DNA from: Burkholderia sp. Nafp2/4-1b
Lineage (GTDB): Bacteria > Pseudomonadota > Gammaproteobacteria > Burkholderiales > Burkholderiaceae
Direction: 5' to 3'
DNA length: 64,000 nucleotides
Assembly: GCF_003635165.1 (NCBI RefSeq)
Contig: NZ_ML058597.1
Location: 62,001 to 126,000, forward strand
The notes beneath the pieces were generated by a model, which searched no databases, was not told the DNA's origin, and saw nothing but the letters and a program-made list of their open reading frames with translations. Position 1 is the stretch's first letter. The number at the start of each line of letters is the position of its first letter. Positions 1 to 64,000 of this stretch are shown here, one piece after another. The position numbers were made by a program, and so were the translations under genes.

Positions 1-450
1 CCGCTGATGTCGATCGTGCAGCTGAACCGGCTGTGGATCGAAGCGAACTTCAAGGAAGGGCAGATCCGTCACATGCGGGTCGGCCAGCCGGTCGACGTGG
101 TGTCGGACCTGTACGGCTCGCGCGTCGTCTATCGCGGTCGCGTGCAGGGCTTCTCGGCAGGCACCGGCAGCGCGTTCTCGATGCTGCCGTCGCAGAACGC
201 GGCCGGCAACTGGATCAAGGTCGTGCAGCGCGTGCCGGTCGTGATCGCGATCGAGCCCGGCGATCTGGCCGCGCATCCGCTGCGCGTCGGGTTGTCGATG
301 CGCGCGACGGTCGACACGCGCAACCGCGACGGCCATGCGCTCGACAGCGAGCCGCCGACGCCGGGTGTCAGCACGCGTATGCACGACGGCGTGGCGAGCG
401 ACGCGGAAGCGGCTGCTGCTGCGATCGTTCGCGAGAATCAGGGCGGGTAG
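1..450 (+). CDS. EmrA/HlyD-type efflux adaptor, C-terminal part (5' truncated by window)
   Basis: The frame is open from base 1, so the visible part is the end of a gene that starts outside the window. The residues resemble the last third of EmrA-type membrane fusion proteins: a barrel segment reading LWIEANFKEGQI, then WIKVVQRVPVVIAIE and a closing PLRVGLSMRATVDT strand. Family members bridge an inner-membrane MFS pump to an outer-membrane channel in multidrug efflux. The tail after the barrel is low-complexity and not conserved. A degraded second copy of the same 3' end lies at about 9018-9175, on the far side of the RiPP island. Confidence 0.85.
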   Translation, partial: PLMSIVQLNRLWIEANFKEGQIRHMRVGQPVDVVSDLYGSRVVYRGRVQGFSAGTGSAFSMLPSQNAAGNWIKVVQRVPVVIAIEPGDLAAHPLRVGLSMRATVDTRNRDGHALDSEPPTPGVSTRMHDGVASDAEAAAAAIVRENQGG

Positions 451-588
451 TACGCGATCGACCGGCGCGACTGATCGCGTCACCCCGCCGGGCTCCGTGT
501 CTGCGTGTTCCTGCCTTGCACGTTGCCGCCCTCCAGCCTCTTTCCCGCCCCGATTTTCGTGTTTCCGCCATCGATGTCGGCGCCGATC
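213..588 (+). repeat. Left copy of imperfect direct repeat flanking the RiPP island
   Basis: The stretch covers the emrA 3' end and its downstream sequence. A run starting at 213 (gatcaaggtcgtgcagcgcg and on to about 241) recurs at 9021. The stop-codon region gagaatcagggcgggtag (433-450) recurs as gagaatcagcgcgagtaa at 9158. A 26-base identity at 563-588 recurs at 9320-9345. The three matches are in the same order on both sides. Confidence 0.7.
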
Positions 589-700
589 TCATCCGAACGA
601 TACGGCGAGCAGGAAGATGCGTCCCATTCTGTGAGGTTTTAAATTTTTCGGGCCAAATATCTCCATCGCCAATGTGGGTTGACGGGAGGATTGGAAATTG

Positions 701-2143
701 TTAAGGACTTTTATCCTCTAATGTCAGCCTACCAAGGCTCGCCGCGAGCTTGAGGCGAGCCGTTCGCCATTTTGATACGGCAGAGACCCTCTGCTTTTCC
801 GCATCGGCGAGTGCCACCTGTGCATTCAACAGTTCCGTGAACGTTCCGACGCCTTCCCTGTAGCGGCCTCGTGCGATATCGAGCGCTCGTTCTGCGTCGT
901 TGAGCAAGTCCCGCGAGTTGGCGAGGTTGGCTGCATTGGTCTGCACGCCGTGATAGCTCTGCCACACGTCAAGTGACACTTCCAGTTCGGCGTCGCGAAG
1001 CGCCGCCTCCCGTGCATCGGCCTGCGCCTGTGCCTGCTCGGTGCGATAGCCAGACGCAAAGCCTTCAAACAAGGGAATCGTCAACTGCACGCCAATCATG
1101 CTGCTACGGCTGCGTGTTACAGGGATCGACTGCGGCTGCTGTTGATACGACGGATTGTTTTGTGTCAGGCTCGCAACCAGCGAGATGGTTGGACGACCCA
1201 GCGCACGGGCGGCGTCGATATTTGCACGGGCGGCATCAAGCATTGCGCTGGCGGCGGCGAGTTTGGGTTGAAACTGCTTTGCTTCGTTGATCAATTGATC
1301 GATGCCGGTAGCGATCGCGGCCTGCGCATCCGGATCGCGCTCCGGCGACGCGATCTGCATCGCGGTATTTGCGTCAAGCCCCATTGCGACGGCGAGCCTG
1401 CCCGTTGCTCTGTGCACGTCACCTTCTGCGCTGACGCGATCGAGCATCGCACGACGATAGCTCGTACGCGCCTGTAGTTCGTCAGCTAGAGTGCCGGCGC
1501 CCGCCGTGTGCTTCGCGCTCGCTTCCGAGAGGCTTTCACTCGCGATTGACTCGCTGCGCTGTGCGGCAGCGAGCGACGCCTGCATGTCGTGCAACGCGTA
1601 GAACGCCTGTGCCGTGTTGAAGATCACGGTCTGCAGTGTGTTGTTTTGCGTTGCATTCGCGGCGGCTAGCAACGCGCGCACTTGCCGATGTGTAGCGCTA
1701 CGCTTGCCGAAGTCGAACAGTACCCAACTCAAATTCAGCATTCTGTACTTGCTAGATGCGTTCTGCGACTGGCTGATCGAATCCGAGCCGAGCGCACTGT
1801 AGTCGTAGGTAGTGGATAAAGTGTCGCGTTCAATACCCGCGGTCGCGCTTAGCGTGGGCAGGTATGCGGCACCGACGACGCCGAGCGCGGCCGCCTGCTC
1901 CCTCACTTCGCTCCACGCTTGGCGCACGCGCGGGTTTATGCAGATCGCCTGGATGATCGCGTCCTCGAGTTCGAATGGGCGCCCGGCTGGCAGGGCGCGA
2001 CACGACATACCGTGAAGTAAGGGCGAGGCAGGCGCTTCCGACACGTCACCACGTGTGTCGAACACATCGAGCACTTGTGCGTCGGCTCGATGATGACCAA
2101 CCAGCGCTATGGCAGATGCAGTGAGCAGCAGGCAGTATTTCAT
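701..2143 (-). CDS. TolC-family outer membrane channel protein of the RiPP exporter
   Basis: 480 residues with an N-terminal signal peptide (KYCLLLTASAIALVGHHRADA) and the long helical repeats of the outer membrane efflux protein family. The second half contains the usual GVQLTIPLFEGFASGYRTEQ segment. Family role: trimeric outer-membrane channel and periplasmic tunnel for type I secretion. It overlaps the exporter gene upstream by 4 bases and is the last gene of the island operon. The context (C39 ABC exporter plus HlyD adaptor) indicates a dedicated channel rather than the housekeeping TolC. Its GC content is closer to the host than that of the first genes of the operon. Confidence 0.9.
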   Translation of the reverse strand: MKYCLLLTASAIALVGHHRADAQVLDVFDTRGDVSEAPASPLLHGMSCRALPAGRPFELEDAIIQAICINPRVRQAWSEVREQAAALGVVGAAYLPTLSATAGIERDTLSTTYDYSALGSDSISQSQNASSKYRMLNLSWVLFDFGKRSATHRQVRALLAAANATQNNTLQTVIFNTAQAFYALHDMQASLAAAQRSESIASESLSEASAKHTAGAGTLADELQARTSYRRAMLDRVSAEGDVHRATGRLAVAMGLDANTAMQIASPERDPDAQAAIATGIDQLINEAKQFQPKLAAASAMLDAARANIDAARALGRPTISLVASLTQNNPSYQQQPQSIPVTRSRSSMIGVQLTIPLFEGFASGYRTEQAQAQADAREAALRDAELEVSLDVWQSYHGVQTNAANLANSRDLLNDAERALDIARGRYREGVGTFTELLNAQVALADAEKQRVSAVSKWRTARLKLAASLGRLTLEDKSP

Positions 2144-4314
2144 TTGCGGACCTGTTCCGCGAAGTCAGGTGCACGGGTGCTCGCGTCTGGAATACCTGTT
2201 ACAGGCTGGTCGAGCACGATTCGCCCGTTTTTCAACATTACGACACGTTTGGCCGATGCAATGGTTTCAGGCCGATGCGCGACGATTACACGGGTCATTC
2301 GCAATGCGTCCACTGCCGAGTTGACCTGCTGCTCGCGCTGCAGGTCGAGATGGCTTGTGGCTTCGTCGAGCACGAGGATCTTCGGCCGCTTGTAGAGCGC
2401 GCGCGCGAGCAGCACCCGCTGCTTCTGCCCGCCCGACAGCACGGTGCCCATATCGCCGACCAACGTGTCATAGCCCATTGGCATAGCGACAATGTCCTCG
2501 TGTACGGCAGCGAGTTGCGCGCACTCGGCGATCCACTGTGCGTTCGAGTCCGGATCGAAGAAGCTGATGTTATCGGCGATAGAACCGGCGAAAAGCATGT
2601 CATCCTGTAATACGGTACCGACGAGCGCGCGTAGCCGGTCAAGGCCGATCCGGTCGACGTCGACGCCGCCGATCCACACCTTTCCGGTCGTCGGTTTGAG
2701 TACCCCGAGCAGCACATTGACGAGCGTCGTCTTGCCGCAACCTGATGCCCCGACGAGCGCAACTGATTCGCCCGAAGCGATCGTAAGCGACACACCGTCG
2801 AGTATCGCCGGTTCGCCATCCGCATAACGGAAGCCGATCGCGTCGAATTCGATGCTGGCGGCCAATTTGTCCGTTTTGCCTGGCACGTGGCGCGGACTTG
2901 CATCGGGTTCGCGTTGTTCGAACACGATGTCAGCCAGTCGCTCGCCTTGCAATTGCAGCATTTTGACTTCGACGTATTTGTCAATGAGGCTCGCGACTCG
3001 GCTGTCGAACTGGCCCTTGTATGCGTTGAACGCCATCAGCACGCCGACTGTAAACTGACCGTCCATTACCATCCGTGCTCCGAGCCAGACGATAATGATG
3101 CCCTCGATGCCGAACAAGAGTCCGTTGACCTGTTGGTATAACAATTGCAGCTTCTGTATATGCAGGCCGGCATTGACTTGCTCAACAAGCATCGACAACC
3201 AGCTTGCACGGCGCTCATTCTGACGGTTGAACAGCTTGATCGTCTTTACGCCGCGTATCGTCTCGAGAAAATGACTCTCCTGCTTGGCGGCCCGCACGAT
3301 TTGTTCTTCCGTTGCATGACGCAGCGGGCGATACGAGAGCCATCGCAGTAGTGCGTACAGGGCCATCGTGACGATCGCGACGAGGCCAAGCGTGCTGCTG
3401 TAGACGAACATCATCGCGAGTGTGACGATTGTCATCAAGCCGTCGATCACCGCACTCAGGAAAGACGTGGTGAGCGTCTGCTGAATCGTATCGATCGACC
3501 CGAATCGAGACATGACGTCGCCGAGATGGCGCCGCTCGAAGTAGCGTACAGGCAGGCTCAGCAGTTGCGTGAACATGTTTGCGCGCCACTGTACGTTGAG
3601 TGTCGTGCCGAAATACATCAGTACCCACGCGCGGATTGCGCTCGTCGCCTGCTGCATCAGAAGCAGCAGGCCGAAGCCGAGCGCGAGTACGGTGAGCAGG
3701 TCTCGGTCTGCGCTGACAATTACCTCATCGATGACCCACTGCAAGAAGAAAGGGTGCACGAGCGCGAATACTTCGAGCGCGAGAGCAAGTATCAGTATCT
3801 GGCCAAGCGAGCGCGAAATGCCCGTCACCGGTCCAACTAGCGTGCGTAGCCTGACGGCAGGCGCCGCTTTACGCGGCTCGAAGCAACTTGTTGGCCACAG
3901 CTCCAGCGCGACGCCGGTGAACGAGCGCGATACTACGTCGAGCGGAAGCGTGCGGATGCCTTGTGCGGGATCGTGGATCACTGCGCTTCGGCCACTTACT
4001 CCCTTCAACACGACGAAATGGTTGAAGTTCCAATGCAGGATGCACGGTACGCGCAGTTTGGCGAGCTGGTCGAGATCAAGTTTCAGTGCGCGGGCGCCGA
4101 GATCAAGTCGCTGCGCGATGTCTACCACGCGGGAGAGATCCGTGCCTTTGAGGGATACTGGAAAGCGACTGCGAAGTGTTGCGACATCTACATGATGGCC
4201 GTGGTATCCGGCGATCATCGCGAGGCACGCGAGCCCGCATTCGGTCGCTTCGGTTTGCAGCAGCATCGGCAATTTGCGGCCGATATCGAGCGAGAGACGG
4301 TCGAGAATTGACAT
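2140..4314 (-). CDS. C39 peptidase-containing ABC exporter (PCAT), cleaves double-glycine leaders
   Basis: 724 residues. Residues 1-125 form a C39 cysteine protease domain with oxyanion Gln20, catalytic Cys26 (ATECGLACLAM), His99 (NHFVVL) and Asp115 (IHDPAQG). Residues about 165-450 form the transmembrane domain. The ATPase domain has Walker A GASGCGKTT (522-530), Q-loop Gln570, signature LSGGQ (626-630) and Walker B ILVLDE (646-651). All catalytic residues are present, so it should both cleave after a GG motif and export the released peptide. It follows the HlyD gene (15-base gap) and overlaps the TolC gene. The obvious substrate is the 57-residue double-glycine peptide at the head of the operon. 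Confidence 0.93.
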   Translation of the reverse strand: MSILDRLSLDIGRKLPMLLQTEATECGLACLAMIAGYHGHHVDVATLRSRFPVSLKGTDLSRVVDIAQRLDLGARALKLDLDQLAKLRVPCILHWNFNHFVVLKGVSGRSAVIHDPAQGIRTLPLDVVSRSFTGVALELWPTSCFEPRKAAPAVRLRTLVGPVTGISRSLGQILILALALEVFALVHPFFLQWVIDEVIVSADRDLLTVLALGFGLLLLMQQATSAIRAWVLMYFGTTLNVQWRANMFTQLLSLPVRYFERRHLGDVMSRFGSIDTIQQTLTTSFLSAVIDGLMTIVTLAMMFVYSSTLGLVAIVTMALYALLRWLSYRPLRHATEEQIVRAAKQESHFLETIRGVKTIKLFNRQNERRASWLSMLVEQVNAGLHIQKLQLLYQQVNGLLFGIEGIIIVWLGARMVMDGQFTVGVLMAFNAYKGQFDSRVASLIDKYVEVKMLQLQGERLADIVFEQREPDASPRHVPGKTDKLAASIEFDAIGFRYADGEPAILDGVSLTIASGESVALVGASGCGKTTLVNVLLGVLKPTTGKVWIGGVDVDRIGLDRLRALVGTVLQDDMLFAGSIADNISFFDPDSNAQWIAECAQLAAVHEDIVAMPMGYDTLVGDMGTVLSGGQKQRVLLARALYKRPKILVLDEATSHLDLQREQQVNSAVDALRMTRVIVAHRPETIASAKRVVMLKNGRIVLDQPVTGIPDASTRAPDFAEQVRK

Positions 4315-4329
4315 AGGTAGACAACGGAA

Positions 4330-5607
4330 TCAGAGTTTGCCGGTGACGCTGTAGAGCGGCTCGAGAACCCATTCAAACAAGCGCCGGCGTTCCTGCAATA
4401 TGTCGGCCTGAAGGGCCACGCCGGATTGCAGCGGTTGCGGCTTGCCGTATACCGTTACTGTTTGTACGTCGAGTGAGGCAGTGACGCGGTAAAACGCACC
4501 ACCGCCGCGAGCGTCGATAGCCTGTATGCCGCTTGTCGACAGTTCGCCAACGGATAGGGCGGTGCGCGCAATCGACGATACGCGCGCGTGGTACTGACCG
4601 AATTTCTGATAGGGATAGGCCCGGTAACGAATCCGTACGGGATCTCCAGGGTGTACGAAGCCGACGGCTGCGCTTGGCACGAATAGGTGGACTTGCCAAC
4701 GGGCACCATCCGGTACGATGCTTGCGGCCGGACTTGCGCTATCGATCATTTGGCCGGGTTCTGCGATTACGGCAGTCGCTAGGCCGGGTTCGGGCGCGGT
4801 GACGAAAAATTCACGCTGAGCTTCGCTCGCGATCATCGACTGCCTGACGTCGATCAGGCTCCGGCTGATCTGCGAGAGTTGATTCTGTTGTTTGAGTGCG
4901 AGGCCAGCGAGATCGTTGGCGGTTTCCTTGAGCACTTGGATCACGTTGGTACGCTCGCGCTGCAAGCCGAGAAGTTTCGACTGCTGATCAAGCATGTCGG
5001 CCTGCCGCTGCTGCAATTGATCGGTCGAGATATAGTCCTGGGCAAGCAAACGGCGATAGCGGGCCACCCCGTCGGCAGCAATCGACGCGCGTTCGTGCTG
5101 AGTCGCGAGCTGAGCGTCGAGACGCGTGACGTCCGCACGCAGGCTGGCAAACTTTGCTTGCAAGGTGTCGCGTTCGTCCCGCTGGAGCAAGCGTGTCTTG
5201 TCTATTTCCTGCCGCAGTAAATTCTGGCGTTGGTGCGCTTGTTCGATCAATGCCGCCTGCGTACGACCCTCGGCGGCGCTCTGTAGATCGGCAGAAATAG
5301 AATAAAGCACCGTCCCGCGCGTCACATGCTGACCCTCGGTCACGGCCTTGCGCAGCACGACGCCCGAATGCTGTGCATAAACCTTGATGAGACCTGTATC
5401 GGGTACGATCACGCCCTCGACCGTAGTGCGCCGTGTGTAGCTACCGAACGTAAACAGTAAAGCCACACCGACTGCCATGAAAGCCATGGTGAATGCGAGT
5501 ACGGTAAACGAAACGGGGCGCACCAGGAGGATCTTCCCAAGTGTCGATCCACGCTGTGCCGCGAGAGCGTCTGGCCGAAACGGCGATTGTTTGGTATCGC
5601 TTGCCAC
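4330..5607 (-). CDS. HlyD-family periplasmic adaptor of the RiPP exporter
   Basis: About 425 residues: short cytoplasmic N-terminus, one membrane helix (VSFTVLAFTMAFMAVGVALLFTF), a lipoyl/barrel segment, a long coiled coil (QAKFASLRADVTRLDAQLAT and following) and a C-terminal beta domain. It resembles CvaA-type colicin V/bacteriocin secretion adaptors. The start is uncertain: the frame has no ATG at a sensible place. GTG at 5607 gives a VASDTKQSPFRP N-terminus like relatives. TTG at 5619 or 5655 are alternatives, and the last would overlap the upstream gene by 35 bases. None has a convincing ribosome binding site, so translational coupling to the hydrolase gene is likely. Confidence 0.88.
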   Translation of the reverse strand: MASDTKQSPFRPDALAAQRGSTLGKILLVRPVSFTVLAFTMAFMAVGVALLFTFGSYTRRTTVEGVIVPDTGLIKVYAQHSGVVLRKAVTEGQHVTRGTVLYSISADLQSAAEGRTQAALIEQAHQRQNLLRQEIDKTRLLQRDERDTLQAKFASLRADVTRLDAQLATQHERASIAADGVARYRRLLAQDYISTDQLQQRQADMLDQQSKLLGLQRERTNVIQVLKETANDLAGLALKQQNQLSQISRSLIDVRQSMIASEAQREFFVTAPEPGLATAVIAEPGQMIDSASPAASIVPDGARWQVHLFVPSAAVGFVHPGDPVRIRYRAYPYQKFGQYHARVSSIARTALSVGELSTSGIQAIDARGGGAFYRVTASLDVQTVTVYGKPQPLQSGVALQADILQERRRLFEWVLEPLYSVTGKL

Positions 5608-5620
5608 GTTGGTTGACAAA

Positions 5621-6748
5621 CTACTTTGACGGTGAAGGATTGAACGACGCCGCAAAAATGCTTTGCACTCGTGCGGTCAAGAACCATTCCATACCACGCT
5701 CGATGATTCCTTGAAGATTTTTAGGCTCTCCTTGGTCGTCTGGGCACGCCAAGAAATGGTCGCCGCATGGAAAATATTCTGTTACAAAAGGGCGATCATG
5801 TGCCACGAGGTATGCAATCCCGGCCTCATAGTCAATTGCAGACGCGCTTTGATCGCGTCCTCCTTGAACCAGGTAAAGCTGCGCCTTGGATGCAAGCACG
5901 TCTTCTGCCGGCGATGCCTTGCCAATTGTTTGCCAATAGGTTCCATCGTATCCTGCAATTGTCCGGTTTGACTCTTGCCCTAAACCCCGGTGCGCATGCT
6001 CCCAACTCGTCAATGTAGACTGTAAACGGTCAAGATAATTATTTGATCCGGTTTCTGGCGCAAAGCTCCAGTTTCCCCAATAAGTTAACGCGGCATGAAT
6101 CGTCGACAAGGTTTGTCCAATTCCGAATCCGGAAATTAACAGAAGATGGGATACTTCACTCGTTGATTTTGCCAAGCGTGATGCGATAGAAACTCCTTCG
6201 GAGCCGGCGACTACCATGAGCGGTTGGCGATTGATCCATCCACGATCTCGCATGTCATCAATGGCGGCTTTTAGTGCATTCAGGCGATCTTGCATATTGG
6301 CCATCTTTTTGAATTCCGATGAACATTCAGAGTTTGTTTCGCGGGAAAAGCGCTCATCGATACCTGGATTCTCAAAGACAATCAGGCGGGCTTTTTCTCT
6401 AAACTGCAGGGCAAACCCTTCCGGTCCCATCGAGTGCCCTTCGTCAGGCAGTGCAGGAAACGCTCCTGTGCATCCGCTACCCGGTAAAAAAATCACTAAT
6501 GGCTTGTCCTTTTTCGATATGTCGGACGAGTAATAGCGGATCTTCTGTCCCTCGGGCATGGTGATTTCACTACCGGAGAATGGAAATACAGAAGATATCC
6601 CTGTTGGGACTGTAAAATCAACTCTTGGAGTGATGGAGTGAGGGCGGCCATTGATGTTCGTATTTTGACCGTGGGTTAAAATCGGCAACGAAAGAAAGAT
6701 GGTTATGAATATTTTTATTGCCATGTTATTTGATTGATTGGAGTACAT
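5621..6748 (-). CDS. Secreted alpha/beta hydrolase-like protein of the RiPP operon
   Basis: 375 residues with an N-terminal signal sequence (MAIKIFITIFLSLPILTHGQ from Met9). An alpha/beta hydrolase fold is suggested by an oxyanion-type LPGSGC motif (about 89-93), a nucleophile elbow AGSEG with Ser183, acid Asp299 (QGGRDQ) and His331 (CGDHF). I do not recognise a named family. It lies between the maturase and the export genes, so possible jobs are trimming or hydrolysis of the exported peptide, or self-protection; these are inferences. Start at 6748 or 6724 (Met9). Its AT-rich codon use differs from the rest of the window and fits horizontal transfer. Confidence 0.75.
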   Translation of the reverse strand: MYSNQSNNMAIKIFITIFLSLPILTHGQNTNINGRPHSITPRVDFTVPTGISSVFPFSGSEITMPEGQKIRYYSSDISKKDKPLVIFLPGSGCTGAFPALPDEGHSMGPEGFALQFREKARLIVFENPGIDERFSRETNSECSSEFKKMANMQDRLNALKAAIDDMRDRGWINRQPLMVVAGSEGVSIASRLAKSTSEVSHLLLISGFGIGQTLSTIHAALTYWGNWSFAPETGSNNYLDRLQSTLTSWEHAHRGLGQESNRTIAGYDGTYWQTIGKASPAEDVLASKAQLYLVQGGRDQSASAIDYEAGIAYLVAHDRPFVTEYFPCGDHFLACPDDQGEPKNLQGIIERGMEWFLTARVQSIFAASFNPSPSK

Positions 6749-6851
6749 GTCGCCGCCATATGGACGTGTTTGGAGAAAAGGGGAGTCGGTCTCAGATATT
6801 GAGCTTTGTAATTTAATGTGGGCTGGATTCGAGGCAATTGGTGGTGTGCTT

Positions 6852-8165
6852 TTAAATTCGATTCCCGGTCATGTTTTCCTCGATTGTCGCCCAGGGCATG
6901 CCGTGTGAAAGCGCAAACTTCCCCAATTCAATGATGACAGCCTGATGACTTGTGCAAAATAGACTTGCATTGCGAAATTTGTTGATGAAGCTGTATCTGT
7001 GGAGAACGGATTCTCCAAGGCCGGCTCCGCTTTGGCAGATTCCCTTTGCCCCGCACTGCGAGCAAAATGGTGGTACTTCATCGCAGGCCCGATGAAAATC
7101 TGCCACTTTGGGGTGGTTGATGAAATCTGCCAATGTGCTATTCGAAACATTCAATCCAAGATTGAAAAGAGATGGTAGGGTATTGCGAAAATCATCGTCG
7201 ACGGCGATCTCGCCATTTGCCCGGACCGTCATAGCGACAAACCGGTGCGGAGGTGATTCCGATGCATCGGAGGCACAAATGCGTTTTAGAGGATCGGTAA
7301 ACTGTCTTACATAGATATTTCGGTCGCTATCGTTGATCCATTCACTTAGTGTGTCCAGTAAAAATTTACTGGTTCCCTCGGTCAGTTTGATATCGGCTGC
7401 ATCCCTGGTTTGATTGGGCTTCAAGAAGTGGATTCTTTCAATTCCCAGATCGTCTACGAAGTGTCGATATGTCTTGCTGCCATCAAAATCTGGATTTATC
7501 ACACAAATAACCCCCGCAAATACCCCTTCACACGTTTTGTTTTTTTCTATCAGCATTGCGATTGCCTTCGAAACTGCGGAGTGAGTGCCATTTCCTTTTT
7601 TGTCGACTCTGTGAAGATCGTTTTCCCGCGGAGGGCCGTCTAAACTGACGCCTACGGAGACATTGTATTTGGCGAAGATGGAAAGCCATTCTTCATCAAG
7701 CAATGTTGCATTTGTCTGAATGCTGATCCTTAGATCGGTTTGGTCAGAGATGCTGTTTCTGAATATTTCGAGCATGTCGCTCATTCGCGACTTTTTCATC
7801 AAAAGAGGTTCCCCGCCGTGCAGATCGATTTGTATTTCATCAATCGAATGCGCGCGGGTTGCATCCCGCAAATAGCCGGCAAGAGATTTTGCTGTGTCGA
7901 TGTTCAGATAAGGAGGTTGACTTGTGTAGTCATGGTTGCTGCCATTGAAGTAGTAGCAGTAAGTGCAGTCGATATTGCATCGCTCGGTAACCTTGAGTAT
8001 TACTTCCAGTCTGTTTATTTTGTCTATGTTTTTCATTTCTTTGCTGATTTTTAAAAGCGTGGACTCGGTCCAGAATTGATGTCCCAAAGATGCGTCGTTG
8101 CGTGGTGCAAGCTTTCGTGCCAGCAGTGATGTGACATGGGATTTCGTAGAAAACGAAATAAACAT
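6852..8165 (-). CDS. Radical SAM peptide maturase (cyclophane-forming, Xye/triceptide type)
   Basis: 437 residues. Radical SAM core with CNIDCTYC (Cys63, Cys67, Cys70), the following YYFNG, and GGEP at 117-120. A SPASM/twitch-like C-terminus carries Cys361, Cys368, Cys371, Cys377 and Cys404 (CSQCGAKGIC), likely ligands of an auxiliary Fe-S cluster. This layout is typical of peptide-modifying enzymes that join an aromatic ring to a nearby side chain. The adjacent precursor has aromatic-x-N and W-S-K triads, which supports a cyclophane-forming activity. Start choice: ATG at 8165 has no clear ribosome binding site. ATG at 8036 (Met44) puts the first cluster cysteine at residue 20, as in many relatives, and may be the true start. 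AT-rich compared with flanks. Confidence 0.88.
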   Translation of the reverse strand: MFISFSTKSHVTSLLARKLAPRNDASLGHQFWTESTLLKISKEMKNIDKINRLEVILKVTERCNIDCTYCYYFNGSNHDYTSQPPYLNIDTAKSLAGYLRDATRAHSIDEIQIDLHGGEPLLMKKSRMSDMLEIFRNSISDQTDLRISIQTNATLLDEEWLSIFAKYNVSVGVSLDGPPRENDLHRVDKKGNGTHSAVSKAIAMLIEKNKTCEGVFAGVICVINPDFDGSKTYRHFVDDLGIERIHFLKPNQTRDAADIKLTEGTSKFLLDTLSEWINDSDRNIYVRQFTDPLKRICASDASESPPHRFVAMTVRANGEIAVDDDFRNTLPSLFNLGLNVSNSTLADFINHPKVADFHRACDEVPPFCSQCGAKGICQSGAGLGESVLHRYSFINKFRNASLFCTSHQAVIIELGKFALSHGMPWATIEENMTGNRI

Positions 8166-8213
8166 CGTTATCGACGAATATATCGGTACCGCATGGTGCA
8201 GTCACGATTGGTG

Positions 8214-8264
8214 GCGATACGCCGCAAGGCGTATCGCGCAAGACGTTACCCTAATGGGGTAACG
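8214..8264 (-). other. Two tandem hairpins between precursor and maturase genes
   Basis: Two perfect inverted repeats follow the precursor stop codon. The first, 8244-8264, has an 8-base stem CGTTACCC/GGGTAACG with a 5-base loop. The second, 8214-8237, has a 10-base stem GCGATACGCC/GGCGTATCGC around a GCAA tetraloop. Neither is followed by a U tract on the minus strand, so a full intrinsic terminator is unlikely. They could stabilise the precursor mRNA 3' end or lower read-through, giving more substrate peptide than enzyme. Confidence 0.65.
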
Positions 8265-8273
8265 GGATGTCGA

Positions 8274-8447
8274 TTATCGCCAAGCTTTCGACCAGGTGGC
8301 GTTGGCGAACCAACCGCGAGAATTGGCTTGCGATGAGGCGCCACCCCCGACCAGGGCAAGCAATTCGGAATCGAGCTCGACGGGAGCCTCGCGTTCTACT
8401 TGCTGCGCACCAACCATCATTTCATTTTTGAAAGCATGCAGATCCAT
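8274..8447 (-). CDS. RiPP precursor peptide, double-glycine leader and cyclophane core
   Basis: A 57-residue gene too short for the usual ORF cut-off. ATG at 8447 is preceded by AAAAGGTAATCC, a usable ribosome binding site. Residues 1-35 form a leader ending ELLALVGG, which matches the bacteriocin double-glycine rule (E-8, L-7, hydrophobic at -4, GG). A third Gly36 leaves the exact cut ambiguous by one residue. The core ends SRGWFANATWSKAWR and holds the triads F47-A48-N49 and W52-S53-K54, the aromatic-x-N and W-S-K types modified by cyclophane-forming radical SAM enzymes. It lies directly upstream of such an enzyme and of a C39 exporter. Predicted product: a 21-22 residue peptide with two strained three-residue rings. 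Confidence 0.85.
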   Translation of the reverse strand: MDLHAFKNEMMVGAQQVEREAPVELDSELLALVGGGASSQANSRGWFANATWSKAWR

Positions 8448-8604
8448 TGGATTACCTTTTATCTATGAAAAATTCACACGACTTCAGGCGGAATCAATCC
8501 GTTGCGCGCACATCAAGAACGAGGATTGTCACCGCCCGCCTTGTTTCCCGTCAATAAAGAGATGTGCAATTAAGGTGCAATATCATTTATAAGACGGTTC
8601 CTTA

Positions 8605-8633
8605 CGTTAGCATTTCAATTTCATTGAGGTCAA
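8605..8633 (-). promoter_or_regulatory. Possible promoter of the RiPP operon
   Basis: On the minus strand TTGACC (8633-8628) is a good -35 match. Spaced 17 bases downstream is CTAACG, a poor -10, with TAACGT one base further on. An alternative -10, TATAAA, lies slightly downstream at about 8588-8593 without a matching -35. This is a weak assignment; transcription probably starts somewhere in the AT-rich 8450-8700 region. Confidence 0.25.
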
Positions 8634-8771
8634 GAGTTTTTTTATGGAATTAACGGATATATATGAGATAATATAATCTCGAAATTGACTGGTCGACGCG
8701 GGGCGGCTCCCAATTGAATGTCAGTTGACTTGGTCAGGCCGCATGGTGAATGGGAAAATACTCAAAATATT

Positions 8772-8787
8772 TTCCGAATATTCGGAA
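8772..8787. repeat. Perfect 16-base palindrome near island edge
   Basis: TTCCGAATATTCGGAA is an exact inverted repeat with no spacer, lying upstream of the RiPP operon and near the composition break. It could be a dimeric repressor site or a recombination mark. Nothing else identifies it. Confidence 0.45.
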
Positions 8788-9017
8788 TGGTATTGGGTCG
8801 GCGGTTGTAATTATGAAAGGCGGTGTTGCATAAATTGAATGTGACGATGTGGTAGTCGCCGTGTTCACTACCGCAGACAATGCGAATGGAACATCCGAGT
8901 CCGCCATGTGGTCGACCAGAGCCGGGCCGTCGTGCAGGCGGCCGCACAGTTCGCGCTCGCACTCCGGAACCGAAGCGCGACGATCGTCGTGTCGGTCAAT
9001 AAACGATCGGCCAGCAA

Positions 9018-9175
9018 CCAGATCAAGGTCGTGCAGCGCGTGCCGGTCGAGATTGCGATCGATTTCCGCGATCTGGTTGTGCGTCCGCTCGGGGCGGACG
9101 GTCGGTCGCGCGATGGTTGGTACGCGCACCGGGACGCCACTCGGGACAGTCATCGGTGAGAATCAGCGCGAGTAA
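9018..9175 (+). pseudogene. Degraded emrA C-terminal remnant
   Basis: In one frame the sequence reads NQIKVVQRVPVEIAIDFRDL followed by VVRPLG, matching IKVVQRVPVVIAIEPGDL of the intact gene at the window start. A stop-codon region nearly identical to the left copy follows (9158-9175). Between these matches it is about 80 bases shorter than the intact gene, and nothing upstream resembles the rest of EmrA. It is therefore a fragment, not a gene. Confidence 0.7.
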
Positions 9176-9345
9176 CGGGAATTGGGCCGGCCGGGCGGCC
9201 GATCGCGACGATTGGCCTGGAACGCGAGCCCCGGAGCCACGCCCGGCACCTAAAGGCCGCCGCGCCGCTCAGCAAGCCTTCCCGTTTTTGCCACTGTCCC
9301 GCCCACCCAACTTTCGCATTTCCGCCATCGATGTCGGCGCCGATC
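9021..9345 (+). repeat. Right copy of imperfect direct repeat flanking the RiPP island
   Basis: Partner of the repeat at 213-588: three matching blocks in the same order (9021-9049, 9158-9175 and 9320-9345), with deletions between them. Together the two copies bracket the AT-rich RiPP island. Confidence 0.7.
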
Positions 9346-9472
9346 AAACGCATGTCGGGTTTGAGACATCGACGCCCCCGCCTCCGGGACTAATCTCGAA
9401 CAGCACGTTGCGTGCGTGTCCGCATCCGCCGACGCAGCGCGACGCGATCAAACGAGACATGGAGACAATACG

Positions 9473-10669
9473 ATGAGCAGCAATCGAGGTGTCGTCTATC
9501 TTGGGCCGGGCCAGGTCGAGGTCCAGAAGATCGATTATCCGAAGATGGTCGATCCGACCGGCCGCGCGATCGGCCACGGCGTGATCCTGAAAGTGGTCAG
9601 CACGAACATCTGCGGTTCCGATCAACATATGGTGCGCGGCCGCACGACCGCCCCGGTCGGTCTCGTGCTCGGTCACGAGATCACGGGCGAAGTGGTCGAA
9701 GTGGGCCGCGACGTCGAGACGCTGAAGCTCGGCGATCTCGTGTCGGTGCCGTTCAACGTCGCGTGCGGCCGCTGCGCGATGTGCAAGGACACGCATACGG
9801 GCGTCTGCCTGAACGTGAACCCGTCGCGTGCCGGCGGCGCATACGGCTACGTCGACATGGGCGGCTGGATCGGCGGCCAGGCCGAATACGTGCTCGTGCC
9901 GTACGCCGACTTCAACCTGCTGAAATTCCCGGATCGCGACCAGGCTATGGCGAAGATCCGCGACCTGACCTGCCTGTCCGACATTCTGCCGACCGGTTAT
10001 CACGGCGCGGTGAGCGCGGGCGTGAAGCCGGGCTCGACGGTCTACATCGCGGGCGCGGGCCCGGTCGGGATGGCGGCGGCCGCATCGGCGCGCCTGCTCG
10101 GCGCGGCGGTGACGATCGTCGGCGACATGAACGCGGAACGCCTCGCGCACGCGCGGGCGATGGGCTTCGAGACGGTCGACCTGTCGAAGGATGCGTCGCT
10201 CGGCGAGCAGATCGAACAGATCCTCGGCGTGCCGGAGATCGACTGCGCGGTCGACTGCGTCGGCTTCGAGGCGCACGGCCACGGTTCGTCGGGCCATTCC
10301 GAGGAAGCACCCGCGACGGTGCTGAACTCGCTGATGGAAATCACGCGCCCGGCCGGCGCGATCGGCATCCCGGGCCTGTACGTGACGGACGATCCGGGCG
10401 CGAAGGACAAGGCCGCGCAGCACGGCAGCCTGAGCATCCGCTTCGGCCTCGGCTGGGCGAAGTCGCACTCGTTCTTCACGGGCCAGACGCCGGTGCTGAA
10501 GTACAACCGCAACCTGATGCAGGCCATCCTGTTCGACCGTCTGCCGATCGCGAAGATCGTCAACGTCGAGGTGATCTCGCTCGATCAGGCGCCGGAAGGC
10601 TACAAGAAGTTCGATGGCGGCGCACCGCGCAAATTCGTGATCGATCCGCACGGGTTGCTCGCGGCCTGA
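9473..10669 (+). CDS. fdhA: Glutathione-independent formaldehyde dehydrogenase
   Basis: 398 residues, the usual length of the Pseudomonas putida-type enzyme, which oxidises formaldehyde to formate with tightly bound NAD. Zinc-dependent medium-chain dehydrogenase: catalytic Cys47 (TNICGSDQH) and His68-Glu69 (LGHEITG), structural zinc Cys98, 101, 104 and 112, NAD fold around AGAGPVGMAAA. The ATG at 9473 follows a GGAGA site; longer versions of the frame lack one. It probably disposes of formaldehyde released when glycine betaine-derived dimethylglycine and sarcosine are demethylated by enzymes encoded further right, though it is not in that operon. Confidence 0.93.
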   Translation: MSSNRGVVYLGPGQVEVQKIDYPKMVDPTGRAIGHGVILKVVSTNICGSDQHMVRGRTTAPVGLVLGHEITGEVVEVGRDVETLKLGDLVSVPFNVACGRCAMCKDTHTGVCLNVNPSRAGGAYGYVDMGGWIGGQAEYVLVPYADFNLLKFPDRDQAMAKIRDLTCLSDILPTGYHGAVSAGVKPGSTVYIAGAGPVGMAAAASARLLGAAVTIVGDMNAERLAHARAMGFETVDLSKDASLGEQIEQILGVPEIDCAVDCVGFEAHGHGSSGHSEEAPATVLNSLMEITRPAGAIGIPGLYVTDDPGAKDKAAQHGSLSIRFGLGWAKSHSFFTGQTPVLKYNRNLMQAILFDRLPIAKIVNVEVISLDQAPEGYKKFDGGAPRKFVIDPHGLLAA

Positions 10670-10692
10670 CGCACGAACGGCACGCAAGCAGC

Positions 10693-10725
10693 GGGCGGCA
10701 CCGGAAACGGCGCCGCCCGTTTTTT
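10693..10725 (+). terminator. Intrinsic terminator after fdhA
   Basis: GGGCGGC (10693-10699) pairs with GCCGCCC (10712-10718) and is followed by GTTTTTT. Confidence 0.85.
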
Positions 10726-10785
10726 CTGTGGGCATCCGCGACGCGCAGCGCGATCAGCGGGATCGCGCCGAATTCCTGCGCGCGC

Positions 10786-11643
10786 TCAGTGCCCGCGATA
10801 GAGGTCGGCCAATTGAGTCTCGGTCGCGGCAGCCCGGCGCCCGTGATGCGCATGCGCGCTCACGCGGCGGACCGCATGCGGGCGCCGGGCCGGCACTCCG
10901 CCTTTCCAGTCGGCCACGCGAATGCCGCTGCGCGCGCTGGCCGGTTCGCGCGCGGGCGGCGCGTGCCGTGCGAGCGTCGTCGTCGCGTGTCCTCCGGTTG
11001 CGCGCCCGCTCGCGCGCCGGCTCGTGCCCGTATCGGTGTCGCGCGGTTGCGCGGCTGCGACCGCGACCTGCGTGTCGTCGCTCGGCTGAAGTGCGTCGGC
11101 CGGCGCGCGTACGACCGGCGCCGTCGGTGCGTCGCTCCGCTGGAGCGCGTAGGCCTGCGCGGGCGCGACCCCCACCGTCGGTGCGTTGACCGGATGCACG
11201 CCGGCGTCGATCGTCGCCGGGCCCGGCGCGCCTTGTCCGCGACAGACGGGATCCGACCGGCACGTCCGGTCGAACGTCACATAGCCGCCGACCAGCAGCA
11301 CGACGGTAAGAATGCTGAGCAGCGGCGCGCTCGATGGGCGCGGCCGCCGGATCGCCGCGCCGCGTACCGCGGCCGCGATGCGCGACGACCAGTTCGGAAC
11401 GGGCTGCTCCGAGTGCGGCGGATGGGCGGCATGCGATGACCGTGCCTCGCCGGATCGGTTGTCCAATCGCATGAACGGCCAGTCGCCCAGCCCGCAGACG
11501 GGGCACTGCTCGGTGGCGCGGAACGCCATGAAGCCGCATTGCCGGCAGCGCTGGCTGATGGCATCGCGCGACTCCACACGCTGGTTCAGTACGCCGCGCA
11601 GCGTATCGCGCGGGCGGACTCTCTGACTGAGCAGGACTCGCAT
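10786..11643 (-). CDS. Zinc-ribbon membrane protein of unknown function
   Basis: 285 residues from the ATG at 11643, which has a GAGGTAG site. The N-terminal third has a paired-cysteine zinc-ribbon-like motif (CRQCGF and, 14 residues on, CPVCG). Then comes one hydrophobic segment (LLSILTVVLLVGGYVTF) and a long Ala/Arg/Pro-rich, probably disordered C-terminal region containing a CRSDPVC pair. I recognise no named family. It starts 7 bases after the upstream regulator gene ends, so the two are probably co-transcribed. The cysteine pairs suggest a metal or redox sensor, but that is a guess. Confidence 0.6.
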   Translation of the reverse strand: MRVLLSQRVRPRDTLRGVLNQRVESRDAISQRCRQCGFMAFRATEQCPVCGLGDWPFMRLDNRSGEARSSHAAHPPHSEQPVPNWSSRIAAAVRGAAIRRPRPSSAPLLSILTVVLLVGGYVTFDRTCRSDPVCRGQGAPGPATIDAGVHPVNAPTVGVAPAQAYALQRSDAPTAPVVRAPADALQPSDDTQVAVAAAQPRDTDTGTSRRASGRATGGHATTTLARHAPPAREPASARSGIRVADWKGGVPARRPHAVRRVSAHAHHGRRAAATETQLADLYRGH

Positions 11644-11650
11644 GGTGTTG

Positions 11651-13072
11651 CTACCTCGTCTGTCGTTGCCGCCCCACGAGCATCCCGATGGTCTGCATCG
11701 CGTTCTCGACGGCTGGGGTCCACGGCCGGCCATAGTTCAGCCGGACGTAACGGTGAAAGGCGCCGGTCGCAGAAAAGATCGGCCCGGGCGCGACGCTCAC
11801 GCCGTGCTCCAGCGCTTCGCTGAACAACTGCATCGCGTCCACGTGTGGCGGCAATTCAATCCACAGGAAATACCCGCCGCGCGGGGCGTACACCTGCGTG
11901 TCGGGCGGAAAGTACGCGCGCACGGCGGCCAGCATCTGCGCCTGGTGCGCGGCCAGGTTGCGCCGGAGCCTGCGCAGGAAGCGGTCGTACCCGCCGTTGC
12001 GCAAGTAGCTGCAGAGGGCCAGCTGCGCGGGCACGTCGGCGGCCGGCGCGCTCGCGTTCTTCACGGCCCGGATCTGCTTCGCATAGCGTCCGGCCGCGAC
12101 CCAGCCGATCCGGAAGCCGGGCGCGAGGCACTTCGAGAACGAGCTGCAATGGAGCACGAGCCCGCTGTCGTCGTACAGCTTCGCGGGGCGCGTCGGGGTC
12201 GGGCCGAAATGCAGTTCGCCGAATACGTCGTCCTCGATCAGCGGCACCTGGCGCGACGCGAGCAGCTCGATCAGCGCGCGCTTGCGCTCGTCCGACAGTG
12301 TCGCGCCGGTCGGGTTGTGGAATGAGGTCATGAACCAGCACGCGCGCACCGGATGCGAGTCGAGCGCTTCGGCGAGTGCATCGAGATCGAGGCCGGTGCG
12401 CGGATCGACGGGGATTTCGACGGCGGTCAGATGCAGCTGCTGCACGGCCTGCAGCGCTGCAGGGAACGCAGGGCGTTCGATCGCGACGATGTCGCCGGGG
12501 CGCGTGAGCGCCTGCAGGCACAGCGTCAGCGCTTCGGCGGCACCGGTCGTGATGACGATCTCGTCCATCGGCAACGACGCGCCCGCATTCAGGTAGCGCA
12601 ACGCAATCTGGCGGCGCAGCGCTTCATGGCCCGGCGGCAAGCCGGCCAGCAGTTTCGCGCGGTCCATGCCGCGGGCCGCCGCCGCCATGTATCGCCACAG
12701 GCTGCTCATCGGAAACAACGAATAGCTGGCGAACGCGGAGCCGAGCGGCACGATGTCGTCGCGCTTGAGCGAGTCGACCAACTGGAACAGCGTACCGTCG
12801 TCGCCGGTCTGCGATGCGCCCGGTTGGCGCGGCACGTCGGGGGCAGCGCGCAGGCGCTTGTCATGAAGGTTCGAAACGAAATAACCGGAACGGGCGCGCG
12901 CGGTGATCAGGCCCTCGCTTTCGAGCGTGTAGTACGCGCGAAAAACGGTGGAAGGACTTACACGGTAAGCACGGCATGCCGAACGCACCGTAGGGATGCG
13001 TGCACCTGCCGCCAGGTCGCCGCGACGAATCGCGTCGGCAATCGTCTGTGCAAGCTCCGCGTATCGCTTCAT
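11651..13072 (-). CDS. MocR/PdxR-type regulator (GntR DNA-binding domain fused to aminotransferase fold)
   Basis: 473 residues. The N-terminal winged helix (AELAQTIADAIRRGDLAAGA through SPSTVFRAYYTLESEGLI) is followed by a full type I aminotransferase-like domain with the PLP-lysine motif FSKCLAPGFRIGW. Such proteins use PLP or its adducts as effector and usually control PLP synthesis, GABA or amino-acid use. I cannot tell which target applies here. ATG at 13072 follows GGAGGG; the longer frame upstream has no site. It is divergent from the secreted protein at 13394 and precedes the zinc-ribbon protein. Confidence 0.85.
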   Translation of the reverse strand: MKRYAELAQTIADAIRRGDLAAGARIPTVRSACRAYRVSPSTVFRAYYTLESEGLITARARSGYFVSNLHDKRLRAAPDVPRQPGASQTGDDGTLFQLVDSLKRDDIVPLGSAFASYSLFPMSSLWRYMAAAARGMDRAKLLAGLPPGHEALRRQIALRYLNAGASLPMDEIVITTGAAEALTLCLQALTRPGDIVAIERPAFPAALQAVQQLHLTAVEIPVDPRTGLDLDALAEALDSHPVRACWFMTSFHNPTGATLSDERKRALIELLASRQVPLIEDDVFGELHFGPTPTRPAKLYDDSGLVLHCSSFSKCLAPGFRIGWVAAGRYAKQIRAVKNASAPAADVPAQLALCSYLRNGGYDRFLRRLRRNLAAHQAQMLAAVRAYFPPDTQVYAPRGGYFLWIELPPHVDAMQLFSEALEHGVSVAPGPIFSATGAFHRYVRLNYGRPWTPAVENAMQTIGMLVGRQRQTR

Positions 13073-13393
13073 GCCTGCCCTCCGGCCGACCGCGGCCGTC
13101 GCTAAAAAAAGAGTAGCACGGCCTCCGCCGGGTTCAATCCCGCCCCCCAAACACCGCTGCCTCTTCGCTGATCCGCAAACTATCTGAACAATCTGAGTCT
13201 TTTCATCAGACAAGCGAACGGGCATGCTGCGCAAGTTTCATTCCCGAAGCCTGCGCAAGCTTTGTTCCTGCTCCGTGCGCAAGCTTCATTCCCGATGCCT
13301 GATCGATACGGAGTCCAACCGGATCAGTGACACCGCGCACCGTGCGCGGAGCCTTGTCTGCGGCGTCTTCACCTTTATCCGGAAGCAACCAGC
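13073..13393. promoter_or_regulatory. Divergent intergenic region between MocR regulator and secreted protein
   Basis: Holds the upstream regions of both genes and the three-unit 24-base repeat at 13229-13300. No clear -35/-10 pair or operator palindrome was seen. A short minus-strand frame across the repeats encodes an eight-residue repeat (SGMKLAQA-like) but has no other sign of coding. Confidence 0.45.
13229..13300 (+). repeat. Three tandem copies of a 24-base repeat
   Basis: Units 13229-13252, 13253-13276 and 13277-13300 each begin GCGCAAG and continue with a TTTCATTCCCGA-type segment. Units 1 and 3 are nearly identical; unit 2 differs at several positions. The array ends about 95 bases before the start of the secreted protein gene. 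Confidence 0.75.
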
Positions 13394-14806
13394 GTGAAAT
13401 CGAAGTTTTTGGCCGCGAGCCTCGTGGCCGGCGTCACCCTCAGCATGTTCAGCGGTACCGCAGCAGCAGCCTGCGTCAGCAATCCCCCGACTCAGTCCAA
13501 CGCATCGTTCCCCGCCGCACTCACCGGCAAACTCGTCTATCACAGCTACGTCACGTACGGCGACGGCACGAGCCAGTTGTTCCTGTACGATTTTTCTGCG
13601 CGTACGCTCACGCAGCTGAGCAAGAGCACGTGGGGCATCACTGACCCGATGAACGGCGTGTTCAGCCCCGACGGCAAGTGGCTCGCGTTCATGGGTATCA
13701 GCAACGGCGCATGGAACGTGTTCATGCTGCAACTCGGCGCCGGCACGCCGCCCGTCAACCTGACGAACAGCACGGGCGCGACGCGCAACGAGGATCCGAA
13801 GTTCAGCAGCGACGGCAAGACGCTCGTGTTCAAGCAGAACGGCGACGTGAAGCAGGGCACGCTGTCGTACACGAGCGCGGGCCCGGTGTTCACGTCGGTC
13901 GTGAGCCTGACCAACGCACCGGCCGGCGCGGAATACTCGATGCCGTTCCTCGCGCCCGACGCGAGCGCCGTGTATTACGCGACCGGCACCGGCGCGAACA
14001 TGGGGCTGATGAAGCGCACGATCGCGACCGGCCAGACCGCCACGTTCGATCATCCGGCCGGGTTGCAGACCTACTATCCGATCGTGCGCGGCGACGGCAT
14101 GGTGTTCTACGCGCGCTGGAAGGACACGGGCGGCGCCGATCAGATCTATGCGAAGACCGCAGATCCCGCATCGACGCCGAATGCGCTGCCGATCAACGAC
14201 TGCATCAGCAACAACTCGGATCCGGCACCGGTGACCGGCACGAACTACGTGTTCTTCTCGTCGACGACGGCGGGCGGCTACCAGCTCTACGTCGGCGATG
14301 TGACGACCGGCCAGCGCTGGAGCCTGTCGCAGTTCGGCGTGAACGCGGATACGACCAAGGCGAAGCTCGGCTCGAGCTACTACGGCGGCCCGGCTGCCGC
14401 GCAGCCGACGCTGCTGTCGCAAGGGCGTCCGGCCAGCGCATCGGCGAGCTACAACGCAACGCTGACGGCGGACAAGGCGTTCGACGGCAACACGACCAGC
14501 ACGCGCTGGGATTCGCCTGAAGGTACCGGCGTCGATCCGCAGTGGCTCTCCGTCGATCTCGGCGCCGTGAAGAAGATCAGCAGCGTCGATCTCTACTGGG
14601 ACGCGGGCGCGCTCGTCTACCAGATCCAGACGTCGAACGACAACGCGACATGGACCACGGTCTACTCGACGAACAACGGCGTGTCGTACGGTCACGTCAC
14701 GCTGCCGAACCTGAACGCGCAGGGGCGCTACGTGCGGATGCTCGGCACGAAGCGCGCGACGCAGTGGGGGTATTCGCTCGACGAGATGCAGGTCTGGGGA
14801 TCGTAA
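13394..14806 (+). CDS. Secreted TolB-like beta-propeller protein with C-terminal discoidin (F5/8 type C) domain
   Basis: 470 residues with a signal peptide (LAASLVAGVTLSMFSGTAAAA). The first about 330 residues contain repeated blades of the form FSPDGKWLAF, FSSDGKTLVFK and LAPDASAVYYA, typical of TolB/WD40-like propellers. The last about 130 residues (from SQGRPASASASYNATLTADK) match a galactose-binding discoidin/CBM32 domain: AFDGNTTSTRW, WLSVDLGA, YVRMLG. Expected to be periplasmic or secreted and to bind a sugar or surface glycan; no catalytic residues were identified. A strong terminator follows. Confidence 0.8.
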   Translation: MKSKFLAASLVAGVTLSMFSGTAAAACVSNPPTQSNASFPAALTGKLVYHSYVTYGDGTSQLFLYDFSARTLTQLSKSTWGITDPMNGVFSPDGKWLAFMGISNGAWNVFMLQLGAGTPPVNLTNSTGATRNEDPKFSSDGKTLVFKQNGDVKQGTLSYTSAGPVFTSVVSLTNAPAGAEYSMPFLAPDASAVYYATGTGANMGLMKRTIATGQTATFDHPAGLQTYYPIVRGDGMVFYARWKDTGGADQIYAKTADPASTPNALPINDCISNNSDPAPVTGTNYVFFSSTTAGGYQLYVGDVTTGQRWSLSQFGVNADTTKAKLGSSYYGGPAAAQPTLLSQGRPASASASYNATLTADKAFDGNTTSTRWDSPEGTGVDPQWLSVDLGAVKKISSVDLYWDAGALVYQIQTSNDNATWTTVYSTNNGVSYGHVTLPNLNAQGRYVRMLGTKRATQWGYSLDEMQVWGS

Positions 14807-14814
14807 GCACCCAA

Positions 14815-14846
14815 GAAAAAGGCGACCTCGAAGGTCGCCTTTTTTA
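14815..14846. terminator. Bidirectional terminator between secreted protein and gbdR-like gene
   Basis: GGCGACCT (14821-14828) pairs with AGGTCGCC (14832-14839), with an A run on the left and TTTTTT on the right. It serves the two convergent genes. Confidence 0.9.
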
Positions 14847-14863
14847 TTTTCGCCGCGCGTATT

Positions 14864-15889
14864 TCACGCATGGATCACATGCGCCGGAAACGCCGGCCCC
14901 GCAGCCACCGTGCTCTGCGCGAGCGGCGCGACCTGCTTGCGGCGTTCGCGCGTCGGCGCGACGCCGAACGCATCGCGATAGCTCTTGCTGAAGTGGCACG
15001 CCGACTGGAAGCCGCACGCCATCGTGATGTGCATGATCGACATGTCGGTCTGCAGCAGCAGCTCACGCGCGCGGCGCAGCCGAAGCGTCAGGTAATAGTG
15101 CGTGGGCGTCATCCCGAGATGCTCGCGGAACAGGCGCTGCAACTGGCGCTGCGACATGTTCGCCAGCCGCGCGAGTTCTTCGCGCGACAGCGGCTCCTCG
15201 ATGTTGTTCTCCATCAGCGAAATCACTTCGAACAGCGACTTGTTCGCCGAGCCGAGCCGCGCGACGAGCGGCATGCGCTGTTGCGCGCTCGTGTCGCGCA
15301 CGTGTTCGACGATGAACTGCTCGGCGATCTGCGTGACGCGCGCGGTGCCCACGCGCGCGGCGATCAGGTTCAGCATCATGTCGAGCGGCGCGACGCCGCC
15401 CGTGCACGTGATGCGGTCGCGATCGACGACGAACAGTTCCTTCAGGAAGCGCGTGCCCGGAAACTCTTCCTTCAGCGCAGACATGTTTTCCCAGTGAATC
15501 GCACACGCATAGCCCTCGAGGAGCCCCGACTTCGCGAGTGCGTACGTGCCCGTGCACAGGCTGCCGAGCGGAAGCCCCATGCGTGCGAAGCGACGCAGCG
15601 TCGACAGATGCGCAGGCGTGGTTGCACGCTGCACCTCGATGCCGCCGCACACGAATACGATGTCGGGCTGGCCCACGCATTCGGCGGGGCCCGTGTCGAC
15701 CGTGAGGCCGTTGCTCGCCGTGACCGGGCCGCCTTCCGGGCTGATCACCGACCAGCGGTAGAGCGGCTGTCCGCTCAGGTAGTTCGCCATCCGAAGCACC
15801 TCGATCGCATTGGTGAACGCGATCATCGTGAAGTTCGGTAAGGGCATGAACGCGAAGTGGGACAGCGACGCTGTGCGGTCGGGCGACAT
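14864..15889 (-). CDS. gbdR: GbdR-like GlxA/AraC-family activator of glycine betaine catabolism
   Basis: 341 residues from ATG at 15889, which follows AAGGAA. An N-terminal class I amidotransferase-like (DJ-1/PfpI) sensor domain (FVCGGIEV, LGSLCTGTYALAKSGLL) precedes a C-terminal AraC DNA-binding domain with two helix-turn-helix motifs (LARLANMSQRQLQRLFREHL and ITMACGFQSACHFSKSYRDAF). In pseudomonads this regulator senses glycine betaine and dimethylglycine and activates gbc, dgc and related genes. Here it is divergent from and next to exactly those genes. The symbol rests on family and position, since several GlxA-type paralogues occur in this window. Confidence 0.85.
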   Translation of the reverse strand: MSPDRTASLSHFAFMPLPNFTMIAFTNAIEVLRMANYLSGQPLYRWSVISPEGGPVTASNGLTVDTGPAECVGQPDIVFVCGGIEVQRATTPAHLSTLRRFARMGLPLGSLCTGTYALAKSGLLEGYACAIHWENMSALKEEFPGTRFLKELFVVDRDRITCTGGVAPLDMMLNLIAARVGTARVTQIAEQFIVEHVRDTSAQQRMPLVARLGSANKSLFEVISLMENNIEEPLSREELARLANMSQRQLQRLFREHLGMTPTHYYLTLRLRRARELLLQTDMSIMHITMACGFQSACHFSKSYRDAFGVAPTRERRKQVAPLAQSTVAAGPAFPAHVIHA

Positions 15890-16335
15890 GGGGGGCGTTC
15901 CTTGAATCTCTAATAGCTTTTGGCCCGAGGCACGGATCGGGCTGCCGTATTGTGTGAGCGAGCGCAACAAGCGTGCCATACGGCTAAACCCTAGCTCCAT
16001 ACGTTGTATGGGCGTCAGAGCGATGTTGCACTGCACCGTAACCGTGACACGTGCACCCCGGACGCGCACCGGGAGCACCGACGGAGTGCCTGTCCATAGG
16101 TGAATCGTGCATGCCGTTTTGCTCGGTCATCCAGAAAAGCACGACCGGTCACTTGTACAAAACGGACGCGCATGGCGGAAAAGGCAAAGAACGCGTCTAA
16201 ATTCATCAATCCGCCGAAAATCCGAACGACAAGAATAGAGCCGTCGGCAGCCTTGCACTGGAAGCACTGGAAACCCAGGTATGGCGGGCCTCGAGCTTCG
16301 GTTGCACGCCCCTTATTCTTCGTCACGGACGCACT
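15890..16335. promoter_or_regulatory. Regulatory region between gbdR-like gene and glyA
   Basis: 446 bases without a convincing gene. It must contain the gbdR promoter and that of the glyA-led catabolic operon. The clearest structure is the inverted repeat CCATAC-GTT-GTATGG at 15997-16011. No typical sigma-70 pair could be fixed. Confidence 0.45.
15997..16011. promoter_or_regulatory. Inverted repeat, possible operator
   Basis: CCATAC-GTT-GTATGG lies about 110 bases upstream of the gbdR-like start and 325 bases upstream of glyA. The spacing suggests autoregulation more than glyA control. Confidence 0.35.
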
Positions 16336-17610
16336 ATGTCGAACACCCAGCCTTTCTTCTCGCAGCCCCTCGCCGAGCGCGACGCGCCGGTGCGCGGCGC
16401 CATCCTGAAGGAGCTCGAGCGCCAGCAGTCGCAGGTCGAGCTGATCGCGTCGGAAAACATCGTGTCGCGCGCGGTGCTGGAGGCACAAGGCTCGGTGCTG
16501 ACCAACAAGTATGCGGAAGGCTATCCGGGCAAGCGTTACTACGGCGGCTGCGAGTTCGCGGACGAAGTCGAGGCGCTGGCGATCGAGCGCGTGAAGCAGA
16601 TCTTCAACGCCGGCTATGCGAACGTGCAGCCGCACTCGGGCGCGCAGGCGAACGGCTCGGTGATGCTCGCGCTGGCGAAGCCGGGCGACACGGTGCTCGG
16701 CATGTCGCTGGACGCCGGCGGCCACCTGACGCACGGCGCGAAGCCGGCGCTGTCGGGCAAGTGGTTCAACGCGGTGCAGTACGGCGTGAACCGCGACACG
16801 CTGCGAATCGACTACGAACAGGTTGAAGAACTCGCGCACCAGCACAAGCCGAACCTGATCATCGCCGGCTTCTCGGCATACCCGCGCGCGCTGGACTTCG
16901 CACGCTTTCGCGCGATCGCCGACAGCGTCGGCGCGAAGCTGATGGTCGACATGGCGCACATCGCGGGCGTGATTGCCGCGGGCCGTCATGCGAACCCGGT
17001 CGAGCATGCGCACGTCGTCACGTCGACCACCCACAAGACGCTGCGCGGCCCGCGCGGCGGCTTCGTGCTGACCAACGACGAAGAGATCGCCAAGAAGATC
17101 AACTCGGCCGTGTTCCCCGGCCTGCAGGGCGGCCCGCTGATGCACGTGATCGCCGGCAAGGCCGTCGCGTTCGGCGAAGTGCTGCACGCGGACTTCAAGA
17201 CCTACATCGACAACGTGCTCGCGAACGCGCAGGCGCTCGGCGAAGTGCTGAAGGCAGGCGGCGTGGATCTCGTGACCGGCGGCACCGACAACCACCTGCT
17301 GCTGGTCGACCTGCGCCCGAAGGGCCTGAAGGGTGCGCCGGTCGAGCAGGCGCTGGAACGCGCGGGCATCACCTGCAACAAGAACGGCATTCCGTTCGAC
17401 ACCGAGAAGCCGACCGTCACGTCGGGCATCCGCCTCGGCACGCCGGCCGGCACGACGCGCGGCTTCGGCGTCGCGGAGTTCCGCGAGATCGGCCGCCTGA
17501 TCCTCGAAGTGTTCGACGCGCTGCGCGCGAACCCGGAAGGCGACCGCGCGACCGAACAGCGCGTGCGCCGCGAGATTTTCGCGCTTTGCGAGCGCTTCCC
17601 GATCTACTGA
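16336..17610 (+). CDS. glyA: Serine hydroxymethyltransferase
   Basis: 424 residues, close to the usual about 415-420. PLP-binding Lys234 lies in [11 protein letters not shown], with family signatures [10 protein letters not shown] and [15 protein letters not shown]. Converts glycine plus methylene-tetrahydrofolate to serine, or the reverse. As first gene of the betaine operon it probably takes glycine and the methylene groups freed by demethylation and makes serine. It is likely a second copy dedicated to this pathway, as in pseudomonads where a glyA lies with the gbc/dgc genes; the window alone cannot show the housekeeping copy. Confidence 0.95.
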
Positions 17611-17649
17611 TCGACCCCACAAGAACAGTCACACGAGCGAGAGGCAGAT

Positions 17650-18621
<972 letters not shown>

Positions 18622-18760
18622 GCGCCTGCCGGCCCGACCCGCCAACAGCGATTCAACATTAGAAAAATCGGGACGTGCCCGCGCAAGCCGCGCGGGCACG
18701 CGGACGATATCGCGCCTGCGCCTGAGTCGCGCGGCGAATTTTCCTCACGGAGTCACCACG

Positions 18761-19294
18761 ATGCAACCGCAACTGCCGATCAACGTCGATCCCGATACCG
18801 GCGTCTGGACCACCGACGCGCTGCCGATGCTGTACGTGCCGCGTCACTTCTTCACGAACAACCACGTCGCCGTCGAGGAAGCGCTCGGCGTCGAAGCGTA
18901 TGCCGAGATCCTCTACAAGGCCGGCTACAAGTCCGCGTACCACTGGTGCGACAAGGAAGCGAAGCAGCACGGCATCACCGGCATGGCGGTGTTCGAGCAC
19001 TACCTGAAGCGCCTGTCGCAACGCGGCTGGGGCCTGTTCTCGATCATCGAAGCCGATCCGGCCAGCGCGCGCGCGAAGATCGAACTGCGCCACTCGTCGT
19101 TCGTGCTCCAGCAGCCGGGCAAGGAAGGCAAGCTCTGCTACATGTTCGCGGGCTGGTTCGCCGGTGCGATGGACTGGGTCAACGACACGACGCCGGAAGG
19201 CAAGAACGCGCCGCGCGCGCAATCGAAGGAAGTGCAGTGTGCGGCCGAGCATCACGACCACTGCGTCTTCGAAGTGTCGCCCATCGCGCACTGA
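18761..19294 (+). CDS. V4R-like (DUF5943) protein of the betaine cluster
   Basis: 177 residues, small and soluble. The C-terminal half resembles the 4-vinyl-reductase (V4R) small-molecule/metal-binding domain and ends with CAAEHHDHCVFEVSP, where two cysteines and several histidines could bind a metal. The gene is conserved beside dgcA in betaine-using proteobacteria. Exact role unknown; a carrier or accessory for the dimethylglycine oxidising enzymes is plausible. Confidence 0.75.
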   Translation: MQPQLPINVDPDTGVWTTDALPMLYVPRHFFTNNHVAVEEALGVEAYAEILYKAGYKSAYHWCDKEAKQHGITGMAVFEHYLKRLSQRGWGLFSIIEADPASARAKIELRHSSFVLQQPGKEGKLCYMFAGWFAGAMDWVNDTTPEGKNAPRAQSKEVQCAAEHHDHCVFEVSPIAH

Positions 19295-19366
19295 CGCTGA
19301 CGTCACGACACAGCTGCACAACAACACCCGCAACACGAGACATTCGAACGCCAGAGGTCGCCTGCG

Positions 19367-21430
19367 ATGCGTTATCCCCACCTGTTCAAACCCATGCAGC
19401 TGAACCAGCTGACGCTGCGCAACCGGATCGTCAGCACCGCGCACGCCGAGGTGTATGCCGAGCCGGGCGGCCTGCCGGGCGACCGCTACATCCGCTATTA
19501 CGAAGAGAAGGCGAAGGGTGGCGTCGGCCTCGCGATCTGCGGCGGCTCGAGCCCCGTGTCGATCGACAGCCCGCAAGGCTGGTGGAAGTCGGTGAACCTG
19601 TCGAACGACAAGATCATCGACCCGCTCACGCGTCTGGCCGACACGATGCACAAGCACGGCGCCAAGATCATGATCCAGGCGACGCACATGGGCCGCCGCT
19701 CGTCGTTCCACGGCGAGCACTGGCCGCATCTGATGTCGCCGTCGGGCGTGCGCGAGCCGGTGCACCGCGGCAACGCGAAGATCATCGAGATCGAGGAAAT
19801 CCGCCGCATCATCGGCGACTTCGCGGCCGCCGCGAAGCGCGTGAAGGCGGCCGGCATGGACGGCATCGAAATCTCGGCCGCGCACCAGCACCTGATCGAC
19901 CAGTTCTGGAGCAAGCGTTCGAACCATCGCACCGACGAGTGGGGCGGCAGCCTGGAGAACCGTCTGCGCTTCGGCATCGAAGTGCTGACGGCCGTGCGCG
20001 AAGCGGTCGGCAAGGACTTCTGCGTCGGCTTGCGGATGTGCGGCGACGAATTCCACGAGGACGGCCTCGATCACGAAGCGCTGAAGGAAATCGCGCAGGC
20101 GATGTCCGAGACGGGCCTGGTCGACTACCTGAGCGTGGTCGGCTCGGGCGGCGATACGCACAACACGATCGCCAACTGCATGCCGCCGATGGCGCTGCCG
20201 CCGGAGCCGTTCGTGCACCTCGCGGCCGGCATCAAGTCGGTGGTGAAGATCCCCGTGATGCACGCACAGAGCATCCGCGATGCGGGCCAGGCCGAACGCC
20301 TGCTCGCGAACGGCATGATCGACCTGGTCGGCATGACGCGCGCGCAGATCGCCGATCCGCACATGGTGATCAAGATCCGCGACGGCCGCGAAGACGAAAT
20401 CAAGCAGTGCGTGGGCGCGAACTACTGCATCGACCGCCAGTACAACGGCCTCGACGTGCTGTGCATCCAGAACGCCGCGACGTCGCGCGAAGCGACGATG
20501 CCGCACATCATCGAGAAGTCGCGCGGCCCGAAGCGCAAGGTGGTGGTGGTCGGCGCCGGCCCCGCGGGCCTCGAGGCCGCACGCGTCGCGAAGCTGCGCG
20601 GCCACGACGTCGTGCTGTTCGAGAAGAACACTGAAGTGGGCGGCCAGGTGATGATCGCCGCGAAAGCGCCGCAGCGCGAGCAGATGTCGGGGATCATCCG
20701 CTGGTTCGATATGGAAACGAAGCGCCTCGGCGTCGACCGGCGCCTCGGCGTCGCCGCCGACGAGAAGATGATCATGGCCGAGAAGCCGGACATCGTCGTG
20801 CTCGCCACCGGCGGTTCGAGCTTCACGTGGCAGGTGCCGGCGTGGGGCGTCGCCGAGGGCCTCGCCGTCAGCTCGTGGGACATCCTGACCGGCAAGGTCG
20901 AGCCGAAGCAGAACGTGCTGCTGTTCGACGGCGTGAGCACGCATGCGGGCGCAGGCGTGGCCGACTTCATGGCGAGCCGCGGCTCGAAGGTCGAGGTGGT
21001 GACGCCCGACGTGAAGGTCGCCGACGATTGCGGCGGCACGACGTTCCCGATCTTCTATCGCCGCCTGTATGCGCTCGGCGTGATCCCGACGCCGAACACC
21101 ATGCTCGACCGCGTGTACGAGGAAGACGGCAAGATCATCGCCGTGCTGCGCAACGAATACACCGAAGAGCTCGAAGAGCGCGCGGTCGACCAGGTGGTGA
21201 TCGAGAACGGTTCGTCGCCGAACGACGAGCTGTACTGGAAGCTGAAGCCGGAGTCGGTGAACCGCGGCCAGATCGATCCGCACACGCTGTTCGCGGCCGA
21301 GCCGCAGCCGTGCCTGTCGGAAGAACTGGGCAACGGCCGCTTCCTGCTGTTCCGTGTCGGCGACTGCATCTCGATGCACAACGTCCACGGTGCGATCTAC
21401 GACTCGCTGCGTCTCGTGAAGGATTTCTAA
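19367..21430 (+). CDS. dgcA: Dimethylglycine demethylation protein DgcA
   Basis: 687 residues, Old Yellow Enzyme/trimethylamine dehydrogenase architecture. An N-terminal FMN barrel (residues 1-370: PHLFKPMQLNQLTLRNRIV, SAAHQHLIDQFWS) is followed by a 4Fe-4S site (CVGANYCIDRQYN, then a Cys in VLCIQNAA) and a C-terminal FAD/NAD-type Rossmann region (VVVVGAGPAGLEAARVA). With DgcB it oxidises dimethylglycine to sarcosine, releasing a one-carbon unit. The stop is followed 3 bases later by dgcB, so translation is coupled. Confidence 0.92.
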   Translation: MRYPHLFKPMQLNQLTLRNRIVSTAHAEVYAEPGGLPGDRYIRYYEEKAKGGVGLAICGGSSPVSIDSPQGWWKSVNLSNDKIIDPLTRLADTMHKHGAKIMIQATHMGRRSSFHGEHWPHLMSPSGVREPVHRGNAKIIEIEEIRRIIGDFAAAAKRVKAAGMDGIEISAAHQHLIDQFWSKRSNHRTDEWGGSLENRLRFGIEVLTAVREAVGKDFCVGLRMCGDEFHEDGLDHEALKEIAQAMSETGLVDYLSVVGSGGDTHNTIANCMPPMALPPEPFVHLAAGIKSVVKIPVMHAQSIRDAGQAERLLANGMIDLVGMTRAQIADPHMVIKIRDGREDEIKQCVGANYCIDRQYNGLDVLCIQNAATSREATMPHIIEKSRGPKRKVVVVGAGPAGLEAARVAKLRGHDVVLFEKNTEVGGQVMIAAKAPQREQMSGIIRWFDMETKRLGVDRRLGVAADEKMIMAEKPDIVVLATGGSSFTWQVPAWGVAEGLAVSSWDILTGKVEPKQNVLLFDGVSTHAGAGVADFMASRGSKVEVVTPDVKVADDCGGTTFPIFYRRLYALGVIPTPNTMLDRVYEEDGKIIAVLRNEYTEELEERAVDQVVIENGSSPNDELYWKLKPESVNRGQIDPHTLFAAEPQPCLSEELGNGRFLLFRVGDCISMHNVHGAIYDSLRLVKDF

Positions 21431-21433
21431 AAA

Positions 21434-23359
21434 ATGAATCCGGCTTTCCTCATTACCGCACTGCTGTGGCTGTCGGTGGCGGGGCTCGCGTTCGCGGTCG
21501 CGAAGCGCTCGTCCTACTGGCGTCTCGGGCGCGCGACGGCGCCCGGCTCGTTCGGCGTCGCGAACCTGTTCGCGATCCCGAAGCGCTACTTCGTCGACCT
21601 GCACCACGTGGTGGCCCGCGATCCGTACATCGCGAAGACCCACGTCGCGACCGCCGGCGGCGCGATCGCCGCGCTCGCGCTGGTGTTCGTCAACTACGGC
21701 CTCGCGATCTACTCGCCGTGGCTCGACAAGCTGATCTTCCTCGCGGCGCTCGCGATGCTCGTCGGCGTGGTGTTCGTCTGGCGCCGCCGCGCGGCCAAGG
21801 ACGTGCCGGCCCGCCTGTCGCGCGGCCCGTGGAACGCGCTGCCCTGGCTGCTCGGCTCGTTCGCGCTCGGCCTCGTGCTGTTCATGGTCGTGCCGACCGG
21901 TGCGATGTCGGGTGCGTTCGCGGTGCTCTGCGCGCTGTTGATCGGCGCCGGCGCGTTCACGATGACGGTCGGTGCCGCGAAGGGCGGCCCGATGAAGCAC
22001 GCGATCGCCGGCCTGCTGCACCTCGCGTTCCACCCGCGCCAGGAGCGTTTCGCGGCGACCCGCGATTCGTTCACGGGTAACGGCACGGCCACGCCGCCGA
22101 CCGCGCTGAAGCTGCCGGACATCCAGCACGAAGAGTACGGCGTCGCGAAGCCGGTCGAATTCCGCTGGAACCAGCTGCTCAGCTTCGATGCGTGCGTGCA
22201 GTGCGGCAAGTGCGAAGCCGCGTGCCCCGCGTTCGCGTCGGGCCAGCCGCTGAATCCGAAGAAACTGATCCAGGATCTCGTCGTCGGGATGGCGGGCGGC
22301 ACCGACGCCGCGTACGCCGGCAGCCCGACGCCGGGCCTCGCGGTCGGCCAGCATCGCGGCGAGCCGAACGGCCCGATCGTGTCCGGCCTGATCGAGGAAC
22401 AGACGCTGTGGTCGTGCACCACCTGCCGCGCATGCGTGCAGGAGTGCCCGATGCTGATCGAGCACGTCGACGCGATCGTCGACATGCGCCGCAACCGCAC
22501 GCTGGTGCACGGCACGGTGCCGGGCAAGGGCCAGGAAGTACTCGCGAACCTGCGCGAGACCGGCACGATGGGCGGTTACGACACGGCCGCACGCTACGAC
22601 TGGTCGGTCGACCTGAACGCACCGGTCGCGCAGCCCGGCAAGCCGGTCGACGTGCTGATCGTCGCGGGTGAAGGCGCGTTCGACATGCGCTATCAGCGCA
22701 CGCTGCGGGCCTTCATCAAGGTACTGAACAAGGCGGGCGTCGACTATGCGGTGCTCGGCGGAACCGAGACCGACACGGGCGACGTCGCACGCCGCCTCGG
22801 CGACGAAGCGACGTTCCAGCAGATGGCGAAGCGCCTGATCGGCACGCTCGGCTCGCTGTCGTACAAGCAGATCGTGACGGCCGACCCGCACGTGATGCAC
22901 AGCCTGCGCAACGAATACCGCGCGCTCGGCCTGCGCGTGACGGTCAAGCACCACACGACCTACATGGCGGAACTGGCCGACAGCGGCAAGATCGCGCCGA
23001 AGGCCGTCGAAGCGCTGAGCGAGAGGCGCACCACGTATCACGATCCGTGCTACCTCGGCCGCTACAACGGCGAGACGGAATCGCCGCGCAAGCTGCTGAA
23101 GACGATCGGCATCCAGGTCGTCGAGATGGAGCGCAACGGCATGCGCGGCCGCTGCTGCGGCGGTGGCGGCGGTGCGCCGCTGACCGACATCCCGGGCAAG
23201 CAGCGGATTCCCGACATCCGCATCGCCGACGCCCGCGCGATCGGCGCCGACGTGGTCGCGGTCGGTTGCCCGAACTGCACGGCGATGCTCGAAGGCGTCG
23301 TGGGCCCGCGCCCCGACGTGCTCGACGTGGCCGAACTCGTTGCCGCCTCGCTGGAGTGA
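21434..23359 (+). CDS. dgcB: Dimethylglycine demethylation protein DgcB (membrane Fe-S electron carrier)
   Basis: 641 residues: several membrane segments within residues 1-180, then two ferredoxin-type sites. The first is CVQCGKCEAACP (Cys254, 257, 260, 264); the second is CTTCRACVQECP. A C-terminal CCG domain includes RGRCCGGGGG. It resembles heterodisulfide reductase D/glycolate oxidase Fe-S subunits and should pass electrons from DgcA and the ETF to the membrane. Lies between dgcA and the ETF genes in a tight operon (3- and 4-base gaps). Confidence 0.92.
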   Translation: MNPAFLITALLWLSVAGLAFAVAKRSSYWRLGRATAPGSFGVANLFAIPKRYFVDLHHVVARDPYIAKTHVATAGGAIAALALVFVNYGLAIYSPWLDKLIFLAALAMLVGVVFVWRRRAAKDVPARLSRGPWNALPWLLGSFALGLVLFMVVPTGAMSGAFAVLCALLIGAGAFTMTVGAAKGGPMKHAIAGLLHLAFHPRQERFAATRDSFTGNGTATPPTALKLPDIQHEEYGVAKPVEFRWNQLLSFDACVQCGKCEAACPAFASGQPLNPKKLIQDLVVGMAGGTDAAYAGSPTPGLAVGQHRGEPNGPIVSGLIEEQTLWSCTTCRACVQECPMLIEHVDAIVDMRRNRTLVHGTVPGKGQEVLANLRETGTMGGYDTAARYDWSVDLNAPVAQPGKPVDVLIVAGEGAFDMRYQRTLRAFIKVLNKAGVDYAVLGGTETDTGDVARRLGDEATFQQMAKRLIGTLGSLSYKQIVTADPHVMHSLRNEYRALGLRVTVKHHTTYMAELADSGKIAPKAVEALSERRTTYHDPCYLGRYNGETESPRKLLKTIGIQVVEMERNGMRGRCCGGGGGAPLTDIPGKQRIPDIRIADARAIGADVVAVGCPNCTAMLEGVVGPRPDVLDVAELVAASLE

Positions 23360-23363
23360 ATCG

Positions 23364-24533
23364 ATGAACACGATCAAACGAATCGATCCGCGCCGGCCGT
23401 TCATCATCACGGCCGCCGGCCTGAAGCGCATCACGCTCGGCCAGGAAGGCAGCGCCGATGCGAGCGCCGCGCAGTGGTCCGCGCATGGCCACGGCGCCGC
23501 GGCCGCGAAGCCGCGCCGCGCGGTGCAGGACCCGAAGCACGTGATGCTGGTGGTCGCGCACACCGAGCGCGGCGCGCTCGACGATCATGCGCGGCAGGCG
23601 ATCGCCGCCGCCGCGGTGCTCGCCGATGCGCAGACGGAGGTCGCGCTGCTGGCGTTCGGCGAATTGAAGGATGACGCCGCGGAACTCGGCGTCGACAAGC
23701 TGATCGAGCTGGTCGACTTCGACCGTCGCTCGTTTGCGCCGGAAAGCGAATTGCAGGCATTGCAGGCATGTGCCGCGGCGCTCGCGCCGAAGCACGTGTT
23801 CGTGCCCGACAACGCGACCGGCGACGGCGATCTCGGCCGGCGTTACGCGGCGGCCGCAGGCGCGAGCGTCGCGACCCACGTGGTCGAGATCGACGCGAAG
23901 CATGTCGGCGCGTATGCGCAGGCCGGCCGCGCGTTCGCGACGCGCGGGCTGCCCGACGTGATCCTGCTCGCGCAGAACGCGGTCGAAGCCAAACTGCCGT
24001 TCGTCGGCGCGGGCGATCGCCTGGCCGCCGACTTCATCCGCCCGGCTGCCGATGCGTCGCAACCGTACCGCGATCTGGGCCTCGAGGAAATCGACGCGGC
24101 GCAGGTCGCGCTGGAGGAAGCCGATTTCATCGTGTCGGCCGGCAACGGCGTGTCCGACATCGGCGCGTTCGAACAGCTCGCCGGCGCGTTCGGCGCCGCG
24201 ATCGGCGCGAGCCGTGTCGCGGTCGACAACGGGCACTTCACGCGCGACAAGCAGGTGGGCGCGACCGGCAAGACCGTCGAGGCGAGCGTGTACATCGCGT
24301 TCGGCATCTCCGGCGCGGTGCAGCACTTGCAGGGGATCAAGGATTGCCGTCACGTGATCGCGGTGAACCTCGACGGCAGCGCGCCGATCGCGAAGCGCGC
24401 GAACCTGACGGTGGTGGGCGACGCGCAGGCGACGATCGCCGCGCTGATCGAACAGGTGCAGGCCGCGCGCGCGTCGCGCGGACAATCGCCGACCGCGGTC
24501 GGCGCCCGTGAAACGGAAGGAGTCGCAGCATGA
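23364..24533 (+). CDS. etfA: Electron transfer flavoprotein alpha subunit (betaine-cluster type)
   Basis: 389 residues from ATG at 23364, 4 bases after the dgcB stop. The C-terminal FAD domain is clear: AGNGVSDIGAFEQLAGAFGA, VGATGKTVEASVYIAFGISG and VAVNLDGSAPI. The N-terminus carries an extra about 60 residues (RIDPRRPFIITAAGLKRITLG) compared with ordinary EtfA, as in homologues linked to dimethylglycine catabolism. It should accept electrons from the demethylases. Overlaps etfB by 4 bases. Confidence 0.88.
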   Translation: MNTIKRIDPRRPFIITAAGLKRITLGQEGSADASAAQWSAHGHGAAAAKPRRAVQDPKHVMLVVAHTERGALDDHARQAIAAAAVLADAQTEVALLAFGELKDDAAELGVDKLIELVDFDRRSFAPESELQALQACAAALAPKHVFVPDNATGDGDLGRRYAAAAGASVATHVVEIDAKHVGAYAQAGRAFATRGLPDVILLAQNAVEAKLPFVGAGDRLAADFIRPAADASQPYRDLGLEEIDAAQVALEEADFIVSAGNGVSDIGAFEQLAGAFGAAIGASRVAVDNGHFTRDKQVGATGKTVEASVYIAFGISGAVQHLQGIKDCRHVIAVNLDGSAPIAKRANLTVVGDAQATIAALIEQVQAARASRGQSPTAVGARETEGVAA

Positions 24534-25315
24534 ACGCCCCCCGCCAGTTGCAACGCATCGCGGTGCTCGTGTCCGTGGGCCGGCACCCGGTCAGCGGCAC
24601 GGCGCGCTACAGCCGCAACGACGCGGCCGCGCTCGAAGTCGGCCGCCAGCTCGCGGAACGGCATCGCGCGCAGCTCGACGTGATCCATGCGGGCGATCCC
24701 GCCAATGAAGCGCTCGCCGAATACCTCGCGCTCGGCGCACGCCAGGTCGAGGTGCTGGCGTGCCGCGACGGCGACGATGCCGCGCAGGCGCTCGCCGCGC
24801 GCGTCGAAGGCTACGACCTCGTGCTGACCGGCACCCGCGCCGAAGGCGCGTACGACACCGGGATGCTGCCGTATCGCGTCGCTGCGGCGCTCGGCTATCC
24901 GCTCGTCGGCTCGGCCGTCGACGTGACGGTCGACGGCGGCCGCGCGGCAGTCCGGCAATTCTTGCCGAAAGGGCTGCGGCGGCGTGTCGACGCGGCGTTG
25001 CCGGCGGTCGTCGCGGTCCATCCGCTCGCGAACGTGGCGCCGCTGTACGCGTATGCGCGGCTGCGCGCCGGTGCGATCCGCCCGGCGCTCACGTCGGCCG
25101 GCGCGGACGCCGACGCGGGTGCATGGAAGGTCGGTCCGATCGAGCGTAAACCCGTAAAGCTGGTCGCCGCGGAGAAGCGCTCGGGGCATGCCCGGATGCT
25201 GTCCGCGACCACGACCGAAAGCCGCGGCGGCAACGTCGTAAATGAAGGGAGTTCAGTCGAAAAAGCACAAGTGATCCTCGCGTATTTGCGCGAGCATCAG
25301 CTCATCGACTACTGA
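24530..25315 (+). CDS. etfB: Electron transfer flavoprotein beta subunit (betaine-cluster type)
   Basis: 261 residues, ATGA overlap with etfA. EtfB-like fold with VLVSVGRHPVSGTARYSRND at the start and DLVLTGTRAEGAYDTGMLPYRVAAALGYPLVG in the nucleotide-binding part. Weaker match to housekeeping EtfB, in line with the specialised pair next to dgcAB. Forms the heterodimer with the preceding product. Confidence 0.87.
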   Translation: MNAPRQLQRIAVLVSVGRHPVSGTARYSRNDAAALEVGRQLAERHRAQLDVIHAGDPANEALAEYLALGARQVEVLACRDGDDAAQALAARVEGYDLVLTGTRAEGAYDTGMLPYRVAAALGYPLVGSAVDVTVDGGRAAVRQFLPKGLRRRVDAALPAVVAVHPLANVAPLYAYARLRAGAIRPALTSAGADADAGAWKVGPIERKPVKLVAAEKRSGHARMLSATTTESRGGNVVNEGSSVEKAQVILAYLREHQLIDY

Positions 25316-25367
25316 TTTTGATGCCTGTCGGCAACAACACTGGGACGCAAGGAATCCGGAGCAAACG

Positions 25368-26609
25368 ATGAAAGTATCGGCAGACATTCGCGCACTGATC
25401 GAACGCCGCAAGGAAGGCTACAGCCTCGAGGCGCCGTTCTACACGAGCGAGGAAATTTTCGCCCTCGACATGGAGGCGATTTTCCGGCAGCACTGGATCC
25501 AGGTCGCGGTCGAACCGGACATTCCCGAGCCGGGCGACTACGTGACCGTGGAACTGGGCAGCGACTCGATCCTGATCGTGCGCGACGACGACATGGAAAT
25601 CCGCGCGTTCCACAACGTGTGCCGTCACCGCGGCGCGCGTCTGTGCAACGAGGACAAAGGCTCGGTCGGCAACATCGTGTGCCCGTACCACAGCTGGACC
25701 TACAACCTCACCGGCCAGCTGATGTTCGCCGAGCACATGGGCGAGAAGTTCGACCGCTGCAAGCACAGCCTGAAGTCGGTGCACCTGCAGAACCTCGCGG
25801 GGCTGATCTTCGTGTGCCTCGCCGAGGAGCCGCCGGTCGACTTCGCGCAGCTGCGCGCCGAGATGGAGCCGTACCTGCTGCCGCACGATCTGCCGAACAC
25901 GAAGATCGCCGCGCAGATCGACATCATCGAGGAAGGCAACTGGAAGCTCACGATGGAGAACAACCGCGAGTGCTATCACTGCGTCGCGAACCATCCGGAG
26001 CTGACGATCTCGCTGTACGAATACGGCTTCGGCTACCAGCGTTCCGACGCGAACGCCGAAGGCATGGACGCATTCGCCGAAACCTGCGTGCGCCGCGGCA
26101 AGGAGTGGGCCGAGATGGGCCTGCCGTCCGCCGAAATCGAAAAGCTGCTCGACGTGACGGGTTTCCGCACGCAGCGCCTGCCGCTCGATCGTCACGGCGA
26201 ATCGCAGACGCTCGACGCGAAGGTCGCATCGAAGAAGCTACTCGGCAAGTTCGACCAGGCCGACCTCGGCGGCCTGTCGTTCTGGACGCAGCCGAACTCG
26301 TGGCACCACTTCATGAGCGATCACATCGTGACGTTCTCGGTGATTCCGCTGTCGGCCGGCAAGACGCTCGTGCGCACCAAGTGGCTCGTGCACAAGGACG
26401 CGAAGGAAGGCATCGACTACGACGTGAAGAACCTGACGGCCGTGTGGAACGCGACCAACGACCAGGATCGCGCGCTCGTCGAGTTCTCGCAGCGCGGCGC
26501 GACCAGCAGCGCATACGAGCCGGGCCCGTATTCGCCGTACACGGAAGGTCTCGTCGAAAAATTCTCGGCCTGGTACATCGGCCGGCTCGCCGAAAAAACC
26601 GGCGCGTAG
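25368..26609 (+). CDS. gbcA: Glycine betaine monooxygenase, Rieske oxygenase subunit
   Basis: 413 residues. Rieske 2Fe-2S ligands Cys85, His87, Cys105 and His108 (CRH...CPYHSW) and mononuclear iron ligands His204 and His209 in NNRECYHCVANHPEL. Removes one methyl group of glycine betaine as formaldehyde, giving dimethylglycine, with electrons from GbcB. It follows etfB by 52 bases and leads into gbcB. Confidence 0.93.
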   Translation: MKVSADIRALIERRKEGYSLEAPFYTSEEIFALDMEAIFRQHWIQVAVEPDIPEPGDYVTVELGSDSILIVRDDDMEIRAFHNVCRHRGARLCNEDKGSVGNIVCPYHSWTYNLTGQLMFAEHMGEKFDRCKHSLKSVHLQNLAGLIFVCLAEEPPVDFAQLRAEMEPYLLPHDLPNTKIAAQIDIIEEGNWKLTMENNRECYHCVANHPELTISLYEYGFGYQRSDANAEGMDAFAETCVRRGKEWAEMGLPSAEIEKLLDVTGFRTQRLPLDRHGESQTLDAKVASKKLLGKFDQADLGGLSFWTQPNSWHHFMSDHIVTFSVIPLSAGKTLVRTKWLVHKDAKEGIDYDVKNLTAVWNATNDQDRALVEFSQRGATSSAYEPGPYSPYTEGLVEKFSAWYIGRLAEKTGA

Positions 26610-26645
26610 TACCCAGCACCACCCAGTACTGAAGCGGAGCTACAG

Positions 26646-27794
26646 ATGATGCGAGATGCGGCCAATTTCGAGCCGGCGGACAGCCGGGTGACCCACCCGG
26701 CGTTCTGGAACGCGCTGCCCGAGCGCTGGACGAGCGACGTCGAGGAAACGCTGGTGTGCTGCCACGTTCGGCAGGAAACCCACGACGTGAAGAGCTTCTT
26801 CTTCCGTTCGCCGCAAGGCCGTGCGTTCTCGTTCGAGCCGGGGCAGTTCATCACGCTCGAGCTCGACATCGACGGCGAGACGATCAACCGGTGCTACACG
26901 ATCTCGTCGTCGCCGGCGCGGCCGCACACGATCTCGATCACGGTCAAGCGCGTGCCGGGCGGCAAGGTGTCGAACTGGCTGCACGACAACCTGCAGCCCG
27001 GCGCGTCGGTGCGCGTGCTCGGCCCCGCCGGCGAATTCACGTGCGCCCGCCATCCGGCGCGCAAGTACCTGTTCCTGTCGGCCGGTTCGGGCGTCACGCC
27101 GCTGATGTCGATGAGCCGCGCGCACCATGATCTCGCCGAGGATCGCGACATCCTGTTCGTGCACAGCGCGCGCACGCCGGACGACATCATCTTCGCGCGC
27201 GAGCTCGACCTGATCGCGTCGAACCATACGAACTTCCGCACGTCGTTCGTCGTCGAGCGCGTCGGTGCGCGTACCAACTGGCCGGGCGTCACGGGCTTCC
27301 TGACGCTGCCGCTGCTGAAGCTGATCGCCCCTGATTTCATGGAGCGCGAGATCTTCACGTGCGGTCCCGCGCCGTACATGAAGGCCGTGCGCGACCTGCT
27401 CGACGAAGCCGGCTTCGATCGCAAGCAGTATCACGAGGAAAGCTTCTCGTTCGAAACGCTCGCGCAGACCGCGAGCGACGAGGTGCTCGCCGAACTCGTG
27501 CCGGCCGCCAACGATGGCGACGTCGCGACCCGGCAGTACACGGTCAGCTTCGCGAAGAGCAATCGCGAGATCGCGTGCGGCTCCGAGCAGCACGTGCTCG
27601 ATGCGGCGCGCCAGTCGGGCGTGCGGCTGCCGGCGTCGTGCACGCAGGGCATGTGTGGCACTTGCAAGGTGAAGCTCGTGTCGGGGCAGGTCGAGATGAA
27701 GCACAACGGCGGCATCCGCCAGCGCGAGATCGATCAGGGGATGGTGCTGCTGTGCTGCAGCAAGCCGCTGTCGGATCTCGTGATCGACAAGTAA
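26646..27794 (+). CDS. gbcB: Glycine betaine monooxygenase, reductase subunit
   Basis: 382 residues: FAD-binding ferredoxin reductase domain (FEPGQFITLELDIDGETINR with CYTISSSP), NAD domain (LFLSAGSGVTPLMSM, FTCGPAPYMKAV) and a C-terminal plant-type 2Fe-2S ferredoxin (SCTQGMCGTCKVKLVSG). Passes electrons from NADH to GbcA. Start at 26646 or the adjacent ATG at 26649; a GAGC-type site is upstream. Confidence 0.93.
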   Translation: MMRDAANFEPADSRVTHPAFWNALPERWTSDVEETLVCCHVRQETHDVKSFFFRSPQGRAFSFEPGQFITLELDIDGETINRCYTISSSPARPHTISITVKRVPGGKVSNWLHDNLQPGASVRVLGPAGEFTCARHPARKYLFLSAGSGVTPLMSMSRAHHDLAEDRDILFVHSARTPDDIIFARELDLIASNHTNFRTSFVVERVGARTNWPGVTGFLTLPLLKLIAPDFMEREIFTCGPAPYMKAVRDLLDEAGFDRKQYHEESFSFETLAQTASDEVLAELVPAANDGDVATRQYTVSFAKSNREIACGSEQHVLDAARQSGVRLPASCTQGMCGTCKVKLVSGQVEMKHNGGIRQREIDQGMVLLCCSKPLSDLVIDK

Positions 27795-27813
27795 GTCGCA
27801 ACAAGCCATCGGC

Positions 27814-27838
27814 TGTCTGGACGCGTCGCGTCCAGACA
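27814..27838. other. Strong hairpin between gbcB and the binding-protein gene
   Basis: TGTCTGGACGC (27814-27824) pairs perfectly with GCGTCCAGACA (27828-27838) around a 3-base loop. No U tract follows, so it may protect the upstream mRNA or partly attenuate rather than fully terminate. Confidence 0.6.
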
Positions 27839-27929
27839 AGCATCCGTCGGAAAACAACGATACCGCGGATTTGTGGTTGAAGAACCTAGAGAGGCAACGC
27901 GCGGTTTGCGCATATCAAGGAGATCGACC

Positions 27930-28793
27930 ATGAAGCTGTTCGGAAAACTGCTGTGGACTGGCGCCGTGTCGGCGATGGTGGCACTGAGCGCGTCGGCGCT
28001 CGCCGATACGAAACCGACGTTGAAGATCGGCTACGTCGAAGGCTGGGACGACAGCGTCGCGACGTCGAACGTCGCGGCCCGCGTGATCGAGAAGAAGCTC
28101 GGTTATCAAGTTCAGCTCGTGCCGGTGGCTGCCGGGATCATGTGGCAGGGCGTCGCGCGCGGCGATCTCGACGCAACGCTGTCGGCCTGGCTGCCGGTCA
28201 CGCACGGCTCCTACTGGAGCGAATACAAGAGCAAGGTCGTCGACGTCGGCGCGAACTTTCCCGACGCGAAGATCGGCCTGATCGTTCCCGATTACGTGAA
28301 GGCGAAGAGCATCGAGGATCTGAACGCCGAGAAGAGCAGCTTCGGCGGCCGGATCGTCGGCATCGATGCCGGTGCGGGCGTGATGCGCAAGACCGACGAA
28401 GCGATCAAGAACTACGGGCTGAGCTACACGCTGATGCCGAGCTCGGGCAGTGCGATGACGGCCGAACTGTCGCGCTCGGTCGGCGCGAACAAGCCGGTGA
28501 TCGTGACCGGCTGGGCGCCGCACTGGATGTTCGCGAAGTGGAAGCTGCGCTTCCTCGAGGATCCGAAGAAGGTGTTCGGCGGTGCGGAGCACGTCGACAG
28601 CGTCGTGAACCCGCAGCTCGAGACGAAGGCGAAGCCGGTCATCACGTTCCTGAAGAAATTCCAGTGGAAGCCGGGCGAAATCGACAGCGTGATGCTCGCG
28701 ATCCAGAACGGCTCGAAGCCGGAAGCGGCCGCTGATGCATGGATCGCCGCGCATGCGGACCGCGTGAATTCGTGGACTGAAGGCGCACAGTAA
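27930..28793 (+). CDS. Glycine betaine/quaternary amine ABC transporter substrate-binding protein
   Basis: 287 residues from ATG at 27930 with AAGGAGA 7 bases upstream. Signal peptide (LLWTGAVSAMVALSASALA) and an OpuAC-type ligand domain (IGYVEGWDDSVATSNVAARV, GDLDATLSAWLPVTHGSYW). Aromatic residues in these segments fit a cation-pi box for trimethylammonium compounds. No permease or ATPase gene is next to it, so it probably works with a core transporter encoded elsewhere, as in pseudomonads. Confidence 0.88.
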   Translation: MKLFGKLLWTGAVSAMVALSASALADTKPTLKIGYVEGWDDSVATSNVAARVIEKKLGYQVQLVPVAAGIMWQGVARGDLDATLSAWLPVTHGSYWSEYKSKVVDVGANFPDAKIGLIVPDYVKAKSIEDLNAEKSSFGGRIVGIDAGAGVMRKTDEAIKNYGLSYTLMPSSGSAMTAELSRSVGANKPVIVTGWAPHWMFAKWKLRFLEDPKKVFGGAEHVDSVVNPQLETKAKPVITFLKKFQWKPGEIDSVMLAIQNGSKPEAAADAWIAAHADRVNSWTEGAQ

Positions 28794-28972
28794 TCACCGC
28801 GGCGATTCGTCGCGAGAAGCACCATAAAAATACGCCGGGAATGGAACGCAGGAATCCGAAATAATCGTGACTTCATGCGGCCATATCCCGGTTTTCTTTT
28901 ACTGATTCTGCAAAAAAGCCCGTAAGTTGTTACACTACGGCCCTTGTGCGGAGTCATCACAGGAGGAATTGG

Positions 28973-30628
28973 ATGAGTCAGGCAGGACTGCGTGCGAACC
29001 GCACCAGTGATGTTGGAACACCCATCTCACATGATTCGACGGGCCACACGCTGCAGCGTGGCCTGACTTGGAAAGACGCATTCTGGGTAACGAGCGGCGT
29101 GCCGGCAGGCGTGCTGTTCACGATCGGCGGCGTATGCACGACGATCGGCCAGCCCGCGTGGGCGATCTGGATCGCCGCGATCACGATGGGGCTGATTCAA
29201 AGCGCGACTTATGCGGAAATATCGGGGCTATTTCCCCATAAATCGGGCGGCGCGTCGGTGTATGGCGCGATCGGCTGGGTCCGTTACAGCAAGCTGATTG
29301 CCCCGGTTTCCGTGTGGTGCAACTGGCTCGCGTGGTCGCCGATGCTCGCGCTCGGCTGCGGCCTCGCGGCGAGCTATGCGCTCACGAGTCTCTTTCCCGC
29401 CAACGCGGCGGTGCTGCAATGGCAGCTCAGGATCGCGGATCTCGGTTTCATCAAGCCGGGTCTGTCTCTGCGAATCAACGCGACGTTCGTCATCGCGACG
29501 ATTCTGCTTCTCATCACGTTCAAGCTTCAGCATAGCGGCGCATCGAAGGCTGCGCGTACCCAGCGCATTCTCGGCATTGCCTCGCTCACGCCGCTCCTGA
29601 TTGTCGGCATCGTGCCGTTCATCACCGGCGACGTGCCGATGTCGAACCTGCTGCCGCTGCTGCCGCTCGGTCACGACGCGCAGGGCAATCTCACGGCCGC
29701 GACGTTCGGCTCGTGGAACGGGCAGGGCGTGACGATGGCGCTCGGCGCGATGTTCATGGCCGGCTGGGCATCGTACGGTTTCGAAACGGCCGTCTGCTAC
29801 ACGCGTGAATTCCGCGATCCGCGGCGCGACACCGCGAAGGCGATTTTCTGGTCGGGCGCGCTGTGCCTGGTCGTGATGACGCTCGTGCCGATGGCGTTCC
29901 AGGGCGCGCTCGGCACGCAGGCGATGCTCGATCCGGCGATCGGCGACGGCACCGGTGTCGCGGCCGCGATGGCGAAGATCGTCGGCGGCGGCGCGTGGGT
30001 CGCGAATGCGGTCGTCGTGATGCTGATGCTGTCGATCCTGCTGATCGTGATGACGTCGATGATGGGCTCGTCGCGCACGCTGTACCAGGCATCGGTCGAC
30101 GGCTGGCTGCCGAAGTACCTGTCGCACGTGAACGAGCACGGCTCGCCCACGCGCGCGATGTGGACCGATCTCGGCTTCAACCTCGTGTTGCTGATGATGT
30201 CGGACTACATGACGGTGCTGTCGATCTCGAACGTCTGCTACATGTTGTTCGTATTCCTGAATCTCCAGTCGGGCTGGATCCACCGGATGGATCGCGGCAA
30301 CTGGGATCGGCCGTTCCGCTGCCCGACCTGGCTGCTCGTCGCCGGTTCGATCTGCGGCTACGCGAACCTCGTCTATGTCGGCGCCGGTGCGAACCTGCAG
30401 GGCGAGGGCACGCTGCGCAACGGGCTGATCGCGATGCTGCTGATCGTGCCCGTGTTCCTGTTCCGCCACTACTGGCAGGATCGCGGCCGGTTCCCCGCGC
30501 AGATGCAGCACGACATGGAGCTCGAAGTGCCGAAGCGCGCGATGTGGCTGAACCTGATGCCGTATGCGGCGCTGGTTGGCGCCGGGCTCACGATCTGGCT
30601 GTCGTATTACTTCGCGTGGGTGAAATAG
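28973..30628 (+). CDS. APC-family amino-acid/amine permease
   Basis: 551 residues, about 12 membrane helices, APC superfamily (FWVTSGVPAGVLFTIGGVCTTIG, GWASYGFETAVCYTREFRDP). ATG at 28973 follows AGGAGGAA. Substrate not evident; the position between the betaine and choline-sulfate modules suggests an amine or amino-acid product of this pathway. Closed by a strong terminator. Confidence 0.85.
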   Translation: MSQAGLRANRTSDVGTPISHDSTGHTLQRGLTWKDAFWVTSGVPAGVLFTIGGVCTTIGQPAWAIWIAAITMGLIQSATYAEISGLFPHKSGGASVYGAIGWVRYSKLIAPVSVWCNWLAWSPMLALGCGLAASYALTSLFPANAAVLQWQLRIADLGFIKPGLSLRINATFVIATILLLITFKLQHSGASKAARTQRILGIASLTPLLIVGIVPFITGDVPMSNLLPLLPLGHDAQGNLTAATFGSWNGQGVTMALGAMFMAGWASYGFETAVCYTREFRDPRRDTAKAIFWSGALCLVVMTLVPMAFQGALGTQAMLDPAIGDGTGVAAAMAKIVGGGAWVANAVVVMLMLSILLIVMTSMMGSSRTLYQASVDGWLPKYLSHVNEHGSPTRAMWTDLGFNLVLLMMSDYMTVLSISNVCYMLFVFLNLQSGWIHRMDRGNWDRPFRCPTWLLVAGSICGYANLVYVGAGANLQGEGTLRNGLIAMLLIVPVFLFRHYWQDRGRFPAQMQHDMELEVPKRAMWLNLMPYAALVGAGLTIWLSYYFAWVK

Positions 30629-30706
30629 AAACAAGCGCGTGACGCTTCGCGCGGCAAACCCGGCCACCGCACCCGGGCCGCCGCGCGAAGCGTGTGATGG
30701 ATGCGA

Positions 30707-30743
30707 TAAAAAAACCGACCGGCTGATGCCGGTCGGTTTTTTT
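30707..30743. terminator. Bidirectional terminator between permease and purU
   Basis: ACCGACCGGC (30714-30723) pairs with GCCGGTCGGT (30728-30737), with an A run before and a T run after. Shared by the two convergent genes. Confidence 0.92.
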
Positions 30744-30776
30744 GTTGGCTGCGCGCCGAATGGAAGCGGCGAACGC

Positions 30777-31664
30777 TTACGGAAACACCACCGTCCGGTC
30801 GCCGTTCAGGAACACGCGGCGCTCGATGAATGCCTTCACCGCGCGCGCGAGCGTGATGGACTCGACGTCGCGGCCGACCGCAAGCAGCTGCTCGGGACGC
30901 AGCGCATGATCGACGCGCTCGACCACTTGCTCGATGATCGGACCTTCGTCGAGATCGTCGGTCACGAAGTGAGCCGTCGCGCCGATCAGCTTCACGCCGC
31001 GCGCATGCGCCTGGTGATACGGCTTCGCGCCCTTGAAGCCGGGCAGGAACGAGTGATGGATGTTGATCGCGCGGTTCGCGAGCTTCGCGCTAGTTTCCAG
31101 CGACAGCACCTGCATGTAACGCGCGAGGATCACGAGCTCGGCGCCGCTCGATTCGAAGAAGTCGAGCCACTGCGCTTCCTGCTGCGCCTTGGTGTCGGCC
31201 GTGATCGGGAAGTGGCGGAACGGCAGCCCGTGCTGCACGGCGAGCGGCTCGAAGTCGGGATGGTTCGACACGATGCCGACGATGTCCATCTTCAGCTCGC
31301 CCATCCGCCAGCGGAACAGCAGGTCGGCGAGGCAGTGCTCGAGCTTCGACACCATGATCAGCACCTTCGGGCGCGCGTTCACGTCGTGGATCGCCCATTG
31401 CGCAGCGCCTGCGCCGCCGCCGGCGAGCGCGGCCGCGATCGGCCCGAATTCCTGGCGCAGCGCGTCGATCTGTAGCGTTTCATCCGTCGGATGAAACACG
31501 CAGCGCACGAAGAAGTGGTTGCTGAGATCGTCGTCGAACACGTTCAGCGCATCGACATAGCAGCGATGGCGCTCGAGAAAGCCGACGACGGCGGCGACCT
31601 GGCCGGCCGCGCTCGGGCACGACAGCGTCAGGACGAATTGATCGGGGCGTGAGTCGGCGGTCAT
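30777..31664 (-). CDS. purU: Formyltetrahydrofolate deformylase
   Basis: 295 residues: an N-terminal ACT domain (FVLTLSCPSAAGQVAAVVGF) and a C-terminal formyltransferase-fold domain with NIHHSFLPGFKGAKPYHQA, IGATAHFVTDDLDEGPI and an active-site Asp/His. Splits 10-formyl-THF to formate and THF. Beside a demethylation cluster it probably recycles tetrahydrofolate loaded by the released one-carbon units; a purU copy also lies with fdhA and sarcosine oxidase in pseudomonads. Confidence 0.94.
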   Translation of the reverse strand: MTADSRPDQFVLTLSCPSAAGQVAAVVGFLERHRCYVDALNVFDDDLSNHFFVRCVFHPTDETLQIDALRQEFGPIAAALAGGGAGAAQWAIHDVNARPKVLIMVSKLEHCLADLLFRWRMGELKMDIVGIVSNHPDFEPLAVQHGLPFRHFPITADTKAQQEAQWLDFFESSGAELVILARYMQVLSLETSAKLANRAINIHHSFLPGFKGAKPYHQAHARGVKLIGATAHFVTDDLDEGPIIEQVVERVDHALRPEQLLAVGRDVESITLARAVKAFIERRVFLNGDRTVVFP

Positions 31665-31837
31665 GAGATTCCTCGGATGTCATGGGGCGCGAACCCGCGC
31701 GGCGGCGCAGCGGGGCGCCAGGCTACGCGGGTAGCGGGAGGCTCAAGTAAATCAGGACGATTTGGGCGCGGATAGAACCAACGCGCCGTGTGGCTGGTAT
31801 CGGCGCGCCAGCGCGGCCGGGCCGGCCAGCCCACCCC

Positions 31838-32743
31838 TCACGCCGGCGCGCACGCATCGAGCAGCCAGCGCCGGAACACGTGGGTCGCGTCCGGCTCGGG
31901 CCGCTGCGGCGGCCGCACGAGGAAGTACCCGCGCGACGTGACGACGGGCGCGTCGACGAGCTTCACGAGCTGCCCGGACGCGACGAGCTCGTCGACGAGC
32001 GGCGCCCAGCCGAGCGCGACACCCTCGCCGAGCAGCGCCGCATGGATCACCAGCGCATAGCTGTTGAAGGTCACGCCGCGCGCGGCGGCCAGCGCGTCGA
32101 GGCCGTGCGCGTCGAACCAGGCGGCCCACGACAGCCAGCGCTCGGGCCGGGTCGCTTGCACGTGCAGCAGCGGCAGCGCGTGCAGATGGTCGGGCCGCGC
32201 GACGTGCGGATGCGCATCGCGGAACGCGGGCGAGCAGACGGGCGTGACCGATTCGGGAAAGAGGCGCGCGGCGGTGCACGACGGCCAGTGTCCGTCGCCG
32301 AACAGGACCGCGATGTCCGCGTGGTCGCGCTGCGCGTCGTAATCCTGTGACGTGACGACCCGCACGTCGACGTCCGGCATCACGCGCTTCAGGCCCGCGA
32401 GGCGCGGCATCAGCCAGTAGGTCGCGAACCCGAAATCCGTGACGATCGTCAGCGTGCCGTGCTCGCGGCGCGCGCGCAGCGTCGCCGTGGCGCCGCGCAA
32501 CGTGTCGAGGCTCACCCGCACGGCTTCGTACAGGCACTGGCCGTCGCTCGTCAGCGTGACGCCGCGCGGGCTGCGCTCGAACAGCGGCACGCCGAGTTCC
32601 GCCTCCAGCTGGAACACCTGCTGGCTCACGGCCGGCTGCGTGGAGCCGAGCTCGCGCGCGGCGGCGGTGAAGCTCTGCAGACGCGCGGCCGATTCGAACG
32701 CGCGCAGCGCCTGCATCGACGGTAACGGTTCGGATTTCGACAT
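31838..32743 (-). CDS. LysR-family regulator of the choline sulfate module
   Basis: 301 residues from ATG at 32743. N-terminal LysR helix-turn-helix (FTAAARELGSTQPAVSQQVFQL) and effector domain. It is divergent from betC, the usual place of the choline-sulfatase regulator, so choline sulfate or choline is the likely inducer. Longer versions of the frame run into the intergenic region without a ribosome binding site. Confidence 0.87.
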   Translation of the reverse strand: MSKSEPLPSMQALRAFESAARLQSFTAAARELGSTQPAVSQQVFQLEAELGVPLFERSPRGVTLTSDGQCLYEAVRVSLDTLRGATATLRARREHGTLTIVTDFGFATYWLMPRLAGLKRVMPDVDVRVVTSQDYDAQRDHADIAVLFGDGHWPSCTAARLFPESVTPVCSPAFRDAHPHVARPDHLHALPLLHVQATRPERWLSWAAWFDAHGLDALAAARGVTFNSYALVIHAALLGEGVALGWAPLVDELVASGQLVKLVDAPVVTSRGYFLVRPPQRPEPDATHVFRRWLLDACAPA

Positions 32744-32756
32744 AAGTCTCTCTAAT

Positions 32757-32771
32757 GGCCCCATAAGGGCC
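32757..32771. promoter_or_regulatory. Possible LysR operator upstream of betC
   Basis: GGCCC-CATAA-GGGCC inverted repeat, 14 bases upstream of the LysR start and about 195 upstream of betC. The short arms make this a weak candidate. Confidence 0.25.
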
Positions 32772-32964
32772 GGACGCCTTCCCGCGCGAATTCGGGCGGG
32801 CGATAGTGCTTCGGACGGCACGGCGTTGCAGCCGCCCTTCCGCGATTCTGCCAGTCGCGGAACGTGCGCGCGGCACTTTCTGCAGGCCGCGTCCGTCATG
32901 CCGGCTGCGTCGCTGCACGAGCGTCGCGCCGCTCCGTTCCAACACCGATTTCCCCGCGACCGCG

Positions 32965-34500
32965 ATGACGAACCCGACTCCCAACATCCTGATCCTGATG
33001 GCCGACCAGCTGACGCCGTTCGCGCTGCCGGCGTACGGCAACCGCGTGGCGCGCACGCCGACGCTCGATCGCCTCGCCGGGCAAGGCGTGGTGTTCGACG
33101 CCGCGTACTGCGCGAGCCCGCTGTGCGCGCCGTCGCGTTTCTCGCTGCTGACCGGCAAGCTGCCGTCGGGTATCGGCGCGTACGATAACGCCGCCGAATT
33201 ACCCGCGCAAACGCTGACCTTCGCGCACTACCTGCGCGCGGGCGGCTACCGGACGATGCTGTCCGGCAAGATGCATTTCTGCGGGCCCGACCAGCTGCAC
33301 GGTTTCGAGGAGCGGCTCACCACCGACATCTATCCGGCCGACTTCGGCTGGGTGCCCGACTGGGATCGGCCGACCGAGCGGCCGAGCTGGTATCACAACA
33401 TGAGCTCGGTGCTCGAGGCCGGCCCGTGCGTGCGCACGAACCAGCTCGACTTCGACGACGAGGTCACGTTCGCGGCGAAGCAGAAGCTGTACGACGTCGC
33501 GCGCGAACGGGCGGCCGGGCACGATGCGCGGCCGTTCTGCATGGTCGTGTCGCTCACGCATCCGCACGATCCGTACGCGATCACGCGCGAATACTGGGAT
33601 CTGTACAGCGACGATGAGATCGACATGCCGGCCGTGCGGCTCGATGCCGAGGAAAGCGATCCCCATTCGCAGCGGCTGCGCTTCGTCTGCGAAAACGACC
33701 GCACGCCGCCGACCGACGCGCAAATCCGCGCCGCGCGCCGCGCATACTACGGGGCGACGTCCTACGTCGACGCGCAGTTCGGCAGCGTGCTGGCCGCCCT
33801 CGAGCAATGCGGATTCGCCGACGACACGATCGTGATCGTCACGTCCGACCACGGCGACATGCTCGGCGAGCGCGGGCTCTGGTACAAGATGACGTTCTTC
33901 GAAGGCGGCTGCCGCGTGCCGCTGATCGTCCACGCGCCGAACCGCTTCGACGCCGCGCGCGTGCGCGGGCCCGTGTCGCACGTCGACCTGCTGCCGACGC
34001 TCGTCGACCTGGCCGGTGCGGCGCCGGCCGACGGCTGGCCCGACCCGGTCGACGGCGCGAGCCTCGTCCCGCATCTGCAAGGTGCGCCCGCGCACGACGT
34101 CGCGCTCGGCGAATATCTCGCGGAAGGCGCGGTCGCGCCGGTCGTGATGATCCGCCGCGGCGACTGGAAGTACGTGCATTGCCCGGCCGACCCCGACCAG
34201 CTGTACAACCTGACCGACGATCCGCGCGAGCGCACGAACCTGGCCGGCCAGCCCGAAGCTGCCGACATACTTGCCGCGTTCCGCGACGAGGCCGCGCGGC
34301 GCTGGAACCTGCGGGAACTCGATGCGCAGGTGCGCGCGAGCCAGCGGCGGCGCCGCTTCCATTACGCGGCGACGACGCAGGGCCGCATCCAGGCGTGGGA
34401 CTGGCAGCCGTTCACCGACGCGAGCCAGCGCTACATGCGCAATCACATCGAACTCGACACGCTCGAAGCGATGGCGCGCTTTCCGCGCGTCGGGCGCTGA
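32965..34500 (+). CDS. betC: Choline-sulfatase
   Basis: 511 residues, the usual length. Sulfatase active-site motif LCAPSRFSLLTGK, with Cys54 to be converted to formylglycine; metal ligands in ILMADQ and VTSDHGDMLGERG. A typical choline-sulfatase C-terminal tail with YMRNHIELDTLE. Hydrolyses choline-O-sulfate to choline and sulfate in the cytoplasm. The ATG at 32965 begins the conserved NILILMADQ region; upstream in-frame sequence is not protein-like. Followed by the choline-binding protein gene. Confidence 0.94.
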   Translation: MTNPTPNILILMADQLTPFALPAYGNRVARTPTLDRLAGQGVVFDAAYCASPLCAPSRFSLLTGKLPSGIGAYDNAAELPAQTLTFAHYLRAGGYRTMLSGKMHFCGPDQLHGFEERLTTDIYPADFGWVPDWDRPTERPSWYHNMSSVLEAGPCVRTNQLDFDDEVTFAAKQKLYDVARERAAGHDARPFCMVVSLTHPHDPYAITREYWDLYSDDEIDMPAVRLDAEESDPHSQRLRFVCENDRTPPTDAQIRAARRAYYGATSYVDAQFGSVLAALEQCGFADDTIVIVTSDHGDMLGERGLWYKMTFFEGGCRVPLIVHAPNRFDAARVRGPVSHVDLLPTLVDLAGAAPADGWPDPVDGASLVPHLQGAPAHDVALGEYLAEGAVAPVVMIRRGDWKYVHCPADPDQLYNLTDDPRERTNLAGQPEAADILAAFRDEAARRWNLRELDAQVRASQRRRRFHYAATTQGRIQAWDWQPFTDASQRYMRNHIELDTLEAMARFPRVGR

Positions 34501-34545
34501 ACGCACCGCATCGCGGACCTTGACGAACGACGGAGGAAGCAGACC

Positions 34546-35517
34546 ATGAAACCGCAATCCCAGGCAGTAATCCGCAGGCTCGGCACGGCGTTCGCCGCGG
34601 CCGCGTGCGTGCTGGCGGCGCAGGCGCCCGCACACGCGGCCGATCCGCAGACGTGTCGCGACGTGAAGATGGCCGCGCCCGGCTGGACCGACATCGACGC
34701 GACGAACGCGATGGCGGGCGTCGTGCTGAAGGCGCTCGGCTATCGGCAGGACGTCGCGAACCTGTCGGTGCCGATCACGTACCAGGGCTTGAAGAAAGGG
34801 CAGGTCGACGTGTTCCTCGGCAACTGGATGCCCGCGCAGGCGCCGCTCGTGAAGCCGTTCGTCGACGAGAAATCGATCGACGTGCTGCACGCGAACCTGA
34901 GCGGCGCGAAATTCACGCTGGCCGTGCCCGACTACGTCGCTGCCGCGGGCGTGCACACGTTCGCCGATCTCGCGCGCTACGCGGACCGCTTCGGCGGCAA
35001 GATCTACGGGATCGAGCCCGGCGCGCCCGCGAACCAGAACATCAAGCGGATGCTGTCCGACCATGTGCTCGGTTCGGCGAACTGGTCGCTCGTCGAATCG
35101 AGCGAGACGGGGATGCTCACGCAGGTCGAGCGCGCGGTGCGCGACAAGCGCTGGATCGTGTTTCTGGCATGGGAGCCGCATCTGATGAACACGAAGTTCC
35201 ACCTGTCCTACCTGTCGGGCGGCGACGCGTATTTCGGGCCGAACTACGGCGGCGCGACGGTCAACACGGTCGCGCGCACGGGCTTTGCCGACCAGTGCGC
35301 GAATCTCGCGCGGCTGTTCAGGCAGATGACGTTCTCCGTCGACGTCGAGAACCGGATGATCGCCGACATGCTCGACCACAAGACGCCGCCCGCGCTCGCG
35401 GCGCAGCACGTGCTGAAGGCCGACCCGGCGCTCGTCGAAGCCTGGCTGGACGGCGTGACGACCGCGTCCGGCACGCCCGCGCTGCCGGCCGTGCGCGCCG
35501 CGCTCGACGGCCGCTGA
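34546..35517 (+). CDS. choX: Choline ABC transporter substrate-binding protein
   Basis: 323 residues with signal peptide (GTAFAAAACVLAAQAPAHAA). OpuAC-type fold with MAAPGWTDIDATNAMAGVVL, DVFLGNWMPAQAPLVKPF and WIVFLAWEPHLMNTKF, matching ChoX proteins that bind choline. Only 45 bases after betC, with GACGGAGGAAG upstream. As for the betaine-binding protein, no permease or ATPase gene follows; a terminator closes the unit. Confidence 0.92.
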   Translation: MKPQSQAVIRRLGTAFAAAACVLAAQAPAHAADPQTCRDVKMAAPGWTDIDATNAMAGVVLKALGYRQDVANLSVPITYQGLKKGQVDVFLGNWMPAQAPLVKPFVDEKSIDVLHANLSGAKFTLAVPDYVAAAGVHTFADLARYADRFGGKIYGIEPGAPANQNIKRMLSDHVLGSANWSLVESSETGMLTQVERAVRDKRWIVFLAWEPHLMNTKFHLSYLSGGDAYFGPNYGGATVNTVARTGFADQCANLARLFRQMTFSVDVENRMIADMLDHKTPPALAAQHVLKADPALVEAWLDGVTTASGTPALPAVRAALDGR

Positions 35518-35539
35518 CCCGCCTTCGGGCGGCCTTTTT
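35518..35539 (+). terminator. Terminator after choX
   Basis: CCGCC-TTCG-GGCGG hairpin followed by CCTTTTT. Confidence 0.75.
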
Positions 35540-35769
35540 ACGCGGCCGCCCGTCTACGTGTTTTCCCGAACAGTCGCATCGAGACCATTTGGTGTCGCCT
35601 TCAGACGGGTGACCCGAAATATGGGTTTGTATTTTTCGCCAATGGCTCCGTTATTGCGGAAATCGAAATACCGAAGCCAGCGGATGTACCGAATTCGAAT
35701 CAGCCGGCGTATTGCGGCGCGCGTCAGGCCACGGTTCTTTCCATCGAACGGTTCAGGGGGTAGTCGACA

Positions 35770-36909
35770 ATGAAGCAAAAGAAAGTTGCCGTAGCCGCCG
35801 CGCTCGCATGCGCGGCCTGTATCCCGGCCATCGGCCACGCGCAGAGCAGCGTGACGCTGTACGGGATTCTCGATGCTGGCATCACGTACGTGAACAACAC
35901 GGGCGGTTCGCACGTGGTCAAGTTCGATGACGGCGTCGCCTACGGGAACCGTTTCGGCCTGAAGGGCACGGAAGACCTCGGCGGCGGCCTGAAGGCCGTG
36001 TTCACGATCGAAAGCGGGTTCCACCTCGGCAACGGGCAGCTCGGCTTCGGTGGGGCGGAGTTCGGGCGTCAGGCTTATGTCGGCCTGCAGAACGACTGGG
36101 GCACGCTGTCGTTCGGTAACCAGCTCGACATCACCAACGAGCTGGTGTCGATCTACAACATCTCCGCGTGGGGCAGCGGCTATGCGATCCACCAGGGCGA
36201 CTTCGACCGCTTCAACGGCGACCGCCTGCCGAACTCGGTCAAGTTCCTGTCGAACGACCTGAGCGGCTTCAAGTTCGGCGCGATGTACTCGTTCGGCAAC
36301 GTCGCCGGCAACTTCCACCGCAACAGCGCATGGAGCGCGGGCGCGAGCTTCACGAAGGGCGACTTCTCGATCGGCGCCGCGTACACGCGCCTGAACAACC
36401 CGAACGGCATCTATGCGTACGACCCGTATGCGATGATCGGTACGCACACGTTCCTCGGCCAGCAGACCGTCACCGTCGATCCGGCGACCGGCGCGCGCAC
36501 CGACCTGTTCTCGAACACGGCGATGGACGTCGACAGCCAGGGCACGTTCGGCATCGGCACGAGCTACACGATCGGCAATCTGTCGCTCGACGCGAACTTT
36601 TCGTACACGACGATCAAGGGCTTCGGCCAGTCGTCGCACATGCAGGTGTATGAAGGCGGCGGCATGTACCAGTTCACGCCGGCGCTGAGCCTGATCGCGG
36701 GCTACCAGCACACGCGCTTCGAAGGCCACCACTGGAACCAGGGTACGGCCGGCCTGCACTACCTGCTGTCGAAGCGCACCGACGTGTACATCTCCGGCGA
36801 TTACCTGCGCGCGTCGCAGGGCGTCGATGCGGTCATCGGCTACAGCTTCACGCCGTCGACCACGCAGACGCAGGCCGACGTGCGGATCGGGATGCGGCAT
36901 TCTTTCTGA
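35770..36909 (+). CDS. Gram-negative general porin (Gbp_4/OmpC-type)
   Basis: 379 residues with signal peptide (VAVAAALACAACIPAIGHA), N-terminal SSVTLYGILDAGITYVNN and C-terminal VRIGMRHSF ending in Phe, all typical of Burkholderia 16-strand trimeric porins. Outer-membrane diffusion channel; substrate unknown. A single-gene unit with its own terminator. It may help uptake for the neighbouring choline/betaine genes, but nothing in the sequence proves that. Confidence 0.92.
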   Translation: MKQKKVAVAAALACAACIPAIGHAQSSVTLYGILDAGITYVNNTGGSHVVKFDDGVAYGNRFGLKGTEDLGGGLKAVFTIESGFHLGNGQLGFGGAEFGRQAYVGLQNDWGTLSFGNQLDITNELVSIYNISAWGSGYAIHQGDFDRFNGDRLPNSVKFLSNDLSGFKFGAMYSFGNVAGNFHRNSAWSAGASFTKGDFSIGAAYTRLNNPNGIYAYDPYAMIGTHTFLGQQTVTVDPATGARTDLFSNTAMDVDSQGTFGIGTSYTIGNLSLDANFSYTTIKGFGQSSHMQVYEGGGMYQFTPALSLIAGYQHTRFEGHHWNQGTAGLHYLLSKRTDVYISGDYLRASQGVDAVIGYSFTPSTTQTQADVRIGMRHSF

Positions 36910-36955
36910 ATGGGGTGAGTGGATCCTTCGACGTCTTCAGCGAGGTCTCTCTTTG

Positions 36956-36983
36956 GCGCGAACTGCGGTTCGCGCTTTTTTTT
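36956..36983 (+). terminator. Terminator after porin gene
   Basis: GCGCGAAC (36956-36963) pairs with GTTCGCGC (36968-36975) around TGCG, followed by eight T. Confidence 0.92.
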
Positions 36984-37063
36984 ATTCTTGAAGGATGTCG
37001 CCGCGCATTAGTCGGCTGGTCGCGTTGATTGCTTTTCGCTAAAGCGACTTGACAAAGGACTGC

Positions 37064-37336
37064 TCATGAAAGGGCATCCCTATAGTCGGAAAGCCACGCG
37101 TGCTGCACGGTGATCGCATCGATCGTGTGACCGTTCCAGAACACGTGGTGAATCCTGGCCTGAAGCGTTCGCAGCGCTTCGGGCTGCAGGTCATGAAACC
37201 CAAGCAGCACAGCGGGCCGGATTCCGGCACCTGCCATGCGCTCGATGGAGACAAACGGCGGGAAGCCATAGCGGCTCAAAAACCCCTGGATGTCTTCGTC
37301 GGAAACAGTGTCTTCGACGGGTTGCAGCAATAGCAT
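37064..37336 (-). CDS. Small protein of unknown function, last gene of the fabI-ackA-pta operon
   Basis: 90 residues from ATG at 37336, preceded by AGGAGAAGGA. No family recognised. It reads as a compact acidic soluble protein (SDEDIQGFLSRYGFPPFVSIE, then IHHVFWNGHTIDAITVQ) without membrane or signal segments. 28 bases separate it from fabI, so it is co-transcribed. The strong ribosome site and good host-like codon use support a real gene. Confidence 0.65.
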   Translation of the reverse strand: MLLLQPVEDTVSDEDIQGFLSRYGFPPFVSIERMAGAGIRPAVLLGFHDLQPEALRTLQARIHHVFWNGHTIDAITVQHAWLSDYRDALS

Positions 37337-37364
37337 AGTCACGATGTCCTTCTCCTGTTCTGTG

Positions 37365-38156
37365 TCACGCCATGATGTTGACGCCGCCATCGACATACAG
37401 CGTTTCTCCGGACACTCTCCGTGCGTACGGCGTGGCGAGGAAAGCGCAGGTGTATCCGACGTCCATGATGTCGACGAGTTCGCCGAGCGGCGCACGATGG
37501 GCTGCTTCGTTGAGCAGCAGACCAAAGTCCTTGAGGCCGGAAGCGGCCCGCGTCATGAGCGGACCCGGTGAGATGGCGTGAACGCGGATGCCCTGCGGAC
37601 CCAGTTCATGGGCGAGGTAACGCGCGCACGCTTCGAGCGCGGCCTTCACCGGCCCCATGACGCTATAGTTCGGCACGACCTTGCTCGCGCCGTGATAGCT
37701 CATGGTGAGCAGCGTGCCGCCTTTATCCATGAGAGGCGCGGCAAGCGCGGCCATACGCACGAAGGAATGGCACGAAATGTCCATTGCTTGCGCGAAGCCC
37801 CCGCTCGAGCAGTGCAGGAGGCCGCCCTGAAGGTCGTCCTTCGGTGCCCACGCAATCGAGTGCAGCATGATGTCGAGGCGTCCCCAACGCTCACCTATCT
37901 CGGCAAACACCGCGTTGAGCTGGTTCGCATCGGCGACGTCGAGCGGCAGGAGCATGTCGGCGTTCAGTTCCTGCGCGATCGGCTCGACCCAGGCTTTCGC
38001 CTTTTCCGTGGCATACGTAATCGCAAGGTCAGCGCCGAGTTCGCGAAACGCCTTCGCGCACCCGTATGCAATCGAGTGTTCGTTGGCGATGCCCGTGACG
38101 AGCGCCTTCATGCCTTTGAGCGGTGGCCCTGCCTGTCCGCTGTTTTCCGTTGACAT
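37365..38156 (-). CDS. fabI: Enoyl-[acyl-carrier-protein] reductase (NADH), FabI-type
   Basis: 263 residues, short-chain dehydrogenase fold of the FabI family: GIANEHSIAYGCAKAFRELGADLAITY at the cofactor site, HSIAWAPKDDL, and a catalytic set with Tyr-x6-Lys in PNYSVMGPVKAALE. Reduces the enoyl-ACP double bond in fatty acid elongation. Its place in an acetate-kinase/phosphotransacetylase operon rather than a fab cluster suggests a paralogue used under special conditions such as low oxygen. Confidence 0.9.
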   Translation of the reverse strand: MSTENSGQAGPPLKGMKALVTGIANEHSIAYGCAKAFRELGADLAITYATEKAKAWVEPIAQELNADMLLPLDVADANQLNAVFAEIGERWGRLDIMLHSIAWAPKDDLQGGLLHCSSGGFAQAMDISCHSFVRMAALAAPLMDKGGTLLTMSYHGASKVVPNYSVMGPVKAALEACARYLAHELGPQGIRVHAISPGPLMTRAASGLKDFGLLLNEAAHRAPLGELVDIMDVGYTCAFLATPYARRVSGETLYVDGGVNIMA

Positions 38157-38159
38157 CGC

Positions 38160-39338
38160 TCACTCCACGACCGCGCGTGTATGGCGCGCAATCATCAGTT
38201 CTTCGTTGGTCGGAATGACCCACACCGGTATGCCGCTTGAAGCGGTGGTCACGATCGGTCCGCCCTGGAGATTGGCAGCGACGTCCAGTTCGACACCGAG
38301 CCACTTCGCTCGCCGCACGACAGCCTCGCGGACCGCCGCCGCATGCTCACCGATACCGCCGGTAAAAACGAGCGCGTCGATGCCGTTCATGGCGGCGGCC
38401 AGCGAGCCCAGTTCACGCGAGATGCGATAGACGAAAAGATCGATCGCGAAGCGGGCCCGAGGATCATCGCTTTCGAGCAGCGTGCGCATGTCCGCGGAGA
38501 CGCCCGATACGCCGAGCAATCCGGACCGGTGATACAGGAGATCCTCCAGCGCACGCGCATCCATGCCACGCTCTTCCATCAGGTACAGCACCACGCCGGG
38601 GTCGAGATTGCCGCAGCGGGTGCCCATCGGCAAGCCATCGAGGGCAGTAAAGCCCATCGTGCTGGCCACGCTCGCGCCCGCCACGAGGGCGCACATGCTC
38701 GCGCCGTTGCCGAGGTGCGCAACCACGGTGCGCCCCGAGGCCGCCGCGGGTGCGACGTGGGGCAACACGCTGGCGATGTACTCGTACGACAAGCCGTGAA
38801 AGCCGTAGCGCCGCACGCCGAGATCCGTGATCGCCGCCGGGAGCGCGAACGCCTGGGCCACGTCGGGCTGCGTGCGGTGGAACGCCGTATCGAAGCACGC
38901 CACCTGCGGCACGTCCGGCTGCATCTGGTCGAAAAGACGTATTGACTTCAGGTTATGCGGCTGATGCAGTGGTGCCAGCGGCGTCAGCTTGTCCAGTTCG
39001 TCGACCACCGCGGCGGTCACGCGAACCGGCCCGCTGAAGCGCTGCCCGCCGTGTACCACACGATGGCCGACGGCCACCAGCGTGTGTCCTTCGCGGTGCT
39101 CCTCGAGGAACCCACCGATGTGTTCGAGCCCGTGCCGATGGTCGAGCGCCGTACCGGCGGTCCACTCCTTCGCGTGGTGCTCGCCGTGACGGTCCAATGC
39201 TTCGAATCTTGCGTGCGGCGTATAGAGTCCATCGACCTGGCCATGCACGACCAGCTCCAGCGCACTGCCGTGCTCTTCGAATGCCGAGAACTTGATACTC
39301 GACGAGCCGGCGTTGAGGACGAGAATCACGTCTGCCAT
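38160..39338 (-). CDS. ackA: Acetate/propionate kinase
   Basis: 392 residues from ATG at 39338. ASKHA-fold signatures ILVLNAGSSSIKFSAFE at the start, PDVPQVACFDTAFHRTQPD, RRYGFHGLSYEYI, VVAHLGNGASM and VFTGGIGEHAAAVRE. Makes ATP from acetyl phosphate. It ends 3 bases before fabI and starts 4 bases after pta, so the three are one unit. Confidence 0.94.
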   Translation of the reverse strand: MADVILVLNAGSSSIKFSAFEEHGSALELVVHGQVDGLYTPHARFEALDRHGEHHAKEWTAGTALDHRHGLEHIGGFLEEHREGHTLVAVGHRVVHGGQRFSGPVRVTAAVVDELDKLTPLAPLHQPHNLKSIRLFDQMQPDVPQVACFDTAFHRTQPDVAQAFALPAAITDLGVRRYGFHGLSYEYIASVLPHVAPAAASGRTVVAHLGNGASMCALVAGASVASTMGFTALDGLPMGTRCGNLDPGVVLYLMEERGMDARALEDLLYHRSGLLGVSGVSADMRTLLESDDPRARFAIDLFVYRISRELGSLAAAMNGIDALVFTGGIGEHAAAVREAVVRRAKWLGVELDVAANLQGGPIVTTASSGIPVWVIPTNEELMIARHTRAVVE

Positions 39339-39342
39339 GGCA

Positions 39343-40281
39343 TCACCCCTCGATCTTCGCCGCCTCGCGCCGCGCGAGGGCAACGAGCGCGGCCACCGCG
39401 CACGAGGCGAGGCGGGTAATGAGCGAATCGGCCCGGCTCGTCAGGATGATGGGCACGCGCGCGCCCAGCACGATACCGGCCGCGTCCGCGCCCGCGAGGA
39501 AAGACAGGCTTTTGGCCAGCATGTTGCCCGCTTCGAGGTCGGGCACCATGAGCACATTGGCGCGTCCAGCCACCGGCGACTCGATGTGCTTGATGCGTGC
39601 CGCCTCGATGTCGATGGCGTTGTCGAGCGCCAGCGGACCGTCGACGAGTGCCCCGGTTACCTGCCCGCGGTCCATCATCTTGCATAGCGCGGCAGCGTCG
39701 ATCGTGGACGGCACTTTCGGGTTGACTGTCTCCATAGCCGAAAGAATCGCCACCCGCACTTCCGGAAACCGCAAGGCGTGCGCAAGATCGATCGCGTTCT
39801 GCAGGATGTCGACTTTATCCTCGAGCGTCGGAGCGATGTTGATCGCCGCGTCGGTCACGATCAGCGGATCCGCATGTCCCGGCACATCCATCACGAAGCA
39901 GTGGCTGATGCGCCGGCCCGTGCGCAGCCCCGCATCGCGGCGGACCACCTCGGCCATCAGTTCGTCGGTGTGAAGGCTGCCCTTCATCAGCGCTTCGGCC
40001 TTGCCTTCGCGCACGAGCCGGACGGCCGCGGCCGCCGAAGCTTCGCTGAACGGTGTGTCGACGATCGGGTAGTCGGCGATCGGAAGACCGCATTCCGCAG
40101 CGACCGAGACGATGCGCGCGCGCGGACCGACGAGCGTGGGCGCGATCAGCCCTTGCCGCGCGGCCTCGACCGCCCCCTGCAAGGAACTCCTGTCGCAGGG
40201 GTGAACGACGGCAAGCGGCATGGGCGCGAGGTGACGGCATTGCGCAATGAGCTCGTGATACTTGACGTGTCTGGATTCCAT
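39343..40281 (-). CDS. pta: Phosphate acetyl/butyryltransferase
   Basis: 312 residues from ATG at 40281 with GAGGGA upstream. PTA/PTB family fold: LAVVHPCDRSSLQGAVEAA, EALMKGSLHTDELM, DAAINIAPTLEDKVDILQNAI and VLMVPDLEAGNMLAKSL. Converts an acyl-CoA to acyl phosphate for the kinase next door. The short length (no N-terminal DRTGG domain) is that of phosphate butyryltransferase-like enzymes, so the acyl group could be acetyl, propionyl or butyryl. Confidence 0.9.
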   Translation of the reverse strand: MESRHVKYHELIAQCRHLAPMPLAVVHPCDRSSLQGAVEAARQGLIAPTLVGPRARIVSVAAECGLPIADYPIVDTPFSEASAAAAVRLVREGKAEALMKGSLHTDELMAEVVRRDAGLRTGRRISHCFVMDVPGHADPLIVTDAAINIAPTLEDKVDILQNAIDLAHALRFPEVRVAILSAMETVNPKVPSTIDAAALCKMMDRGQVTGALVDGPLALDNAIDIEAARIKHIESPVAGRANVLMVPDLEAGNMLAKSLSFLAGADAAGIVLGARVPIILTSRADSLITRLASCAVAALVALARREAAKIEG

Positions 40282-40313
40282 GTCGGGTTCCCTCACTGAC
40301 GGGTTGGCGGCAC

Positions 40314-42665
40314 TCACGATGCCGTGGCCCGAACGCGCGGTGCGCGGGTCTTTTGGGGCTGCGACTCGAGCGCGATTGTCACGCCGAGCACTGACCGGAT
40401 GGCGCGCAGCGCCTCTTCCTGCGCGGGTGTCGGCGGGATGCGCAGCACCCGCCGGTCGGCCAGCAGCTTGTCGAGCAAGGTGAGGAGCCGGTTTCGGTCT
40501 TCCGGGGTGGCGAGCAGATCGGGCAACGTCCGGATAGCCTGTTGCGGCTCGAAAGTCGCGATGAGTTCCTGCTCCCCGCGAATGCGCCGCCACTCGGCAG
40601 GAGGCAAATCCGGCAGGTAGTCGGCATATTCGTCGACCAGTTGCTTGACTGTCTCGATGCGCGATAGCGGCAGCGGCTCGCCCTTCGGTGCGAGGAGGAA
40701 CGCGGTGCGCGCGACTGCCTCGTTGTAGCCGCCTTGCCGCAGCGAGGCGAGCGCCGCCTGGACGAACGGCAGGCTGCGAGGATCGGCGCCGGCGGACGTG
40801 CCGGCCCCCTGCTCGCCGAGGCGGTCCGGGTCGTGCATTGCGAAGAGATTCGCGTAGATGGAGAAGAACAGTGCTTCGACGCCGGCGTCTCGTACCGCCC
40901 GGAAGTGGTCGAGCGAGGCGCTGATCAGTTCCGAGCCGCGCTGCTCCACCTTGCGCCAGGGTTCGAGGTCGCTCGAAGGCTGCCGGCCGGCTCTGACGGC
41001 ATCGGCCGTCGGACCAAGCGCGGCGAGCCACGGGTTCAGATCCGAGAATGCCCAGCGCTGGAGACGCAACGGATGAAAGTCGCGCAACAACCGCGCGGTC
41101 GTCTCGTTCGACGCAAACTGAACAAAGGGTTGAACGAACAGCTCGTAGGCTCGCTGGTTGAACTCGGACACCGCCGCCACGGCCTTGAACGGCTTTTCGT
41201 CCTCGCGCCGCCACTCGTTCAAATGCTCGACGGCTACTTCCAGCCGGTGCTCGGTGAGCGAGACCTCGTATTCGGTTTTGCCGTCTGCGCCCTTTCCCTC
41301 CTTGATCGACATGCCATAGAGGCCCGGCGCAAGCGTCTCGATTGTCTCCAGCACGTTGAAGATCTGCGTGTATTCCTTCTTCGCCACCTTGCCGGAAACG
41401 AAGATGCCGAGATGGCCGACGTCCGCGTGCATCAGGGCGACGATGACCTGGCCGCGCGCCTTGATCTCCTCGGTGCTGCTGTATGTGTCGGCGACCCAGT
41501 TGAACGCCTGTTGCGGCGGCGTGATGTTGTCGCCCATCGATGCGAAAAGGATGATGGGCGAGCGGATCGCGCGCAGATCGAAGGATTGGCCCGACGGGCC
41601 GGACACTTCGCCGGACCACAGCTTGTTGCCGATAAAGAGGTTACGGGTGATCCACTCGATCTCTTCCCGGTTCATCAGGTAGTAGCTGCCCCACCACCGC
41701 TCGAACTCGATAAAGCGCGGCGCTTCCGTATCGATGTTGGCGAACACGTTGTAGTACTTGTCCCAGAACGTGTTGGCGGGGTTCAGATACTCGAAGTTGT
41801 TCACGAGATGTGCGCCGTCGAACTTGCCGTTGCCAAGATCGGCCGACAGGGACGAGAGCCACGTGCCGCCCAGAATGCCTCCGGCATAACGCATTGGATT
41901 GGGCGCCTCATTCTCGCTCCACGCCCCGCTCCAGTAAGACATGGGCGCGCCGTTGACCAGAATGGGACCGGTGTCTTCGGGCGACGAACTGGCAAGCATC
42001 ATCGCGGCCCAGCCGCCCTGGCAATTTCCGACGATCGCCGGCTTGGGGCTGTCCGGATGCAGTTCGCGCACCTTGCGTACGAACTGCTGCTCGGCCGCGC
42101 ACACGTCGAGCAGGGTCTGGCCGGGCTCCGGCTCCTGGAAGAACACGACGAAATAGACGGGATGACCCGCGCGCAGCGCAACGCCGACCTGCGAATCGTC
42201 CTTGAAGCCCCCGATGCCGGGACCGTGCCCGGCGCGCGGATCGATGATCAGATACGGGCGCTTCTTCACATCGACCACGACACCCTCCGGCGGCCGTATC
42301 GACAGGAGCGCGTAGTTGACGGGCCGCTCAAAGTGCCTCGCGTCGAGTACGACGTCATAGTCGAAATGCAACGCCGGCTTGATCCCGGCCTTGTTGCGCT
42401 CGATGAACTCGTTGCCGCGTTGACGCAAGGCATCCCAGAACAGGACGGAGCGCTGCGCGAAATCGACCGTATAGTGCCAGGCACCCCATGGTGTGAACTG
42501 CGCGAGGTTGGGAAGGGTGAGCGCGGACGTGCCATCACTCCCCTTGATTGCGTCGCTCGTCCTCTGCCCGAACCGTTGCCGCGCCTCTTCCAGGCGATGG
42601 TGCAACAGGCGCAGGATCTTCAATGCGATCTCGTGATTGCGTGTCAGCTGTGTAACCTGGTCCAT
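40314..42665 (-). CDS. DUF3141 / PHA synthase-like alpha/beta hydrolase
   Basis: 783 residues. Residues about 60-420 look like a poly-hydroxyalkanoate synthase-type alpha/beta hydrolase with the lipase-like box GNCQGG (nucleophile Cys215, as in PhaC G-x-C-x-G) and an LIIDPRAGHGPGIGGFKDD segment. The remainder is a DUF3141 C-terminal part of unknown role. First gene of the pta-ackA-fabI operon; ATG at 42665 follows GAGGAGA. It may make or break short hydroxyalkanoate polymers from acyl-CoA under low oxygen (inference). Confidence 0.85.
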   Translation of the reverse strand: MDQVTQLTRNHEIALKILRLLHHRLEEARQRFGQRTSDAIKGSDGTSALTLPNLAQFTPWGAWHYTVDFAQRSVLFWDALRQRGNEFIERNKAGIKPALHFDYDVVLDARHFERPVNYALLSIRPPEGVVVDVKKRPYLIIDPRAGHGPGIGGFKDDSQVGVALRAGHPVYFVVFFQEPEPGQTLLDVCAAEQQFVRKVRELHPDSPKPAIVGNCQGGWAAMMLASSSPEDTGPILVNGAPMSYWSGAWSENEAPNPMRYAGGILGGTWLSSLSADLGNGKFDGAHLVNNFEYLNPANTFWDKYYNVFANIDTEAPRFIEFERWWGSYYLMNREEIEWITRNLFIGNKLWSGEVSGPSGQSFDLRAIRSPIILFASMGDNITPPQQAFNWVADTYSSTEEIKARGQVIVALMHADVGHLGIFVSGKVAKKEYTQIFNVLETIETLAPGLYGMSIKEGKGADGKTEYEVSLTEHRLEVAVEHLNEWRREDEKPFKAVAAVSEFNQRAYELFVQPFVQFASNETTARLLRDFHPLRLQRWAFSDLNPWLAALGPTADAVRAGRQPSSDLEPWRKVEQRGSELISASLDHFRAVRDAGVEALFFSIYANLFAMHDPDRLGEQGAGTSAGADPRSLPFVQAALASLRQGGYNEAVARTAFLLAPKGEPLPLSRIETVKQLVDEYADYLPDLPPAEWRRIRGEQELIATFEPQQAIRTLPDLLATPEDRNRLLTLLDKLLADRRVLRIPPTPAQEEALRAIRSVLGVTIALESQPQKTRAPRVRATAS

Positions 42666-42789
42666 CTCATGAATCTCCTCGAGCGAAGCGACTTAACCTG
42701 GCACAACTGCTCATTGCGTTGCCGGGTTGCAGAGAGGCTTGGATGCCGACTGGATTACGGGCAGCATCAAGCACGAACAATCCGTCATC

Positions 42790-42825
42790 TGACAAATGTG
42801 TCATTTATGACAATGACGTCATTGT
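42790..42825. promoter_or_regulatory. Cluster of overlapping TGACA inverted repeats
   Basis: Three overlapping palindromes: TGACA-AATG-TGTCA (42790-42803), TGTCAT-TT-ATGACA (42799-42812) and the perfect 16-mer ACAATGACGTCATTGT (42810-42825). Centred about 140 bases upstream of the DUF3141 start. Likely a multi-dimer regulator site. Confidence 0.6.
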
Positions 42826-42989
42826 AAGCCCGCTTGATGACAGGACGGTCGAGTTCAGCGGGTTGCGTCGTTACGCCGCAGCGCGGGAAAATTGCTTGGG
42901 AAAACGATCGCGGGGCGTCGCGAAAGGCAGTCCGAGTCGTCGACGATGACCCGATCCCACCGGCCGACAAAATAGCCGCGAGGAGTGAT

Positions 42990-43017
42990 GCGATGCCCGC
43001 GAAATCGCGGGCATCGC
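42990..43017 (-). other. Hairpin downstream of adhP
   Basis: GCGATGCCCGCG pairs perfectly with CGCGGGCATCGC around AAAT, 20 bases past the adhP stop. No U tract on the minus strand; either a factor-dependent end or mRNA 3' protection. Confidence 0.55.
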
Positions 43018-43036
43018 AAAGCGGACTGTTAGCAGG

Positions 43037-44062
43037 TCAATCGAACGTCAATACCATTCGGCCGCTGACATTTCCGTTCCGCAGGTCGGTGAAGACCGTG
43101 TTGATGTTGTCGAGCCGCTCGCGCTGGATATGGGCGCGGATCTTGCCCTCCGCGGCGAAGTCCAGCGACTCTTGCAGATCGCGCCGCGTTCCCACGATCG
43201 AGCCGCGAACCGTGATGCCGTTCAGTACCGTCGAGAAGATAGGCAGTGGAAAATCGCCCGGCGGCAGGCCGTTAAGCGCAACCGTGCCGCCGCGGCGCAC
43301 CATGCCGAGCGCCTGCGCGAAGGCGCTGCGAGAGACCGCGGTGACGAGCACGCCGTGCACGCCGCCGAGTTCCTTCTGGATGACGGCGGCGGGATCGGTC
43401 TTGGATGCGTCGATCGCGAGATGCGCGCCGAGTTCGCGCGCAAGCGCGAGCTTGTCCTCGCTCACGTCGACCGCGACCACGTGAAGCCCCATCGCGATCG
43501 CATATTGCACGGCCACGTGGCCGAGACCGCCGATGCCGGAGATCGCCAGCCATTGCCCTGGCCGGGTATCCGTCACGCGGATACCTTTGTAGACCGTGAC
43601 GCCGGCGCAGAGGATCGGCGCGATTTCGTCGAAGGCGATCTGCTGCGGCAGATGGCCGACGTAGTTGGGATCGGCGAGCACATATTCGGCGTAGGCGCCG
43701 TTCACGGAATAGCCGGTGTTCTGTTGGGCATGGCAGAGCGTTTCCCAGCCGCTCTGGCAATGTTCGCAGTAACCGCACGCGGTATAGAGCCACGGCACGC
43801 CAACCCGGTCGCCTTCCTTGACGTTCGTGACGCCGCTGCCCGCCGCCGCGACGAAACCCACACCTTCGTGGCCGGGGATGAATGGCAGCGTCGGCTTGAC
43901 GGGCCAGTCGCCGTCGGCAGCGTGCAGGTCCGTGTGACACACGCCGGACGCCTGGATGCTGACCAGAATCTGTCCCGGCCCTGGCGTGGGTACGGGCACT
44001 TCTTCGATACGAAGCGGTTCCCCAAAGGCGTGCACGACGGCCGCCTTCATCGACTGAGCCAT
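43037..44062 (-). CDS. adhP: Zinc-dependent alcohol dehydrogenase AdhP
   Basis: 341 residues. Catalytic zinc Cys42 and His65-Glu66 (GVCHTDLHAADGDWP, PGHEGVGF), structural zinc Cys96, 99, 102 and 110 (ACGYCEHCQSGWETLC), NAD site SGIGGLGHVAVQYA. Matches propanol-preferring AdhP enzymes that interconvert ethanol and acetaldehyde. ATG at 44062 follows CAGGAGAA. An ANR/FNR-type promoter upstream fits a fermentative role alongside pta-ackA. Confidence 0.93.
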   Translation of the reverse strand: MAQSMKAAVVHAFGEPLRIEEVPVPTPGPGQILVSIQASGVCHTDLHAADGDWPVKPTLPFIPGHEGVGFVAAAGSGVTNVKEGDRVGVPWLYTACGYCEHCQSGWETLCHAQQNTGYSVNGAYAEYVLADPNYVGHLPQQIAFDEIAPILCAGVTVYKGIRVTDTRPGQWLAISGIGGLGHVAVQYAIAMGLHVVAVDVSEDKLALARELGAHLAIDASKTDPAAVIQKELGGVHGVLVTAVSRSAFAQALGMVRRGGTVALNGLPPGDFPLPIFSTVLNGITVRGSIVGTRRDLQESLDFAAEGKIRAHIQRERLDNINTVFTDLRNGNVSGRMVLTFD

Positions 44063-44093
44063 GACGTTCTCCTGTGGCGTTGGCATTGCTGCC

Positions 44094-44134
44094 AGTATTC
44101 CCGGAGTACGGCAAAGCGACTTAACGTAGATCAA
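44094..44134 (-). promoter_or_regulatory. ANR/FNR-type class II promoter of adhP
   Basis: On the minus strand TTGAT-CTAC-GTTAA (44134-44121) is a near-consensus FNR/ANR box. 31 bases downstream, centre to centre, is an AATACT -10 (44099-44094), the spacing expected for a site at -41.5. The inferred start of transcription is near 44087, 25 bases before the ATG. Confidence 0.7.
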
Positions 44135-44292
44135 TAGGGCGCATCGAAGCGCAACGGTCCGGCACCACAAGGATGCGTATCTGATGAGCCGGCGCCTGCA
44201 CCCACAGCCGGCGGGGTTCCGGCGGTTGGCGATATCATCGCGGTTTGACCCGCATTGCGTCCCGCCGATTGCCCGTCTCACACCGCCCGCCG

Positions 44293-45543
44293 ATGACCGC
44301 CCCGTTACCCGAATCCGCTTCGCCGCTGCCGTTACCCGCCAACCTGTTCCGTCACGCGCCGTTCCAGCGCTTCTGGGGCACCCGCGTGATGTCGTCGCTT
44401 GCGTTCCAGATCCTGTCGGTCGCGATCGGCTGGTACGTCTATGCACTCACGCACAGCGCGTTCGCGCTCGGCCTCGTCGGGCTTGCGCAGTTCGTGCCGA
44501 TGTTTGCGCTGACGCTCGTCGTCGGGCAGGTGGCCGACCGCTACGACCGCCGTCGCATCGCGACGATCTGCCAGAGCGTCGAGGCGCTGGCCGCCGGCGT
44601 GTTCCTGTTCGGCGCGGCGAAAGGCGGGCTCACCGCACCGGGCGTGTATGCGCTCGCGGCGATCGTCGGCACCGCGCGCGCGTTCGAATCGCCGTCGGTG
44701 TCGTCGCTGCTGCCGGCCGTCGTGCCGCGCAGCGAGCTGCCGCGCGCGACCGCGTTGTCGACGTCCGCGAACCAGGCCGCGCAGATTCTCGGGCCCGCGT
44801 TCGGCGGGCTGCTGTATGGCGTCGGTGCGCCCGTCGCGTTCGGCACGAGCGTGGTCGCGTTCGCGCTCGCGGCCATGCTGAGCGGCACGATTCCGCTGCG
44901 CGGCGCGCCGCCGGCACGCGAACCCGTCACGTTGCGTTCGGTGTTTTCCGGCATCGCGTTCATCCGGCGGGAACCGGCCATCCTCGGCGCGCTGTCGCTC
45001 GACCTGTTCGCGGTGCTGTTTGGTGGGGCGACCGCGCTGCTGCCGATCTATGCGCGCGACATCCTCCAGGTCGGTCCGTGGGGACTCGGCGCATTGCGCG
45101 CGGCGCCGGCCGTCGGTGCGCTCACGGGCACGCTGTGGCTCACGCGGTTTCCGTTGAAAGGGCGGCCGGGCCGCGCGATGTTCGGCGGCGTGATCGCATT
45201 CGGCATCGCGACGATCGTGTTCGGGCTGTCGAGCAATTTCGTGCTGTCGCTCGTCGCGCTGGCGGCATTGGGCGCCGCGGACGTGGTGAGCGTCGTCGTG
45301 CGACTGTCGCTCGTGCAGCTGCGCACGCCCGACGACATGCTCGGCCGCGTGAGCGCGGTCAACTCGCTGTTCATCGGCACGTCCAACCAGCTCGGCGAAT
45401 TCGAATCGGGTGTGACGGCTGCGTGGTGGGGCGCGCCGGGCGCGATCGTCGTCGGCGGGGTGGCGACGATCGCCGTCGCGCTGACGTGGATGAAGCTGTT
45501 CCCGCAGCTGACGAACATGAAGTCGCTCGAACGCGACGTGTGA
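44293..45543 (+). CDS. MFS transporter (EntS/DUF894-like)
   Basis: 416 residues with about 11-12 membrane helices (FQRFWGTRVMSSLAFQILSVAIGWYV, ADRYDRRRIATICQSVEA with the MFS A-motif-like loop, SSLLPAVVPRSELPRATALS). Resembles the enterobactin exporter-like branch of MFS drug/siderophore exporters. Substrate unknown. ATG at 44293 chosen because upstream residues are not conserved-looking. Confidence 0.85.
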   Translation: MTAPLPESASPLPLPANLFRHAPFQRFWGTRVMSSLAFQILSVAIGWYVYALTHSAFALGLVGLAQFVPMFALTLVVGQVADRYDRRRIATICQSVEALAAGVFLFGAAKGGLTAPGVYALAAIVGTARAFESPSVSSLLPAVVPRSELPRATALSTSANQAAQILGPAFGGLLYGVGAPVAFGTSVVAFALAAMLSGTIPLRGAPPAREPVTLRSVFSGIAFIRREPAILGALSLDLFAVLFGGATALLPIYARDILQVGPWGLGALRAAPAVGALTGTLWLTRFPLKGRPGRAMFGGVIAFGIATIVFGLSSNFVLSLVALAALGAADVVSVVVRLSLVQLRTPDDMLGRVSAVNSLFIGTSNQLGEFESGVTAAWWGAPGAIVVGGVATIAVALTWMKLFPQLTNMKSLERDV

Positions 45544-45547
45544 CGCG

Positions 45548-45910
45548 TCAGGCGTCCTGCGTCACGCGCACGGCCGTGCCGTAGCAGATGACTTCCGTGA
45601 CGCCCGAGCCGATCTCGGTCGAGTCGTAGCGCATCGCGACGATCGCATTCGCGCCGAGCTTGCGCGCATCGGCGAGCATCTTGTCGAATGCCTGCTGGCG
45701 CGCCTTCTCGCACAGCGACGTATAGAGCGTGATGTTGCCGCCGAAGATCGTCTGCAGCGCCGCGCCGAACGAGCCGACGATCGAGCGCGAGCGCACGATG
45801 ATGCCCTGCGCGACGCCGAGCGAGCGGACGGTCGTATGGCCGGGCAGGTCGAACGCGGTCGTGACGCGCTCGGGCGACAGCGCGTCGGCGGAGCGGGAGA
45901 AATCGGACAT
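45548..45910 (-). CDS. YbjQ/UPF0145 heavy-metal-binding domain protein
   Basis: 120 residues, the normal size of the YbjQ family. Signature regions [40 protein letters not shown] and [11 protein letters not shown]. Forms small oligomeric rings in known structures; function not established. Convergent with the MFS gene (4-base gap). Confidence 0.85.
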
Positions 45911-46085
45911 GGCGGGGCACCGTGAAGCGGAAGTGATCGAACGACGATTCTATCCGGAACGGGAACCGCGCTCGAACGGGCGCGCGTGACGTCCCGGCCC
46001 GCATACCTGCCGCGACGTGCCGAAGCGCGAGGCCGCCACGCGCGTGTTCCGCGCGGTGCGCCGCAGCGTGCGATAGCGAGGGTGT

Positions 46086-47030
46086 TCAGCGCGTTGCGCG
46101 GCGGTCGCTGCGCGGGGTCACGCCGAACCGCGCGCGATACGTGCGCGAGAAATGCGACGGCGATTCGAAGCCGCACGCGACGCACACAGAGGTGATGCTC
46201 ATGTCGGTCTGCTGCAATAGCTCGCGCGCACGATCGAGGCGCAGGTTCAGGTAGAAGCGCGTCGGCGTGTCGTTCAGCGTCGCGCTGAAGAGGCGCTCGA
46301 GCTGGCGCCGCGTGATCGACACGTCCTGCGCGAGCGCGTCGGAGCCGAGCGGGTTTTCCATGTGCCGCTGCATCGTGTCGATCACCTGGATCAGCTTGCG
46401 GTTGTGCACGCCATAGCGCGCGGCGATCTCGAGCCGCTGGCTGTCCGAACGCTGGCGGATGCGGCTGACGACGAACTGCTCGGAGATCACGGCCGCGAGC
46501 TCGGCGCCGTGCCGCCGGCCGATCAGGTCGAGCATCATGTCGATCGATGCGGTGCCGCCCGCACACGTGATGCGCCGTTCGTCGATCTCGAACAGTTCCT
46601 GCGTCGCGTTCAGGCCCGGGTAACGTTCGCGGAAAGCGGCGAGCGCTTCCCAATGCAGCGTGAGCGTTTGCGATGCGTCGAACAGCCCGGCTTCCGCGAG
46701 CACGAAACTGCCTGTGTCGATGCCGCCGAGCGTCGCGCCGTGCCGGTTCTGGCGGCGCAGCCAGTCGGCGAGCGCGCGGTCGTAGCATACGAGCGGATCG
46801 AAGCCCGCGACGACGAACACCGTCTCGACCTGCGCGACGTCCGCGTATGCGGCTTCGGCGGCGACCGGGATGCCGTTGCTCGCGGCGACGGGCGCGCCGT
46901 CCGCGCTGATCACGTGCCAGCGGTACAGCTCGGTGCGGAACCGGTTCGCGACGCGCAGCGGTTCGACCGCCGACATGAAGCCGAGCGCGGAGAAGCCGGG
47001 CAGCAACAGGAAATGGAAATCCTCTGGCAT
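46086..47030 (-). CDS. GlxA/AraC-family transcriptional regulator
   Basis: 314 residues from ATG at 47030. DJ-1/PfpI-like sensor domain (FHFLLLPGFSALGFMSAVEPLRVANRF, GGIDTGSFVLAEAGLF) and a C-terminal AraC domain (LAQDVSITRRQLERLFSATL, VCVACGFESPSHFSRTYRARF). A paralogue of the gbdR-like gene; relatives respond to carnitine, arginine or other amines. Its target here is unknown. Confidence 0.88.
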   Translation of the reverse strand: MPEDFHFLLLPGFSALGFMSAVEPLRVANRFRTELYRWHVISADGAPVAASNGIPVAAEAAYADVAQVETVFVVAGFDPLVCYDRALADWLRRQNRHGATLGGIDTGSFVLAEAGLFDASQTLTLHWEALAAFRERYPGLNATQELFEIDERRITCAGGTASIDMMLDLIGRRHGAELAAVISEQFVVSRIRQRSDSQRLEIAARYGVHNRKLIQVIDTMQRHMENPLGSDALAQDVSITRRQLERLFSATLNDTPTRFYLNLRLDRARELLQQTDMSITSVCVACGFESPSHFSRTYRARFGVTPRSDRRATR

Positions 47031-47154
47031 CGGAGCGTGGGGTGGAATCGGGATAGTTGTCGCGTGCCGCGCGATGCAGCGCGGCGCGGCGAGCGGTCGG
47101 GCAGGCACGCGAGCACCGCGCCCGGCTCGCGCGAGCCGAACGTTCAGAACGGGA

Positions 47155-48138
47155 TTATCGCGGGTTTTGCCCGCGCTCAGCGGTTTTTGCGCCGTACGCC
47201 GTCCGGCGCGCGGTGGTCGAAGGCAGTTCGCCGAACTGGGCCTTGTACGCGTTCGCGAAATGCCCGAGGTGGATGAAGCCCCAGCGCGCGGCCGCTTCGC
47301 TGATCGGCAGGTCCGACTGCCGCGTGTCGAGCAGCAGGCGGCGCACCTGCGCGAGGCGCAGCGAGCGCGTGTAATTCAGCGGGCCGGTCTGCGCGACCGA
47401 CTGGAAGCTGTTCTGCATCGTGCGCCGGCTCACGCGCAGCTGCGTGCACAGGCTCAGGATGTCGACGGGTGCTTCCGGATGTTCGATCACGTAGTCGTGT
47501 ACGCGCCGCACGATGTCCGCATGGCACGCGTGCGTGAGCCGGTTCGGCGGCTCCGGCATCCGGTACGTGAGGAGATCGACGAGCACGTTGCCGACTTCGC
47601 CGCGCAGTTCCGACTGCGCACGAGCCGTGTCGAACGTATCGGGTGCCGACAACACGCCTTCGAGCAGCGTCGCGAAGTGCACGCTCGCGCGTTCGCATGC
47701 GGCGGCCGGCACGTCGACGACGCCGCGCCGCAGCGTGCGTTCGTCGAACCGTACGTCGGCGGCATCCTCGATCTGCTGCGTCAGCTCGTGATCGACGACC
47801 ACGCCGATCAGCGACATGTCGTCCGGTGAATGGAGTTCGAAAGGTGCGCCGCCGCGCGCCATCACGATCGTGCCGCGCCCGATGCGCGCATCGCCGAATG
47901 CGAACGTGCCGGCACCGGTGAGCGGCATCCCGAACACCGTATGGCCGGGCGGCAGGCGTCCGCGCTGGATGATGCGCACGTTCGCCGCTTCCTGGAACAG
48001 CTGCACGCCGTCGAGTTCGACGTGCTTGACTGCGCTGCGATACGAGCCGCAGCCGATCTGGTCGTAACGCTGCTCCCAGCCGCGCAGCGCCTCGGCGTGC
48101 CGGTCTGCGTCGTCGAACATCTGATGAAACACGAGCAC
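47155..48138 (-). CDS. AraC-family regulator, probably of the amine dehydrogenase operon
   Basis: 327 residues. An N-terminal cupin-like sensor region is followed by a C-terminal AraC domain (LSLCTQLRVSRRTMQNSFQS, EAAARWGFIHLGHFANAYKAQFGELP) of the EutR/FeaR-like kind. It is divergent from the aromatic amine dehydrogenase operon 240 bases away, so it probably activates it in response to an amine. An 18-base palindrome lies just upstream. Confidence 0.85.
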   Translation of the reverse strand: MLVFHQMFDDADRHAEALRGWEQRYDQIGCGSYRSAVKHVELDGVQLFQEAANVRIIQRGRLPPGHTVFGMPLTGAGTFAFGDARIGRGTIVMARGGAPFELHSPDDMSLIGVVVDHELTQQIEDAADVRFDERTLRRGVVDVPAAACERASVHFATLLEGVLSAPDTFDTARAQSELRGEVGNVLVDLLTYRMPEPPNRLTHACHADIVRRVHDYVIEHPEAPVDILSLCTQLRVSRRTMQNSFQSVAQTGPLNYTRSLRLAQVRRLLLDTRQSDLPISEAAARWGFIHLGHFANAYKAQFGELPSTTARRTAYGAKTAERGQNPR

Positions 48139-48175
48139 GGCGCCTCCGGCGATCGTTCGGACCGCGCAAGATTAA

Positions 48176-48193
48176 ACCGACCGCGCGGTCGGT
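48176..48193. promoter_or_regulatory. Perfect 18-base palindrome, TetR-type operator candidate
   Basis: ACCGACCGCGCGGTCGGT, with no mismatch, lies 38 bases upstream of the AraC start and 186 upstream of the dehydrogenase large-subunit gene. The ACCGACC arms resemble TetR-family operators. No TetR gene is present in the window. Confidence 0.6.
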
Positions 48194-48378
48194 GCAATAC
48201 GGATGAGCGCCATTCCTCCGAGGGTTTTGGAGGGGAGGGATGGCGCGCGCACGCGGTGCCTTTCAGGCGGTTTTCCAATATCCCGATTCGGCACGCACGC
48301 GTTGCCGGTCCGGGTGCTGAACGGATTTATTGTCGAACTACAGTCGCCCCACACAACGTGAATCCAACTGGAGGCGAC

Positions 48379-49536
48379 ATGATGACAAGGCGACGCACCG
48401 CGGCTTTCGCGGCGACGCTGGCGTTCGCGGCGGCGTGGGGCGGCAGCGCGTACGCGACGGAAAGGCCCGAGGAACTGGTCGTGCAGAAGATGCCGCCGTG
48501 GCATCCGCACGAGGTCTACGTCGTCGATATCGCGATGCCGAACATGACCGACGGGCGCATCTACGTATACGACGCCGACGCGAAGAAGCTGCTCGGCCAG
48601 ATCGACGGCGGCTTCGCGCCGGGCCTCGCGATCTCGCCCGACCACAAGACGAGCTTCATCGCGACGACGTATTTTTCGCGCGGTTCGCACGGCGCGCGCA
48701 CCGACGTCGTCGAGATGACCGACAACACGACGCTCGATCACGCCGGCGAGATCGCGATTCCGGCGAAGCACGGGCAGCACGTGCCGTCGCCGTACAACAC
48801 CGCGTTCAGCGCGGACGGCAAGCGGCTGTACGTCGCGAACATCACGCCGGCCGCGTCGGTGACGGTCATCGACGCGGTGTCGAAGCAGGTGCTGTCGGAG
48901 ATCGACACCGCCGCCTGCGTGCTCGCGTATCCGGCGGGGAACGACCGCTTCGCCGCGCTGTGCGAAAGCGGCAAGGCGCTCACCGTGACGCTCGATGCGA
49001 ACGGCAAGGAGGTGAAGCGCACGATGTCCGACGCGTTCATCGACGTCGACAACGATCCGGCCTTCATCAACGCGTCGCGCTACCACGGCGGTTATCTGTT
49101 CACGACGTATCACGGCAACGTGCGCAGCGCCGATTTCAGCGGCGACAAGCCGGTGTTCGGCAAGTCGTGGTCGTTGCTGAGCGATGCCGAGCGCGCCGAA
49201 GGCTGGCGCCCGGGCGGCATGCAGCAGACGGCCGTGCAGGTGAAGCAGAGCCGCTACTACGTGCTGATGCACAAGGGCGGCGACGGCACGCACAAGGATC
49301 CCGGCACGCAGGTGTGGGTGTACGACCTGAAGACGAAGCAGCGTGTCGCGCGCTGGGATCTCGCGCAGCTGAAGGTCGATCCGCTCGTGTCGATCCAGGT
49401 CAGCGAGGACGACAAGCCGCTGTTCTACGGGCTGACGGGTACGTCCGACCTCGTCGTGATGGACGCGCACAGCGGCAAGCCGCAGCACGTCGAGAAGCAG
49501 ATCGGCAGTACGCCGACGCTGCTCGTGAACCCGTGA
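48379..49536 (+). CDS. aauB: Aromatic amine dehydrogenase large (beta-propeller) subunit
   Basis: 385 residues with signal peptide (TAAFAATLAFAAAWGGSAYA). Amine dehydrogenase heavy chain: repeated propeller blades (MTDGRIYVYDADAKKLLGQI, GGFAPGLAISPDHKTSFIAT, TAFSADGKRLYVANITPAAS) and QVWVYDLKTKQRVARWDL. Periplasmic partner of the TTQ small subunit encoded three genes on. Start at 48379 with GGAGG upstream. The aau assignment over mauB rests on features of the small subunit and the absence of other mau genes. Confidence 0.88.
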   Translation: MMTRRRTAAFAATLAFAAAWGGSAYATERPEELVVQKMPPWHPHEVYVVDIAMPNMTDGRIYVYDADAKKLLGQIDGGFAPGLAISPDHKTSFIATTYFSRGSHGARTDVVEMTDNTTLDHAGEIAIPAKHGQHVPSPYNTAFSADGKRLYVANITPAASVTVIDAVSKQVLSEIDTAACVLAYPAGNDRFAALCESGKALTVTLDANGKEVKRTMSDAFIDVDNDPAFINASRYHGGYLFTTYHGNVRSADFSGDKPVFGKSWSLLSDAERAEGWRPGGMQQTAVQVKQSRYYVLMHKGGDGTHKDPGTQVWVYDLKTKQRVARWDLAQLKVDPLVSIQVSEDDKPLFYGLTGTSDLVVMDAHSGKPQHVEKQIGSTPTLLVNP

Positions 49537-49543
49537 GACCGCG

Positions 49544-50098
49544 ATGACGCTCGATCCCGTACTTGCCACCAGCGCACAGGCAGGCGCTGCCGTCGTCGTG
49601 CTGCTCGGTGCCTTCGCGAAGATGCGCCGGCCTGCCGCGTTCCGCCAGGCGCTCGCCGGTTATCGCCTGCTGCCCGATGCGCTCACCGCGCCCGCCGCGT
49701 TTGCCATTCCGCTCGCGGAAGTGGTTTGCGCCGCCGCGCTGCTGTTTCCCGATACGCGCATGACCGGTGCGCTCGGCCTGATCGCGTTGCTGCTCGTGTT
49801 CGCGGCCGGCATGGCGATCAACATCGTGCGTGGCCATACCGACATCGACTGCGGGTGTTCCGGCTTTGCTGCCGCGCGCGCCGATGCGCCGCGCGGCATC
49901 GGCTGGCTGCATGTCGCACGCGCGCTGCTGCTCGTCGCGCTGGCCGCGACCGCGCTCGTCGAGCCGGGCAGCCGCGCGGTCGTGTGGTTCGACTACCTGA
50001 CGCTGTTCTCTTCCGTATTGCTGATCGTTTGCGCGCTGCTCACCGTCGACGTGCTGCTTGCCAACGGTCCGCGCCTTTCCCACCTGAGGAATTCATGA
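49544..50098 (+). CDS. mauE: MauE-type membrane protein for amine dehydrogenase assembly
   Basis: 184 residues, about five membrane helices (AGAAVVVLLGAFAKMRRPAA, GALGLIALLLVFAAGMAINI). MauE family; contains DIDCGCSGF, a cysteine pair typical of this group, perhaps exchanging disulfides with MauD. Required in related systems for disulfide formation and maturation of the small subunit. 7 bases after the large subunit, overlapping mauD. Confidence 0.87.
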   Translation: MTLDPVLATSAQAGAAVVVLLGAFAKMRRPAAFRQALAGYRLLPDALTAPAAFAIPLAEVVCAAALLFPDTRMTGALGLIALLLVFAAGMAINIVRGHTDIDCGCSGFAAARADAPRGIGWLHVARALLLVALAATALVEPGSRAVVWFDYLTLFSSVLLIVCALLTVDVLLANGPRLSHLRNS

Positions 50099-50739
50099 TG
50101 CAAACCGCTCTCACCGTTTCCACCGCGCTGCTGTGGGTCGCCGTGCTCGCGCTCGGCGCGATCTGCCTCGCGCTCGTCCGCCAGATCGGCATCCTGTACG
50201 AACGCATCATGCCGGCTGGCGCGCTGATGATCGACAAGGGGCCGGCGGTCGGCGCGATCGCCCCGACGTTCGAGCTCACCGATATTCGCGGCTCGCGGCT
50301 GAAGGTTGGCGGCATCGATGCAGCGGGCAAGGCGACGCTGCTGTTCTTCCTGTCGCCGACGTGCCCGGTCTGCAAGAAGCTGCTGCCGCTGTTGCCGTCG
50401 CTGCAGGCGAGCGAATCGACGCCGGTGAACATCGTGCTCGCCAGCGACGGCGATCTCGACGAGCACACGCGCTTTGCGCAAAAGCACGACCTCGCGCGTT
50501 TCCCGTATGTGCTGTCGCAGGAACTCGGCCTCGCGTACCAGATCGGCAAGCTGCCGTACGCGGTGCTGCTCGACGACACCGGCACCGTGCGCGCGAAGGG
50601 GCTCGTCAATACCCGCGAGCATCTCGAAAGCCTGTTCGAAGCGAAGGAGCGTGGCGTTGCATCGCTGCAGCAGTTCGTGCACGGCGATCACGACCACGGC
50701 GGCCACGGCGGTCGCGAAGAGCACGCGCAGCACGCGTGA
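50095..50739 (+). CDS. mauD: MauD-type thioredoxin-like protein for amine dehydrogenase assembly
   Basis: 214 residues: an N-terminal membrane anchor (VSTALLWVAVLALGAICLAL), then a thioredoxin-fold domain facing the periplasm with the redox pair CPVC (FFLSPTCPVCKKLLPLLPSL). Family role: forms or isomerises the many disulfides of the small subunit. The C-terminus ends in a His-rich tail (HGDHDHGGHGG...) that could bind metal. ATGA overlap with mauE. Confidence 0.9.
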   Translation: MMQTALTVSTALLWVAVLALGAICLALVRQIGILYERIMPAGALMIDKGPAVGAIAPTFELTDIRGSRLKVGGIDAAGKATLLFFLSPTCPVCKKLLPLLPSLQASESTPVNIVLASDGDLDEHTRFAQKHDLARFPYVLSQELGLAYQIGKLPYAVLLDDTGTVRAKGLVNTREHLESLFEAKERGVASLQQFVHGDHDHGGHGGREEHAQHA

Positions 50740-50778
50740 TCGGCCGACTCTCTTTCAACGTCAACGGAGAACAACGAC

Positions 50779-51309
50779 ATGGGCCTGTTTGATTCATGGT
50801 TCGAACGGTCGGCACGCGGCGTCGCGCAGCATAGTTCGCGGCGCAGCGCGATGGCGAAGCTCGGCAAGGTGCTGGTGGGATCGGCGATGCTGCCGCTGCT
50901 GCCGGTCGATCGCACTGCGTACGCAGCCGATGCGGCGGCTGGTGCATCGGCGGCTTCCGGCGCCAGCGACGATCCACTGAGCTGCGATTACTGGAAATAC
51001 TGCGCGATCGACGGCTGGCTGTGCAGCTGCTGCGGCGGCACGTCGAGCAGTTGCCCGCCCGGCACGACGCCGTCGCCGATCACGTGGATCGGCACCTGCC
51101 GCAATCCGCACGACGGGTCGGACTACATCGTGTCGTACAACGACTGCTGCGGCAAGACGTCGTGTGGCAAGTGCTTCTGCAACCGCAACGAGCGCGAGAA
51201 GCCGCTGTACAAGCTGTCGCTGAACAACGACATCAACTGGTGCATGGCGAACGGCAATTCGAATTACCACTGTTCGGTTTCGGTCCTGCTCGGAGCGGCA
51301 AAGCAATGA
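50779..51309 (+). CDS. aauA: Aromatic amine dehydrogenase small (TTQ) subunit
   Basis: 176 residues with a Tat-type leader (SRRSAMAKLG then a weak hydrophobic stretch) and 14 cysteines in the mature part. Trp103 (ITWIGTC) and Trp154 (DINWC) are 51 residues apart, the spacing of the two tryptophans that form tryptophan tryptophylquinone (57/108 in methylamine and 109/160 in aromatic amine dehydrogenase). Asp122 (YNDCC) matches the catalytic base. The 12-residue gap from Trp154 to the next catalytic position equals that of the aromatic enzyme, but the residue is Ser166 instead of Thr. Oxidises primary amines to aldehyde and ammonia in the periplasm. Confidence 0.9.
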   Translation: MGLFDSWFERSARGVAQHSSRRSAMAKLGKVLVGSAMLPLLPVDRTAYAADAAAGASAASGASDDPLSCDYWKYCAIDGWLCSCCGGTSSSCPPGTTPSPITWIGTCRNPHDGSDYIVSYNDCCGKTSCGKCFCNRNEREKPLYKLSLNNDINWCMANGNSNYHCSVSVLLGAAKQ

Positions 51310-51809
51310 AAGTGAAGCAAGCTGGAAAGATCGTGGCCGCATGCATGGCGGCGGCCGGCGCGTTTTTCGTGCTGCCGGGCGTGGCTGCTGCGCAGCAGGT
51401 CGCTCATTACCCGGCCGGCAGGAGCCTGTTCGACGCGCAGTGCGCCGTGTGTCACCAGGCGGGCGGCAAGGGGCAGGACGGCCTTGCGCCGCCGCTGACC
51501 GAGTATCCGGGCAAGTACGCGACGGCCGACGCGGGCCGCGCGCAACTCGTCGCGACGCTGTTGCACGGGATGTTCGGCGAGATCAACGTGCACGACAAGC
51601 GCTACAACTTCAAGATGCCGTCGTTCGCGAGCGCGAGCGATGACGACATCGCGAACGTGCTCAACTACGTCGTGTTCGACCTCAACGACAAGCATGGCGA
51701 CGCGAAGCCCTTCACCGCGGCGGATATCCGCGCGGCGCGTGCGAAGGAGATGGACGGTACGGCCGTTCACGCGCAACGTGCGGTCGTGACGAAGGGGCTG
51801 GGGTTGTGA
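51306..51809 (+). CDS. Monoheme c-type cytochrome of the amine dehydrogenase operon
   Basis: 167 residues with signal peptide (IVAACMAAAGAFFVLPGVAAA), one heme site CAVCH and a downstream Met in FKMPSF as the likely axial ligand. ATGA overlap with aauA, so co-translated. Possible electron acceptor for the dehydrogenase or partner in TTQ formation. Confidence 0.88.
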   Translation: MKVKQAGKIVAACMAAAGAFFVLPGVAAAQQVAHYPAGRSLFDAQCAVCHQAGGKGQDGLAPPLTEYPGKYATADAGRAQLVATLLHGMFGEINVHDKRYNFKMPSFASASDDDIANVLNYVVFDLNDKHGDAKPFTAADIRAARAKEMDGTAVHAQRAVVTKGLGL

Positions 51810-52357
51810 ATGCCCTTCGGTGCGTGCCGCGCCGCGACGGGGCAGGGCGAGGCGTCCGATATGCGGTGGCGTCGCGGATCGGCCCGATCATGCAGCGTCG
51901 TCTATCGTCGTGGCTGGCGGCGGTCGCGGCCGCCGCATCGGCGATTGCCGTTCCCGCACATGCCGACGGCGTGATCGACGCGACGCTCGCACGGCAGCAC
52001 TGGGTGCTCAACTGCATGGGCTGCCACACGGCGACGGGCGGCGGTATTCCGGGCAAGGTGCCACCGCTCGCGAATTCGCTCGGCTACTTCACGCATCTGC
52101 CGGCCGGGCGCGAGTACGTGATGCGTGTGCCCGGCGCGTCGAACTCGGCGCTGTCGGATCAGGATCTCGCCGACGTGCTCAACTGGGTGCTTACGACGAT
52201 GAACCGCGATGCGCTGCCGCGCGATTTCAAGCCTTATACGGCGGCCGAGATCGCCGCGCATCGGCGCCCAGCGTTTTCCGATGTCGCGACCGTGCGTGCC
52301 GGCTTGGTCCGCGCGCTGCATGAGCGCGGGATCGACGCTGTGTCGGAGCGGTACTGA
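51806..52357 (+). CDS. Second monoheme c-type cytochrome of the operon
   Basis: 183 residues if started at GTG 51806 (overlapping the previous stop), or 155 from ATG 51890, which gives a cleaner signal peptide (WLAAVAAAASAIAVPAHA). One heme site CMGCH; Met ligand probably in VMRVPG or later. It resembles the preceding cytochrome only in layout. Last gene of the operon. Confidence 0.85.
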   Translation: MNALRCVPRRDGAGRGVRYAVASRIGPIMQRRLSSWLAAVAAAASAIAVPAHADGVIDATLARQHWVLNCMGCHTATGGGIPGKVPPLANSLGYFTHLPAGREYVMRVPGASNSALSDQDLADVLNWVLTTMNRDALPRDFKPYTAAEIAAHRRPAFSDVATVRAGLVRALHERGIDAVSERY

Positions 52358-52373
52358 TCAGCCTTGTGCCGCT

Positions 52374-53900
52374 TCAGTGCGGTGGCGCCAGACGTTTGAA
52401 GCGCTTCCACAGCTTCTTCAATGGCTGATGATCGGCTGCGACGCGCGCGGCCAGAAAGCCGCGTGCAAAACTCGCGCCCGGTGCGGTGTCGGGTGACCTG
52501 CGAGGCAGTGCCTTCAGAAACTGCTCCGCGACGACGGCGTCGTTACGCCAACCGAGGTCGTCCTGAAGCGCGGTCAGCGCGTCGACATACGATCGGACTG
52601 CGCGCTTGCGGCACAGCGACGCGAAAAATTCCGTCGCGTATCGAACCTTCTTCGCCGCGATGCGGGCACGGTGACGACGGTGATCGTCCAGATCGGCCAG
52701 CCGCTTGCCGCGTTTGATCAGTTTGCGGTGCCGGCGACGCAGCACATCCTCGGCAAACGGCTTCGCTGGCCGCATGATCGCGTCGCGCTGTTGGTCGGAC
52801 AGCTCGTCTCGCCAACCCTTTCGGTGCAACCATGAAGCAAGCTGCAACGCGAGCCGCGTGTAGCGAACCGACTTGACTGCGTCCGCCGCGCGCTGCCGGT
52901 TGTCGGCGGCAATGTGCTCGCACGTGTCGCGCACTGCACGGATCTCGTCCGGCGTGCCGTTCGTGCCGGCATGGTCGAGCGTCGTTCCAGCCAGCACCTC
53001 CCAGTCGCGCGCCGCGCCGAGCTCGGAGGCAATCCAGCGCAGTTCGTCGTCAAGGCCGGGATACGCGGGAATCGCCTTCGCGAACAGGTCGAGCGCCGAG
53101 CGCAGGCGACGAAGCCCGACACGCATCTGATGGACACTCGACGGATCGTCGCCGGACTCGACGCCGCGCTCATTGGCGTGGACCTGATCCAGGCAATTGC
53201 GCGCGATTTCGCAGAATGCGGATTCGATCGAATCGCGTTTCGTCAGTTGTACCGGTTGCGCCTTGACGGCCGGGTGGTGCTCGGCAGCGAGCAGGCCGTA
53301 GCCGAGATCGGCCTTGCTTGCGCGATCGATGCGCAAGGGCGCGATTTCCAGTAGTTCGAGTGCGACGCCGTACAGGCTTTCAGGCCGGCCATGTTTGAGC
53401 TCCAGTTCGACGGCGGCGATCGGGACCGAATTCGATCCCGCGTCGATCGTCCCCTTGTCGAGCGCAACCTCGATTTCATCGCCGGACGGCAGGCGCAGCG
53501 GTAAAACCGTACGCTTGATCCGCGTGACGAATACGGGCTGGAGCCGGGATGCCGTCGCGTCGTCGTGAATCAGCCTGCCGAGATCGCTGTCAGCGGGAAT
53601 CTGATCGTGCAGCAGCGTCAGATCGGGCACGTCGCCGTCGACGGACATCTCGAACTCATCCCTGTCGAACAGGCCGGCCTGTGTGGATCCTTCCCGCTTC
53701 AATGTCTGGATCCTGTCGTTGCCGACCGCGCGTACGCGCAGAGAAGCCGTGCACCGGTGAAATGCCAGCGCGGCCGTATCGAAGTACGTGCTCGTCAGCA
53801 GTTGACGTGCCTGACCGCCATCGGCGTTCGCGAGCAATGGCGCATGACGAAACTTCTCCAGGTCCCTGACGGAAACCCGCAGCTTCAACTCTCGTTCCAT
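52374..53900 (-). CDS. CYTH/CHAD-domain inorganic triphosphatase-like protein
   Basis: 508 residues. The CYTH domain (about 1-200) begins MERELKLR, the ExExK signature of triphosphate tunnel enzymes, with charged strands lining the tunnel. The C-terminal CHAD domain (about 215-500) has helical histidine motifs (VHQMRVGLRRLRSAL, HRRHRARIAAKKVRY) that bind polyphosphate. Likely hydrolyses inorganic triphosphate and binds polyP, as E. coli YgiF. ATG at 53900 chosen for the MERELK start. Confidence 0.9.
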   Translation of the reverse strand: MERELKLRVSVRDLEKFRHAPLLANADGGQARQLLTSTYFDTAALAFHRCTASLRVRAVGNDRIQTLKREGSTQAGLFDRDEFEMSVDGDVPDLTLLHDQIPADSDLGRLIHDDATASRLQPVFVTRIKRTVLPLRLPSGDEIEVALDKGTIDAGSNSVPIAAVELELKHGRPESLYGVALELLEIAPLRIDRASKADLGYGLLAAEHHPAVKAQPVQLTKRDSIESAFCEIARNCLDQVHANERGVESGDDPSSVHQMRVGLRRLRSALDLFAKAIPAYPGLDDELRWIASELGAARDWEVLAGTTLDHAGTNGTPDEIRAVRDTCEHIAADNRQRAADAVKSVRYTRLALQLASWLHRKGWRDELSDQQRDAIMRPAKPFAEDVLRRRHRKLIKRGKRLADLDDHRRHRARIAAKKVRYATEFFASLCRKRAVRSYVDALTALQDDLGWRNDAVVAEQFLKALPRRSPDTAPGASFARGFLAARVAADHQPLKKLWKRFKRLAPPH

Positions 53901-54087
53901 ATCGCCTCCGATGTGGCGCATGACTATCAGACTACACCGGATCGATGAGGTTGCCGACGCGTGCCGATTCACGCATGCGCATCGATTGGCATGCGCGCAC
54001 CGAGCGCGACGTCATGCGCTGAATCGTCCCTTTTCCGTTTCACGCGTGTGCGCTAGCCCGGCGGTGGCGATCGGTTCCGATCCGTGC

Positions 54088-55866
54088 TCATCCCGAGGCT
54101 TCGTCTTCCCAGTCGTGCCACTCGATCTGATGCGTTTTCAGATATCCGCTTACCGCCTCGCCGACCGTCGGAAAGAAGTTGCCGTCGCCGAACATGCTCA
54201 ACATTCCGTAATGCTTGAGGCTATCCTTCACGGGACCTTTCAGTTCCGCGAAAACCAGCTTGACCTGCCGCGCCGCCAGCTCGCCATGCAGACGTTCGAG
54301 TACATCGGCCGCCGTGAGATCGATATCGGTCACGGGCTCGGCCGCGATGACGATCCAGCGCGCGGGCTCGGGCGACTCGTCGACGGCGCGCAGCACGCGT
54401 TCGCGAAAGATCTCGCCATTGGCGAAGAAGAGCGGCGCATCCCAGCGCAGCAGCACGAGCCCGGGCACGCGCCGCGCTTCCGGATGGCGCGACACGTCGT
54501 GATAGCCCTTCCTGCCGTCGACCCGCCCGAGCACGGCATCGTAAGGCCGCCACGCGCGCCATAGAAACGCGAGCACCGTGAGCAGCAGCGCGAGTGCAAT
54601 GCCGTTCACGACACCGAGGGCCGCGACGCCCGCGAAGCACGCCACCGCCTGCACGAACTCGCTCTTGCGCAGCCGATAAAGCCGCACGATGCCGCGCACC
54701 TCGACCATGTTGATGCATGCGGCAATCACGACGGCGGCCAGTGCGGATTGCGGCGTGTGCGAAAGCGCGTGCGGCGCGAACAGCAGCAGCGCGGCAACCA
54801 CGGCGGCAGCCACCACGCCCGTCACCTGCGTCTTCGCGCCCGCCGCCTCCGCGACGGGCGTGCGCGAGCTGCTCGCGCTCACCGCGAACCCTTGCACCAA
54901 ACCGGCGGCGAGGTTCGCCAGCCCCAGCGCGATGCATTCCTGGTTCCGGTCCACGCGGGTGTCGTTGCGCAATTCGTAGGTACGGGACAGCACGCTGATA
55001 TCGGTGAACGAAACGAGCGCGATCGCCGCCGCGCTGCCCGCGAGATGCAGCCAGTCGCCGAGGCTCACATTCGGGATGTGCGGCACGGGCAGCCCTTGCG
55101 GGACGGCGCCGACGGTCGCGACGCCGGCGCGGCGGGACAGATCGAACCACATCACCGCCACGGTCGCGCCCGCCACCGCAAGCAGCACGCCCGGCACCTT
55201 GGGCCAGATTCGCTTGCAGACGAGTATCAGCACGAGTGCGGCGACGCCAAGTGCGAGCGATGTCGCGTTGACCTTCGATGCCGCGATGCCTTCGACGACG
55301 TCGCGCACCTGCTCGACGAACGATTCGCCCTTGCCCTTGTAGCCAAGCAGCTTGGGCAACTGTCCGATGCTGATGGTCAGCATGATGCCGTTCAGAAAAC
55401 CGTACCGGATGGGCAGCGACAGAAGCTCGGTGACGAATCCGAGCCTGAGCGTCCCGACCGCGATGCAGATCGCGCCCGCGAGAACCGCGAGCGCGCCGGC
55501 CAGGGCCAGTGCATGGGTGGCGTTGCCGCGCGCAAGCGGCACGATGCTTGCGGCGATCAACGCGACCAGCGCGGAGTCGGGGCCGAGAACGAGGATGCGG
55601 CTTGGGCCGAACAGTGCATACGCAAGCATTGCGGCAAACGATGCATAGAGCCCGTTGACGGCGGGCAGGCCGGCTGCTTCCGCGTACGCCATGCCGGCTG
55701 GCACGAGGACGGCACTGAGCGTGACGCCGGCAAACAGATCGTGCGGCAACCACGGCAATCGATAGCCACGCACGACGGCGAGCCCGTTGATCCACCGCAG
55801 CGGGCCGGCGGCAGGCTTGCGGGGCGGGTGGGCCGTGTGCTGACGGGCTCGGCTTTTGAGGTTCAT
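54088..55866 (-). CDS. SulP-family inorganic anion transporter with STAS domain
   Basis: 592 residues. The SulP membrane domain (LPWLPHDLFAGVTLSAVLVPAGMAYAEAAGLPAVNGLY; VSASSSRTPVAEAAGAKTQV) is followed by a C-terminal STAS domain (RWIVIAAEPVTDIDLTAADVL). Transports sulfate, bicarbonate or dicarboxylates in relatives; substrate not determined. Monocistronic. Confidence 0.92.
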   Translation of the reverse strand: MNLKSRARQHTAHPPRKPAAGPLRWINGLAVVRGYRLPWLPHDLFAGVTLSAVLVPAGMAYAEAAGLPAVNGLYASFAAMLAYALFGPSRILVLGPDSALVALIAASIVPLARGNATHALALAGALAVLAGAICIAVGTLRLGFVTELLSLPIRYGFLNGIMLTISIGQLPKLLGYKGKGESFVEQVRDVVEGIAASKVNATSLALGVAALVLILVCKRIWPKVPGVLLAVAGATVAVMWFDLSRRAGVATVGAVPQGLPVPHIPNVSLGDWLHLAGSAAAIALVSFTDISVLSRTYELRNDTRVDRNQECIALGLANLAAGLVQGFAVSASSSRTPVAEAAGAKTQVTGVVAAAVVAALLLFAPHALSHTPQSALAAVVIAACINMVEVRGIVRLYRLRKSEFVQAVACFAGVAALGVVNGIALALLLTVLAFLWRAWRPYDAVLGRVDGRKGYHDVSRHPEARRVPGLVLLRWDAPLFFANGEIFRERVLRAVDESPEPARWIVIAAEPVTDIDLTAADVLERLHGELAARQVKLVFAELKGPVKDSLKHYGMLSMFGDGNFFPTVGEAVSGYLKTHQIEWHDWEDEASG

Positions 55867-56078
55867 CGCAGGGCATCAAGGAACCCGGGCGAGTCGTTCG
55901 CCAGTTCGCCACGTCCGCCCGTGCCGTTCAGATTACGTTCCCATGTCGCCGGAGCGCAAGCGCGGTTTCACGATATTGCGTTTCAACGCGCAGACCCCGG
56001 ACGCGGGGACGCGCGGGTGCGCCGGGCGCGACGCGATCGTCCAGACCGCCTCCGTGCCCGGCTCACGTCGCGCCGCGT

Positions 56079-56843
56079 TCAGATCTGTTGCTGGCCGCCG
56101 TCGACGAACAGTTCGATCCCGTTCACGAAGCTCGCATCGTCCGACGCGAGGAACAGTGCCGCGCCCGCAATCTCTTCCGGCTCGCCGAGGCGCCCCGTCG
56201 GGATCAGCGAAGCCAGGTAATCGGCGAGACCTTGCCGTTGCGCTTCGTCCTGACCGGCGAGGTCGAGCAGGCCCGGCGTGCGGGTCGCGCCCGGGCTGAT
56301 CGTGTTCACGCGGATGCGGCGTTCCTTCAGATCGAGAATCCAGTTGCGTGCAAACGCGCGCACCGCCGCCTTCGAAGCCGAATACACGCTGAATGCCGCG
56401 GTGCCCGCGCTGCCGGCCGTCGAGCCGGTGAGGATCACCGATGCGCCGTCGGCGAGCAGCGGCAGCGCCTTTTGCACCGTGAACAGCACACCCTTCACGT
56501 TGCGATTGAAGGTGTCGTCGAAGTGCTCTTCCGTGATGCTGCCGAACGGGAGCATCGAACCGCCGCCGGCGTTCGCGAACAGCACGTCGAGGCGCCCCTG
56601 TTCTTCCTTGATCTGCGCATACAGCGCGTCGAGTTCGTCGAGCTTCGTGGAGTCCACGCGGACGCCCGTCGCGGTGCCACCGGCTGCGCGGATCGCGTCG
56701 ACCGCGGCAGCGAGTTCGGCCTGGCGGCGGCCGGTGATGTATACGTGTGCGCCTTCGGCGGCGAAGCGCTGTGCGGTGGCGAGGCCGATGCCGCTGGTTG
56801 CGCCAGTGACGAGTGCGATCTTGTTGTCGAGCTTGCGTGCCAT
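56079..56843 (-). CDS. Short-chain dehydrogenase/reductase (SDR)
   Basis: 254 residues from ATG at 56843. Classical SDR with cofactor motif [12 protein letters not shown] at FANAGGG, Ser in [10 protein letters not shown] and catalytic Tyr-x3-Lys in [10 protein letters not shown]. Substrate unknown. Divergent from the LysR gene at 56984, a common pairing in which the LysR controls the SDR. Confidence 0.92.
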
Positions 56844-56983
56844 GGTGTTTCTCCTTGGGTTCGGTACGTGGATGAGGTGTTCGGTGTTACGTGCTGCGAT
56901 GTAAGGAGAATATCGACGCGGCCGTCTTTTCGAAATAGAATTGATCGCAATCCAACGTTGCAAAAATGAAAAGATGAGGGGAA

Positions 56984-57892
56984 ATGGCCAAGCTGCCTGA
57001 CTTCGAAGGGCTCGCGATGTTCGCGAAGGTTGCCGAGGAGGGATCGTTCGCGGCGGCGGCGCGCGCGATGGGCGTGTCGGTGGCCACGGTGTCGCGCGGC
57101 GTCGCGCGTCTGGAAGACCGCCTGGGCGGCAGGCTGTTCAACCGGACTTCCCGGCAACTCGCGCTCACCGAGTTCGGCAGGACGATCTGTGAAAAGGCCG
57201 GCGAGGTGTATCGACATGCCGAGGAGGCGGAAAGCGCGGCGCGCGAGATGGCCGTGCAGCCGCGCGGGCTGGTGCGCCTCGCCGTGCCGATGTCGTTCGG
57301 GTTGCGCTGGGTCGCGCCGCTGCTGCCCGGCTTCTTTCGTGCGTACCCCGATGTGTCGATCGACCTGCATCTGTCGGATGCGTCGGTCGACCTGATCGCC
57401 GACGGGTTCGATGCCGCGTTGCGGATCGCCGCGCTGCCCGATTCATCGCTGGTCGCGCGGCGGTTGTGCGCGGTGACGCAATACGTGGTGGCGTCGCCCG
57501 AGTATCTGAAGCGCGAAGGGCGCCCCGCGCATCCGCGCGAGCTGGTGGAGCGGCCGTGCCTGTCGTACGCGTTTCGTGCGCATAGCGATGTGTGGCGCTT
57601 CACGAACGACGCGGGCGACGAGGAGCCGATCATGCCGAGCGGTCCGCTGCGCGTGACGAATGCCGATGCGTTATTGCCGACGCTGCTCGCGGGGCTGGCG
57701 ATCGCCGAACTGCCCGAGTTCATCGCCGGCGAGTACCTGGCCGACGGCCGTCTTGAAGCGCTCCTGCCCGACTGGTCGCTGACGAAGGGCGGGCTGTATT
57801 TCGTCACGCCGTCCGCGCGCGCCCGTCCGGCGAAGGTGGCCGCGCTGTCCGACTATTTCGCCGAACACCTGTCCGAGCCGTCGTGGCGATGA
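56984..57892 (+). CDS. LysR-family transcriptional regulator
   Basis: 302 residues. The helix-turn-helix [21 protein letters not shown] and an effector domain of the CrgA/AaeR-like branch ([23 protein letters not shown]). AGATGAGGGGAA precedes the ATG. Probably regulates the divergent SDR gene and itself. Confidence 0.9.
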
Positions 57893-57968
57893 CCGAAGTG
57901 ATCGGTCGGTCGCGATTGAATCGGTTGGCCGGACAGGTGTGTTCTTCCGCAGCGGCGGCGCTTCCGCT

Positions 57969-58943
57969 CTACTTGATCCCGCAAGCGCGCGCTGCACCGA
58001 ACGCGGCACGCACTTCGTTCACCGTCTGGTCGGGTGCCTGCAGATGCGGAAAGTGGCCGAGTTCAGGCAGAATCGAGATCTTCGCGCCGGTACGGTCCGC
58101 GTACTCGAGGCCCATTTCCTTCTTGATGTAGATATCCTTCTCGCCCCACACGACCTTCACGGGCACTTTCAGCTGCGCCATATTGGCCTCGAAGTCATCC
58201 TGGTCTCGCGTAAAGCACGCGTAGTAGTGGAAGAATGCGTCGGCCGCCGTCACGTCACCGTCCCACCCTTTCGCCATATCATCGGTGAATTCCTTGGGCA
58301 GCGCGTAGCGCGCTTCGTCCGACATGCCGCGGAAGAACGTGTTTGCGAGGATCTCGTCGCGATTCTTGTTCATTGCAGCACGCACGATGTCGGATGAAGG
58401 CGCCGACTTCAGGCCCTGCAGGCTTTCGTACATATATTGCGGCCGGTTGAACGGGGCGAAATCGCCCACGATGATCTCCCTGGCGATATCCGGTTGTTCC
58501 AGTGCGGCCAGCAGCGCGGGCAGTGCACCGATATCCGTCGCATAAATCACCAGTTTCGAACCGTCGATACCGGACGCGTGGATATAGTCCGCCAGCACAC
58601 GCGCATAGTCCTTCGGCGCGTACGAGAAGCGATCGGCGGGCGGCCGCGACGATTGCCCGTAGCCCGGCCAGTCGAACGCATGCACGTCGTAGTCGCTGGA
58701 AAGCGATTCGGCGATAGGTGTCCACGCATGCATCGTCTCGGGGAAGCCGTGCAGGAACAGTACGGTGCCCTTCGGGTCGGCAGCACGGTAGACCATATGG
58801 CGCAGCGTGATGTCGGCGTTGACCTGCACCTCGCCGACGTAGACCTTTGGTGCCGACGACGATGACGCAGGCACGTTCGGGGAAGCCGGAGTACCCGCTG
58901 CTGCTGCGGGGGAGAGGATCGCTTTCGTGGCGGGATTGGACAT
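57969..58943 (-). CDS. Alpha/beta hydrolase of the epoxide hydrolase/dehalogenase type
   Basis: 324 residues. About 45 Ala/Ser/Pro-rich N-terminal residues precede an alpha/beta hydrolase domain with the oxyanion motif HGFPETMHAW, nucleophile Asp in the elbow YATDIGALPA, and a closing His in ELGHFPHLQAPD. An Asp nucleophile indicates epoxide hydrolase, haloalkane dehalogenase or fluoroacetate dehalogenase chemistry rather than esterase. Substrate not predictable. Confidence 0.85.
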   Translation of the reverse strand: MSNPATKAILSPAAAAGTPASPNVPASSSSAPKVYVGEVQVNADITLRHMVYRAADPKGTVLFLHGFPETMHAWTPIAESLSSDYDVHAFDWPGYGQSSRPPADRFSYAPKDYARVLADYIHASGIDGSKLVIYATDIGALPALLAALEQPDIAREIIVGDFAPFNRPQYMYESLQGLKSAPSSDIVRAAMNKNRDEILANTFFRGMSDEARYALPKEFTDDMAKGWDGDVTAADAFFHYYACFTRDQDDFEANMAQLKVPVKVVWGEKDIYIKKEMGLEYADRTGAKISILPELGHFPHLQAPDQTVNEVRAAFGAARACGIK

Positions 58944-59026
58944 GATCGTGGTTCTCGTTCAGTGCGGAATTGCGCGGGCAAGGTGCGCTTCGCTGTTTCG
59001 GGTTTGGCGGGTGTGCCGGATGCGTT

Positions 59027-59431
59027 CTACTGACCCACCGGTGGATTCAGAAGCTTGCTCAATGGTTTCAGTGGGCCGATCGGAAGTAGCGAGAACGTCA
59101 TCAGGTGCGCCTTTCCCAACGGCAATGCCTCCAGCATTTCATGCGCTTGACCGACGTCGGTCACGTTCAGGATGAACGCCACTCCGGCCCGGTCCTGCAG
59201 CGAATACCACTGATCGATCTTGCCCTCGAGATACAGCTGGGCCGTCTCGCGGGCTTCGGTCGGAAGAATGGTCTGGACGTATTGCATGTCCGTACCCGGC
59301 GAAAAGGTGCCAATCGCCAGTATCTTCGTGGTGGGCGTCGTTGGCATCGGCGCTGAATGTGCCATGGAGACTCCTGCGCAAGCGAGCAGCAAGAATGCTG
59401 TCGTCAATTCAAGAAGAGGGCGTTTCATCAT
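59027..59431 (-). CDS. Small exported protein of unknown function
   Basis: 134 residues with a signal peptide (LELTTAFLLLACAGVSMAHS). The mature part (KILAIGTFSPGTDMQYVQTI, EGKIDQWYSLQDRAGVAFIL, EALPLGKAHLMTFSLLPIGPL) has the pattern of dimeric alpha/beta ferredoxin-like proteins such as muconolactone isomerase or YCII relatives, but no named family is certain. Overlaps the NTF2-like gene by 23 bases; likely the end of a small operon with it. Confidence 0.7.
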   Translation of the reverse strand: MMKRPLLELTTAFLLLACAGVSMAHSAPMPTTPTTKILAIGTFSPGTDMQYVQTILPTEARETAQLYLEGKIDQWYSLQDRAGVAFILNVTDVGQAHEMLEALPLGKAHLMTFSLLPIGPLKPLSKLLNPPVGQ

Positions 59432-59885
59432 GCGCCCCCGGTCGGGCTGGTGGCACGGATGCCGCGTGCAGCGCGGCGGCTTCCGATTCCGACAGATAGA
59501 AAGCGCGGAAGCGCTCGTCGACGCGCTCGCGCATCAATTGCGAGAACAGCAGCGCGGCACCGAGCGGACGGTGATTGATGACGACGGAATCCGTCTGGCC
59601 CTGATCATTCCTGTGAGCGACGACGACTGTCTCGATCGGCAAGCCGCGAACGCTGGACCGATAGGATTCCAGATAAAGATGGTCGCTGACCATGCCTTTG
59701 TAAGCATGCTGCTGGAATTCGTAGAGCGACACCGCATGCTTGATCACGGAGAGAATATCGGCCCGTCCGTCGATCGGGCGTTTCAGCACGGTGGCTTCCA
59801 GCGTCGCGTGGTCGGCGAGGTTCGCCAGCCACAGCGGCAGACCGCCAGCGGGCGTCATCGTGGGGGCCGTGTCATTGAATTTCAT
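59409..59885 (-). CDS. NTF2/SnoaL-like fold protein
   Basis: 158 residues from ATG at 59885. The N-terminal half has the typical NTF2-like pattern LADHATLEATVLKRPIDGRA and DILSVIKHAVSLYE. Family members include ketosteroid isomerase-like enzymes and binding proteins; active-site residues cannot be assigned. Between a truncated tautomerase gene (5-base gap) and the small exported protein. Confidence 0.75.
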   Translation of the reverse strand: MKFNDTAPTMTPAGGLPLWLANLADHATLEATVLKRPIDGRADILSVIKHAVSLYEFQQHAYKGMVSDHLYLESYRSSVRGLPIETVVVAHRNDQGQTDSVVINHRPLGAALLFSQLMRERVDERFRAFYLSESEAAALHAASVPPARPGAHDETPSS

Positions 59886-59890
59886 GCTGG

Positions 59891-60052
59891 TTACTCCTTG
59901 CCCGCGTCGAGCGCGATGCCCGGCTGAACCAGCGGGTTGGCGGGATCGTACCCTTCCGCCCGGATGAGGATGTCGGTCAGCTCCCTGATGAGGCGCGCTT
60001 CGGCGTCGGGTGTCAATGCGTGTTCGGGCCACATGGCGTCGATCATCGGCAT
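59891..60052 (-). CDS. Truncated tautomerase-family protein
   Basis: 53 residues, ATG at 60052 preceded by CAGGAG. Starts MPMIDAMWPEHALTPDAEAR, the N-terminus of 4-oxalocrotonate tautomerase-type proteins in which Pro2 becomes the catalytic terminal proline. Full-length relatives with this N-terminus are about 130 residues; here the frame stops soon after AEGYDPANPLVQPG. Probably a shortened or decayed gene, though the ribosome site and first half are intact. Confidence 0.6.
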   Translation of the reverse strand: MPMIDAMWPEHALTPDAEARLIRELTDILIRAEGYDPANPLVQPGIALDAGKE

Positions 60053-60156
60053 GGGGTGCTCCTGTCTGCAGTTGATTGGATGTCGCCATCGTCGCCGTTT
60101 ACGCGCACGCCAGAAAGTGGCAGCATCGCCACTATTCAAGGAAATTCGGACATACG

Positions 60157-61194
60157 ATGGCAATCATCCGCATCTGGGTCTATGACGGCATTCTCGCGTC
60201 CGGTGTCGCGGGCCCGGTTGACGTATTCAGTGCCGCGAATCAGTTCCATGCGCGCAGGGCGGCGCCGGGCACGACCGCCGCGCCGGTGTTCGTCTGGCGC
60301 GTGGAGTCGCTCGACGGGCTGCCCGTCAAGGCGGCGTCAGGTCAGATCATTCCGGTCGACGGCAAGATCGACCCGCGCAAGCGAGCGGACGCCGTGCTGC
60401 TGACGGCGCCTTTCTTTTCGCAGATCGACGAATTCATCGGGCGTCGCGAGCAGTTGAACGAACTGACTTCCGCGCTGCGACGCCAACGCAAGGCCGGCGC
60501 GATGCTCGCCGCCTATTGCACTGCCAATTACCTGCTTGCCGAGGCCGGCCTGCTGGATGGCCGCGCTGCTACGACGCACTGGGCGAGAGCGGCGGACTTC
60601 GCGCGCCGCTATCCGCGTGTGGAAGTCCGCGCGAACGAACTGCTGCTCGCGCAAGACGGGATCATCTCGGGCGGCTCCGTGACGTCCTATCTGAATCTCG
60701 CCGTGCACCTCGTCGAAGCATGCGCCGGCGAACAGCTTGCGACGATGACCGCGAAGGCGCTGTTGATCGACATGAACCGGACATCGCAGGCGTCCTTTGC
60801 CACGCTGCTCGACGAACACGGGCATACCGATACACTCGTCGCGCGCGCGCAGCAGCGGATGGAGGCGACCTTGCAGCAAGGATTCCGGCTCGGCGATCTC
60901 GCGGCATCGCTTGCCGTCAGCGAACGCACGCTCAATCGTCGTTTCAAGGAAGCCGTCGGGCTCGCGCCGTTGGCGTATCTGCAGAACCTGCGTGTCGAGG
61001 TGGCGAAACGTCTGCTGGAAACCCGGCCGATCGGGCTCGAGGATGTGAGTCAGCGCGTGGGTTATGGCGATGTCAGCACGTTCCGGCAGTTGTTCAAGCG
61101 CAAGACCGGGTTATCGCCGAGCGAATATCAGATGCAGTTTGCGCGTGCGGCGGCGAAACGCAGCGGAGCCGAGCCAGGCGATCAACGTAGTTGA
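60157..61194 (+). CDS. GlxA/FtrA-like AraC-family regulator
   Basis: 345 residues from ATG at 60157. DJ-1/PfpI-like domain (IIRIWVYDGILASGVAGPVDVFSAANQFH, AAYCTANYLLAEAGLLDG) and a C-terminal AraC domain (LAASLAVSERTLNRRFKEAV, QRVGYGDVSTFRQLFKRKTGLSP). Divergent from the tautomerase-led operon and directly upstream of the nitrilase, so it may control either. Confidence 0.88.
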   Translation: MAIIRIWVYDGILASGVAGPVDVFSAANQFHARRAAPGTTAAPVFVWRVESLDGLPVKAASGQIIPVDGKIDPRKRADAVLLTAPFFSQIDEFIGRREQLNELTSALRRQRKAGAMLAAYCTANYLLAEAGLLDGRAATTHWARAADFARRYPRVEVRANELLLAQDGIISGGSVTSYLNLAVHLVEACAGEQLATMTAKALLIDMNRTSQASFATLLDEHGHTDTLVARAQQRMEATLQQGFRLGDLAASLAVSERTLNRRFKEAVGLAPLAYLQNLRVEVAKRLLETRPIGLEDVSQRVGYGDVSTFRQLFKRKTGLSPSEYQMQFARAAAKRSGAEPGDQRS

Positions 61195-61254
61195 CGCATC
61201 GCGACGCCGTGTTACTGCTCGCGTCATTTCCCGGCCGCTCCCTTTTTTGTTTTG

Positions 61255-61275
61255 GTATCCGGACGTATCGGATAC
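61255..61275. promoter_or_regulatory. Inverted repeat upstream of nitrilase
   Basis: GTATCCG-N7-CGGATAC, with a further CGGATAC at about 61323-61329. It lies about 120 bases before the nitrilase start; a candidate operator for a dimeric activator. Confidence 0.5.
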
Positions 61276-61396
61276 AGACGCAGATACGTAGGCATACATA
61301 TCGCCGACTTTCGGACACGAACCGGATACGTTCGCCTGCTCCAATGCGCCTGTCGCGAGCGGAACGCCGCTGCGCGCACTCATCAAGGAGCAGAGC

Positions 61397-62389
61397 ATGA
61401 AAGTCGTCAAGGCCGCCGCGGTTCAGTTCAGCCCGGTGCTCTACAGTCGTGAAGCGACCGTCGCCAAGGTCGTGCAGAAGATCCACCAGCTCGGCCAGCA
61501 AGGCGTGCAGTTCGCCACCTTTCCCGAAACGGTCATCCCCTATTACCCGTACTTCGCGGCCGTTCAGACGGGCATCGAACTGCTGTCCGGTACCGAGCAC
61601 CTTCGGCTGCTGGAACAGGCCGTGACCGTGCCGTCCGCTGCGACCGACGCAATCGGCGAAGCCGCACGCAAGGCCGGCATGGTCGTGTCCATCGGCGTCA
61701 ACGAGCGCGATGGCGGTACGCTGTACAACACGCAGTTGCTGTTCGACGCGGACGGGAAACTGATCCAGCGCCGCCGCAAGATCACGCCGACGCATTTCGA
61801 GCGCATGATCTGGGGGCAGGGCGATGGCTCGGGCCTGCGCGCCGTCGACAGCGCCGTCGGTCGCATCGGCCAGCTTGCGTGCTTCGAGCACAACAATCCG
61901 CTCGCGCGCTACGCGATGATCGCCGACGGCGAGCAGATTCATTCGGCGATGTATCCGGGTTCGGCCTTCGGCGAGGGCTTCGCGCAGCGCATGGAGATCA
62001 ACATCCGACAGCATGCGCTCGAGTCCGGCGCGTTCGTCGTCAATGCAACGGCGTGGCTGGATGCCGACCAGCAGGCGCAAATCATGAAGGACACCGGTTG
62101 CGCTATCGGCCCGATCTCGGGCGGCTGCTTCACGACGATCGTCTCCCCCGACGGCATGCTGATGGCCGAGCCGCTCCGAACTGGCGAGGGCGAAGTCATC
62201 GTCGACCTCGACTTCACGCAGATCGACCGCCGCAAGCTGCTGATGGATGCGGCCGGCCACTATAACCGTTCCGAACTGCTCAGCTTGATGATCGACCGTA
62301 CGCCGACCGCGCATGTCCATGAACGCGTCGCGCACCCGATGAGCAATCACGAGCAGGCCGCGGACGAGACGCGCGCGCTGGTTGCGTGA
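61397..62389 (+). CDS. Nitrilase (aliphatic, carbon-nitrogen hydrolase family)
   Basis: 330 residues. Catalytic triad Glu44 (FPETVIPYYPYF), Lys128 (RRRKITPTHFER) and Cys162 (GQLACFEHNNPLARY), with the H-N-N after the Cys typical of true nitrilases. Converts a nitrile to acid and ammonia in the cytoplasm; natural substrate unknown. AAGGAG precedes the ATG. Followed by an epoxide hydrolase gene 98 bases on, perhaps the same pathway. Confidence 0.92.
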   Translation: MKVVKAAAVQFSPVLYSREATVAKVVQKIHQLGQQGVQFATFPETVIPYYPYFAAVQTGIELLSGTEHLRLLEQAVTVPSAATDAIGEAARKAGMVVSIGVNERDGGTLYNTQLLFDADGKLIQRRRKITPTHFERMIWGQGDGSGLRAVDSAVGRIGQLACFEHNNPLARYAMIADGEQIHSAMYPGSAFGEGFAQRMEINIRQHALESGAFVVNATAWLDADQQAQIMKDTGCAIGPISGGCFTTIVSPDGMLMAEPLRTGEGEVIVDLDFTQIDRRKLLMDAAGHYNRSELLSLMIDRTPTAHVHERVAHPMSNHEQAADETRALVA

Positions 62390-62487
62390 TGCGGCGACCT
62401 CGGCGCATGAAGGCGCTTTTTTTTGATTCAAACATGTGCATATGCATAAAGCAATGCCGTGAAGTTTCTCTTTGAAAGGTGTGCGAT

Positions 62488-63855
62488 ATGACAGCGAATG
62501 CTTCCCCCGATCGACCCCTGCAATCCTCGTCACGCCGGCACTTTGTCGGTATGGCCGCCGCCGCACTTGCAGCCGGGTCGCTGCCCCGTCTCGCCTTCGC
62601 GGATGCCAGTCCGGCGCTCGGCACCGTTACGGAGCCCGCGAACGGCGACAGGTCCGCGATTCGCCCGTTCCGCGTTCATGTGCCCGATGCGCAACTTGCC
62701 GACATGCGGCATCGCATCAACGCGACGCGCTGGCCGGACCGCGAGACCGTGGCCGACGAGTCGCAGGGGATTCAGCTTGCGACCATTCAGGGGCTCGCGC
62801 AGTACTGGGCGACCGGCTATGACTGGCGCAAATGCGAAGCGCGGCTGAATTCGTATCCGCAGTTCGTGACCGAGATCGACGGGCTGGACATTCATTTCAT
62901 CCATGTGCGATCGAAGCATGAGAATGCGATGCCGTTGATCGTGACCCACGGCTGGCCGGGCTCCATCATCGAGCAGTTCAAGATCATCGGGCCGCTCGTC
63001 GATCCGACGGCGTACGGTGCGCCGGCGTCGGATGCGTTCCACCTCGTGATCCCGTCGCTGCCCGGCTATGGCTTTTCGGCGAGACCCACGACAACGGGAT
63101 GGGGCCCCGAGCGCACGGCGCGCGCCTGGGTCACGCTGATGAAGCGGCTCGGCTACGCGCGCTTTGCGTCGCAGGGCGGCGATCTCGGCGGCATCGTCAC
63201 GAACATCATGGCGAAACAGGCGCCGCCCGAGCTGATGGGCATTCATGTGAATTTCCCGGCGTCCGTGCCGGCGGAGATCCTGAAGTCGCTGACGGCCGGC
63301 GATCCGGCGCCTGCCGGCTCGTCGGACGAGGAGCGGCACGCGTATGAGCAGCTGAGCGCCAATTTCAAGCGGAAGCGCGGCTACGCGATTGAAATGGGCA
63401 CGCGGCCGCAGACGCTGTACGGACTCGCCGATTCGCCCGTCGCGCTGGCTTCCTGGCTGCTCGACCACGGCGACGGTTACGGCCAGCCCGCGGCGGCCCT
63501 GAGCGCGGCCGTGCTCGGTCGCGCGGTCAACGGCCACTCGGCCGGCGCGCTGACGCGCGACGACGTACTCGACGACATCACGCTTTACTGGCTGACCAAC
63601 ACGGGTATCTCGGCGGCGCGCTTCTATTGGGAGTCCCATGCGAACTTCTTCCTCGCGGCCGATGTGAGCGTGCCTGCCGCCGTGAGCGCGTTCCCGGGAG
63701 AAAATTACCAGGCGCCGAGAAGCTGGACCGAGCGGGCTTATCGCAACCTGATTTACTTCAACAAGCCTGAGACGGGTGGCCACTTCGCGGCATGGGAGGA
63801 ACCGACGATCTTCGCGAACGAAGTGCGCGCCGGGTTGAGATCGTTGCGTTCCTGA
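62488..63855 (+). CDS. Tat-exported epoxide hydrolase (EHN family)
   Basis: 455 residues from ATG at 62488 with GAAAGG upstream. A twin-arginine leader (SSRRHFVGMAAAALAAG) is followed by an epoxide hydrolase N-terminal domain (IRPFRVHVPDAQLADMRHRI). The alpha/beta hydrolase core has HGWPGS, nucleophile Asp in SQGGDLGG and the closing His in GGHFAAWEEP. Predicted to open epoxides in the periplasm. The export signal is the unusual part, since most relatives are cytoplasmic. Confidence 0.9.
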   Translation: MTANASPDRPLQSSSRRHFVGMAAAALAAGSLPRLAFADASPALGTVTEPANGDRSAIRPFRVHVPDAQLADMRHRINATRWPDRETVADESQGIQLATIQGLAQYWATGYDWRKCEARLNSYPQFVTEIDGLDIHFIHVRSKHENAMPLIVTHGWPGSIIEQFKIIGPLVDPTAYGAPASDAFHLVIPSLPGYGFSARPTTTGWGPERTARAWVTLMKRLGYARFASQGGDLGGIVTNIMAKQAPPELMGIHVNFPASVPAEILKSLTAGDPAPAGSSDEERHAYEQLSANFKRKRGYAIEMGTRPQTLYGLADSPVALASWLLDHGDGYGQPAAALSAAVLGRAVNGHSAGALTRDDVLDDITLYWLTNTGISAARFYWESHANFFLAADVSVPAAVSAFPGENYQAPRSWTERAYRNLIYFNKPETGGHFAAWEEPTIFANEVRAGLRSLRS

Positions 63856-63864
63856 CGTGCGAAG

Positions 63865-63890
63865 CGCTCCGCCGCGCTTGCGGTGGAGCG
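63865..63890 (+). other. Hairpin after the epoxide hydrolase gene
   Basis: CGCTCCGCCGC pairs with GCGGTGGAGCG (one G-T wobble) around GCTT, 10 bases past the stop. No U tract, so it is not a classical terminator. The remaining bases to 64000 show nothing I can assign. Confidence 0.5.
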
Positions 63891-64000
63891 CGTCGACAAC
63901 GGCGCGATCGCGCACCGAGCATATCGACGCGGTCTCGCCAGCTTGTCTGAAATTCAGCGAAAGATGGCCATATTGCCACTTCCACGGGATTCGCCCGTAT

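Follow-up and report, generated by a model that had tools for sequence, protein, structure and literature searches.

The operon and its genomic setting

Analysis of the window (i.e. the whole stretch of 64,000 nucleotides of Burkholderia sp. Nafp2/4-1b DNA) revealed a minus-strand operon in which a precursor gene (A) comes first, followed by genes for an XyeB-like radical SAM enzyme (B), a secreted hydrolase-like protein (C), an HlyD-family adaptor (D), a C39-ABC exporter (E) and a TolC-family channel (F). The features are:

8274..8447 (-), precursor gene A, 57 aa, ATG start, open reading frame with a ribosome site
Precursor A, leader, residues 1-35, ending ELLALVGG (E28 to G34-G35)
Precursor A, linker, residues 36-45, GASSQANSRG
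Precursor A, core, WFANATWSKAWR, rings predicted at F47-N49 and W52-K54
8185..8276 (-), intercistronic stretch with two predicted hairpins, from the alignment of the window with G034 and G051
6852..8036 (-), gene B, XyeB-like radical SAM maturase (ORF given as 6852-8165; conserved part from about codon 44)
5621..6748 (-), gene C, 375 aa, hydrophobic N-terminus resembling a signal peptide
4330..5655 (-), gene D, periplasmic adaptor of the HlyD family, listed with a TTG start and 441 aa
2140..4314 (-), gene E, 724 aa, ABC exporter whose N-terminal part is a peptidase C39 domain (TECGLACLAM stretch)
701..2143 (-), gene F, 480 aa, outer-membrane channel of the TolC family, OEP match
549..588 (+), imperfect direct repeat, left copy, 40 bases, 90%, near the island edge
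9306..9345 (+), imperfect direct repeat, right copy, 40 bases, 90%, near the island edge

Two genomes from another genus, G034 and G051, have all six genes in identical order (identities to the window, G034/G051: A, 68/68%; B, about 79-80/74-75%; C, 68/68%; D, 81/78%; E, 86/84%; F, 78/76%). The peptidase domain of gene E (PF03412) scored 121 bits against a cut-off of 22, and this exporter accompanies a leader ending in ELLALVGG, as expected of C39-exported double-glycine peptides. The family assignments and the leader end agree with an earlier note on this DNA, in which the locus had been read as a RiPP precursor with a double-glycine leader next to a radical SAM/SPASM-like gene of the Xye or a related type, with C39-type export.

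The listed ORF of the enzyme starts 108 bp 3' of gene A. Since similarity to related enzymes begins near codon 44 (position 8036), this ORF appears to be too long at its N-terminus, and the gap between precursor and enzyme is probably about 237 bp, holding the two predicted hairpins. Most pairs of the first hairpin are kept across the three genomes, some via G-U changes, and all ten pairs of the second are unchanged; of the four pairs that show changes on both sides, three lie in a third, weaker stem. A 240-base stretch of the window gave a folding z-score of -4.9, i.e. 4.9 standard deviations below shuffles. The hairpins perhaps set the precursor-to-enzyme ratio. A plain terminator between A and B was rejected, as there is no T run. 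An Rfam search of the window at the gathering thresholds gave no matches.

Relative to Burkholderia arboris, the cluster is an insertion of 8-9 kb, i.e. an island. Positions 1-449 and 9302 onward of the window match B. arboris NZ_CP101525 (the one record aligned) at 91 and 95%, respectively, and the flanks are separated by 88 bases in that record and by 8852 in the window. The G+C content is 0.46-0.62 inside the cluster and 0.64-0.72 in 1-kb steps over positions 9001-13000. Besides the 40-base repeat listed above, a second imperfect direct repeat (136 bases, 79%; 200-335 and 9008-9139) lies near both edges. No tRNA gene was found in the window. The island is flanked by the end of a CusB/HlyD-type adaptor gene (7-450, plus strand) and by a match to the formaldehyde dehydrogenase gene fdhA (9416-10669, plus strand).

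The precursor, the maturase and their relatives

Precursor A (MDLHAFKNEMMVGAQQVEREAPVELDSELLALVGGGASSQANSRGWFANATWSKAWR; 8274-8447, minus strand) reads exactly as the earlier note had given it, with an ATG, the sequence AAAAGG seven bases 5' of it, and ELLALVGG before the core. Its counterparts in G034 and G051 (56 residues) lie in the same place, 5' of the orthologous enzyme genes, and end in AWFANSSFSKRF and AWFANASFSKRF, respectively. The three pairwise dN/dS values (0.163, 0.202 and 0.189; Nei-Gojobori) refer to codons 1-54, the codons beyond 54, where the precursor ends differ, having been left out; for the core codons 46-54 alone the ratio is unusable in two pairs, where synonymous change is saturated. 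In this three-genome comparison the precursor is under purifying selection. The pattern [FWY]xNxx[FWY]x[KR], at most four residues from a stop, was found in one of the 2100 stop-to-stop frames of the window, namely precursor A, a count that serves as a check of specificity and not as an independent test, the pattern having been derived from the same peptides. A chance ORF is ruled out by the dN/dS values together with this single match; the 57-residue precursor gene is real. The peptide had no match among PDB sequences. A lacticin-481-type lantibiotic model gave a weak match in two of the ten precursors scanned (best E 0.001, 19.2 bits, cut-off 46), which points to a generic type of leader.

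Maturase B contains CxxxCxxC and four C-terminal cysteines in common with XyeB of Xenorhabdus bovienii, to which it is 35% identical, and matches the radical SAM family (58.4 bits). Its best NCBIfam model is XyeB, at 271.3 bits (about 179 below the cut-off of 450); the same model gave 283.5, 273.4 and 558.8 bits for the enzymes of G034, G051 and X. bovienii. The scores on the DarE and DynA models were 73 bits (cut-off 650) and 103 bits (cut-off 450). In an enzyme tree of 27 rows the window enzyme is joined with those of G034 and G051 at 100/100, and this clade stands beside the enzymes of genera g11 and g15 with weak support (81/73). On midpoint rooting it falls into a 19-row XyeB half, which holds one named XyeB and is separated from YhhB/FxsB at 100/99. 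The low identity to XyeB, the score under the cut-off and the weak placement in the tree suggest that the enzyme may differ in its choice of ring sites.

Most known Xye clusters come from Xenorhabdus, Yersinia and Erwinia. Among 398 genomes of the family, 23 had an enzyme match at E<=1e-25: the own genome, G034, G051, eight at 33-37% identity and twelve weaker ones. Within the genus, the enzyme was found in its own genome and in none of the 64 others (1/65), while two of the three genomes of the genus of G034 had a match. Conservation of the peptide beside homologous maturases, on which the earlier note had made its reading depend, was observed at 10 of the 11 loci with a near-full-length enzyme of at least 33% identity (own locus included), each with exactly one frame that fits the core pattern. 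The exception is G130, whose enzyme is the closest of the distant ones (37%) and which has neither such a peptide nor transporter matches nearby. An eleventh precursor, ending in GAGGNWFANATWTKSI, lies in G251, 5' of an enzyme gene cut short at about 140 codons. This cluster is decaying, with the precursor at L025 1149-1421, the end NWFANATWTKSI and the enzyme gene truncated. No such precursor was found with a loose filter in the short loci of the 11 weaker family matches besides G251.

Frames with the core pattern were absent from the loci of X. bovienii, Caulobacter, Paracoccus and B. arboris and from two fragment loci; three frames of a Pseudoalteromonas locus fit it, but are not precursor-like. 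In a class-wide XyeB search of 369 genomes, four reached E<=1e-55, the own genome included and none over the cut-off, and five loci around other class-wide matches contained no precursor with this core. The order-wide search returned 3 of 399 genomes, again with the own one, the other two enzymes falling into the YhhB/FxsB half of the tree. A scan of genome contigs added one relative, a Caulobacter MAG (L004 8653-8916), in which a related enzyme (about 36%) follows a GG-leader peptide with a different core, KIDIDAFGRIFGRIRF. In genome G722 (L046 836-1123) an XyeB-like enzyme scoring 333 bits lies next to a GG peptide that ends in EVFGKWSRS, perhaps another relative of this type. A related C39 ABC-TolC pair (76 and 70% DNA identity) lies among insertion sequences on a plasmid of Paraburkholderia ginsengisoli (L043 6427-10057), a record absent from the 29 plasmids with an enzyme match. 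Within the open-licence library searched, triceptides and Burkholderia came together in one review, whose passages on this genus deal with other peptides.

Predicted rings, processing and target

The eleven precursors, from as many Burkholderiaceae genomes, all carry F-x-N-x-x-[W/F]-x-[K/R]-x-hydrophobic close to their C-terminal end. Because loose filters on leader or triad were used to collect them and the pattern was in turn derived from this set, the count is descriptive and not blind. F47 and N49 are invariant in all eleven. Position 52 is W in nine and F in two, the second acceptor at position 54 is K in five and R in six, interchanging, and position 56 is always hydrophobic (M in four, F in three, I in two, W and L in one each). 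Position 46 is W in four (the window, G034, G051 and G251), A in three, V in three and G in one. The window core ends in -AWR, whereas the last residue is hydrophobic in the other ten precursors, and its W56 has no residue two places further on. Maturase B would link the aromatic rings of F47 and W52 to the beta carbons of N49 and K54, respectively. Because both triads are kept throughout, W46 varies and W56 lacks a residue at i+2, the best prediction is that FAN and WSK form the rings and that W56-R57 stays linear, as the earlier note had proposed. The residue types also match published links: XncB is reported to connect C4 of Phe with C-beta of Asn, and C6 of Trp with C-beta of Arg or Asn (PMC11002830), and passages of PMC9055067 describe for darobactin a Trp3-Lys5 C-C link, with Arg instead in a Yersinia variant, and cores of the form WNWx(K/R)xF.

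Taken together, the six genes quite probably constitute a complete biosynthesis and export operon for an exported two-ring cyclophane-type peptide (triceptide). That the maturase makes other links (one ring only, a ring on W46, an ether or an epimerised residue) is decidedly unlikely. The enzyme does score under the XyeB cut-off, ether-forming radical SAM/SPASM enzymes of the DarE type exist (as the passages of PMC9055067 on DarE show), and W46 is kept in four precursors; against this, position 46 is A, V or G in 7/11 while both triads persist in 11/11, by which a W46 ring was rejected, and the DarE score is far below its cut-off.

As to export, the C39 domain would cut after G34-G35 during exit via ABC-HlyD-TolC, leaving 22 residues. 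The distance from the GG site to the first triad is about eight residues longer in the window clade than in g11/g15 and X. bovienii, and R44 is kept in all three members (3/3). A cut at R44 would give products of 13 (window, GWFANATWSKAWR) or 12 residues; in X. bovienii, 12 residues follow the GG. Calculated monoisotopic masses with both predicted rings (4.03 Da below the linear forms) are 2434.13 for the 22-mer, 1575.74 for the 13-mer and 1419.64 for the 12-mer lacking R57. The longer linker, the retained arginine and the product length led us to propose gene C as a trimming enzyme: a second cut near R44, perhaps made by this secreted hydrolase-like protein, would release 12-13 residues, with R57 possibly trimmed too, a step whose likelihood we place slightly below even.

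Gene C may be called alpha/beta-hydrolase-like at best. S183, D299 and H331 are invariant across the three homologues, two of which weakly match the EstD esterase model (window, 17.5 bits; cut-off 600). The best PDB match was a weak one to Lipase B (E 0.035 alone, 0.0089 as a profile), no Pfam match was obtained under 0.1, and an AlphaFold2 model from three sequences had a mean pLDDT of 32.5. Searches of the peptidase families gave no match for gene C, and none of the aspartyl protease families matched the gene C products of the window, G034 and G051 (0/3). In contrast, the third gene matched aspartyl protease PF13650 above the cut-off in all four Xye-like clusters tested (X. bovienii, L033, L034 and L037). 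Gene C is present in 5 of 299 family genomes, and since all five hold complete clusters (three) or fragments of clusters (G046 and G090), it goes with this system within the genomes searched. In G046 and G090 (genus g8, 3.3-3.6 Mb) pieces of gene C and the start of an HlyD gene were seen, with generic ABC ATPases only (L065 9157-10094; L066 8094-8775). A tblastn search of plasmids with gene C and precursor A gave no match. That gene C is a self-protection enzyme or tailoring hydrolase instead of a trimming protease is quite possible, given that it matches no peptidase family and that no other immunity gene was recognised, none being evident among the six operon genes. However, it occupies the slot of the aspartyl protease of the other clusters, and the longer linker with its conserved R44 likewise argues for trimming. 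A second BamA copy as the means of self-protection was rejected, the own genome showing two Omp85 matches only, tentatively read as BamA and TamA.

The core ends W-S-K-A-W(-R), F-S-K-R-F, W-S-R-A-M and W-N-K-S-F resemble the W-x-(K/R)-x-F of darobactin, and for xenorceptide A2 a review (PMC12971899) reports insertion into BamA in the form of a strand; BamA is therefore the leading guess for the target. The product would block BamA of competing Gram-negative bacteria, like xenorceptide and darobactin. Of the possible roles, that of an antibacterial directed at BamA is, by analogy, the most likely, although it falls somewhat short of an even chance. A signal or other secreted factor without antibacterial action, with the likeness arising by chance or enzyme preference, is a real alternative, if a doubtful one. 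W-x-(K/R) is the triad that such enzymes modify, so that the likeness may reflect enzyme choice; the lack of an evident immunity gene among the six genes and the terminal Arg of the window core also fit this reading. Yet a hydrophobic residue recurs two places past the triad, as the last or last-but-one residue, in X. bovienii XyeA, in all eleven precursors (W56, then R57, in the window) and in the darobactin cores described in PMC9055067, which the triad preference of an enzyme alone fails to explain.

The broadest form of the antibacterial reading is somewhat unlikely as a whole. It would make these clusters a separate Burkholderiaceae branch of BamA-blocking peptides, with two cyclophanes, a two-residue spacer and a darobactin-like C-terminal half, missed by the XyeA and XyeB models; in the window clade a new serine-hydrolase-type peptidase would replace the aspartyl protease and free 12-13 residues at the conserved arginine. 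BamA is an exposed, essential target of Gram-negative bacteria against which few natural scaffolds have been reported. Natural cores that keep two triads and vary in the K/R acceptor, the F/W donor and the last residue would be useful for structure-activity work, and the exchange between two secreted genes of protease type would allow the role of the third gene in Xye-like clusters to be tested directly.

Comparison with known systems

Beyond what the earlier note had described, the locus has a different third gene and a darobactin-like core end, and belongs to a wider Burkholderiaceae group. Curated membership of the Xye family was not borne out: the NCBI XyeA model (TIGR04495/TIGR04496 Xye families) matched none of nine Burkholderiaceae precursors, the window peptide giving nothing at E<=10 and X. 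bovienii XyeA 69.3 bits, and the XyeB score lies below its cut-off. As judged from its sequences, the system is a neighbour of the Xye triceptides and no curated member. That it is an ordinary Xye cluster merely scored too low by the NCBI models is unlikely; the order precursor, maturase, third gene, HlyD, C39 ABC is that annotated in X. bovienii NZ_FO818638 (xyeA-xyeB-hypothetical-HlyD-C39 ABC) and the enzyme falls into the same half of the tree, but both models fail, the third gene is of another type and the triads differ in number and spacing.

The Xye triceptides (xenorceptides) resemble the window system in gene order, double-glycine leader and aromatic-x-N/K/R triads, and the X. bovienii precursor, which ends in SGG-WVNVFARWDKAI, shares with it a W-x-K-A-hydrophobic end. 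They differ in that X. bovienii has three triads, whereas the window has two with a two-residue spacer, a 22-residue core with an inserted linker, the hydrolase-like gene C, a TolC gene of its own and an enzyme only 35% identical to XyeB.

The g11/g15 clusters (G222, G210, G168, G062, G257, G204 and G015) show the window pattern, with the core F-x-N-A-T-W-x-[K/R]-x-hydrophobic, and possess an HlyD and ABC exporter related to those of the window (shown for L034 and L037). Their enzymes are 33-35% identical to that of the window; unlike the window, they encode an aspartyl protease as the third gene in the three clusters tested (L033, L034 and L037), and their precursors are without the inserted linker.

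Membership of the daropeptides was rejected on the DarE score and the lack of WxW in the core. The window core resembles darobactin (DarA/DarE) in the W-x-(K/R)-x-F end, which in darobactin bears a Trp-Lys/Arg C-C link (PMC9055067). According to the same paper, darobactin has as its first ring an ether between two Trp residues, fused to the second ring, and the rings predicted for the window peptide differ from it in this respect.
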